A stretch of 33,429 nt of DNA, taken from Clostridia bacterium (GTDB lineage: Bacteria > Bacillota > Clostridia > Christensenellales > Aristaeellaceae). Of this stretch, positions 1 through 33,429 are shown piece after piece; positions within the stretch are counted from its first letter, which is position 1; each line of letters starts with the position of its first letter. The stretch is taken from positions 1-33,429 of the forward strand of contig JAFUAR010000045.1 in assembly GCA_017460585.1 (NCBI GenBank). Direction: 5' to 3'. The notes under the pieces were generated by a model, which saw only the letters and a list, made by a program, of their open reading frames with translations, made no database searches and was not told the DNA's origin. The translations under genes were made by a program, and so were the position numbers.

Positions 1-105
1 GTGGATGAGAACGGTATGGTGACCGCTTTGAAGAATGGCACCGCTACCATTACCGTAACCTCCGACGGCGTGAAGGCTACGGTCAAGGTGAAGGTCGCGG
101 GGTAA
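1..105 (+). CDS. C-terminal end of a surface protein with Ig-like (Big_2) domain, partial
   Basis: The window opens inside an open frame that ends with TAA at 103-105. The 34 visible residues include NGMVTALKNGTATITVTS and end in VKVKVAG. This is the typical last strand pair of a bacterial Ig-like group 2 domain, where a 'G-V-A-G-A-T-I-T-V' pattern leads to the final beta strand. Such domains end many secreted or cell-surface adhesin-like proteins. No sorting signal (LPXTG or hydrophobic tail) follows the domain, so the protein does not end in a sortase anchor. The rest of the gene lies outside the window. It converges on murG across a hairpin. Confidence 0.75.
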   Translation: MDENGMVTALKNGTATITVTSDGVKATVKVKVAG

Positions 106-129
106 ACGACGCAATTAATAAAGAGTAAA

Positions 130-166
130 AACAACCGGCGAATCTCAGAAGGAATCGCCGGTTGTT
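130..166 (-). terminator. Terminator hairpin between convergent genes, mainly for murG
   Basis: A perfect 12-bp stem (130-141 with 155-166, AACAACCGGCGA/TCGCCGGTTGTT) encloses a 13-nt loop. Read on the minus strand the stem is followed by TTTTACTCTTTATT, a usable U-rich tail, 14 nt past the murG stop codon. On the plus strand the tail (GGATCGATTTGGG) is poor, so termination of the upstream plus-strand gene here is less certain. Confidence 0.8.
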
Positions 167-179
167 GGATCGATTTGGG

Positions 180-1247
180 TTATTTCGCGTATTTGTATAT
201 TTGTTCCAGCACCGCGTCCAGCCCATTGACGCCCGCGGAGTCCGCGCTCATCGCATCGTACAGGCTGCCGCGCGTATGGTAGAGCTGCACGGCTTCCGAT
301 ACCAGCTTCTCGGTGGTAATATCCTCCTGCAGGAGCACCCTGCTGAAGCCGCGCTGCCGGAAGGATTCGGCGTTCAGCAGCTGGTCGCCGCGGCTCGCAC
401 CCTTGGGGTAGGGAATGAGCAGCGCGGGCTTGCGCAGCGCCAGTATTTCACAAAGAGCGTTCGCGCCGGCACGGGAGATCATCACATCCGCGCAGGCGTA
501 GGCGTCCGCCATTTCCTCGTTTAGATATTCGCACTGCACGTAATTGGGCGTGCCGTTGAGCGATGCGGAGCTGTTGCCCTTGCCGCACAGGTGCAGCACC
601 TGAAAGTGACTGGTGAGCTGTGGAAGCGCCGCCAGCACCGCCTGATTGATGGCGCGCGCGCCGGAAGAGCCGCCCACTACCATGAGCACCGGCTGCTGAC
701 CGTTCAACCCGAAAAGCTTGCGCCCCTTTTCGCGATCACCGGAGAGAATTTCGGGGCGTATGGGCGTACCGGTGTAAATACCCTTGCCGTGCGCGTATTT
801 GACCGCCTCCGGAAAGGTGCAGCATTCCACTTTGGCGAAGGGACGGCTGAGCTTGTTGGCCAGACCGGGCGTCATATCCGATTCATGAATGACGATGGGC
901 ACGCCGTTCAGTTTCGCGCCGAATACCACGGGTACAGATACGAAGCCGCCTTTGGAAAAGCACACGTTGGGCTTGAGCTTGCGAATGATGGAGGTCGCCT
1001 GTCCTACGCCTTTGATTACGCGGAAGGGATCGGAAAAATTTTTAGGATCGAAGTATCTTCTAAGCTTGCCCACGGATACCGTATGGAAGGTGATGTTTGG
1101 AACGCGTGAGATGAGCTCTTCCTCCGCGCTCTGCGCGCCGCCGATGTAATGTACCTCCCAGCCGTCCGCCTGCAAGCGAGGAATCAATGCCAGATTTGGG
1201 GTTACGTGACCGGCAGTGCCGCCGCCCGTTAAAACAATTCGTTTCAT
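180..1247 (-). CDS. murG: MurG, UDP-GlcNAc:lipid I N-acetylglucosaminyltransferase
   Basis: MurG transfers GlcNAc from UDP-GlcNAc to undecaprenyl-PP-MurNAc-pentapeptide (lipid I to lipid II) on the inner face of the membrane, the last cytoplasmic step of peptidoglycan synthesis. The 355-residue product matches the family length. Visible signatures are the N-terminal glycine loop GGGTAGHVTPNLAL, the lipid-side HESDMTPGLANK, the second glycine loop GGSSGARAIN, and the C-terminal UDP-GlcNAc-binding region around SRAGANALCEILAL. The frame is open 13 codons further upstream, but the ATG at 1247 is chosen: it begins MKRIVLTGGG as in homologues and has GGGGGAC about 8 nt upstream. The gene stands alone here, not in a division/cell-wall cluster; its promoter region abuts the hairpin array. 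Confidence 0.95.
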   Translation of the reverse strand: MKRIVLTGGGTAGHVTPNLALIPRLQADGWEVHYIGGAQSAEEELISRVPNITFHTVSVGKLRRYFDPKNFSDPFRVIKGVGQATSIIRKLKPNVCFSKGGFVSVPVVFGAKLNGVPIVIHESDMTPGLANKLSRPFAKVECCTFPEAVKYAHGKGIYTGTPIRPEILSGDREKGRKLFGLNGQQPVLMVVGGSSGARAINQAVLAALPQLTSHFQVLHLCGKGNSSASLNGTPNYVQCEYLNEEMADAYACADVMISRAGANALCEILALRKPALLIPYPKGASRGDQLLNAESFRQRGFSRVLLQEDITTEKLVSEAVQLYHTRGSLYDAMSADSAGVNGLDAVLEQIYKYAK

Positions 1248-1284
1248 CTTGTTCGTCCCCCAGTGCTTCACAAAATATACGTTC

Positions 1285-1293
1285 ATTATAGCA
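1285..1293 (-). promoter_or_regulatory. Extended -10 promoter for murG
   Basis: Reading the minus strand, TGCTATAAT (positions 1293 to 1285) is a perfect extended -10 element (TGnTATAAT). It would start transcription near 1278, about 30 nt before the murG ATG. No good -35 hexamer lies 16-18 nt upstream, as is common with extended -10 promoters. Confidence 0.6.
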
Positions 1294-1437
1294 TTCGATT
1301 TTGCATACCGGTTTAGCTGGGAGTTAAATAATAGGGTCTATTCATTAAGAATGAGAATAGAAAACGGACGAAACGTCTATATATAGCTCAAAAAATCCTA
1401 CCATTGGTTATGAAAACAAATGAGACTTGTTGCTATT

Positions 1438-1658
1438 CACCCATGGGGGTGTCGGGGGTCGCAACCCCCGACATTCAATCCGCAGCGGCGGCGTGTACGC
1501 CGCGAGGACGCGGACCATGTGTCCGCTTCCTTGCAGGTTTTGCGCCCGGAAACCGCATAGCGGTTTCAGCAAACCCTGAGGGGGGTGGCAGTGGCGGGGG
1601 ACGTGTCCCCCGTCCACTTACTGTGAAGCCGTAGGCTGAACAGTAACGGAGACTTACT
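1438..1658. repeat. Array of six or more distinct perfect hairpins (structured RNA or palindromic intergenic element)
   Basis: This GC-rich stretch folds into consecutive short hairpins with no shared stem sequence. (1) 1450-1459/1464-1473 has a 10-bp stem and loop CGCA. (2) 1488-1493/1498-1503 is GCGGCG-TGTA-CGCCGC. (3) 1510-1515/1521-1526 is GCGGAC/GTCCGC. (4) 1549-1556/1560-1567 is GAAACCGC-ATA-GCGGTTTC, enclosed by a 9-of-10 pairing of 1534-1543 with 1569-1578. (5) 1591-1602/1605-1617 has 12 bp with one bulged T. (6) 1618-1623/1641-1646 is TTACTG/CAGTAA around AGCC-GTA-GGCT. Because the stems are perfect, the array reads similarly on either strand. It begins about 150 nt upstream of the murG -10 and ends at the stop codon of the MFS gene, so it could form the 3' UTR of that gene, an independent RNA, or an interspersed repeat. 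I do not recognise a named family. Confidence 0.7.
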
Positions 1659-2808
1659 CTTTTGCCGCCTTTGCCTGAACCCCAGATAAGGCAAACGCTA
1701 TAAGCTGCAGCCCCGCGCACACCGAGCCGAGCAGCTTGGTCCCGCCGCCCTGAAGCAGTGCGCCGCCGGTCGCCGTGGCGATCATGCCGGATAAGCTGCC
1801 GTAAGCGGTATCCACCAGCGCGTGGGCGGTATTGCGGTTGTCCTCGGAAACGCTCGATTCCGTCATTTCACGCATGGTGGGGAAGAGTATGCCATAGGAG
1901 ATTCCGTTGCAGAAGGTGCCGCAGATGACCCATATGGGGCTGGACGCCAGCATGACCAGCACGGCGTACAGTAGTGGCATACCCACGGCCACGCACAGCC
2001 TGAGCCGAACGGGCAGGCGGCGCATTTTACCGGAGAGCGCCATAAATAGCGCCTGAATCAGGCAGCCGAGGAAGGCGTCAAGACCCAGCAGGGAAACATC
2101 GCCTCCGACGGACTGAATGACCACCGCCTTCATGTTGTTGATGGGTGCGACGCATAAGCCGGTAATGAATACGATGAGCAAAAGCAGCCGGTAATTTCTT
2201 ATACCGAGCAACGCGCCCATTCCGCCGCGCTCGCGGACCTTGCGCTGCGAAACGCGGCGCGTTTCAGGCTGCCGGAGGGCGGCGCATACGGATAGAATGA
2301 TGAGCGCCGTGCCAACCGGAAGCATGATACCGTAGCCGTGGCGGGAGATCCACTGCCCTTCAATCAGCATGACCAGCGCGTAGCCGAGCGTGGCGAAGGT
2401 GCGCGAAAAACCTACGGCGTCGCGCCTTTCGGGCATGGAGGAAATGACCCATGCATCCAGCGTAGTGGCGACGGAACCCGTCATAAATCCGAACAATGGG
2501 TAGAGAACGAACATGGCGGCGGCATTGCCCGCCAGCGGAAGCATCGCCGCGCAGAGCGCGAGCGCGGCGCAATTGCCCAAAATATAGTAAAACTTGCCGC
2601 CGCCGCGCCGGTCGTTAAAGCGTCCCCAAAACAACGCGCCCAAAAATGTGGTGAGCAGACCGAGCGCGAGAATACCGCCCGTGATACTTTCCGAAAGTCC
2701 GCGATCGGACATATATGCCACCAGAAAACCGGGGATCGCGGCATAGAACGACCACCACGCCCCTTGAAGCACGCAGAAGCGAATAAAACGGCTGCGGGAT
2801 TGATTCAT
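1654..2808 (-). CDS. MFS transporter
   Basis: A 384-residue, very hydrophobic protein with about twelve membrane segments, the usual major facilitator length. The loop between segments 2 and 3 carries GRFNDRRGGGK, a good match to MFS motif A (GxxxDRxGRR), which supports a proton-coupled secondary transporter. The substrate cannot be told. The open frame extends 44 codons further, but the ATG at 2808 (MNQSRSRFIRFC) is chosen because GGAGGG lies 8 nt upstream and the first membrane segment follows directly, whereas the extension is Arg-rich and crosses the -10 sequence at 2842-2847. It is transcribed away from the HAD gene, towards the hairpin array. Confidence 0.85.
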   Translation of the reverse strand: MNQSRSRFIRFCVLQGAWWSFYAAIPGFLVAYMSDRGLSESITGGILALGLLTTFLGALFWGRFNDRRGGGKFYYILGNCAALALCAAMLPLAGNAAAMFVLYPLFGFMTGSVATTLDAWVISSMPERRDAVGFSRTFATLGYALVMLIEGQWISRHGYGIMLPVGTALIILSVCAALRQPETRRVSQRKVRERGGMGALLGIRNYRLLLLIVFITGLCVAPINNMKAVVIQSVGGDVSLLGLDAFLGCLIQALFMALSGKMRRLPVRLRLCVAVGMPLLYAVLVMLASSPIWVICGTFCNGISYGILFPTMREMTESSVSEDNRNTAHALVDTAYGSLSGMIATATGGALLQGGGTKLLGSVCAGLQLIAFALSGVQAKAAKE

Positions 2809-2841
2809 TGCGGAAACCCTCCAAATGCGTTGTGCGAGGGT

Positions 2842-2847
2842 ATTATA
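2842..2847 (-). promoter_or_regulatory. -10 element for the MFS gene
   Basis: On the minus strand a perfect TATAAT lies at 2847-2842, about 33 nt before the MFS ATG, giving a short leader that contains the GGAGGG ribosome site. No convincing -35 is seen at 16-18 nt spacing, so this is a partial promoter call. Confidence 0.45.
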
Positions 2848-2919
2848 CACCATACGAGCGCCTTGAGGGCGAAGAAAAATGTCCGCGCAGGTAGAGTTTT
2901 GGAAAAGAGCGCGCCACGA

Positions 2920-2949
2920 TTGACAACGAATTACGCGCATTGATATACT
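2920..2949 (+). promoter_or_regulatory. Sigma-70/SigA promoter for the HAD-family gene
   Basis: TTGACA (2920-2925), 18-nt spacer, TATACT (2944-2949): consensus -35 and a one-mismatch -10. The predicted start is near 2956, about 30 nt ahead of the ATG at 2986, with a purine-rich AGGGGGAC ribosome site in between. Confidence 0.75.
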
Positions 2950-2985
2950 TATGATGAATTCGAGAAATAGGGGGACGCTGTAGGT

Positions 2986-3585
2986 ATGCTAAAAAATATA
3001 ATATTCGATTGCGGCGGCGTGATTTGCGAATACGTGGTGCAGGATATACTGGACCGATATTTCGACCGGGCGGATCAGCCGATTGTACAACCCGTACTGT
3101 ACCGCGATTGGAACGGTTTGGATGCGGGCACGCGCAATTATTGGGAATACGCCCATGAATCCGAAGACTTGGTGCCGGAGCGATTGAAGGAGAAGGTACG
3201 CTTCTTCTTTCAGGATTGGTTTCGCACGCAGCCGCCCATAGAGGGCACATGGGCGTTGGCGGCTCGGCTCAAGGCGCGCGGCTACGGCGTGTATCTATTG
3301 AGCAACGCGCCGACGGTGTACGCGGACTACATTGCCGAAATCTTTCCCATACTGAAAATGTTCGACGGGCTGGTCATCTCCGCGCCCATTCACAAAATTA
3401 AGCCCAACGCGGATATATTCGAATATATTTTGCAGAAATATGGACTGATCGCGGAAGAATGCCTGTTTGTGGACGACATGGAGACGAACGTGAAGGGCGC
3501 GATTGCCTGCGGAATGCAGGGCTATCACTACCATGCCGACGCGGAAAAACTGCTCAAAGTCATTGAAGCACAGGAAGAAAAGTAG
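2986..3585 (+). CDS. HAD-superfamily phosphatase (subfamily IA-like)
   Basis: A 199-residue haloacid-dehalogenase-fold hydrolase, predicted to remove phosphate from a small cytosolic metabolite. The N-terminal motif I is IFDCGGVI (residues 6-13): the nucleophile Asp is present and the usual second Asp is replaced by Gly, as in several FDxGGV/FDxGNV members of the family. Motif II is around LLSNAP (about 104-109), motif III is the Lys in HKIKPNADIF, and motif IV is FVDDMETNVKGA. Cap residues sit between motifs I and II, fitting subfamily I. The substrate is unknown. It has its own promoter and a probable weak terminator behind it, so it appears to be a single-gene unit not tied to the polysaccharide operon. 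Confidence 0.85.
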   Translation: MLKNIIFDCGGVICEYVVQDILDRYFDRADQPIVQPVLYRDWNGLDAGTRNYWEYAHESEDLVPERLKEKVRFFFQDWFRTQPPIEGTWALAARLKARGYGVYLLSNAPTVYADYIAEIFPILKMFDGLVISAPIHKIKPNADIFEYILQKYGLIAEECLFVDDMETNVKGAIACGMQGYHYHADAEKLLKVIEAQEEK

Positions 3586-3602
3586 ATTTCATTACTGATA
3601 AT

Positions 3603-3638
3603 ATACGCCCTAAATTTTGAAATCGATGTGCGTATTTT
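3603..3638 (+). terminator. Possible weak terminator after the HAD gene
   Basis: ATACGC (3603-3608) pairs with GCGTAT (3630-3635), and an inner ATTT/AAAT pairing is possible; TTT follows at 3636-3638. The stem is short and the loop long, so this is only a plausible terminator separating the HAD gene from the loaP promoter. Confidence 0.35.
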
Positions 3639-3689
3639 CCAAGAAGTTGGGCATTCCTGAGAGTTCACGTTGCTTTTCGGCAAAATGTG

Positions 3690-3718
3690 TTGACGATGAC
3701 TCGAATATCATGTAAAAT
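3690..3718 (+). promoter_or_regulatory. Promoter of loaP and probably of the whole polysaccharide operon
   Basis: TTGACG (3690-3695), 17-nt spacer, TAAAAT (3713-3718): each hexamer differs from consensus at one position and the spacing is ideal. Transcription would start near 3725, leaving a leader of about 160 nt. I found no comparable promoter between loaP and the next gene, so the 22-kb operon may depend on this one. Confidence 0.7.
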
Positions 3719-3724
3719 AAATTG

Positions 3725-3881
3725 ACTGTATCGTGGTACAGTTGTGCCTTGGCGCGGGGAAAAACGCGGCAAGGGCTGACAGGAAGGACGCGAAGCAATA
3801 CCGTGCGGAATGGCGGGTTGCGAAAGCGCCGGACGATATTTGCACATTGAAACGCGGATCGGGAATCGGCGGATGGTTTTT
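3725..3881 (+). promoter_or_regulatory. Structured leader RNA upstream of loaP, possible riboswitch or LoaP target
   Basis: The leader starts with an inverted repeat ACTGTA/TACAGT (3725-3730/3737-3742). A strong hairpin follows: CCTTGGCGCG (3747-3756) with CGCGGCAAGG (3765-3774), nine of ten pairs, loop GGGAAAAA. Downstream are GGACGCGAAGC (3786-3796), GGCGGGTTGCGAA (3812-3824) and a GC-GAAA-GC mini-hairpin (3820-3827). These resemble, from memory, conserved blocks of the c-di-GMP-I (GEMM-I) riboswitch (GGACGCAAAGC and GCCxGGUUGCCGAA), but the GNRA-capped P1b hairpin expected between the 5' block and GGACGC is missing or tiny. CGCCG (3827-3831) could pair with CGGCG (3867-3871) just before a T5 run (3877-3881), a possible attenuator. 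Structure is likely; class is unproven. Confidence 0.4.
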
Positions 3882-3883
3882 CA

Positions 3884-4417
3884 TTGCCTGAAGCGGAGAG
3901 GGGCGAATGGCGGTTGTTTGCCTATTGTTACTTTTGTAATACGGTGAAATGCGCCGCGGTGGCGAACGCGATCGCCATGAAGTACGGCTTTAAGGCGATT
4001 ACGCCCAAAATCATACAGCGCAAGTGGATGAAGGGCACGCCTACTGAAGCGGTGCATGACTATTTGCCGGGCTACGTATTCGTGTATACGCAGGAAGCGC
4101 AGGTCAATCCGCGCGAGCTCTGCCGTATGGACGGCGTATTGCGCTGTTTGGGAGAGCGCGAGTTGAACTACGTTTTGACCGGAATCGATCTGGACTTTGC
4201 GAATATGCTGCTTGGGTGCGACGGTACCATCGGTATACTCAAGGCGTATCAGGAGGGCGATCGGGTGCGCTTGGCAAAGAACGCGCTGGGCGGCTTCGAG
4301 GGTGAAATCATCAAGCTCGATCGCAGGCGCGGGCGCGCGCAGATTCAATATTCCTTCGATGGCATTAGCTATAAGGTTTGGGTGGGCTATGAGCTGATCG
4401 AGGAATCCGCGCAGTAA
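3884..4417 (+). CDS. loaP: LoaP-type NusG paralogue, processive antiterminator
   Basis: A 177-residue NusG-family protein. Residues about 9-105 form the NGN domain, which binds RNA polymerase: WRLFAYCYFCNTVKCAAVA, then the family hallmark LPGYVFVY at about 61-68. Residues about 123-172 form a KOW domain (GDRVRLAKNALGGFEGEI then KLDRRRGRAQI). Genomic NusG has the same layout, but a copy at the head of a polysaccharide operon in a Firmicute fits LoaP, which travels with polymerase and suppresses termination in long operons. The start is TTG at 3884: no in-frame ATG or GTG gives the NGN domain, and GGATGG lies 7 nt upstream. A rare start may keep its level low. The split between LoaP and other NusG paralogues (UpxY-like) is inferred from host type and context. 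Confidence 0.8.
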   Translation: MPEAERGEWRLFAYCYFCNTVKCAAVANAIAMKYGFKAITPKIIQRKWMKGTPTEAVHDYLPGYVFVYTQEAQVNPRELCRMDGVLRCLGERELNYVLTGIDLDFANMLLGCDGTIGILKAYQEGDRVRLAKNALGGFEGEIIKLDRRRGRAQIQYSFDGISYKVWVGYELIEESAQ

Positions 4418-4650
4418 CGGCTGCGCGCCGCCTTTGAAAAAAGTGCGACAGGGCGTTTTACGCTCTGTCGATCGGTGGTTTTAAACTATGGTCATTTTGC
4501 CCTTTTTAACGGTAGGAGAACTGTTTTTTGAATCGTTTTTTCTGTAATAGAAAGTATTTTCCATAATTTGTAATAAAGAATGAATTCCAACATTTACCAA
4601 TAAATTATTGGAACAGACCGCGAATCCATCACGGAATGGGAGGATGGCTT
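4418..4650 (+). promoter_or_regulatory. Leader region between loaP and the polysaccharide genes
   Basis: CGACAGGGCG (4446-4455) pairs with CGCTCTGTCG (4461-4470), ten pairs with one G-U, around TTTTA. Its tail ATCGGTGGTTTT is too weak for a classic terminator, so it may be a pause or LoaP-recognition hairpin. The rest is strongly AT-rich, with a second inverted repeat TTCCAA (4585-4590)/TTGGAA (4608-4613) and CCAATA-AAT-TATTGG (4597-4611). I searched for -35/-10 pairs and found only isolated -10-like words (CATAAT at 4562-4567), so no separate promoter is claimed. GGGAGG at 4638-4643 serves the next gene. Confidence 0.5.
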
Positions 4651-5586
4651 ATGAAGAGCATGAAGGCGAAACGGCTCGCAATCGGGCTGATTTTGATGGT
4701 CTGCATGGCGCTATGGATTACTTCGCTCGCATCGGCGGAATCCGTTGACGACGCGCAGCGCCACACCATACAGGATTCCTCCGCCATTTCACAGTCGGGC
4801 GGAGGTTCGAAGAGCCGTTCCTCGCAGAGCAGCGCCAAAAGCGCTGCGCAGACGGAAAGCGTCGCCAGCGTTTCTTCGGACGGCGGTACGCTCAAGCGCG
4901 GTTCACAGGGCGCGCGTGTAAGGCAGGCGCAGGAAAAGCTGAGCGAGCTTGGTTTCTATACGGACGGCGTGGACGGCAGCTTCGGGCAAAAAACGCAGCA
5001 GGCGGTCGAGGCGTATCAGCGCGCCAACCAGCTTGCACAGACCGGTACGCTGACCGAGGCGGAATTTGACGCGTTGATGTTGAAGCAGGCGAATTCCGCG
5101 AGCGATGGAACCGCTTTGCCAAACGAATCTGCGCCCGTGCGCAATCTGGTGCAGAACCTGCGCACCGAAGAAAAGACCTTTCCTATGGGCATTACCTATC
5201 AACCGCTTGAAGACGGGCGCTTTGCACTGAGCGGAAGCTCTACGGGTAGAAACGTGATTAGCCTCAACCCGTTGGATCTGGTTCCGGCGGAGGATATTCC
5301 CGCGCTGCCCACGCTCTTTACGCTGCGCAAGGGCTGCTCCTATTTGGTATCGGGCGTGCAGCTGGTCTGCCTTCATTCCAATGGCGAAGAGGGCTTTGTG
5401 TTCGTAAGCGCGTGCGTATCCGGCAACTGGACGGTCGATCATGCCCTGCTGTACACCCCGCAGGAGGATCTTCCCGTCAAGGAAGTGCGCGTTTGGTTCA
5501 ACGAAGGCGGCGCCGGCGTGGGCACCTACGAACCAGCGGTGTACGAGCTTCCAGTTGCGTATACCTATTTGCCCTACGGAGAATAG
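4651..5586 (+). CDS. Secreted peptidoglycan-binding (PG_binding_1) protein
   Basis: A 311-residue exported protein. Residues 1-29 are a signal peptide (basic MKSMKAKR, hydrophobic core, LASA cleavage site). Residues about 30-80 are a Ser/Gln-rich linker. Residues about 82-150 form a PG_binding_1 domain: LKRGSQGARVRQAQEKL, then GFYTDGVDGSFGQKTQQAV with the family's D-G-x-F-G-x-x-T turn. Residues about 165-311 are an uncharacterised beta-rich, aromatic-rich domain (FALSGSSTGRNVISLNP and similar) with a carbohydrate-binding-module look; I do not recognise the family. The start at 4651 is preferred to the ATG at 4636 because GGGAGG lies 7 nt before it. As first gene after the leader it may tether the polysaccharide to the wall; that role is inferred. 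Confidence 0.8.
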   Translation: MKSMKAKRLAIGLILMVCMALWITSLASAESVDDAQRHTIQDSSAISQSGGGSKSRSSQSSAKSAAQTESVASVSSDGGTLKRGSQGARVRQAQEKLSELGFYTDGVDGSFGQKTQQAVEAYQRANQLAQTGTLTEAEFDALMLKQANSASDGTALPNESAPVRNLVQNLRTEEKTFPMGITYQPLEDGRFALSGSSTGRNVISLNPLDLVPAEDIPALPTLFTLRKGCSYLVSGVQLVCLHSNGEEGFVFVSACVSGNWTVDHALLYTPQEDLPVKEVRVWFNEGGAGVGTYEPAVYELPVAYTYLPYGE

Positions 5587-5620
5587 TGAAACCTGATTTT
5601 GAGCGAAGGATTGAAAACCC

Positions 5621-7630
5621 ATGGATCATCGGCACAAACTGGATAACTGGCATTTCACCGCGGCAGTCCTTTCGGTATACGATATCATCGCCGTACACAT
5701 CGCCTATTTTCTGGCGCTGTGGGTGCGGTTTGACTGCGCATATTCCCGAATTCCCATTCGCTATCTTACGGCGTATCAGCGCATGATTACCGTATACGCC
5801 GTGCTCTGCTGCGGCGTATTTTGGGCGTTTAAGCTTTACCGGAGTATGTGGAAATACGCCAGCTATCGCGAGCTCGCGCGCGTAACGTGCATATCGCTGT
5901 GTATGTCGCTCATACATTCCGTTTCCATCAACCTGATCTGCCAGCCTATGCCCAAATCCTACCATATCTGGGGCGCGATGGCGCAATTGATATTGCTGCT
6001 GGCGGCGCGCTTTTCTTACCGCTTCCTATTGCTTCTGGTCAGCGCGCGCAGGCAGGCGGACAGCGCGGATCGAGTAATGCTCATCGGCGCTGGCGCGGCG
6101 GGGCAGATGCTGCTGCGCGATATTCACGGCGCGAAGGAGATCAGCGACCGCGTGGTTTGTTTGATCGACGACGACCCGAACAAATGGCACCGCTATATCG
6201 ACGGCGTGCCGGTCGTGGGCGGGCGCGACAGCATTCTCGCCGCCGCCAAACAATATGCCGTGAACAAGATCTACCTCGCGATTCCCTCCGCTACGGTTCA
6301 GGAAAAACGCGACATATTGCAAATTTGCAATGAGACCGGCTGCACGCTTCGGCAGCTGCCCGGAATGTACCAGCTGGTGCTGGGGCAGGTGACGGTGAGC
6401 GATATGAAAAAGGTCGCCGTGGAGGATCTTCTGGGGCGCGAACCCATTCAAGCGGATATGCGCGAGGTGTACGAGTTCATCAACGGCAAGGTGGTGCTGG
6501 TAACGGGCGGAGGCGGGTCCATCGGTTCCGAGCTCTGTCGCCAAATTGCCGCGCATGGCCCCAAACAGCTCATTATATTCGATGTATACGAAAATAACGC
6601 CTATTCCATACAGCTTGAGCTTCGCGAAAAATACCCCGACCTGAATCTGGAGGTATTGATCGGCTCCGTGCGCGACAGCCGCAGGGTGTTCCAGCTGTTC
6701 TCCCGATATCGCCCCCAAATTGTGTACCACGCGGCGGCGCACAAGCACGTGCCGCTCATGGAAGACAGCCCTTGCGAGGCAATCAAGAACAACGCCATAG
6801 GCACCTATAAGACGGCGTACGCCGCCATGGTGCACGGATGCGAGCGCTTCGTGCTGATTAGCACCGATAAGGCGGTAAATCCCACCAACATTATGGGTGC
6901 GAGCAAACGCCTTTGCGAAATGATCATACAATCGTTCGATCATAAGATCAAGCAGGGCAGAGCAAGCGAGATACCGCAGCTCTTTACGCACTTGGGCTAT
7001 GAGAACGCGGATAAGGACGGCACGGGCAGCGTATTTAAAAACATTCGCACGGAATTTGTGGCGGTGCGCTTTGGAAACGTGTTGGGCAGCAACGGTTCGG
7101 TAATACCCATATTCCGCAAGCAAATTGAAAAGGGCGGTCCCGTAACGGTGACCCATCCGGATATTATTCGCTATTTCATGACGATTCCCGAGGCGGTCAG
7201 TCTCGTGATGCTGGCGGGCACCTACGCGCACGGCGGCGAGATATTCGTGCTGGATATGGGCAGTCCGGTAAAGATTGCCGATTTGGCGCGCAATCTCATA
7301 CGCTTGTCCGGCTATCGACCAGATGTGGATATCAAGATCGAATACACGGGGCTGCGCCCGGGTGAAAAGCTGTATGAAGAAAAGCTCATGGCGGAGGAAG
7401 GGCTTCGTAAAACGGACAACGACCTAATTCATATCGGCTGTCCGATTCCATTCGATACAAATGTGTTCCTGAACCGGCTGGAGGGCTTGATGCAGGCGGC
7501 GTACGCCAATAAAGCAAACATATGCGACTTGGTGGAGCAGATGGTTTCCACCTATCGCCCCGAGCGGCGGGTAAAGCCCGCAGTGCAGGCGGAGCGCGTG
7601 AATGCGAAGTCCCAAGAGGAAGATCAATAG
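5621..7630 (+). CDS. Membrane UDP-GlcNAc 4,6-dehydratase, PglF/CapD family
   Basis: A 669-residue membrane-bound nucleotide-sugar dehydratase. Residues 1-140 hold about four membrane segments (CoA-binding-like/NeuD-fold variant N-terminus of the PglF group). A first Rossmann motif LIGAGAAGQML sits near 152, and the catalytic SDR domain starts with VLVTGGGGSIGSE near 292. The active-site block STDKAVNPTNIMGASK near 413-428 shows the Met in place of the SDR Tyr that is diagnostic of the PglF/FlaA1/CapD branch. Expected reaction: UDP-GlcNAc to UDP-2-acetamido-2,6-dideoxy-hexos-4-ulose, the substrate of the aminotransferase encoded next. The length of about 600-670 is normal for the membrane form. 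It is followed by 18 nt and the DegT gene, the usual PglF-PglE order. Confidence 0.9.
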   Translation: MDHRHKLDNWHFTAAVLSVYDIIAVHIAYFLALWVRFDCAYSRIPIRYLTAYQRMITVYAVLCCGVFWAFKLYRSMWKYASYRELARVTCISLCMSLIHSVSINLICQPMPKSYHIWGAMAQLILLLAARFSYRFLLLLVSARRQADSADRVMLIGAGAAGQMLLRDIHGAKEISDRVVCLIDDDPNKWHRYIDGVPVVGGRDSILAAAKQYAVNKIYLAIPSATVQEKRDILQICNETGCTLRQLPGMYQLVLGQVTVSDMKKVAVEDLLGREPIQADMREVYEFINGKVVLVTGGGGSIGSELCRQIAAHGPKQLIIFDVYENNAYSIQLELREKYPDLNLEVLIGSVRDSRRVFQLFSRYRPQIVYHAAAHKHVPLMEDSPCEAIKNNAIGTYKTAYAAMVHGCERFVLISTDKAVNPTNIMGASKRLCEMIIQSFDHKIKQGRASEIPQLFTHLGYENADKDGTGSVFKNIRTEFVAVRFGNVLGSNGSVIPIFRKQIEKGGPVTVTHPDIIRYFMTIPEAVSLVMLAGTYAHGGEIFVLDMGSPVKIADLARNLIRLSGYRPDVDIKIEYTGLRPGEKLYEEKLMAEEGLRKTDNDLIHIGCPIPFDTNVFLNRLEGLMQAAYANKANICDLVEQMVSTYRPERRVKPAVQAERVNAKSQEEDQ

Positions 7631-7648
7631 AACAAGGAGCGTTAGCGC

Positions 7649-8950
7649 ATGAAGGACTATAGAGCGGATGCGCGCTTTCAGGGCATCGAGCCCTTTGCAA
7701 AGAAGGTTTGGCTTTCCAGCCCCACGATGCATGGCGACGAGCAGCGTTGGGTAGACGAAGCGATTCAGACAAACTGGGTATCGACCGTAGGCGCGAATAT
7801 CAACGAAGTGGAGCGCATCGTGTGCGGCAAGGTTGGTCGCAAATATGCGGTCGGGCTCTCCGCAGGCACGGCGGCGCTGCATTTGGCGGTAAAGCTCTGC
7901 GCCGAGCGGCTGTATGGGCAGCCCAAAGTCGGTCATGGCGCGCTGGAAGGGCGCAAGGTATTCTGCTCGGATATGACGTTTGACGCGACTGTGAATCCCG
8001 TCGCTTACGAAGGCGGCGAGGCGGTGTTTGTCGATACGGAGCGGGATACGTGGAACATGGATCCAGCAGCGTTGGAAAAGGCGTTCGAGCTCTATCCCGA
8101 AGTGAAGCTGATTGTATTGGCCCACCTGTACGGCGTGCCTGGCAAGATGGACGCGCTGCGAGATATCGCGCGCCGGCACGGCGCGCTGATTGTGGAGGAC
8201 GCTGCGGAATCGTTCGGCGCGACCTACAAGGGCATACAGACCGGTATGTTCGGCGATGCGAGCGTGCTTTCGTTCAACGGCAATAAGATCGTTACGGGCA
8301 GCTCGGGCGGCATATTGCTGACCGATTCTGAGGAGGACGCGAACAAAGCGAGGAAGTGGAGTACCCAGAGCCGCGAGGACGCGCCGTGGTATCAGCACGA
8401 GGAACTGGGGTATAACTACCGCATGAGCAATATTATCGCCGGCGTTGTGCGCGGACAATTGCCGTATCTGGAGGAGCACATCGCGCAAAAGCGGGCGATT
8501 TATGAGCGCTATCGCGAAGGTCTTCGCGACCTACCGGTGCAAATGAATCCGTTTGACGCAGGGAACAGCGTTCCCAATTACTGGCTCAGCTGTATGCTGA
8601 TTGATTCGGACGCGATGTGCGAAACGGTGCGCGGCGAGAAGGACGCGCTGTATATCCATGAAGCGGGAAAGAGCTGTCCCACGGAGATTCTCGGCGCGTT
8701 GACGGCGTTTAACGCGGAGGGTCGCCCCATTTGGAAGCCCATGCATATGCAGCCGATTTATAGAATGCATCCGTTCGTGACCGTGAGCGGCAGCGGCAGG
8801 GCACGCAGCAACGCCTACATACAAGAAAACGGCGCTGTAGACGTGGGGGCGGATTTGTTCCACAGAGGGCTGTGCCTGCCGAGCGATAATAAGATGACCG
8901 CCAAACAGCAGGAGATTGTGATCGAGATTATACACAGGTGTTTTGAATGA
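7649..8950 (+). CDS. DegT/DnrJ/EryC1/StrS sugar 4-aminotransferase (PglE-like)
   Basis: A 433-residue PLP enzyme of the sugar-nucleotide aminotransferase family. Visible features are the N-terminal LSSPTMHGDEQRWVDEAI, the cofactor-phosphate region SAGTAALHLAV, the PLP-ring Asp in VEDAAESFGATY, the Schiff-base Lys at about residue 213 in SFNGNKIVTGSSGG, and the substrate loop ELGYNYRMSNI. Directly after the PglF-like dehydratase it should convert the 4-keto-6-deoxy intermediate to UDP-4-amino-4,6-dideoxy-GlcNAc. It is 30-50 residues longer than typical PglE; the extra is spread over the insert at about 265-380 (CETVRGEKDALYIHEAGKS). AAGGAGCG precedes the ATG by about 9 nt. Confidence 0.9.
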   Translation: MKDYRADARFQGIEPFAKKVWLSSPTMHGDEQRWVDEAIQTNWVSTVGANINEVERIVCGKVGRKYAVGLSAGTAALHLAVKLCAERLYGQPKVGHGALEGRKVFCSDMTFDATVNPVAYEGGEAVFVDTERDTWNMDPAALEKAFELYPEVKLIVLAHLYGVPGKMDALRDIARRHGALIVEDAAESFGATYKGIQTGMFGDASVLSFNGNKIVTGSSGGILLTDSEEDANKARKWSTQSREDAPWYQHEELGYNYRMSNIIAGVVRGQLPYLEEHIAQKRAIYERYREGLRDLPVQMNPFDAGNSVPNYWLSCMLIDSDAMCETVRGEKDALYIHEAGKSCPTEILGALTAFNAEGRPIWKPMHMQPIYRMHPFVTVSGSGRARSNAYIQENGAVDVGADLFHRGLCLPSDNKMTAKQQEIVIEIIHRCFE

Positions 8951-8968
8951 GGATGGATGGTGTAAACC

Positions 8969-9610
8969 ATGGCGAAGATACGGCATACGGTGCACGGACC
9001 TTATGAGCGCTTCATCAAACGCGCGTTGGATATTACATTTTCCGCGCTGGCGTTGACGGTGCTGTCGCCTCTAATCGGGATTACCGCGCTGCTGGTCAGA
9101 ATGAAGCTGGGTTCACCCGTATTGTTTTCGCAGGAGCGCCCGGGAAAAGACGAGAGGATATTTCGCCTGTATAAATTTCGTTCAATGACCGATGCGCGTG
9201 ACTCGAGCGGCACGCTATTGCCGGATTCGGAAAGGTTGACGAAGTTTGGCAAGGTGCTGCGCAGTACGAGTTTGGATGAGCTGCCGGAATTGTACAACAT
9301 ATTGCGGGGCGATATGTCCATTGTGGGTCCCAGACCGCTGCTGAAACAATATCTCCCTTACTATCGTTCGGAAGAAAGAGAAAGGCACGCGGTTCGCCCG
9401 GGTCTTACGGGACTTGCACAGATTCACGGCAGAAACTATCTCATGTGGGATGACCGGCTGAAGCAGGATGTGGAATACGTTCATAATATAACCTTCGCGG
9501 GCGACGCGGGAATTATACTGCAAACGGTGATTAAAGTATTGAAGCGCTCGGGAGTGGCTGAAAAGCGCATTCCTCCGTTGGATCAGGTGCGTAGAGAGGA
9601 GAAGGCATAA
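8969..9610 (+). CDS. Initiating phosphoglycosyltransferase (PglC/WcaJ-type bacterial sugar transferase)
   Basis: A 213-residue monotopic phosphoglycosyltransferase that moves a sugar-1-phosphate from a UDP-sugar to undecaprenyl phosphate at the inner membrane face, starting each repeat unit. Residues about 14-45 form the re-entrant membrane helix (FIKRALDITFSALALTVLSPL). The catalytic Asp-Glu pair is at 103-104 in STSLDELPELYN, followed by GDMSIVGPRPLL and RPGLTGLAQI, all family hallmarks. The short form without extra N-terminal membrane domain matches PglC rather than WbaP/WcaJ. Context suggests the sugar made by the two upstream enzymes is the acceptor-loading sugar; the exact nucleotide sugar is inferred. 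Confidence 0.92.
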   Translation: MAKIRHTVHGPYERFIKRALDITFSALALTVLSPLIGITALLVRMKLGSPVLFSQERPGKDERIFRLYKFRSMTDARDSSGTLLPDSERLTKFGKVLRSTSLDELPELYNILRGDMSIVGPRPLLKQYLPYYRSEERERHAVRPGLTGLAQIHGRNYLMWDDRLKQDVEYVHNITFAGDAGIILQTVIKVLKRSGVAEKRIPPLDQVRREEKA

Positions 9611-9611
9611 T

Positions 9612-10775
9612 ATGCGTTTTGAAAGGGAAGTAGGCGAGTCGCTCACCTATCAATTTGCGCAGGCGGCGGCAGAAATGCGCGCGCAGGGGCGCGAAATAAT
9701 CTCGCTGGGGCTGGGCGAGCCGGATTTCACCACACCCGAATATGTAACGGAAGCAACGATAGAGGCGATGCGCGGCGGCTTTACGCACTATTCCGCTACG
9801 CAGGGACTTCCCGAGCTGCGCGGGCTGATCGCAGAGGACTGCAACCGGAGGTTTGGATCGCAGTACGCCCCAAACGAAGTGATCGTGACGCCGGGCATTA
9901 AATCCGCCGTGTACTTTGCGCTGGCGGCGCTGTTGGAACCCAACGACGAGGTGATTTTGATATCGCCTTACTATGTAAGCTATCCGGCAATGGTCAAACT
10001 GGCGGAGCCTACGGCGAAAATTGTGAACGTGACGCTCAAGCGGGATTTTACGCTCGATATTCGCGCGCTGGAGCAGGCGTTCAGCGTCCATACGAAGGCG
10101 ATTTTGGTCAATTCTCCCAACAATCCCACGGGTATGGTGCTTTCACAGGCGGAGGTTTCCCACATTGTGGAGTTGGCGCGTAAGTACGATGCATATATCG
10201 TAGCGGATGAGGTATACGAGAAGCTGATATACAACGACGCCGGCTTTGTGAGCTTCGCGGCGCAGGCACAGGCGCGCGATCGGCTCATTGTGTGCAACGG
10301 CTTTAGTAAATCCCACGCGATGACGGGCTGGCGACTGGGATACGCGATTGGCGTGCGCGAGATCATCGGCAAGATGAATAAACTGCAGCAGCACATCAAT
10401 ACCAACACCTGCACGTTCGTGCAAAAGGGCGCGTGCGCCATCTACCGGCACGAGCCGGATCATATCGGACCCTATGTAGCGGAACTGGAAAGGCGCATCG
10501 CCTATTTCCACGAAGCGGTCAATGCGCTTCCCTATATGAAAGGTGTGCGACCCCAAGCGGGTTTCTTCTACTTTGTGGATATTTCCGCTACCGGTGCGGA
10601 TTCCAACGCCTTTTGCGCCGATCTGCTGCGCAAAACGGGCATTGCGTCGACCCCAGGCATTGCGTTTGGTCCCGAATGGAACGATCACGTTCGCTTTTCC
10701 TTCGCCGTACCGATGGCGACTTTGGAACGTGCCACGGCGCTGCTGCAGGGCTACCGCTATGGGGAGGACGCGTAA
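9612..10775 (+). CDS. PLP aminotransferase class I/II
   Basis: A 387-residue fold-type-I aminotransferase of the AspC/aromatic subgroup. It shows LGLGEPDFTTPEYV (33-46), TPGIKSAVYFAL, the SPNNPTG block (168-174), ADEVYEKLIY (198-207), and Lys233 in NGFSKSHAMTGWRLGY, which should carry PLP. Such enzymes interconvert an amino acid and its 2-oxo acid; substrate cannot be read from sequence. It starts 2 nt after the PglC-like gene and is followed by a D-2-hydroxyacid dehydrogenase and an ATP-grasp enzyme with 2-3 nt gaps. That packing suggests the three act on one metabolite, not in general amino-acid metabolism. A housekeeping aspartate aminotransferase captured by the locus is the alternative. 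Confidence 0.88.
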   Translation: MRFEREVGESLTYQFAQAAAEMRAQGREIISLGLGEPDFTTPEYVTEATIEAMRGGFTHYSATQGLPELRGLIAEDCNRRFGSQYAPNEVIVTPGIKSAVYFALAALLEPNDEVILISPYYVSYPAMVKLAEPTAKIVNVTLKRDFTLDIRALEQAFSVHTKAILVNSPNNPTGMVLSQAEVSHIVELARKYDAYIVADEVYEKLIYNDAGFVSFAAQAQARDRLIVCNGFSKSHAMTGWRLGYAIGVREIIGKMNKLQQHINTNTCTFVQKGACAIYRHEPDHIGPYVAELERRIAYFHEAVNALPYMKGVRPQAGFFYFVDISATGADSNAFCADLLRKTGIASTPGIAFGPEWNDHVRFSFAVPMATLERATALLQGYRYGEDA

Positions 10776-10778
10776 ACA

Positions 10779-11777
10779 ATGACGAAAATTGTATTGACCA
10801 GAAGTATGCTGGCGGGCGATATCCGCTATATTTGCGACGGACTGGACCGCGAGGTCGCGGGCAAGTACGAATTCATCGTGCCCGAGGGATATACGGAGGA
10901 AGCGCTGCTGCCGCATATGAAGGGCGCAAACGTACTGCTGGGTCCATATGTGACGCACGGACTGCTGGAAGCGGCGGATCAGCTGCAGCTCATCCAGATT
11001 CCATGGACGGGTATGGATACCTTCGATTTTTCGCAGGTGCAGAACTGCCAAGTGCCGGTTTGTAATACCCACAGCAACGCGGACGCGGTGGCGGAGCTCG
11101 GCGTGGCGCTCGCGCTCGATCTGCTCAAGAAGCTCTCGTATCACGATCGCAAGATGCGCGCGGGCAACTGGAATCGCGATCAGCAGCCGTTGAATCTGAA
11201 ATCCGGACTGCTGTCCAAACAGACGGTATGCGTACTGGGATTTGGCAACATCGGTTCCAGAATCGGCGCGTTGATGCACGCGTTTGGCGCGAAGGTAATT
11301 GCGGTAGACGATCGCGCGCAGCACAGGGATTGGATGGAAGCCGTGTATCCAAACGCGCAGATCGCCGAAGCGGTCGCGGGCGCGGATGTCATCATGTGCA
11401 CGCTGCCGCTCACCGAGGAGACGCGCGGGCGCATTGGTAAGGCATTGCTGGAACGCGTGAAACCGACGGCAATACTGGTCAATATGTCCAGAGCGCCCAT
11501 TGTGGATGAGGACGCGCTATGGGACGCGTTGACGCAAAATCGATTGGCGGGCTTCGCCGCGGACGTGTGGTGGAACGCGCCGAAGCGCGGTGAGACGCAG
11601 AGCTATCCTTCCGCGAAGCACGAATTCTGGAAGCTGGATCAGGTGACGCTGTCTCCGCACCGCGCGGGTTTCGTAGAGGGATGCCTTCCGCATCTCGACG
11701 GCGCAATCGAGAATATAATCGCATTGATTCAAAATAAGCCGCTTAAATATTTGGTTGACGTAACGAAGGGATTTTAG
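10779..11777 (+). CDS. D-isomer-specific 2-hydroxyacid dehydrogenase
   Basis: A 332-residue NAD(P)-dependent enzyme that would reduce a 2-oxo acid to a D-2-hydroxy acid (or the reverse). The dinucleotide fold begins VCVLGFGNIGSRIGALM (GxGxxG at about 154-160). The catalytic Arg is R238 in VNMSRAPIVDE, followed by GFAADVWW, and the catalytic His is H294 in LSPHRAGF. The N-terminal substrate domain has HSNADAVAELGVALAL (98-113). Family length is normal. Sequence after GFAADVW departs from the usual LDVFxxEPL (WNAPKRGETQSYP), so the substrate pocket may be unusual. Context with aminotransferase and ATP-grasp suggests production of a hydroxyacid for attachment to the polysaccharide, which is inference. 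Confidence 0.9.
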   Translation: MTKIVLTRSMLAGDIRYICDGLDREVAGKYEFIVPEGYTEEALLPHMKGANVLLGPYVTHGLLEAADQLQLIQIPWTGMDTFDFSQVQNCQVPVCNTHSNADAVAELGVALALDLLKKLSYHDRKMRAGNWNRDQQPLNLKSGLLSKQTVCVLGFGNIGSRIGALMHAFGAKVIAVDDRAQHRDWMEAVYPNAQIAEAVAGADVIMCTLPLTEETRGRIGKALLERVKPTAILVNMSRAPIVDEDALWDALTQNRLAGFAADVWWNAPKRGETQSYPSAKHEFWKLDQVTLSPHRAGFVEGCLPHLDGAIENIIALIQNKPLKYLVDVTKGF

Positions 11778-11779
11778 AA

Positions 11780-12754
11780 ATGGCGATCAATATACTGCTG
11801 TTGAGCGTTGGTACGCGCAACAAGGTTGTGGAATACTTTCGGCGTACGTGGGAGGGCTATGGGAACGTGGTCGCTACCGATATGAGCCCGCTCGCGCCGG
11901 CAATTTATGAGGCGCATAAGCATTATATCGTGCCCGCCATGACCGATCCGAACTATTTGGAACGCATATATGAAATTTGCAAATCCGAGCGGATCTCCGG
12001 CGTGTTGAGCCTGATAGATCCGGAGCTCAGCCTGCTCGCGGCGCATAAAGAGGATTTCGAGGCGCTGGGCGTTACCGTGATCGGAAGCAGCTATGCGCTC
12101 TGCGAGATGGCGCTGGACAAATTCGAGATGTACCAATGGCTCAGGGCGCATGGATACGCCTGCGCAGAATCGTGGATGGAACGCGAGGCGTTTTACCGCG
12201 CTGTGGCGGCGGGAACGGCGTGTTTTCCGGTATTCGTGAAACCCGCGCGTGGATCGGCGTCGATTAGTATCAACAAGGCGCCGGATTGCGATACGGTCGA
12301 TTTGCTGTTTGAGCATGAGAACGGCATGATGATTCAGGAATATTTGCGGGGTCAGGAGATCGGCGCGGACGTATACATAGACATGATTTCCGGCGAGATC
12401 GTTTCGATATTCACCAAGAAAAAACTCAAAATGCGCGCGGGCGAAACCGATAAGGCGGTCAGCTTTAAGGATGAAAAACTGTTTGCGCTGATCGAACGCT
12501 TTGTGAAGGAAGCGGGCTTCCGCGGACAGATCGATATTGATATTTTCGATGTAGACGGCGTTTACTACATTTCGGAGGTCAATCCGAGGTTTGGCGGAGG
12601 ATATCCGCACGCCTACGAAGCGGGCTGCGATCATATGCGCATGATACTGAATAACCTGCGTGGTATTGCGAACGAAAGAAAAATCGGCGGATATGACGAT
12701 GGCGTGTATATGCTCAAGTATAATGAGGTATGCGTGCGGGAGGCAATTCAATGA
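11780..12754 (+). CDS. ATP-grasp ligase (CarB/PylC-like)
   Basis: A 324-residue ATP-grasp enzyme: an N-terminal Rossmann-like pre-ATP domain (INILLLSVGTRNKVVEYF), then the ATP-grasp fold with FPVFVKPARGSASI (Lys154), IQEYLRGQEIGADVYID (about 185-201) and the Mg-binding ISEVNPRFGGG (264-274). ATP-grasp enzymes join a carboxylate, activated as acyl phosphate, to an amine or thiol. The size and the VNPRFGGGYPHAYE end resemble stand-alone CarB-like/PylC-like ligases seen in polysaccharide and natural-product loci. The amine could be the 4-amino group of the sugar made by the PglF/PglE-like pair; this is inferred. The stop codon overlaps the next start (ATGA at 12751-12754), which implies translational coupling. 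Confidence 0.85.
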   Translation: MAINILLLSVGTRNKVVEYFRRTWEGYGNVVATDMSPLAPAIYEAHKHYIVPAMTDPNYLERIYEICKSERISGVLSLIDPELSLLAAHKEDFEALGVTVIGSSYALCEMALDKFEMYQWLRAHGYACAESWMEREAFYRAVAAGTACFPVFVKPARGSASISINKAPDCDTVDLLFEHENGMMIQEYLRGQEIGADVYIDMISGEIVSIFTKKKLKMRAGETDKAVSFKDEKLFALIERFVKEAGFRGQIDIDIFDVDGVYYISEVNPRFGGGYPHAYEAGCDHMRMILNNLRGIANERKIGGYDDGVYMLKYNEVCVREAIQ

Positions 12755-13239
12755 ATTGGAAGCGGTTCTACCACGGGGCGCGGTTGTACCTCATTCCTTC
12801 AGGCGTGGGAAGAACACGTTATGTTAAGAAAAAATGTCTTTTCGGGGGGGTGGGAGAGCATGTAATGTTGCAACCGCGCAAGCTCCCCCTGTATTCCGAA
12901 CTCATATTCATTGGAAACAACGTTCGCATTGCCTCTGGCGTGAACTTCATTACGCACGACGTGCTGCACAATGTGCTCAACCATCTTCCTGAAGAGATGC
13001 GGGGAGAAACGGTGTTTCGTGAGAAAAAGGGCAAAATCGTCATTGGCGATAATGTTTTTATCGGAGCAAATTCGCTCATTATGTATAATGTGACGATTGG
13101 GAGCAACGTAGTGATCGGCGCGGGCAGCGTGGTCACGAAGGATTTGCCGGATAATTCCGTTTGCGCAGGCGTGCCATGCCGCAAAATCGGCAGCTTTGAA
13201 GCGCTGGTGGAGAAGCGCAGACTGGAATCATCGCGTTAG
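12751..13239 (+). CDS. Hexapeptide-repeat (left-handed beta-helix) acyltransferase
   Basis: A 162-residue O- or N-acyltransferase of the maltose/chloramphenicol acetyltransferase type. Hexapeptide repeats run from about 45 to 150 (LIFIGNNVRIASGVNFIT, then GKIVIGDNVFIGANSLIM, VTIGSNVVIGAGSVVTKD) and end in NSVCAGVPCRKIG, which closes the coil. The likely catalytic His is in NFITHDV. The start is taken at 12751, inside the previous stop, with GGGAGG 7 nt upstream; the longer reading from 12730 has no site. It contains a G7 run (12844-12850) that slippage could disrupt. It may acetylate a repeat-unit sugar; no dedicated PglD-type acetyltransferase is present. Confidence 0.87.
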   Translation: MNWKRFYHGARLYLIPSGVGRTRYVKKKCLFGGVGEHVMLQPRKLPLYSELIFIGNNVRIASGVNFITHDVLHNVLNHLPEEMRGETVFREKKGKIVIGDNVFIGANSLIMYNVTIGSNVVIGAGSVVTKDLPDNSVCAGVPCRKIGSFEALVEKRRLESSR

Positions 13240-13250
13240 AAAGTAGATTC

Positions 13251-14255
13251 ATGCAAAATAAAAAGCAATATTTCGACGAATATGTTTTCGTGGCGCCCGG
13301 AAGCGATTACGGGCGAGCGATGTGGAGCGACATTGCTCGCATGGATAACGCGGTGTTATTGGATGCGCCGTTGCGCAAAACCAACCGATTCATTTCGCTT
13401 CTGCATCACGCGCATTTCAGCTTCGCGATCAACCGCAAGGTACAGCTTCCGTTTCAACAGATCTGGAAAAGGCTGTATGCTACGGAACAGCTCCAATGGG
13501 ATGCTTCCAAGCGCTATTGCGTGATTTACACGGATGTCAGCGCCGCGCGTACCGATCATAGGTATTTGCGCGCGCTGAGACAACGGGGCAACATCACCAT
13601 GGCGCTGGTCATGGTGAATACCATGGCGCGCAGAGGATCGCTCATCGAGTCGCGCAGGGATTGCTTCGATTATGCGTTTACGTTTGATCGAAAGGACGCT
13701 GAGAACTACGGCATGATCTATCACCCCTCCAGCTATTCCATGGTCGCGATGGAACCGGACGGTGAAATTACGGAGGATGCGTTTTACGTAGGCGTATCCA
13801 AGGGACGTGCGAAGCTGCTGGCACAGATTTACGATAGGTTGACAAAGGGCGGAGCCGCCGCGAGCTTTACCATTAACGGTATGAAGCGAGGGGAGGCGAG
13901 ATGCCCGGGCATTCGCTACAATGAATGGATGGAATACAGCGATGTGCTGCGGCATATTCGCGCCTGCAATTGTATTGTGGAAGTGATGGACGCCGCGCAG
14001 GAGGGCGTTACGCTTCGCACCATGGAAGCGATATGCTACAACAAAAAGCTGCTGACGAATAATCCTGCGATGCGCGAATCCAGATATTACTCAACGGGAT
14101 TCATACAGGTGTTTGAAAAGCCGGAGGATATCGATGTGGATTTTGTGCGCAGAAAAGAAGCGGTGAATTACGGGTACGACGGGGAATTTTCACCAGTGAG
14201 ACTGATTGAAAGAATAGAAGAGATTGTTGAACGGGATCGTTTGACGGTGGAATAG
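13251..14255 (+). CDS. Predicted GT-B-like glycosyltransferase, paralogue of the gene at 15021
   Basis: A 334-residue soluble protein with no membrane segment. It shares an ordered set of motifs with the protein at 15021-15983: FTFDRKDAENYG (143-154), FYVGVSKGRAKLL (178-190), and QEGVTLRTMEAICYNKKLL followed by TNNP (250-272), where an E-A-x-x-YNKKLL(S/T)NNP block resembles the donor-nucleotide end of GT-B (CgeB-like) transferases. It is annotated in such loci as polysaccharide biosynthesis protein. A glycosyltransferase role is inferred from this motif and position; the sugar is unknown. ATG at 13251 with a weak purine site follows the acyltransferase by 11 nt. Confidence 0.65.
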   Translation: MQNKKQYFDEYVFVAPGSDYGRAMWSDIARMDNAVLLDAPLRKTNRFISLLHHAHFSFAINRKVQLPFQQIWKRLYATEQLQWDASKRYCVIYTDVSAARTDHRYLRALRQRGNITMALVMVNTMARRGSLIESRRDCFDYAFTFDRKDAENYGMIYHPSSYSMVAMEPDGEITEDAFYVGVSKGRAKLLAQIYDRLTKGGAAASFTINGMKRGEARCPGIRYNEWMEYSDVLRHIRACNCIVEVMDAAQEGVTLRTMEAICYNKKLLTNNPAMRESRYYSTGFIQVFEKPEDIDVDFVRRKEAVNYGYDGEFSPVRLIERIEEIVERDRLTVE

Positions 14256-14258
14256 GAT

Positions 14259-14996
14259 ATGGAAGAAAAGATAAAGATATCTATGATCTGCTGCTGGACG
14301 CGGGAAGACATGGTAGCGGATATGCAGAAAAGTACGAATTCGTTTCAGCATTATGAAATTGAATGGGTGCTGATTGATAATCGCGAAAGTGCATATACAT
14401 CGGCCGCGGCAGCGTTGAATGCAGGTTTCCTCAGGAGTACGACCAACTATCTCATTTTTCTGCATCAGGATATTGTATTCCATAGCGAAGAAGACCTCGA
14501 GAGAATCATTAATGAAATTAAAAATAACCGAATTGTCGGAGTCGCCGGTAGGAAAGAAAACGGCGGACCGCTGGTTACTTCGATTGTAGATGGTGTTCAT
14601 CATGAAAGAACACACCATTATCCGTTTCACGGTGAAGCGGAAAAGGTTTTTACCTTGGATGAGTGTTTAATAGGAATGAATCGCCAAATATTTAGCGAGT
14701 TGCATGGCTTTGACGAGGACTATTTCGATGGATGGCATTTTTACGGTGTTGATTTGTGCATTCGCGCAAATCTAAATCATATAGAATGCGTCGTAGTACC
14801 CTCTAAGCTGTGGCATCGCCCTAAAGGAACACACGATCAAAAATGGGAGCTATACGAAAAGAAGTTAAGAAAGAGATACAAGAATCGTTACGGAGTTTTG
14901 TATTACCCGTGCGGCAGATGTTATGCAAATCCCATTTTATTTTATGCCACAAAATGGTTGCGACCTTTGCGAAAACAAATGTTATCTGGGAAGTAG
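14259..14996 (+). CDS. Glycosyltransferase, GT2/StrF-like
   Basis: A 245-residue GT-A-fold protein. It begins ISMICCWTREDM, has the donor-binding acidic motif FLHQDIVF (68-74) in place of a DxD, then VGVAGR and the acceptor-side HGFDEDYFDGWHFYGVDLCIRA (about 148-169), with the late H in SKLWHRPKGTH. This pattern matches the StrF-like branch of family 2 (Glyco_tranf_2_5). It would add one sugar from a nucleotide donor to the lipid-linked repeat unit at the cytoplasmic membrane. It lies between the two paralogous GT-B-like genes, 3 nt after the first. From this gene on the DNA becomes noticeably AT-richer. Confidence 0.8.
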   Translation: MEEKIKISMICCWTREDMVADMQKSTNSFQHYEIEWVLIDNRESAYTSAAAALNAGFLRSTTNYLIFLHQDIVFHSEEDLERIINEIKNNRIVGVAGRKENGGPLVTSIVDGVHHERTHHYPFHGEAEKVFTLDECLIGMNRQIFSELHGFDEDYFDGWHFYGVDLCIRANLNHIECVVVPSKLWHRPKGTHDQKWELYEKKLRKRYKNRYGVLYYPCGRCYANPILFYATKWLRPLRKQMLSGK

Positions 14997-15020
14997 AAAT
15001 TAGGAAAGCGATATGCGAAT

Positions 15021-15983
15021 ATGAAAATATGTGTGTGCATATATGATCGCTGCCGGTCGATTACAAACATCATGCTGACTGATCTTTTGAATGATCCGGA
15101 GGTCTCTGCAGAATATGTAATTCGATATCCATATCCGCGAATGCGCATAATGGAAAAAGCAGTAAAGGCGGCATATCGGCTAGGATGGCATTTTCGAAAA
15201 TGGCATCTAGCGCATACGTTGCAATGGAGCGGAGTGGATTTACTGGTGGTGACCAATGAAGCGATGCTCGGCTTTAGCAAGAAGGACTTGAGGAATCTCA
15301 AAAAAGTGCAGAATATAAAGTTAGCGGCGCTGCTTATTGATCCAATCAAAGCAAAGTATCGCACTGCAGCAATCGCCAATGAATTGCTTCCAGAGTTTGA
15401 TTATGTCTTAACCTTTGATCCGAAGGATGCCGAGGAGTTTGGATTTATATATACCAATCAATTGTATTCTTCGGTCGATATGCGCAGTACAAGGCTCGAG
15501 AAGGATTTATTTTATATTGGCAATATCAAAAATCGTTCGAAATTATTGAATGCACTGGCAAACTTAGCGCAAGAAAACAGAGCAAAAGTAGAAATACTGC
15601 TCACAGGGAATGTAGATGATGAATTGAAATCCAAGGCGGGTGTATCCGCATTAAAAAAGAGTATTCCATACAAAGAGATGCTGAAAATGATGCAGCAATG
15701 CAGATGTATATTGGACATCACACAGGAAATGCAGTCCGGAATTACATTGCGGTATTATGAAGCGGTCGTATACAACAAAAAACTTTTAAGCAATAACCCA
15801 AATATTAAATCCCTGCCATTTTACAACGATCGGTATATGAAAATCTACCATCAAATCGAAGATATTGACTGGAAGTGGATCTGCAATGGCGATATGCCAA
15901 ATTATTGCTATCACGATGAATTTAGTTCAAAACATTTAAAATCACTTTTAGAGAAGACGGTATCTATACAGGCTGAATCATGA
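15021..15983 (+). CDS. Predicted GT-B-like glycosyltransferase, paralogue of the gene at 13251
   Basis: A 320-residue protein with no signal peptide. It carries the same motif order as the 13251 gene: LTFDPKDAEEFG (130-141), LFYIGNIKNRSKLL (163-176), then QSGITLRYYEAVVYNKKLL with SNNP (238-260). Overall similarity looks clear but moderate, and codon use here is AT-rich whereas the 13251 copy is GC-richer, so the pair probably did not arise by a recent local duplication. A glycosyltransferase role is inferred from the C-terminal E-A-V-x-YNKKLLSNNP donor-site-like block and context. Confidence 0.65.
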   Translation: MKICVCIYDRCRSITNIMLTDLLNDPEVSAEYVIRYPYPRMRIMEKAVKAAYRLGWHFRKWHLAHTLQWSGVDLLVVTNEAMLGFSKKDLRNLKKVQNIKLAALLIDPIKAKYRTAAIANELLPEFDYVLTFDPKDAEEFGFIYTNQLYSSVDMRSTRLEKDLFYIGNIKNRSKLLNALANLAQENRAKVEILLTGNVDDELKSKAGVSALKKSIPYKEMLKMMQQCRCILDITQEMQSGITLRYYEAVVYNKKLLSNNPNIKSLPFYNDRYMKIYHQIEDIDWKWICNGDMPNYCYHDEFSSKHLKSLLEKTVSIQAES

Positions 15984-16000
15984 AATGGAAGTTGTTATAA

Positions 16001-16840
16001 ATGATCTATGTAATTACGCATAAAGCCTTTGATGATTCCATTGTTCCCCAAGAAGGCTATCGAATATTGCACGTGGGCGAAAATGAAAACTGTAAAAGCA
16101 GTTATCTGCGCGATGATCTTGGAAATAATATAAGCTTCAAGAATACATCATGGTGTGAACTGACGGGATTGTATTGGATTTGGAAAAATGGATTGGAAGC
16201 GCTCGATGAAAATGTAGGTTTGGTACATTACCGAAGGTATTTTACTACTTCGATAGAAAACGAAAGCTACAAAGTATTGGGTAGGCTCCCTCAACCGTTA
16301 TCCTATCAAGCAATTCGAAATATGAATATTGATTCGCACAGCATTCTTCTACCCAAATCTGAGAAAATGATTTATTCCATAGAAGAGGCGTATGCTATTA
16401 ATCATCGCATACAGGATTTACGCACGACACGAGACGCGATTCGCTCTATTTTTCCGCAGTATGCGCAAAGCTTTGATTCCGTAATGCGTCAAAAATTTTT
16501 TTATGGATACAACATGATGGTATGCCAAAGGCGTATGCTGAACGCGTATTGCGAGTGGCTATTTCCCATATTGGAATATGTGGAGCAGCATACGAATTTG
16601 AACGAAATTGAAGATTCGTATCAGAAACGTATATTTGGTTTCATCAGCGAGCGACTGATTCAGGTGTGGGTATATCATCAACAGTTTCAGGTTCTCAATG
16701 CGCCTGTTTTCAACGTGGAAAAGAAAGGCGACAATTGGATTCGAAGCGCCGTAAAAAGGGGTAAAGCATATCAGATAAAACGGAAAAGAGTTACCCAATA
16801 TCACCTGAACGATCAAAACAACAAAAACTATCACGTTTAA
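16001..16840 (+). CDS. DUF4422 family capsular polysaccharide glycosyltransferase
   Basis: A 279-residue protein that starts IYVITHKAFDD and contains WCELTGLYWIWKN (51-63), GLVHYRRYF (73-81), and a late YNMMVCQRRMLNAYCEWLFPIL region followed by IFGFISERLIQVW. These are the conserved blocks of DUF4422, a family found in capsule and LPS loci and regarded as GT-A-like transferases; the HYRRYF block sits where the catalytic metal site is expected. The donor and linkage cannot be told. The gene ends just before a 186-nt gap, the largest inside the biosynthetic part. Confidence 0.85.
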   Translation: MIYVITHKAFDDSIVPQEGYRILHVGENENCKSSYLRDDLGNNISFKNTSWCELTGLYWIWKNGLEALDENVGLVHYRRYFTTSIENESYKVLGRLPQPLSYQAIRNMNIDSHSILLPKSEKMIYSIEEAYAINHRIQDLRTTRDAIRSIFPQYAQSFDSVMRQKFFYGYNMMVCQRRMLNAYCEWLFPILEYVEQHTNLNEIEDSYQKRIFGFISERLIQVWVYHQQFQVLNAPVFNVEKKGDNWIRSAVKRGKAYQIKRKRVTQYHLNDQNNKNYHV

Positions 16841-16970
16841 AGAAATTCTGATTCACTGAGGCGCGGTTGGCGAGCGCATTGTTCGTGAGACAGGTTTGCG
16901 TTTTTCATGGTTTACTGAAAGTAAGTCTACAAATTTGAAAGCGTATAAGGCGGAATGGGTTGAGTAGGAT

Positions 16971-16995
16971 GGATCACTGAGTCAATCAGTGATTC
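16971..16995 (+). promoter_or_regulatory. Hairpin in the gap before the polymerase gene
   Basis: GGATCACTGA (16971-16980) pairs with TCAGTGATTC (16986-16995), ten pairs including one G-T, around loop GTCAA. There is no T-run behind it, so a simple terminator is unlikely. It lies 22 nt upstream of the GGAGG site of the polymerase gene and could set an internal pause, process the mRNA or bind a regulator. A small hairpin TTACT-GAA-AGTAA lies at 16912-16924. Nothing else recognisable is in 16841-17026. Confidence 0.4.
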
Positions 16996-17026
16996 CTTCA
17001 ATGAAACTTCGACTGCGGAGGATCAA

Positions 17027-18331
17027 ATGGTCTATGTATTGGCGGGCGTATTGACCGGACTATTGCTGCTAAGCTATTGGCAGAACAAGGGAGATCTAAC
17101 GGCTCCTTCTTTTTTATTTTCCCTATCCTTTTTGTTTTCCTGCGTATGGGCGTGTATATACGCCCCAAAGTGGGAGTTGGATATGCATACCAATACTTTT
17201 TATGTAATATTCGGCGGGGTACTGGAATTTATAGTGGTCAGTCAAATCATCCATGTTTTTAGCAATATTCGAAGGCGAAAAAAAGATTGGATATACAAGC
17301 AGATTCTTCCTATTGAAATTCAAAAGGGAAAATTAATAGCATTTATTGCCTTGGAAATATTAGTGATTTTGGCTACGGCGTATTATTTGCTGCGAAGTAT
17401 CGGAGCAGCGAATCTGGCGAACGCTATATTTTTGTATCGATATGGCGATATTAGCGAAAACATACGAATGCCCGGAATGCTCAATATCCTTCGGACCTGC
17501 GTAAATGCTTCGGGTTATTGGTTTTCATATGTGTTGATCAATAATTTGATTGCGAAGAAGAAGCTGGATTTATACCCTCTAGTCATTATTTTGCTCGCGT
17601 TGGTCAATACGGTCGTTGTGGGAAGTCGAGGGAACGTGCTCTACGTATTGATTTCAATGATTATTATATATTATATTCTATTTCATAGAAACAGTGCAAA
17701 TACAGGAAAACAGTTGCGGTTCAGGTCCGTGTTAATTAGCGTTGTCGTGCTGATCGCGGTGGTATTATCTTACCAATCCTTAGGAAATTTGCTGGGAAGA
17801 AATTCTACGGCAAATTCAATAGATTATCTAGCGACTTACTGCGGCGCGGAAATCAAAAATTTAGATATGATGCTGCAGCGAGATATATTTGGAAAGAGTA
17901 AAATATTTGGAGCGCAAACGTTTATTAATATGTACAGATGGATGGGTGCGCGTCTGGGTGGTATAGATGTAAGTGAAATAAAGTTTGCATTGTCATTTAT
18001 ATCGATCAACGGCTACAATCTAGGAAATGTATATACTATTTTTTACCCCATGATTTATGATTTTGGGTATCAGGGCATATTTTTCTTGATTTTGCTAATG
18101 GCGTGTATTGCCCAATGGATTGATGAGCGAGTAAAACGCAGCAGTTCGAATCATGAACTCCAAATCGTTCTTGTAGTATATGCTTATATGGCAAATGCAA
18201 TCATATTCTCATTCTTTTCGAATAAGTTTTATGAACAAATTTTTTCCGCAGTGTTTATTTATAGTCTGATCTTCTGGGGCTTATTTCAACTGTTTTTTAT
18301 TCGGATTCGTTTCAGAATCGGAAAAAAGTGA
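17027..18331 (+). CDS. Wzy-type oligosaccharide repeat-unit polymerase
   Basis: A 434-residue membrane protein with about ten hydrophobic segments from residue 2 onward and a long hydrophilic extracytoplasmic loop at about 245-335 (YQSLGNLLGRNSTANSIDYLA through RWMGARLGGIDVSEIKFAL), the layout of O-antigen/capsule polymerases. It joins lipid-linked repeat units on the outer membrane face. Sequence identity in this class is always low, so the call rests on topology, length, the NTVVVGSRGNVLYVLISMII segment typical of the oligosaccharide repeat-unit polymerase family, and its place in the locus. GGAGG at 17017-17021 lies 5 nt before ATG. The gene is among the most AT-rich in the window. Confidence 0.8.
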   Translation: MVYVLAGVLTGLLLLSYWQNKGDLTAPSFLFSLSFLFSCVWACIYAPKWELDMHTNTFYVIFGGVLEFIVVSQIIHVFSNIRRRKKDWIYKQILPIEIQKGKLIAFIALEILVILATAYYLLRSIGAANLANAIFLYRYGDISENIRMPGMLNILRTCVNASGYWFSYVLINNLIAKKKLDLYPLVIILLALVNTVVVGSRGNVLYVLISMIIIYYILFHRNSANTGKQLRFRSVLISVVVLIAVVLSYQSLGNLLGRNSTANSIDYLATYCGAEIKNLDMMLQRDIFGKSKIFGAQTFINMYRWMGARLGGIDVSEIKFALSFISINGYNLGNVYTIFYPMIYDFGYQGIFFLILLMACIAQWIDERVKRSSSNHELQIVLVVYAYMANAIIFSFFSNKFYEQIFSAVFIYSLIFWGLFQLFFIRIRFRIGKK

Positions 18332-18360
18332 TCGATGATTCATCATCAAGAGGAAATGCA

Positions 18361-19485
18361 ATGAAAGTTGGTTTAATTACCTATCACTCGGCATATAACT
18401 TTGGATCTGTGCTTCAAGCTTATGCCACGCAGGAAGTAATACGTGAAATTGCTGGAAACTGTGAAATAATCAATTACAGAACACAGGAGCAGAGGCGTGT
18501 ATACGCCATATTTACATGGGCAAAGGGTGCGAATTTCTTCAAGTCCTTGGCAAAAAATGCATTGATTCTACCTTCTTGGAATCAACGCAGGAAGCGAGCG
18601 CAGAAATATGAAGCGTGCATCAATAAACTGTTTTCATTGTCCAAGGAGTGCAAATCTCCTGCTGAAGTATACGATATGTGGAACCAATACGACGCAATCG
18701 TATCCGGTAGCGATCAAATTTGGAATAAGCACTCGAAGGAACTGCACTTTGCGTCGTGGGAGAATATGAATCCCTATTTACTGCATGGTTATTTTGGCAA
18801 GAAGGTATCCTATGCTTCTTCTACTGCGAATATGACGGATGAAGAATTAAAGCGAATCATTCCGGATATCGACCAATTTGACTTTGTGTCCGTGCGCGAA
18901 AAAGCAACGGCGGATCGGTTGCGAGCCATGTGCGCCGTGGATATTGCAAATGTGTTGGATCCGACATTCCTATTGACGAAGCGAGAATGGATGGAGCAAT
19001 TTAATCTGAGCGAAAACCAATTTGAAGACTACGTATTATATTACGCGTTGAATTCAAGACGAGAATTGAAGAAAACACAGGCGTTTTTACGGGAATATGC
19101 TCAAAAGGAAGGAATCAAAGTGAAGATGATTGCTCCTCTTGGTGCAATGCATAGCAGTAAAGAGGTTGAAGTATTGAACGATGTAGATCCGATCGCTTTT
19201 CTGAATTATATATTGAACGCCAGAAGGGTGATTACCGATTCTTATCACGGTACAATTCTATCGGTCAACTTTAATAAAGATGTGTATTCGATTTGTGGGC
19301 AGAATGTATCGGATTTCAGAAAGACAGATATTCTGACAAGAATTGGAATGCAAGACCGAATTATATCCAATGTAGAACATTTCAACCGGATTCAGCACGA
19401 ATGCATAGATTACAAGCAGGTCAATTCAAAGCTGAATCAGTATAGAAAGAGCAGCTATGAATATCTGAAAAATGCTTTGCTGTAA
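18361..19485 (+). CDS. Polysaccharide pyruvyl transferase family protein
   Basis: A 374-residue protein of the CsaB/PssM-like family, which attaches pyruvate from phosphoenolpyruvate as a ketal to hexoses of surface polysaccharides. Blocks seen: GLITYHSAYNFGSVLQAYA (4-22), IINYRTQ, VSGSDQIWN (114-122), VSYASSTA, FVSVREKAT (175-183), VLDPTFLL (198-205) and TDSYHGTILSVNFNK (about 292-306), the GT-B-like C-terminal motif. The frame is open 11 codons further, but ATG 18361 has AGAGGAA directly upstream and gives the standard N-terminus. It precedes glf and an FrhB-like gene, an association often seen in gut anaerobes. Confidence 0.88.
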   Translation: MKVGLITYHSAYNFGSVLQAYATQEVIREIAGNCEIINYRTQEQRRVYAIFTWAKGANFFKSLAKNALILPSWNQRRKRAQKYEACINKLFSLSKECKSPAEVYDMWNQYDAIVSGSDQIWNKHSKELHFASWENMNPYLLHGYFGKKVSYASSTANMTDEELKRIIPDIDQFDFVSVREKATADRLRAMCAVDIANVLDPTFLLTKREWMEQFNLSENQFEDYVLYYALNSRRELKKTQAFLREYAQKEGIKVKMIAPLGAMHSSKEVEVLNDVDPIAFLNYILNARRVITDSYHGTILSVNFNKDVYSICGQNVSDFRKTDILTRIGMQDRIISNVEHFNRIQHECIDYKQVNSKLNQYRKSSYEYLKNALL

Positions 19486-19499
19486 GGGTGATGGACTTA

Positions 19500-20612
19500 A
19501 TGGTGGATTATTTAATTGTCGGCGCAGGGCTTTTTGGATCTGTATTTGCGCACGAAGCCCACAAACATGGCAAAAAGGTACTCGTAATTGATCGCAGAAA
19601 CCATATAGGCGGTAATGTTTATACCGAAAAGGTCGCTAATATCAATGTTCATCGCTACGGGGCGCATATATTCCATACCAATAATGAACTGGTGTGGCGA
19701 TATGCGAATCAGTTTGTGGAGTTCAACCGTTTCACAAATGCGCCAGTCGCAAATTACAAGGGTGAAATATACTCTATGCCGTTCAATATGTACACGTTTA
19801 ATAAAATGTGGAATGTGAGCACACCGGAGGAAGCAAAGCAAATCATCGAAAGCCAAAGGATGGAAATCGGTCATGAGCCGACCAACCTTGAAGAGCAAGC
19901 AATTGCTCTGGTCGGGAGAGATATTTACGCAAAGCTGATCAAAGGATATACGGAAAAGCAATGGGGCAGAGAATGCCGAGATCTGCCGGCATTTATCATA
20001 AAACGCTTACCCGTTCGTTATACATACGACAATAATTATTTCAACGCAAAGTTTCAGGGCATACCGATTGGCGGTTATACCAGTTTAGTGGAGAAACTGT
20101 TGGAAGGCATAGAGGTACGGTTGAATATCGATTATAAGCCGCAAACGCACAATTGGCGCGATTGCGCAAGCAAGCTGGTATATACAGGTCCCATAGATCA
20201 GTTTTTCCAGTATTGTTATGGCGCGCTGGAATACAGAAGCGTTCGCTTTGAAACGGAACTGCTGGATATTCCCAATTTTCAGGGGAATGCGGCAGTGAAT
20301 TATACAGACCGAGAAACGCCGTGGACGAGAATTATAGAACACAAATGGTTTGAATTTGGAAGAGATGAATCGGGCAATGAAATTCCGCAAACCATTATTT
20401 CCAAAGAGTACAGCGCAGAATGGAAGCCGGGCGACGAACCATTTTATCCGGTGAATGATGAAACCAACGAAGAGATATATCGAAAATATGAACAATTGGC
20501 ATTATCCGAACCGGATGTGATATTTGGAGGACGCCTTGGAAAATATAAATACTACGATATGGATCAGGTGATTGCAGAGGCGCTGAAATTGGCGGAAGAG
20601 GAACTAACCTAA
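19500..20612 (+). CDS. glf: UDP-galactopyranose mutase
   Basis: A 370-residue flavoenzyme that converts UDP-galactopyranose to UDP-galactofuranose, implying galactofuranose in the polymer. Hallmarks are the FAD-binding VDYLIVGAGLFGSVFAHEA at the start, DRRNHIGGNVYTE (31-43), HRYGAHIFHTN (51-61), the substrate region KQWGRECRDLP, RYTYDNNYF, and C-terminal GGRLGKYKYYDMDQVI, which contacts FAD. Length is typical (about 370). Two earlier starts (19488, 19491) exist, but ATG 19500 gives the family N-terminus and has AAGGGTGATGG upstream. The active enzyme needs reduced FAD; the next gene encodes an iron-sulphur/flavin-type oxidoreductase, which may be relevant. Confidence 0.95.
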   Translation: MVDYLIVGAGLFGSVFAHEAHKHGKKVLVIDRRNHIGGNVYTEKVANINVHRYGAHIFHTNNELVWRYANQFVEFNRFTNAPVANYKGEIYSMPFNMYTFNKMWNVSTPEEAKQIIESQRMEIGHEPTNLEEQAIALVGRDIYAKLIKGYTEKQWGRECRDLPAFIIKRLPVRYTYDNNYFNAKFQGIPIGGYTSLVEKLLEGIEVRLNIDYKPQTHNWRDCASKLVYTGPIDQFFQYCYGALEYRSVRFETELLDIPNFQGNAAVNYTDRETPWTRIIEHKWFEFGRDESGNEIPQTIISKEYSAEWKPGDEPFYPVNDETNEEIYRKYEQLALSEPDVIFGGRLGKYKYYDMDQVIAEALKLAEEELT

Positions 20613-21802
20613 TGGAAATATGTGATGTTAAGCAATGTACAGGCTGCGGGGTATGCGCATCGGTCTGTCCCTTTAAGTGTATCTCAATGAAGGAGAACTT
20701 TGAAGGGTTCTATTACCCTGAAGTGGATGAGAGTCGTTGTGCAAAATGCGGAAAATGCGTACGCACGTGCCCAAATCATTGTGCAATGGAGCAAAATGCG
20801 GCGAGCTTTTATATGGGTTGGCACAAATCCCTTGAAGTATTGCGCAAGAGTTCATCCGGAGGGGCATTTACCGCTCTGGCAGAGTGGATTTTGGAAAAAG
20901 GAGGCGTAGTATTCGGCGCCGCTTTTGATCGCGAAAGTAGAAGGATTCGCCACACAGAAATTCAAACAAAAAACGATTTGGATACCATCCGGCTGAGCAA
21001 GTATTATCAGGGCTACGTTGGTCAATGCTATGAACAATGCAAACAGGCGCTCAAAACAGGTCCGGTTTTATTCAGCGGTACCGCATGCCAAATTGCCGGA
21101 CTATATACGTATTTAGGCAAACAATATGAGCAGTTATATACGGTAGACGTCTTATGCCATGGAGTCGCGAGCAAGAAGGTGGTCGACGCGTATATCAGAA
21201 GCAAAGAAAAGCGCTATAGCAAGAAAATTGTCGACTATCGGTTCAGAGTAAAACCGGAGGATTCAGACTGGTTCCAAGGTGGCGGAACAAGAATGCGGTT
21301 GGACTTTGCGGATGGAACCCATGTTGTAGAGAATAAAAAATACGACACATTCTTTGTAGGGTTCAACCAATATTTATTTGTCCGTAATTCCTGTTATCAA
21401 TGCCTGTATACAGGAACGAATCGCGTTGCTGATTTTACGTTGGCGGATTATTGGGGCGTGCCCGACAGCGAAATTGGGGAAAGAGAAAAGCGATATGGCG
21501 TATCGCTGATTCTTGCCAATTCTGCAAAGGCAAAGCTTGTAGTGAAAAAAATGAATGAAACTATGGAGATTCGTTCAATTGATCCGGAAAAAGCGATTAA
21601 CGGCAATCAGGCGCTGCGCTCGCCCAGTTCGCCCAATCCGTATAGAGAAGACTTTTTTCGCAGATTGAGCGGATATAATTATGATCGCCTTATTTTTCGA
21701 TACTATTATCCATATTTCATTAAACAACGCGCAGTGGACGGTTTGAAATACTTCATGGGTGAAACAGGTTATCAAAGCATTCGAAAAATGCTGAAAGGGT
21801 AG
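20612..21802 (+). CDS. [4Fe-4S] ferredoxin/FrhB-like (F420-hydrogenase beta-subunit domain) protein
   Basis: A 396-residue protein. Two [4Fe-4S] motifs are at the N-terminus: C9-C12-C15-C19 (CTGCGVCASVCP) and C43-C46-C49-C53 (CAKCGKCVRTCP). Residues about 75-160 match the FrhB N-terminal domain (SSSGGAFTALAEWIL, FSGTACQIAGL) and about 165-330 the FrhB C-terminal domain (VLCHGVASKKVVDAYI, DFTLADYWGVP). FrhB itself uses FAD and F420; polysaccharide-locus homologues in non-F420 bacteria are a separate, uncharacterised group. Its start overlaps the glf stop by one base, so the two are translationally coupled. A redox role for a sugar or for Glf is inferred. Confidence 0.88.
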   Translation: MEICDVKQCTGCGVCASVCPFKCISMKENFEGFYYPEVDESRCAKCGKCVRTCPNHCAMEQNAASFYMGWHKSLEVLRKSSSGGAFTALAEWILEKGGVVFGAAFDRESRRIRHTEIQTKNDLDTIRLSKYYQGYVGQCYEQCKQALKTGPVLFSGTACQIAGLYTYLGKQYEQLYTVDVLCHGVASKKVVDAYIRSKEKRYSKKIVDYRFRVKPEDSDWFQGGGTRMRLDFADGTHVVENKKYDTFFVGFNQYLFVRNSCYQCLYTGTNRVADFTLADYWGVPDSEIGEREKRYGVSLILANSAKAKLVVKKMNETMEIRSIDPEKAINGNQALRSPSSPNPYREDFFRRLSGYNYDRLIFRYYYPYFIKQRAVDGLKYFMGETGYQSIRKMLKG

Positions 21803-21811
21803 TACAAAGCG

Positions 21812-23197
21812 ATGCAGGAAATATCCTATAAGGAACTTCGTAGAAATACCATTATTATAGCAATTTCAAATATTGGAAGCAAGGCGATCGGTTTCATATT
21901 GGCGCCGCTGTATTCTTTTTATTTGTCAACGGCGGAATATGGAACCATAGATGTAATCACAACGACCGCCGGATTAATTTTACCGTTCATTTGCTTGGAT
22001 ATATTCGAAGCGACCTTTCGCTATTCGCAAGGAGATGAGTATAAACCCCAAATCGTGTTGACATCATCGTTGGCGATATGCACGTTGGAAATTGCATTTC
22101 TTCTGGCGATGTACTATATCATATCCAGATTCGTCAATTTATCCAATACCGTTTTTTTTTGTCTGATCTCTGCAATAGTCGATTCATATTATCATATTCT
22201 GGTTCAGTTCGCGAGAGGGCGCGGGAAAATGCTCTTTTTCGCGCTGGGTGGAATTTTACATTCCATACTGCTGCTTGCACTTAATTTGGTTCTCATGGTC
22301 ATGCTTCGCTATGGTTTGGAAGGATGGATGGTGTCATTCATTGCGGCGAAGATATTGGTTGTGCTGATCATGAGTATACTGATGAAGGTTGGACGGGAGA
22401 TTCGCTTATCGGCTATAGATAGGAAATTTATTAAGGAAGCAATTCGGTATTGTATTCCACTCATTCCCAGTGCCGCGATGTGGTGGATTATGAACGCTTC
22501 AGATCGCTACGTTATATTGTATTTCATTGGTTATTCGGCGACCGGAATCTATGCCGTAGCCAATAAACTGCCCGGACTATTGAGCGTGTTTGAAAATGTT
22601 TTCTACCAAGCGTGGCAAACCACGGCAATTCGCGCAAAAGAAAGTGAAAACAGAGATCAGGTATATTCCAACGTTTTTTATACTTACTTTATTTTTTTAA
22701 TGATCGGGGTATTGGGCATATTAGTATTGCTGAAACCTATGTTGATTCACCTTTTTGCTAGCGATTATCAATCCGCTTGGCGCTGTGCTTCGGTGCTAGT
22801 AGTTGGCGTAATGGTTCACGCGCTCGCCGGAAACATAGGAACAATCTATGTGGTTTTCAAAAAAACGACGGGTGCACTCAGCACCAGTGCGATTGGCGCA
22901 ATGAGCAATATCATTCTAAATTTGATATTTGTCAAACTGTTTGGAATGAACGCTGCCGCGTGGACGACGCTGGTTGGCTATCTCATTGTGTTCGCGGCGC
23001 GGTGGATAGATATACGCCAATTTGTTCGGTTGCAGCTTCCGCTGAAGGAGACGCTGATTGCTTTTCTGTTCTTGATTGCGCAGATGATTTTATATTATAT
23101 TCCAGGCTATGCCGCCTTTGGAATCAGGGCGGTTTTGTTTATTCTTTTTACAGTGCTGCATAGGGAAGTAGTATTTAAGGTGTTGAAGCGTGCATAA
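21812..23197 (+). CDS. Wzx-type oligosaccharide flippase
   Basis: A 461-residue integral membrane protein with 12-14 hydrophobic segments, starting with the polysaccharide-biosynthesis (MVF/MATE-like) signature NTIIIAISNIGSKAIGFILAPLYSFYLSTAEYG seen in short pieces across residues 12-44. Other family features are FATFRYSQ-like sequence after segment 2 (EATFRYSQG), RYCIPLIPSAAMWWIMNASDRY and the FAALNIIL-like region near 365. It would flip the finished undecaprenyl-PP repeat unit outward for the polymerase. A T9 run (22152-22160) lies inside the coding region, in frame. It is the last AT-rich gene before the GC-rich rfb block. Confidence 0.88.
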   Translation: MQEISYKELRRNTIIIAISNIGSKAIGFILAPLYSFYLSTAEYGTIDVITTTAGLILPFICLDIFEATFRYSQGDEYKPQIVLTSSLAICTLEIAFLLAMYYIISRFVNLSNTVFFCLISAIVDSYYHILVQFARGRGKMLFFALGGILHSILLLALNLVLMVMLRYGLEGWMVSFIAAKILVVLIMSILMKVGREIRLSAIDRKFIKEAIRYCIPLIPSAAMWWIMNASDRYVILYFIGYSATGIYAVANKLPGLLSVFENVFYQAWQTTAIRAKESENRDQVYSNVFYTYFIFLMIGVLGILVLLKPMLIHLFASDYQSAWRCASVLVVGVMVHALAGNIGTIYVVFKKTTGALSTSAIGAMSNIILNLIFVKLFGMNAAAWTTLVGYLIVFAARWIDIRQFVRLQLPLKETLIAFLFLIAQMILYYIPGYAAFGIRAVLFILFTVLHREVVFKVLKRA

Positions 23198-23222
23198 ATT
23201 GGAAAGATAAGGAGTTGTTCCC

Positions 23223-24110
23223 ATGAAAGGCATCATTCTTGCGGGCGGCACCGGCAGCCGCCTGTATCCGCTTACGATGGTTACATCCAAGCAGCTGCTG
23301 CCCATTTACGACAAGCCGATGATCTACTATCCGCTTTCCACGCTGATGCTGGCGGGCATACAGGATATCCTCATCATCAGCACGCCGGAGGACACGCCGC
23401 GATTTGAGCATCTTCTAGGCGATGGAACGCAGTTTGGCGTGCGGCTGACCTATCGCGTGCAGCCGAGTCCGGATGGACTTGCGCAGGCGTTCATTATTGG
23501 AGAGGATTTTATCGCTGATGAAGCCTGCGCCATGGTGCTGGGCGACAACATTTTCTACGGCAACGGTTTTGGCAGGCTGCTGCGCGCGGCGGTTGCCGAT
23601 GCGGAGCAAAATCACCGCGCGACCGTGTTCGGCTACTATGTGACTGACCCGCAGCGCTTCGGCGTGGTGGAGTTTGACACAAGCGGTCGAGTGATGAGCA
23701 TTGAGGAGAAGCCCGAACAGCCCAAGAGCAGCTATGCTGTTACGGGGCTGTATTTTTATCCGTCGGGCGTGAGCGCGCTCGCAAAACAGGTTCAGCCCTC
23801 CGCGCGCGGGGAGTTGGAGATCACCACGCTGAACGCCATGTACCTGAACCAGCAGAAGCTGGATGTACAGTTGCTGGGGCGTGGCTTTGCATGGCTCGAT
23901 ACCGGCACGGTGGACAGCCTTGCGGAAGCGACCGATTTTGTTTGTATGGTTGAGAAGCGGCAGGGCGTCAAGATCAGCGCGCCGGAGGAAATCGCTTATA
24001 TCAACGGCTGGATTGACCAGTCGAAGCTGATGGAGTCGGCACAGCGCTACGGAAAGAGTCCGTACGGCGCGCATCTTCGCGCGGTCGCGCAGGGCAAAGT
24101 GCGGTATTGA
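23223..24110 (+). CDS. rfbA: Glucose-1-phosphate thymidylyltransferase (RmlA/RfbA)
   Basis: A 295-residue enzyme making dTDP-glucose from dTTP and glucose-1-phosphate, first step of dTDP-L-rhamnose synthesis. Signatures: the nucleotide-binding [17 protein letters not shown] with the following [26 protein letters not shown] with the metal-binding Asp, [19 protein letters not shown] and [11 protein letters not shown]. Length is normal for the RmlA group. AAGGAG lies about 9 nt before ATG. The gene is distinctly GC-rich compared with the flippase just upstream and starts a four-gene rfbABDC block. Confidence 0.97.
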
Positions 24111-24127
24111 TGGGGAGGAAAAAGCGC

Positions 24128-25159
24128 ATGGGCAAGACCATTATTGTGACCGGCGGCGCCGGTTTTATCGGAAGCAATTTTGTATTTCATATGCTGGAAA
24201 ATCATCAGGACGACAGAATCGTCTGTTTGGATAAGCTCACCTATGCGGGTAACCTCTCCACGCTCGCGCCGGTTATGGAAAATCCGAATTTCCGCTTTGT
24301 GAAGCTGGATATTTGTGATCGCGAAGGCGTGAATCAATTGTTTGAAGAGGAGCACCCCGATATCGTGGTCAATTTCGCGGCGGAATCGCACGTGGATCGT
24401 TCCATCGAGAATCCACAGGTGTTTTTAGAAACCAACATTATCGGCACCTCGGTGTTGATGGACGCCTGTCGGAAATACGGCATTGAGCGCTATCATCAGG
24501 TTTCCACGGATGAGGTATACGGCGATTTGCCGCTCGATCGACCCGACCTGTTTTTCAGCGAGCAAACGCCCATTCACACCAGCAGCCCCTATTCCTCCTC
24601 CAAGGCGGGGGCGGATCTTTTGGTATTGGCGTATCATCGAACGTATGGATTGCCCGTTACGGTATCGCGCTGTTCCAACAACTACGGTCCGTATCACTTT
24701 CCCGAAAAACTGATTCCGCTCATGATTATTAACGCGTTGAATGATCAGCCGCTGCCTGTGTATGGCGAGGGATTGAACGTGCGCGATTGGCTCTATGTGG
24801 AGGACCACTGTCGGGCGATCGATTTAATCATCCATCGAGGCACGGTGGGCGAGGTATATAACGTGGGCGGACACAACGAGATGCGCAATATCGATATCGT
24901 CAAGCTCATCTGCAAGGCGCTGAATAAACCGGAAAGCCTAATTACCCACGTGGCGGATCGCAAGGGGCACGATATGCGCTACGCCATTGATCCAACCAAG
25001 ATTCACAATGAGCTGGGCTGGCTGCCGGAGACGAAATTCGCGGACGGTATACAGAAGACCATAGATTGGTACCTGAACCACGAAGACTGGTGGCAGCCGA
25101 TTATCTCCGGCGAATACCAGCGCTACTATGAGCGAATGTACGGCAATCGAGCGGAATAG
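24128..25159 (+). CDS. rfbB: dTDP-glucose 4,6-dehydratase (RmlB/RfbB)
   Basis: A 343-residue extended SDR enzyme converting dTDP-glucose to dTDP-4-keto-6-deoxyglucose. It shows TGGAGFIGSNFV (NAD-binding), VDRSIENPQVF, the STDEVYGDL block with the active-site Thr-Asp-Glu, the YSSSKAGAD catalytic Tyr-Lys pair, SNNYGPYHFPEKLIPL and NVRDWLYVEDHC. The frame is open 7 codons further up, but ATG 24128 (MGKTIIVTGGAG) has GGGGAGGA about 10 nt upstream and gives the standard N-terminus. It follows rfbA by 17 nt. Confidence 0.97.
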   Translation: MGKTIIVTGGAGFIGSNFVFHMLENHQDDRIVCLDKLTYAGNLSTLAPVMENPNFRFVKLDICDREGVNQLFEEEHPDIVVNFAAESHVDRSIENPQVFLETNIIGTSVLMDACRKYGIERYHQVSTDEVYGDLPLDRPDLFFSEQTPIHTSSPYSSSKAGADLLVLAYHRTYGLPVTVSRCSNNYGPYHFPEKLIPLMIINALNDQPLPVYGEGLNVRDWLYVEDHCRAIDLIIHRGTVGEVYNVGGHNEMRNIDIVKLICKALNKPESLITHVADRKGHDMRYAIDPTKIHNELGWLPETKFADGIQKTIDWYLNHEDWWQPIISGEYQRYYERMYGNRAE

Positions 25160-25171
25160 GGGGTGAGCACA

Positions 25172-26095
25172 TTGAAGATTTTTGTGACGGGCGTAAACGG
25201 TCAGCTGGGACACGATGTAGTCAACGCGCTCGCTGCGCGCGGACACTGTGCCGTGGGTTCGGATATTACCGAACGTTACGCGGGCGTGAACGACGGCACT
25301 CCGGTTTGCGCGGCGGAATACGTTTCGTTGGATATTACGGATGAAACGGCGGTGGACGCGGCAATCGATTCGGCGAAGCCGGACGCAATCATTCATTGCG
25401 CGGCGTGGACGGCGGTAGATGCGGCGGAGGACGAAGCCAACCGCGACAAGGTATTCGCCATCAACGCGCTGGGTACGCGATACATCGCTCAGGCGGCAAA
25501 ACGCCTGAACAGCAAGATGATTTATATTTCTACCGATTATGTGTTTGACGGACAAGGCGAGCGTCCGTGGCAGCCGGACGATCAGAATTACGCGCCGCTC
25601 AACGTATACGGCAAGAGCAAGCTGGAGGGCGAACGCGCGGTTGCGAACGCGCTGGAGAAGTTCTTCATTGTACGCATCGCTTGGGTGTTCGGCAAGAACG
25701 GCAACAACTTCATTAAAACCATGCTGCGCGTGGGCAAAACGCACGAGGTTGTGCGCGTGGTGAACGACCAAATCGGTACGCCTACCTATACCCTCGATCT
25801 GGCGGAGCTGCTGGCGGATATGGTTGAAACGGAAAAATACGGCTACTACCACGCCACCAATGAGGGCGGCTTTATCTCGTGGTACGATTTTGCCAAGGAG
25901 ATCTACGCGCAGGCGGGCTACGCGACGCGAGTCGTTCCGGTGAGCACTGAGGAATATGGCTTGAGTAAAGCGGCGCGTCCGTTCAATAGCCGTTTGGATA
26001 AATCGAAGCTGCGCGAGGCGGGCTTTGCGCCGTTGCCCGTGTGGCAAAACGCCGTGGAGCGGTATTTGAAGGAAATCGATTGGAAGGCGCTGTAA
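25172..26095 (+). CDS. rfbD: dTDP-4-dehydrorhamnose reductase (RmlD/RfbD)
   Basis: A 307-residue SDR enzyme that makes dTDP-L-rhamnose with NAD(P)H, last step of the pathway. Motifs: FVTGVNGQLGHDVV, INALGTRYIAQAAK, ISTDYVFDGQG, YGKSKLEGE (catalytic Tyr and Lys), RIAWVFGKNGNNF and the C-terminal RPFNSRLDKSKL. Two non-ATG starts are possible: GTG at 25163 with no proper ribosome site, and TTG at 25172 with AGGGGG 8 nt upstream that gives the common MKIFVTG N-terminus. The TTG is chosen; the difference is three residues. The order A-B-D-C is used instead of the commoner A-C-B-D or B-D-A-C. Confidence 0.93.
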   Translation: MKIFVTGVNGQLGHDVVNALAARGHCAVGSDITERYAGVNDGTPVCAAEYVSLDITDETAVDAAIDSAKPDAIIHCAAWTAVDAAEDEANRDKVFAINALGTRYIAQAAKRLNSKMIYISTDYVFDGQGERPWQPDDQNYAPLNVYGKSKLEGERAVANALEKFFIVRIAWVFGKNGNNFIKTMLRVGKTHEVVRVVNDQIGTPTYTLDLAELLADMVETEKYGYYHATNEGGFISWYDFAKEIYAQAGYATRVVPVSTEEYGLSKAARPFNSRLDKSKLREAGFAPLPVWQNAVERYLKEIDWKAL

Positions 26096-26110
26096 GGAGG
26101 GAAAATATCC

Positions 26111-26719
26111 ATGGGACAGATTCAGGTGGAGCGCAACGTCGGCGGTATCGAGGGACTTTGCGTCATCGTTCCCGCCGTGCATGGCGATGCGCGCGGCTAC
26201 TTTATGGAAACATGGAGTCAGCGCGATATGTCGGAAGCGGGACTCCATATCCCTTTTGTGCAGGATAACCAATCCATGTCCGTAAAGGGCGTGCTGCGTG
26301 GCTTGCATTACCAAAAGCAGTACCCGCAAACCAAGCTGGTGCGCGCCATTCGCGGCGCGGTATATGATGTAGCGGTCGATCTGCGCACTGGGTCGAATAC
26401 CTTTGGCAGATGGCACGGCGAGCTGCTCACCGAGGAGAACAAGCGCCAGTTTCTCATACCGAAGGGCTTTGCGCATGGATTTCTGGTGCTGACGGATATT
26501 GCCGAATTCTGCTATAAGTGCGACGACTTCTATCATCCCAACGACGAAGGCGGTTTGGCGTGGAACGATCCCGATATCGGCGTGGTTTGGCCGCAGGTCG
26601 TGGGAGAATACACGGGTTCCGCATCGGCACGCGGTTACGCTTTGGAGGATGGAACGCCGCTTACGCTTTCGGATAAGGATCAGCGCTGGGAAGGCATACA
26701 GCGGGCGTTCCACTTTTAA
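26111..26719 (+). CDS. rfbC: dTDP-4-dehydrorhamnose 3,5-epimerase (RmlC/RfbC)
   Basis: A 202-residue cupin-fold epimerase acting on dTDP-4-keto-6-deoxyglucose, third enzyme of dTDP-rhamnose synthesis. Visible: HGDARGYFMETW, QDNQSMSVKGVLRGLHYQ with the catalytic His, KLVRAIRGAVYDVAVDLR, FLIPKGFAHGFLVL, and ICWNDPDIG-like LAWNDPDIGVVWP. Some residues after YTGSASARGYAL differ from the usual C-terminus. AAGGAGG precedes the ATG by about 10 nt. It is the last gene of the operon and is followed by a GC-rich hairpin. Confidence 0.96.
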   Translation: MGQIQVERNVGGIEGLCVIVPAVHGDARGYFMETWSQRDMSEAGLHIPFVQDNQSMSVKGVLRGLHYQKQYPQTKLVRAIRGAVYDVAVDLRTGSNTFGRWHGELLTEENKRQFLIPKGFAHGFLVLTDIAEFCYKCDDFYHPNDEGGLAWNDPDIGVVWPQVVGEYTGSASARGYALEDGTPLTLSDKDQRWEGIQRAFHF

Positions 26720-26795
26720 TCCATCGCGAGGCGTAAAGGGCGACATTCAACGAAATCAGCCGTATCTATCGCGATCTATCCCATTTAGGTACTTG

Positions 26796-26819
26796 CGCGG
26801 CGCAATCCGCGCCGCGTTT
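26796..26819 (+). terminator. Terminator of the polysaccharide operon
   Basis: A perfect 8-bp all-GC stem CGCGGCGC (26796-26803)/GCGCCGCG (26809-26816) has loop AATCC and is followed by TTTCTC. The tail is short but the stem is very stable, and the position 77 nt after rfbC fits operon termination. Confidence 0.7.
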
Positions 26820-26894
26820 CTCAACATACCCGACCGAAACGAAACAACTCAATGCTAGGGGAAGGAGCTACGAAGATGACCCGAAAATTCATAA

Positions 26895-26903
26895 GGGGGG
26901 GGG
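26895..26903 (+). repeat. G9 homopolymer in the signal-peptide codons
   Basis: Nine consecutive Gs sit seven codons after the ATG at 26876. Tract lengths of 7 or 10 would restore the reading frame into the hydrophobic core of the signal peptide; nine is the off state. This is the usual position and form of a slipped-strand contingency tract, but also a common site of sequencing error. Confidence 0.8.
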
Positions 26904-27048
26904 TATCGCCCTAATCCTGCTCGCACTGCTGTTCTGCCTGAGCGGCGCGCTGGCGGAGGGTACGCCCGCGCTCAGCATTAACGACAGCACGTCGACGGTA
27001 AGCATTCCGGCGAGCCAAAATTGGAAGGTTACCGTCGATGCGGAGGGC

Positions 27049-29985
27049 ATGAGCGATGCCCGCCTCGTCTGGGTATTTGCGGACGAGGAAGAGGAACATG
27101 TGTGCCGCCTGAACGAGAGTATGACCGAGCGGGAGAGAGCCAACATCTGGTGGGATGAGGACGGCATTCAGCGCGCCTTTAGTCCGTTGACCGCTACGAA
27201 CGACAACTACGCTACCAACTTCGGAGGCGTCGCCGATGGCAGCATCAGCGTGTGGGCGGAAGTGACCTACGATGAAGTGCGCGAGGATACCGATTGGGAT
27301 ACCCTCACATGGGTGCGCAGCAATAAGGTCACGGTCAATCTCACCAAGGTGGGCGACCTGCCTGAACCCGTCGTTACCGGACCTACTGAAATCAGCCGCG
27401 GCGATATGGTCGCCTACCATCTGGAAAACGCCAATGAGATTATCGGCAAAGCGGGCGCGAATATCTATATCGTTATTTACGATGAGGAATATAACGAGCT
27501 CGCGTTCAGCGACTGGTATGAGGGCTGGGATGGCGCGGATACCATCTATCTGGATACCAGCGGCGTACACGCCGGTACGTTTGAAACGTATGTACTATGG
27601 TGGGCGGATAGCTATGAAAGCAATGGCGCAGGACCTTGGATGACGACCTCCACCGAACCCACGGAGGGAGTTTCCTTCCATATTAATAAGACGGACGTAC
27701 TCACCGGCGAGCAGTTCGCCTTTGGAATATTCGCGCCCAACGCCGTGCGTACGCAGTACTGCGTGGAGAATGTCGGCGAATTCGATTGGGTGGATGGCGA
27801 CTCTCAGAGCAATGTGGACTGGAGGGAGAGCGGCACCTACAATATGTTCGCTCGCGCAGAATATGCGGATGGGTCCATTCAGGAGAGCGATCGCGTCGAG
27901 GTACGCGTGACCAGTCTAGGAACCATGCCGGAGTTCACATTCGATATGCCGGATGCGATTACGCAGGGCTCGGATGTTACCGTTACACTTCCGGAGCTGG
28001 ATAATTTAAAGGAATACGTCATGCGCCTGCGCAATAACAGAGGCGAAGATATGGTGGAATGGTGGGATTGCCAGCCGGGAACGCTCACGCTGCCCGCAAA
28101 TTTCTTCTCCGAACAGCCGGAGTCCTATCGCTTGGAATTCGAGGCGCGGGGCTATGGCTACGATAGCAGCTTTTGCCAGAAGTATCTGAGCGTACTGCCT
28201 GAAAATACCGACGAGCGCGTTACCCTCGAGGTAAATGGCGTTTCCAACGGTGTGGTCGAGGCGGAAGTGCACGAGGAATACGTCATCACTCTGAACGCAC
28301 CGGGCATGACCGCCGCGCGCGTGCACTGGGGCGGCAACGACGAGCTGTGGCTGCTGAACGAATGGGGCGAATGGGAAGAGTGGCAGCAGAACGGCAGCGC
28401 TGAGTTGAGCGCGAGTTGGGGCGCGGACGGCGAAGCGCTGGTTTACGCGCAGGTCTACTTTGGCGATATCGATGAGAACACCGATTTCGACAGTCTCGAT
28501 TGGGTGACCAGCAATGTGGTTCGGCTGTCGCTCAGCGCCAACGGAGGACTGGAAGCGCCGCAGATCAGCATGGACAACACCGTGGCGTGGGGCGACTACC
28601 TGTACGTGCAGGTGGAGAACTGGGATACCTATGCCGAGAACAACGCGTGGCTCTTTGCAATGATCCGCGATGTGGAAAACGATTACGAAGAGGTATTCAA
28701 CAGCGACTGGGATCGCGAAGGCCACTGGAGCGGCGGAAGCCTGCTGATGCTGCCGACCGTCCGACTGGAGCCTGGGCGCGCGTATTCCGTAGAAGTCGCC
28801 GTAGAGGCGCAGGGCTGGTTTGGAGAATCGAGCAGTGCTGATCTTACCGTGACCGGTGAAAGGTCCAATCAGGTCGTCATGCTGGTGGATAACCCCGATG
28901 TGGTGGCGGGCGAAGCGTTCCGCTTCAGCATCTATGCGCCGGGCGCAAATGGCGTGCAGTACCACGTTGCCGGCGAGTATGAATGGGATGTGAGCGATGG
29001 AGAATTGCAGGAAGCGCACGATTCCTTCGACCGGAGCGGTACCTATCAGGTATACGCCGAGGCGTATTACGACGATGGCGAGACCTGCGTAACCAGCAAT
29101 ATGGTCGAAATCCGCGTGACCAGCTACGGCAGTCTGGATCAGCCGAGCATTTCGAACCTGCCGGAGACCATTCAGGTGGGCGAGAGCGTGAGCTTTACCA
29201 TCGATCCTGTAGAGCATGCCGAATGGTACCGCGTGGCGCTGGTCAATCCGGAAAACGGCGAGGAGCTCGCCGTGTGGGATGAGGACGTCTCCGCCGGCAG
29301 CTTCGTCATTTCCGGCGAGCATTTTCCCGAAGGCAATCGCCAGTACGGCATCCGCGTTCACGTAGACGCCTACGGTTACGATGGCAATTGGGACGAATGC
29401 GGCGTGATTTTCGTATTGGGCGCGCAAGACAGTTCACTGATACTGACTGCCGACGCTACCGAGGTTTGGGCAAACGACGGCAGCATTCATTTTACCGTGG
29501 ATTCCTCGGATGGCGCCACTCTGCTTCGCCTATTCCACGAAAATAGCTGGGAATGGCAAATCGGTCCCTCGGCGCAGTGGGATATCGGATTTAATGAAGA
29601 TAACCGTTGGCCCGTATACGCGCAGGCGTGCTACGACGCGGCGTATGCGGATATCAACTGGGATGAAGCGGAGATCGATATAGACGCGGTCCAGTGGAGC
29701 GACAGCGTGAGCAACATCGTGTTCGTCAACGTGTTGTCCCACGGGTTGACCGACGTGCCGGCGATCACTTCACCCGCGCAGGTGACGCGCGGCGAATGGC
29801 TGACCGCGACTATTCAGAAGGGTGGCGACGCGGAGGAATTCGATATCCGCATTAGAACGATGGAGGATGAGGAGCTCTATTTCCAGAAGGTATTCTCCCG
29901 CGGCGATTTTCTCTTGCAGACCAACTTCTTGGAGCCGGGCACCTACAAGCTTACGGTCGATGGCGTGAGATCTGGCTATCAGTGA
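27049..29985 (+). CDS. Secreted repeat protein, N-terminal fragment (frameshifted start, ends at premature TGA)
   Basis: The open frame actually runs from the G9 tract (about 26902); ATG 27049 is only the first start codon in this frame and would give a cytosolic product without signal peptide, so it is probably not used. The 978 residues hold about five repeats of a two-domain unit. Domain A is Ig-like, with VxxGExFxFxIxAP at the start and TSNxVxIRVTSxG at the end; domain B has AxxITxGxSVTxTL and ends near YRLEVxAxGYGYD. B1 to A5 boundaries fall near 27.37, 27.69, 27.92, 28.21, 28.54, 28.87, 29.13 and 29.44 kb. The protein is very acidic and Trp-rich, with no enzyme motif. A cell-surface or matrix role is inferred from the signal peptide and LRR tail. 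Confidence 0.65.
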   Translation: MSDARLVWVFADEEEEHVCRLNESMTERERANIWWDEDGIQRAFSPLTATNDNYATNFGGVADGSISVWAEVTYDEVREDTDWDTLTWVRSNKVTVNLTKVGDLPEPVVTGPTEISRGDMVAYHLENANEIIGKAGANIYIVIYDEEYNELAFSDWYEGWDGADTIYLDTSGVHAGTFETYVLWWADSYESNGAGPWMTTSTEPTEGVSFHINKTDVLTGEQFAFGIFAPNAVRTQYCVENVGEFDWVDGDSQSNVDWRESGTYNMFARAEYADGSIQESDRVEVRVTSLGTMPEFTFDMPDAITQGSDVTVTLPELDNLKEYVMRLRNNRGEDMVEWWDCQPGTLTLPANFFSEQPESYRLEFEARGYGYDSSFCQKYLSVLPENTDERVTLEVNGVSNGVVEAEVHEEYVITLNAPGMTAARVHWGGNDELWLLNEWGEWEEWQQNGSAELSASWGADGEALVYAQVYFGDIDENTDFDSLDWVTSNVVRLSLSANGGLEAPQISMDNTVAWGDYLYVQVENWDTYAENNAWLFAMIRDVENDYEEVFNSDWDREGHWSGGSLLMLPTVRLEPGRAYSVEVAVEAQGWFGESSSADLTVTGERSNQVVMLVDNPDVVAGEAFRFSIYAPGANGVQYHVAGEYEWDVSDGELQEAHDSFDRSGTYQVYAEAYYDDGETCVTSNMVEIRVTSYGSLDQPSISNLPETIQVGESVSFTIDPVEHAEWYRVALVNPENGEELAVWDEDVSAGSFVISGEHFPEGNRQYGIRVHVDAYGYDGNWDECGVIFVLGAQDSSLILTADATEVWANDGSIHFTVDSSDGATLLRLFHENSWEWQIGPSAQWDIGFNEDNRWPVYAQACYDAAYADINWDEAEIDIDAVQWSDSVSNIVFVNVLSHGLTDVPAITSPAQVTRGEWLTATIQKGGDAEEFDIRIRTMEDEELYFQKVFSRGDFLLQTNFLEPGTYKLTVDGVRSGYQ

Positions 29986-30012
29986 AATGAAGGTAAATCG
30001 TGCGAGTTCGAA

Positions 30013-32085
30013 GTGGTAGAAGGCGGCGACCAGCCGTATTTCACGATCGACAAAACGGACCTCCAGTTTATGGAACGCTTCCACCTGCAGGCGCATTATC
30101 CGAACGCCGAGGCGATCAAAATTGTTCATATGGATAATATGGACGACCAGTGGGGCTATTGGGACGGCGCGTACGCATGGAACGACGGATATTGGGAGTG
30201 GTTCGAGGATCAAACTTGGGGCACGCCCACGCTGGACGCCTATGCGATGGTCAACGGGGAATGGGTCAAGTTCGGTTCGGTTACGCTGAACGTTGCCGCG
30301 CCCATTCAGCTGGAAGCGCCTGTGTTGACGGCGGACAGTGTGGTGCGGCATGGAGACGATTTGATCGTCACTCTCTCGAAGGTGGAGTTCGGCGCAGATT
30401 ATTTCCTCAGCCTGCATGAACCGAACCAGAACGAGAACGCATATGAGGAATCGAAGCAGATCGGAGACGCCGAGAACGTGACCTTTACCATACCGACCGG
30501 CAACCTGAAGGAGAACCAGCGCTACTGGATCGACTGCTTCGTTGCGCCGGAGGCGCAGGGTTACACGCCTTCCGAGGGCGTGAAAAAGTGCGTGCTCATA
30601 TCGACCGGCGTGGATGGCAACATTACCATAACGGCGAGCAATACCACGCCTCTCCTGAACGAGAACTTCGATGTAACGGTGAGCGCGCCAAAGGCGAACG
30701 CCATCGCCATTTACTATGGCGACCAGACCCAATTCTTTGAAAATACCGACTATGTAGAGACCTCTTTTAACGACGCGCAAGAAGTGGAATCGCTGCTCTA
30801 CGCCTGCGCCTATTACGGTACAGAGTACGATTGGGAGCACATGGACGGCGAAGTTTGGGATAACTTCATCTGGGAGAACGTGAACTGGTCGAATCCCAGC
30901 GATAGCATTGTGATTCGAGTGACCGGTAACGGTTTCGCGCCGGAGAGCGATTTCAGCATTCCTTCGCAGATTATGCGCGGACAGATCCTCAAGGTCAGCA
31001 ACATTGATCTCGGCAGCGGTGCCGATGCCTGCGCCGCGAACATTAGCCGCGATGGAGACGAAGATTGGGCGTACGACGAGTGGTTCAACTGCAGCGAAGA
31101 CGGCTCCATCTACCTGCCCACGGGCGCTGCGAACGTCGGAACAAATGCTCTGGCGCTCGACAGCTGGGGCGTTGGACTCAAGGGAACGAGAACGTGTAAG
31201 TCCTTCGAGGTTGTGGAAAGCAGCGATATTCTGCTGGATGTACAGCCGAGGGAGATCAACGCCAAAGAGAATTTCATGATTTCGGCGGTCGCACCGGGCT
31301 GTGAGAGCATCCGAGTGATCATACCGAACGGCGTGGGAGAAGAAGACTGGATCGACGGCGATTGGGAAGACAGCGACAACTACTACGGCGCGCGCGGCGA
31401 ATGGCTGAGCGCGGGTCAGTACACGATCTATGCCGAGGCGACCTACCCCAATGGAAGCAAGCGCACCACCGCGCCCATCACCATTACCGTGCGCTCTCTG
31501 GGTCAGCTGGAAACGCCCGCGTTGAGCCTACGGCGCACGCAGTATGTGGGCGATACGCTTTCTGTCTATATCGTGGGCGAGGAGCGCGCCGACGCCGTGT
31601 GGATGCAGATTGAGGATACCGAAGGCAACGTACTCTACTGGATGGAAGCGGACGGAAACGACGTCATCATTACCACGGAGGACTGGTCGTTCTTTGAAAC
31701 GGGCGAGTATGTGGTAGTCGCGGGCGCGTTTGAAGGGCAGGGCGCATACGACAGGAGCGAAGCGAACTCCGTGCGCATACGCGTGGTGGATCCCCAAAAT
31801 CTGAGTACGCTGAGGCTGCCGAACGGACTTGCTGAGATCGACGACGAGGCGTTTGAGAATACCGACGTGCAGCTTGTCCAGATTCCGAGCGGAACAACGC
31901 ACATCGGAAGCCGCGCATTTGCCAATTGTGAGAATCTGGCGGTCGTGGAGATTCCCAGCAGCGTGACTGATATTGCCGACGATGCGTTCGCAGGCAGCGA
32001 CTATGTCAACATTCGCTGCAGCGAGGGATCGTACGCGGAGCGCTACGGCTACGAGCACAATATCGGCATGGAATGGACGGAATAA
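30013..32085 (+). CDS. Secreted repeat protein, C-terminal fragment with BspA-type LRR tail
   Basis: The 690-residue frame is the direct in-frame continuation of the previous fragment after the TGA at 29983-29985; GTG 30013 has no convincing ribosome site, so independent translation is unlikely. It carries units A6/B6 (about 30.04-30.6 kb), A7/B7 (30.6-31.2 kb) and A8/B8 (31.2-31.8 kb), then LRR_5 repeats typical of BspA-like proteins: STLRLPNGLAEIDDEAF, VQIPSGTTHIGSRAFANC, VVEIPSSVTDIADDAFAGS. It ends YERYGYEHN-like (YAERYGYEHNIG), a common end of such repeats. No wall anchor follows. Confidence 0.65.
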   Translation: MVEGGDQPYFTIDKTDLQFMERFHLQAHYPNAEAIKIVHMDNMDDQWGYWDGAYAWNDGYWEWFEDQTWGTPTLDAYAMVNGEWVKFGSVTLNVAAPIQLEAPVLTADSVVRHGDDLIVTLSKVEFGADYFLSLHEPNQNENAYEESKQIGDAENVTFTIPTGNLKENQRYWIDCFVAPEAQGYTPSEGVKKCVLISTGVDGNITITASNTTPLLNENFDVTVSAPKANAIAIYYGDQTQFFENTDYVETSFNDAQEVESLLYACAYYGTEYDWEHMDGEVWDNFIWENVNWSNPSDSIVIRVTGNGFAPESDFSIPSQIMRGQILKVSNIDLGSGADACAANISRDGDEDWAYDEWFNCSEDGSIYLPTGAANVGTNALALDSWGVGLKGTRTCKSFEVVESSDILLDVQPREINAKENFMISAVAPGCESIRVIIPNGVGEEDWIDGDWEDSDNYYGARGEWLSAGQYTIYAEATYPNGSKRTTAPITITVRSLGQLETPALSLRRTQYVGDTLSVYIVGEERADAVWMQIEDTEGNVLYWMEADGNDVIITTEDWSFFETGEYVVVAGAFEGQGAYDRSEANSVRIRVVDPQNLSTLRLPNGLAEIDDEAFENTDVQLVQIPSGTTHIGSRAFANCENLAVVEIPSSVTDIADDAFAGSDYVNIRCSEGSYAERYGYEHNIGMEWTE

Positions 32086-32176
32086 GGTACCAATCGAATC
32101 GATATCCCGCTCCGAAGTTCTTTCGGCGCGGAGGTTGAGATATATGGGATGCAATAAGGAAACGGAGGGCAAACGA

Positions 32177-33429
32177 ATGCGTAAATGGTTAAGCGTACTG
32201 CTGGCGATAGTGCTGCTGATCACCAGTACGGCGATTCTCGGTATCGCCGAGGAACCGCAGGAGGAATGGTTGGAAGAAGCCGAAGCGGCGATTATTGAAG
32301 AGATCGAAGCGCCGGCTGAGGCGGAAGAAGTGGAAGAAGAACCGACCGAAGAATTTGTTGAGGAACCCGCAGAGGAAATTCCGGAGGAGCTGGAGGTCGA
32401 GGTTCCGCAGGAAACCGTGGAAGCCCCCGCGGAATTCAAAAGCGGCTATGTGTTCGTACCGAAGGGCACCGTCGCTTACGATGAAGCGGATGCAGCGACC
32501 GCAATCGGCACATTCAGCGAGGATTCGTTCGGATACGCGCTGGCAACGGACGAGGCGGATTGGCTGTTCGTAGCGTTCGATACCGAGGAAGCGCTCGCGG
32601 CGGGCGACGCGGTGTACTTCGCCTATGTAATCGCGGACGAAGTGGAAGAGCTTACCGCCGAGGAGAGCGAAGAACTGCTCGCCGAATTGGATGTGGATGC
32701 GCGCAGCTACCGCAAAAATCCTCTGCCGGTCGCGGCATTTGCAGCGAACGAGAAGAGCGAACAGCCGAAAGAGACGGAGCGAGTGTCTCGCGCCGCGGCG
32801 ATTACCATCACCAAACAGCCCGCGGACATGACCGTGGCGGCAAAGGCGACCGCGCTCATCAGCGTGACCGCGACGGGCAGCGGGTTGACCTACCAATGGC
32901 AGACGAAGCTGACGCCCACCAGCAGCTGGGCGAATACCGGCTTGGACGGCGCGTCTACCGCCACGCTGAACATCGCCTCTACGCCTGCCACCTTCGATGG
33001 ACGCCAGTACCGTTGCGTGATAAAGGATAACGCGGGCAACAGCGTAACGTCAAATGCCATGACATTGACGGTGTCTACTTTGAGCATTACGAAACAGCCG
33101 GAGGATATAAAGGTATCTGCTGGAACGAACGTATCGATCAAGGTAGTAGCGGAAGGCAACGGACTAACCTATCAGTGGCAGACGAAGCTGACGCCGAAGC
33201 ATGATTGGGCGGATACTGGTCTAACAGGCGCAAAGACGGATACGCTGACGTTTGCGGCACTGGCGAGCTTCGATGGACGTCAGTATCGCTGCGTTGTTAA
33301 AGATAATAGCAGTAACAGCATAGCCTCGAATGCGATGACGCTGACGGTGTCTACTTTGAGCATCACGAAACAGCCGGATGATATAAAAGTATCCGCCGGA
33401 ACGAACGTATCGATCAAGGTGGCGGCGGA
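32177..33429 (+). CDS. Secreted acidic protein with tandem Ig-like domains, partial at window end
   Basis: ATG 32177 with GGAGGG 7 nt upstream opens a frame that runs off the window (417 codons visible). Residues 1-24 are a signal peptide (MRKWLSVLLAIVLLITSTAI, then LGIA). Residues about 25-95 are extremely acidic, mostly Glu/Ala/Pro (EEVEEEPTEEFVEEPAEE), a likely extended spacer. Residues about 96-205 form an uncharacterised globular part (SGYVFVPKGTVAYDEADAA). From residue about 209 come tandem Ig-like domains of 92-93 residues: SITKQPxDxxVxAGTNVSI, then GLTYQWQTKLTP, DGRQYRCVxKDN and SNAMTLTVST. These are frequent in large Clostridia surface proteins with BspA repeats. It follows the giant repeat gene by 91 nt and may be co-transcribed. 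Confidence 0.85.
   Translation, partial: MRKWLSVLLAIVLLITSTAILGIAEEPQEEWLEEAEAAIIEEIEAPAEAEEVEEEPTEEFVEEPAEEIPEELEVEVPQETVEAPAEFKSGYVFVPKGTVAYDEADAATAIGTFSEDSFGYALATDEADWLFVAFDTEEALAAGDAVYFAYVIADEVEELTAEESEELLAELDVDARSYRKNPLPVAAFAANEKSEQPKETERVSRAAAITITKQPADMTVAAKATALISVTATGSGLTYQWQTKLTPTSSWANTGLDGASTATLNIASTPATFDGRQYRCVIKDNAGNSVTSNAMTLTVSTLSITKQPEDIKVSAGTNVSIKVVAEGNGLTYQWQTKLTPKHDWADTGLTGAKTDTLTFAALASFDGRQYRCVVKDNSSNSIASNAMTLTVSTLSITKQPDDIKVSAGTNVSIKVAA
32801..33429 (+). repeat. Tandem 276-279-bp coding repeats (Ig-like domains)
   Basis: The marker AAACAGCC recurs at 32813, 33092 and 33368, periods of 279 and 276 bp. Units 2 and 3 are nearly identical at DNA level over their first 80 bases, while unit 1 is more diverged, pointing to recent duplication or gene conversion between neighbouring units. 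Confidence 0.85.

Follow-up and report, generated by a model that had tools for sequence, protein, structure and literature searches.

What is a dense array of hairpins doing in a single intergenic gap of a Clostridia genome? The window, by which we mean the whole stretch of 33,429 nucleotides analyzed here, holds such an array between murG (180-1286) and an MFS transporter gene (stop codon 1654-1656), both on the minus strand. A sequence-only reading had placed the array at 1438-1658 and offered three explanations: an undescribed structured RNA, a decay-resistant 3' end, or a palindromic mobile element. We examined how the array folds, where else it occurs, how its copies begin and end, and what might move it.

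Structure of the hairpin array

The stems are real and exceed chance. When each strand was compared with 200 dinucleotide-preserving shuffles, the fold z scores were -6.16 and -6.26, and no shuffle (0 of 200) reached the native stability. The separate stems lie where the sequence-only reading had seen them; its statement that every stem is perfect does not hold, as the terminal stem and hairpin 3 show below.

On the plus strand, hairpin 1 (1450-1459/1464-1473) has 10 bp and a CGCA loop, and appears in compensatory states among the copies in its own genome. Hairpin 2 (1488-1494/1497-1503) sits inside the most conserved core (1482-1513, GCAGCGGCGGCGTGTACGCCGCGAGGACGCGG). Hairpin 3 (1502-1515/1521-1534) is 86% paired with a perfect 6-bp tip (1510-1515/1521-1526), and forms a variable module flanked by GAGGA and TTCCT. 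Hairpin 4 (1534-1578) has an inner stem (1549-1556/1560-1567, loop ATA), an internal loop with the conserved bases GCCCGG, and an outer stem made of CAGGTTTTGC (1534-1543) and GCAAACCCTG (1569-1578). The enclosing 9-of-10 pairing reported for this hairpin is there, and its one mismatch is a peculiarity of the window copy, the position being paired in nearly all other copies. Hairpin 5 (1591-1617) consists of CGGGGGAC/GTCCCCCG (1595-1602/1605-1612) flanked by GTGG and CCAC. The terminal hairpin 6 (1618-1646; stem 1618-1630/1634-1646, loop GTA) pairs at 11 of 13 positions (85%) and includes the right inverted repeat described below. Elsewhere in the window, a terminator-like hairpin (CAACCGGCGA...TCGCCGGTTGTTG) occupies 133-167, between the end of an ORF at 104 and murG.

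A dispersed family with common ends

The array belongs to a large family. The core pattern matches 91 places on many contigs of the 2.8-Mb draft genome (87% complete), and a reversed control pattern matches none. Searching the same genome with window positions 1420-1660 returned at least 40 matches of 89 to 98% identity that cover most of the query. These GC-rich copies start and stop at sharply defined common ends: the left one is GTTACYATTCACC, the right one, in inverted form, GTTACTGTTCMGCC, and a family member reads GTTACYATTCAC...TGAACAGTAAC from end to end. Complete copies thus carry the terminal inverted repeats expected of a MITE, GTTACYATTCA and GTTACTGTTCA at the two ends. Many copies lie at contig ends (for example, L089, L092, L100, and L115). 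Because many are cut there, the count of 91 probably falls short of the true number; the element is itself a probable cause of the breaks in the assembly of its own genome, leading to an underestimate of copy number.

Insertion has left its mark on the flanks. Among the 40 copies with both flanks available, an 8-bp target duplication is exact in 15, has one mismatch in 5, and two in 7. The remaining 13 have at least three mismatches, which indicates that many copies are old or rearranged. In other genomes, too, there are elements that combine ends of the family's kind with exact 8-bp duplications (L032, L183, L206, and L263).

The window copy fits this pattern. Aligned with the other copies in its genome, it is a complete plus-strand MITE of 219 bp (1429-1647). 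Its left inverted repeat, GTTGCTATTCA (1429-1439), follows the family consensus GTTACYATTCA, and its right one (1637-1647, minus strand) reads TGAACAGTAAC on the plus strand. The left target duplication, TGAGACTT (1421-1428), is identical at 7 of 8 positions to the right one, GGAGACTT (1648-1655), which overlaps the MFS stop codon (1654-1656, minus strand). Relative to the proposed limits of 1438-1658, the true unit starts 9 nt and ends 11 nt earlier.

No close orthologue of the MFS gene was found among the 24 relatives searched for an empty site of the window copy, so a nested copy, L103, was used as an internal empty-site test. L103 interrupts the terminal hairpin of a second copy. Once L103 and one duplication are removed, its flanks join to read ACAACCTGTGAAGCCGCAGGCGGAATAGTAAC; the hairpin is then whole again, and this sequence equals the end of copy L156 bar one or two bases.

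Copies with the same two ends fall into size classes of 127 to 129, 189 to 197, 213 to 221, 239, 303 to 306, and 378 bp, of which several include exact duplications (L168, 129 bp; L153, 197 bp; L097, 306 bp). The differences are largely whole hairpins, such as TTGAAAACCC-GAAA-GGGTTTTCAA or GTTTTGACT-TTC-AGTCAAAAC. At 127 to 378 bp, all are too short to encode a transposase.

IS66-type ends and a candidate mover

Among 150 genomes of the same family, we found 32 matches to the IS66 DDE transposase family. Two of the corresponding elements share the MITE ends at both extremities: L290 (G129:C143), an IS66 element of 2,299 bp, has GTTACTGTTCAC (also given as GTTACTGTTCACGGGG) at each end, and L291 (G172:C46), of about 2.3 kb, has GTTACTAYTCAC (also given as GTTACTAYTCACAG) at each end. 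Two further IS66 loci (L284 and L287) end in GTAACTATTCAGTC, as does element L032 of a same-genus genome. IS66 elements produce 8-bp duplications. The MITE combines GTNAC-type ends with an 8-bp duplication, as do IS66 elements of the same bacterial family.

These common ends suggest that an IS66-type transposase likely mobilizes the MITE in trans. We infer the mover in this way because no IS66 transposase matched in the own genome (87% complete) or in four same-genus genomes. Such a transposase would act on the GTTACYRTTCA ends and would insert the element with an 8-bp stagger. The interior does not look like an IS66 remnant, as the core pattern is absent from the terminal sequences of L290 and L291, no MITE copy contains an IS66 gene, and similarity is limited to the outermost 11 to 12 bp.

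We conclude, with a probability of about 0.8, that the array in the window is a copy of a MITE, a non-autonomous transposon that is modular and abundant in its genome, with a putative IS66-type mover. The sharp common ends, inverted repeats, 8-bp duplications, nested insertion, copy number, and module-wise sizes lead to this conclusion. Of the three earlier proposals, it is thus the palindromic mobile element that is borne out, by the dispersed core matches, the target duplications, and the nested insertion.

Conservation and distribution of the core

The core extends beyond this genome. Scanning named genomes for the pattern gave at least 86 core stretches, every one from a MAG labeled Christensenella, Christensenellaceae, Faecaligallichristensenella, Avichristensenella, or unclassified Clostridia/Clostridiales. 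At least 20 MAGs of Christensenellales type have it, with a patchy distribution and many copies per genome. In a survey of genomes, it occurred in 5 of 396 from the order (93, 50, 45, 10, and 4 copies) and, by the same search, in 0 of 397 others from the phylum; the pattern is strict and misses genomes with diverged cores. By BLAST, 13 of 60 relatives (the own genome counted) had related stretches. A distribution that is both patchy and high in copy number is what is expected of a mobile element. One core-bearing contig (L180, IMGVR_UViG_3300031760_006452) comes from a viral collection; the genes adjoining the core look ordinary.

The order of the core is kept throughout. In turn come a GC-rich hairpin, AATCCGCAGC together with a hairpin whose loop is GGCGTGTAC, GAGGA, a variable hairpin, TTCC, and a hairpin with the conserved internal-loop bases GCC(C/G)G. 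The stems have been replaced wholesale between lineages with their pairing kept. We aligned 44 distinct sequences without fitting them to the structure. In the outer stem of hairpin 4, each of the 10 pairs shows two-sided (compensatory) changes, and the covariation score of three helices taken jointly was 0.406, compared with 0.131 in shuffles and at most 0.110 on sliding. Note that sequences were admitted with at most one mismatch in nine in the hairpin 4 arms, a rule that raises the apparent share of paired positions and leaves the zero count of G.U in that stem without meaning; the diversity of pair types still stands. Within the own genome, the hairpin 4 inner stem alone occurs as GAAACCGC/GCGGTTTC, GAAATCGC/GCGATTTC, and AAAACCGC/GCGGTTTT. 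Homologous copies and compensatory changes, whose joint absence the sequence-only reading had named as evidence against itself, are therefore both present.

Transcript end, structured RNA, or DNA palindrome

An array directly behind the MFS stop codon, with hairpins stable enough to end or protect a transcript, could be a cis-acting 3' end (terminator or decay protection) of the MFS or murG transcript. The genomic context of the family makes this highly improbable. Of 38 flanked copies in the own genome, 28 occupy gaps between predicted ORFs, and the remaining 10 mostly fall at an ORF edge; the neighbors are both on the minus strand in 12 cases, both on the plus strand in 6, divergent in 7, and convergent in 3 (counts that rest on simple ORF calls rather than a gene finder). 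Copies thus lie between genes in every arrangement, and those between divergent genes also led us to reject a simple array of terminators. Furthermore, the target duplication shows that the window copy arrived by insertion, and, together with the 91 dispersed copies, this refutes a 3'-end function as its origin. Alternatively, the core could act as a structured RNA with a regulatory or selfish function, made from the plus strand, for which the transposon ends serve only as a means of spread. The strong covariation and the conservation of loop GGCGTGTAC and the internal-loop bases GCCCGG across about 20 MAGs speak for such an RNA, as does the fact that copies in the own genome have more G.U than A.C in hairpins 1 and 4. 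Yet the copies are dispersed and mixed in their orientation to genes, and entire hairpins are gained and lost between them. Known RNA families offer no match: Rfam 15 gave no family at gathering score in the window and nothing relevant in ten related loci, so a known Rfam RNA was rejected. The best weak match was CRISPR-DR12 at the left end, at 23.2 bits against a cutoff of 37; with stem sequences that differ from one another, this agrees with the earlier judgment that the array is not a CRISPR, and we discarded that candidate.

How the palindromes mispair bears further on this question. Selection on an RNA strand is expected to favor G.U. Across lineages, mispairs are rare and symmetric, with 17 G.U and 20 A.C in 868 cells, counted in the first hairpin, the variable hairpin, and the hairpin 4 inner stem, where pairing was not an admission criterion; a tRNA control (2 G.U and 0 A.C in 84 cells) was too small to use. 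Among own copies, the hairpin 4 inner stem is biased toward G.U (27 versus 3). This bias would favor RNA if it came from independent events, but it probably reflects mostly shared descent. Across lineages, the scarcity of mispairs and the lack of any G.U excess over A.C make upkeep of the palindromes at the DNA level more likely than an RNA product. We therefore regard the structured RNA as unlikely on the sequences compared: its covarying stems are real, whereas a fixed context, a fixed orientation, and a preference across lineages for G.U over A.C are lacking. That the palindromes may be maintained as DNA is itself held with low certainty. Such upkeep might come about if excision or replication made use of cruciforms or of hairpins in single strands, or if palindromes were corrected by template switching.

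Copies of the core with other ends

GTTAC ends are missing from the core in some lineages (G002, L192, L194, L197, L227, L256, and others). There it is bracketed by a duplicated hairpin of 19 to 45 bp that resembles a terminator and is particular to the locus. About a dozen of the copies tested are flanked in this way, for example, L197 (27 of 27 positions), L256, L194, L192, L033, and L045. Ends such as AGACTGTCRAAAAA recur in them; ends of this AGACTGTC type are the second kind, beside the GTTAC ends. IS1272, of the IS1182 family, targets stem-loops, and duplication of the stem-loop has been drawn as one possible outcome (PMC5678879). Our conjecture is that, in lineages without GTTAC ends, an IS1182-like element carries the core, inserting at terminator hairpins and duplicating them. 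The duplicated hairpins and recurrent ends point that way, but a transposase of this type is absent from most of the genomes concerned, and just 15 of 74 copies, a count that includes a few other repeats and some loci represented twice, score above the 95% level of a null built from mismatched flanks (~4 expected). We place this carrier at somewhat less than even odds. The IS1182-type transposase of the own genome (L297, G000:C344:657-1058) has one end, GGGGCTGTCTCAAAAAG, that is only loosely similar to the recurrent ends; we rejected it as the mover because the ends mismatch.

Taking both kinds of ends together, the core might itself be a selfish structured cassette, present in miniature elements whose ends are unrelated, some of IS66 type with 8-bp duplications and others IS1182-like and hairpin-duplicating. 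Its hairpins would be kept palindromic as DNA by copying or excision, with modules gained and lost. This broader proposal is speculative, and we think it rather improbable.

Significance and comparison with known systems

We found no published description of the element within the part of the literature covered. It apparently represents a mobile family new to the literature, with many copies per genome, in a gut order known largely through MAGs. It probably accounts for part of the assembly fragmentation in Christensenellales MAGs. The family also offers a natural test of two questions. One is what keeps transposable palindromes almost perfectly paired across long divergence: selection on RNA, a function of the DNA hairpins, or repair by template switching. 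The other is how elements with different ends came to share one core.

The MITE resembles IS66 elements in its terminal repeats (GTTACYRTTCA) and 8-bp target duplication, but it is non-autonomous, and the outermost 11 to 12 bp are all that the two have in common. Like MITEs in general, it is short, without evident coding capacity, bounded by terminal inverted repeats and target duplications, high in copy number, and intergenic (PMC2229807, PMC10969869). MITEs are typically AT-rich (PMC2229807, PMC10969869), whereas this element is GC-rich; it further differs in being modular, in its deep covariation, and in having an interior that is no deletion remnant of the IS66 elements examined. Of these reviews, the one from 2024 names no IS66 MITE.

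The bcr1-bcr18 repeats of the Bacillus cereus group, likened here by description, are also dispersed; bcr1-bcr3 are MITE-like, and bcr10 and bcr18 have conserved secondary structure, as does the core (PMC3446304). They belong to another host group, whereas the core spans many genera of one order. By architecture, compared from the published account, the closest known system appears to be BOX of Streptococcus pneumoniae and S. suis, a set of dispersed, intergenic, non-autonomous repeats built of stem-loop modules (PMC3049150). In both, size varies through the gain and loss of inner modules, and in S. suis, different end modules enclose the same inner modules (PMC3049150). BOX, however, repeats one boxB, whereas the MITE described here strings together GC-rich hairpins of differing sequence, with IS66-matching ends, 8-bp duplications, and a core that spans many genera.
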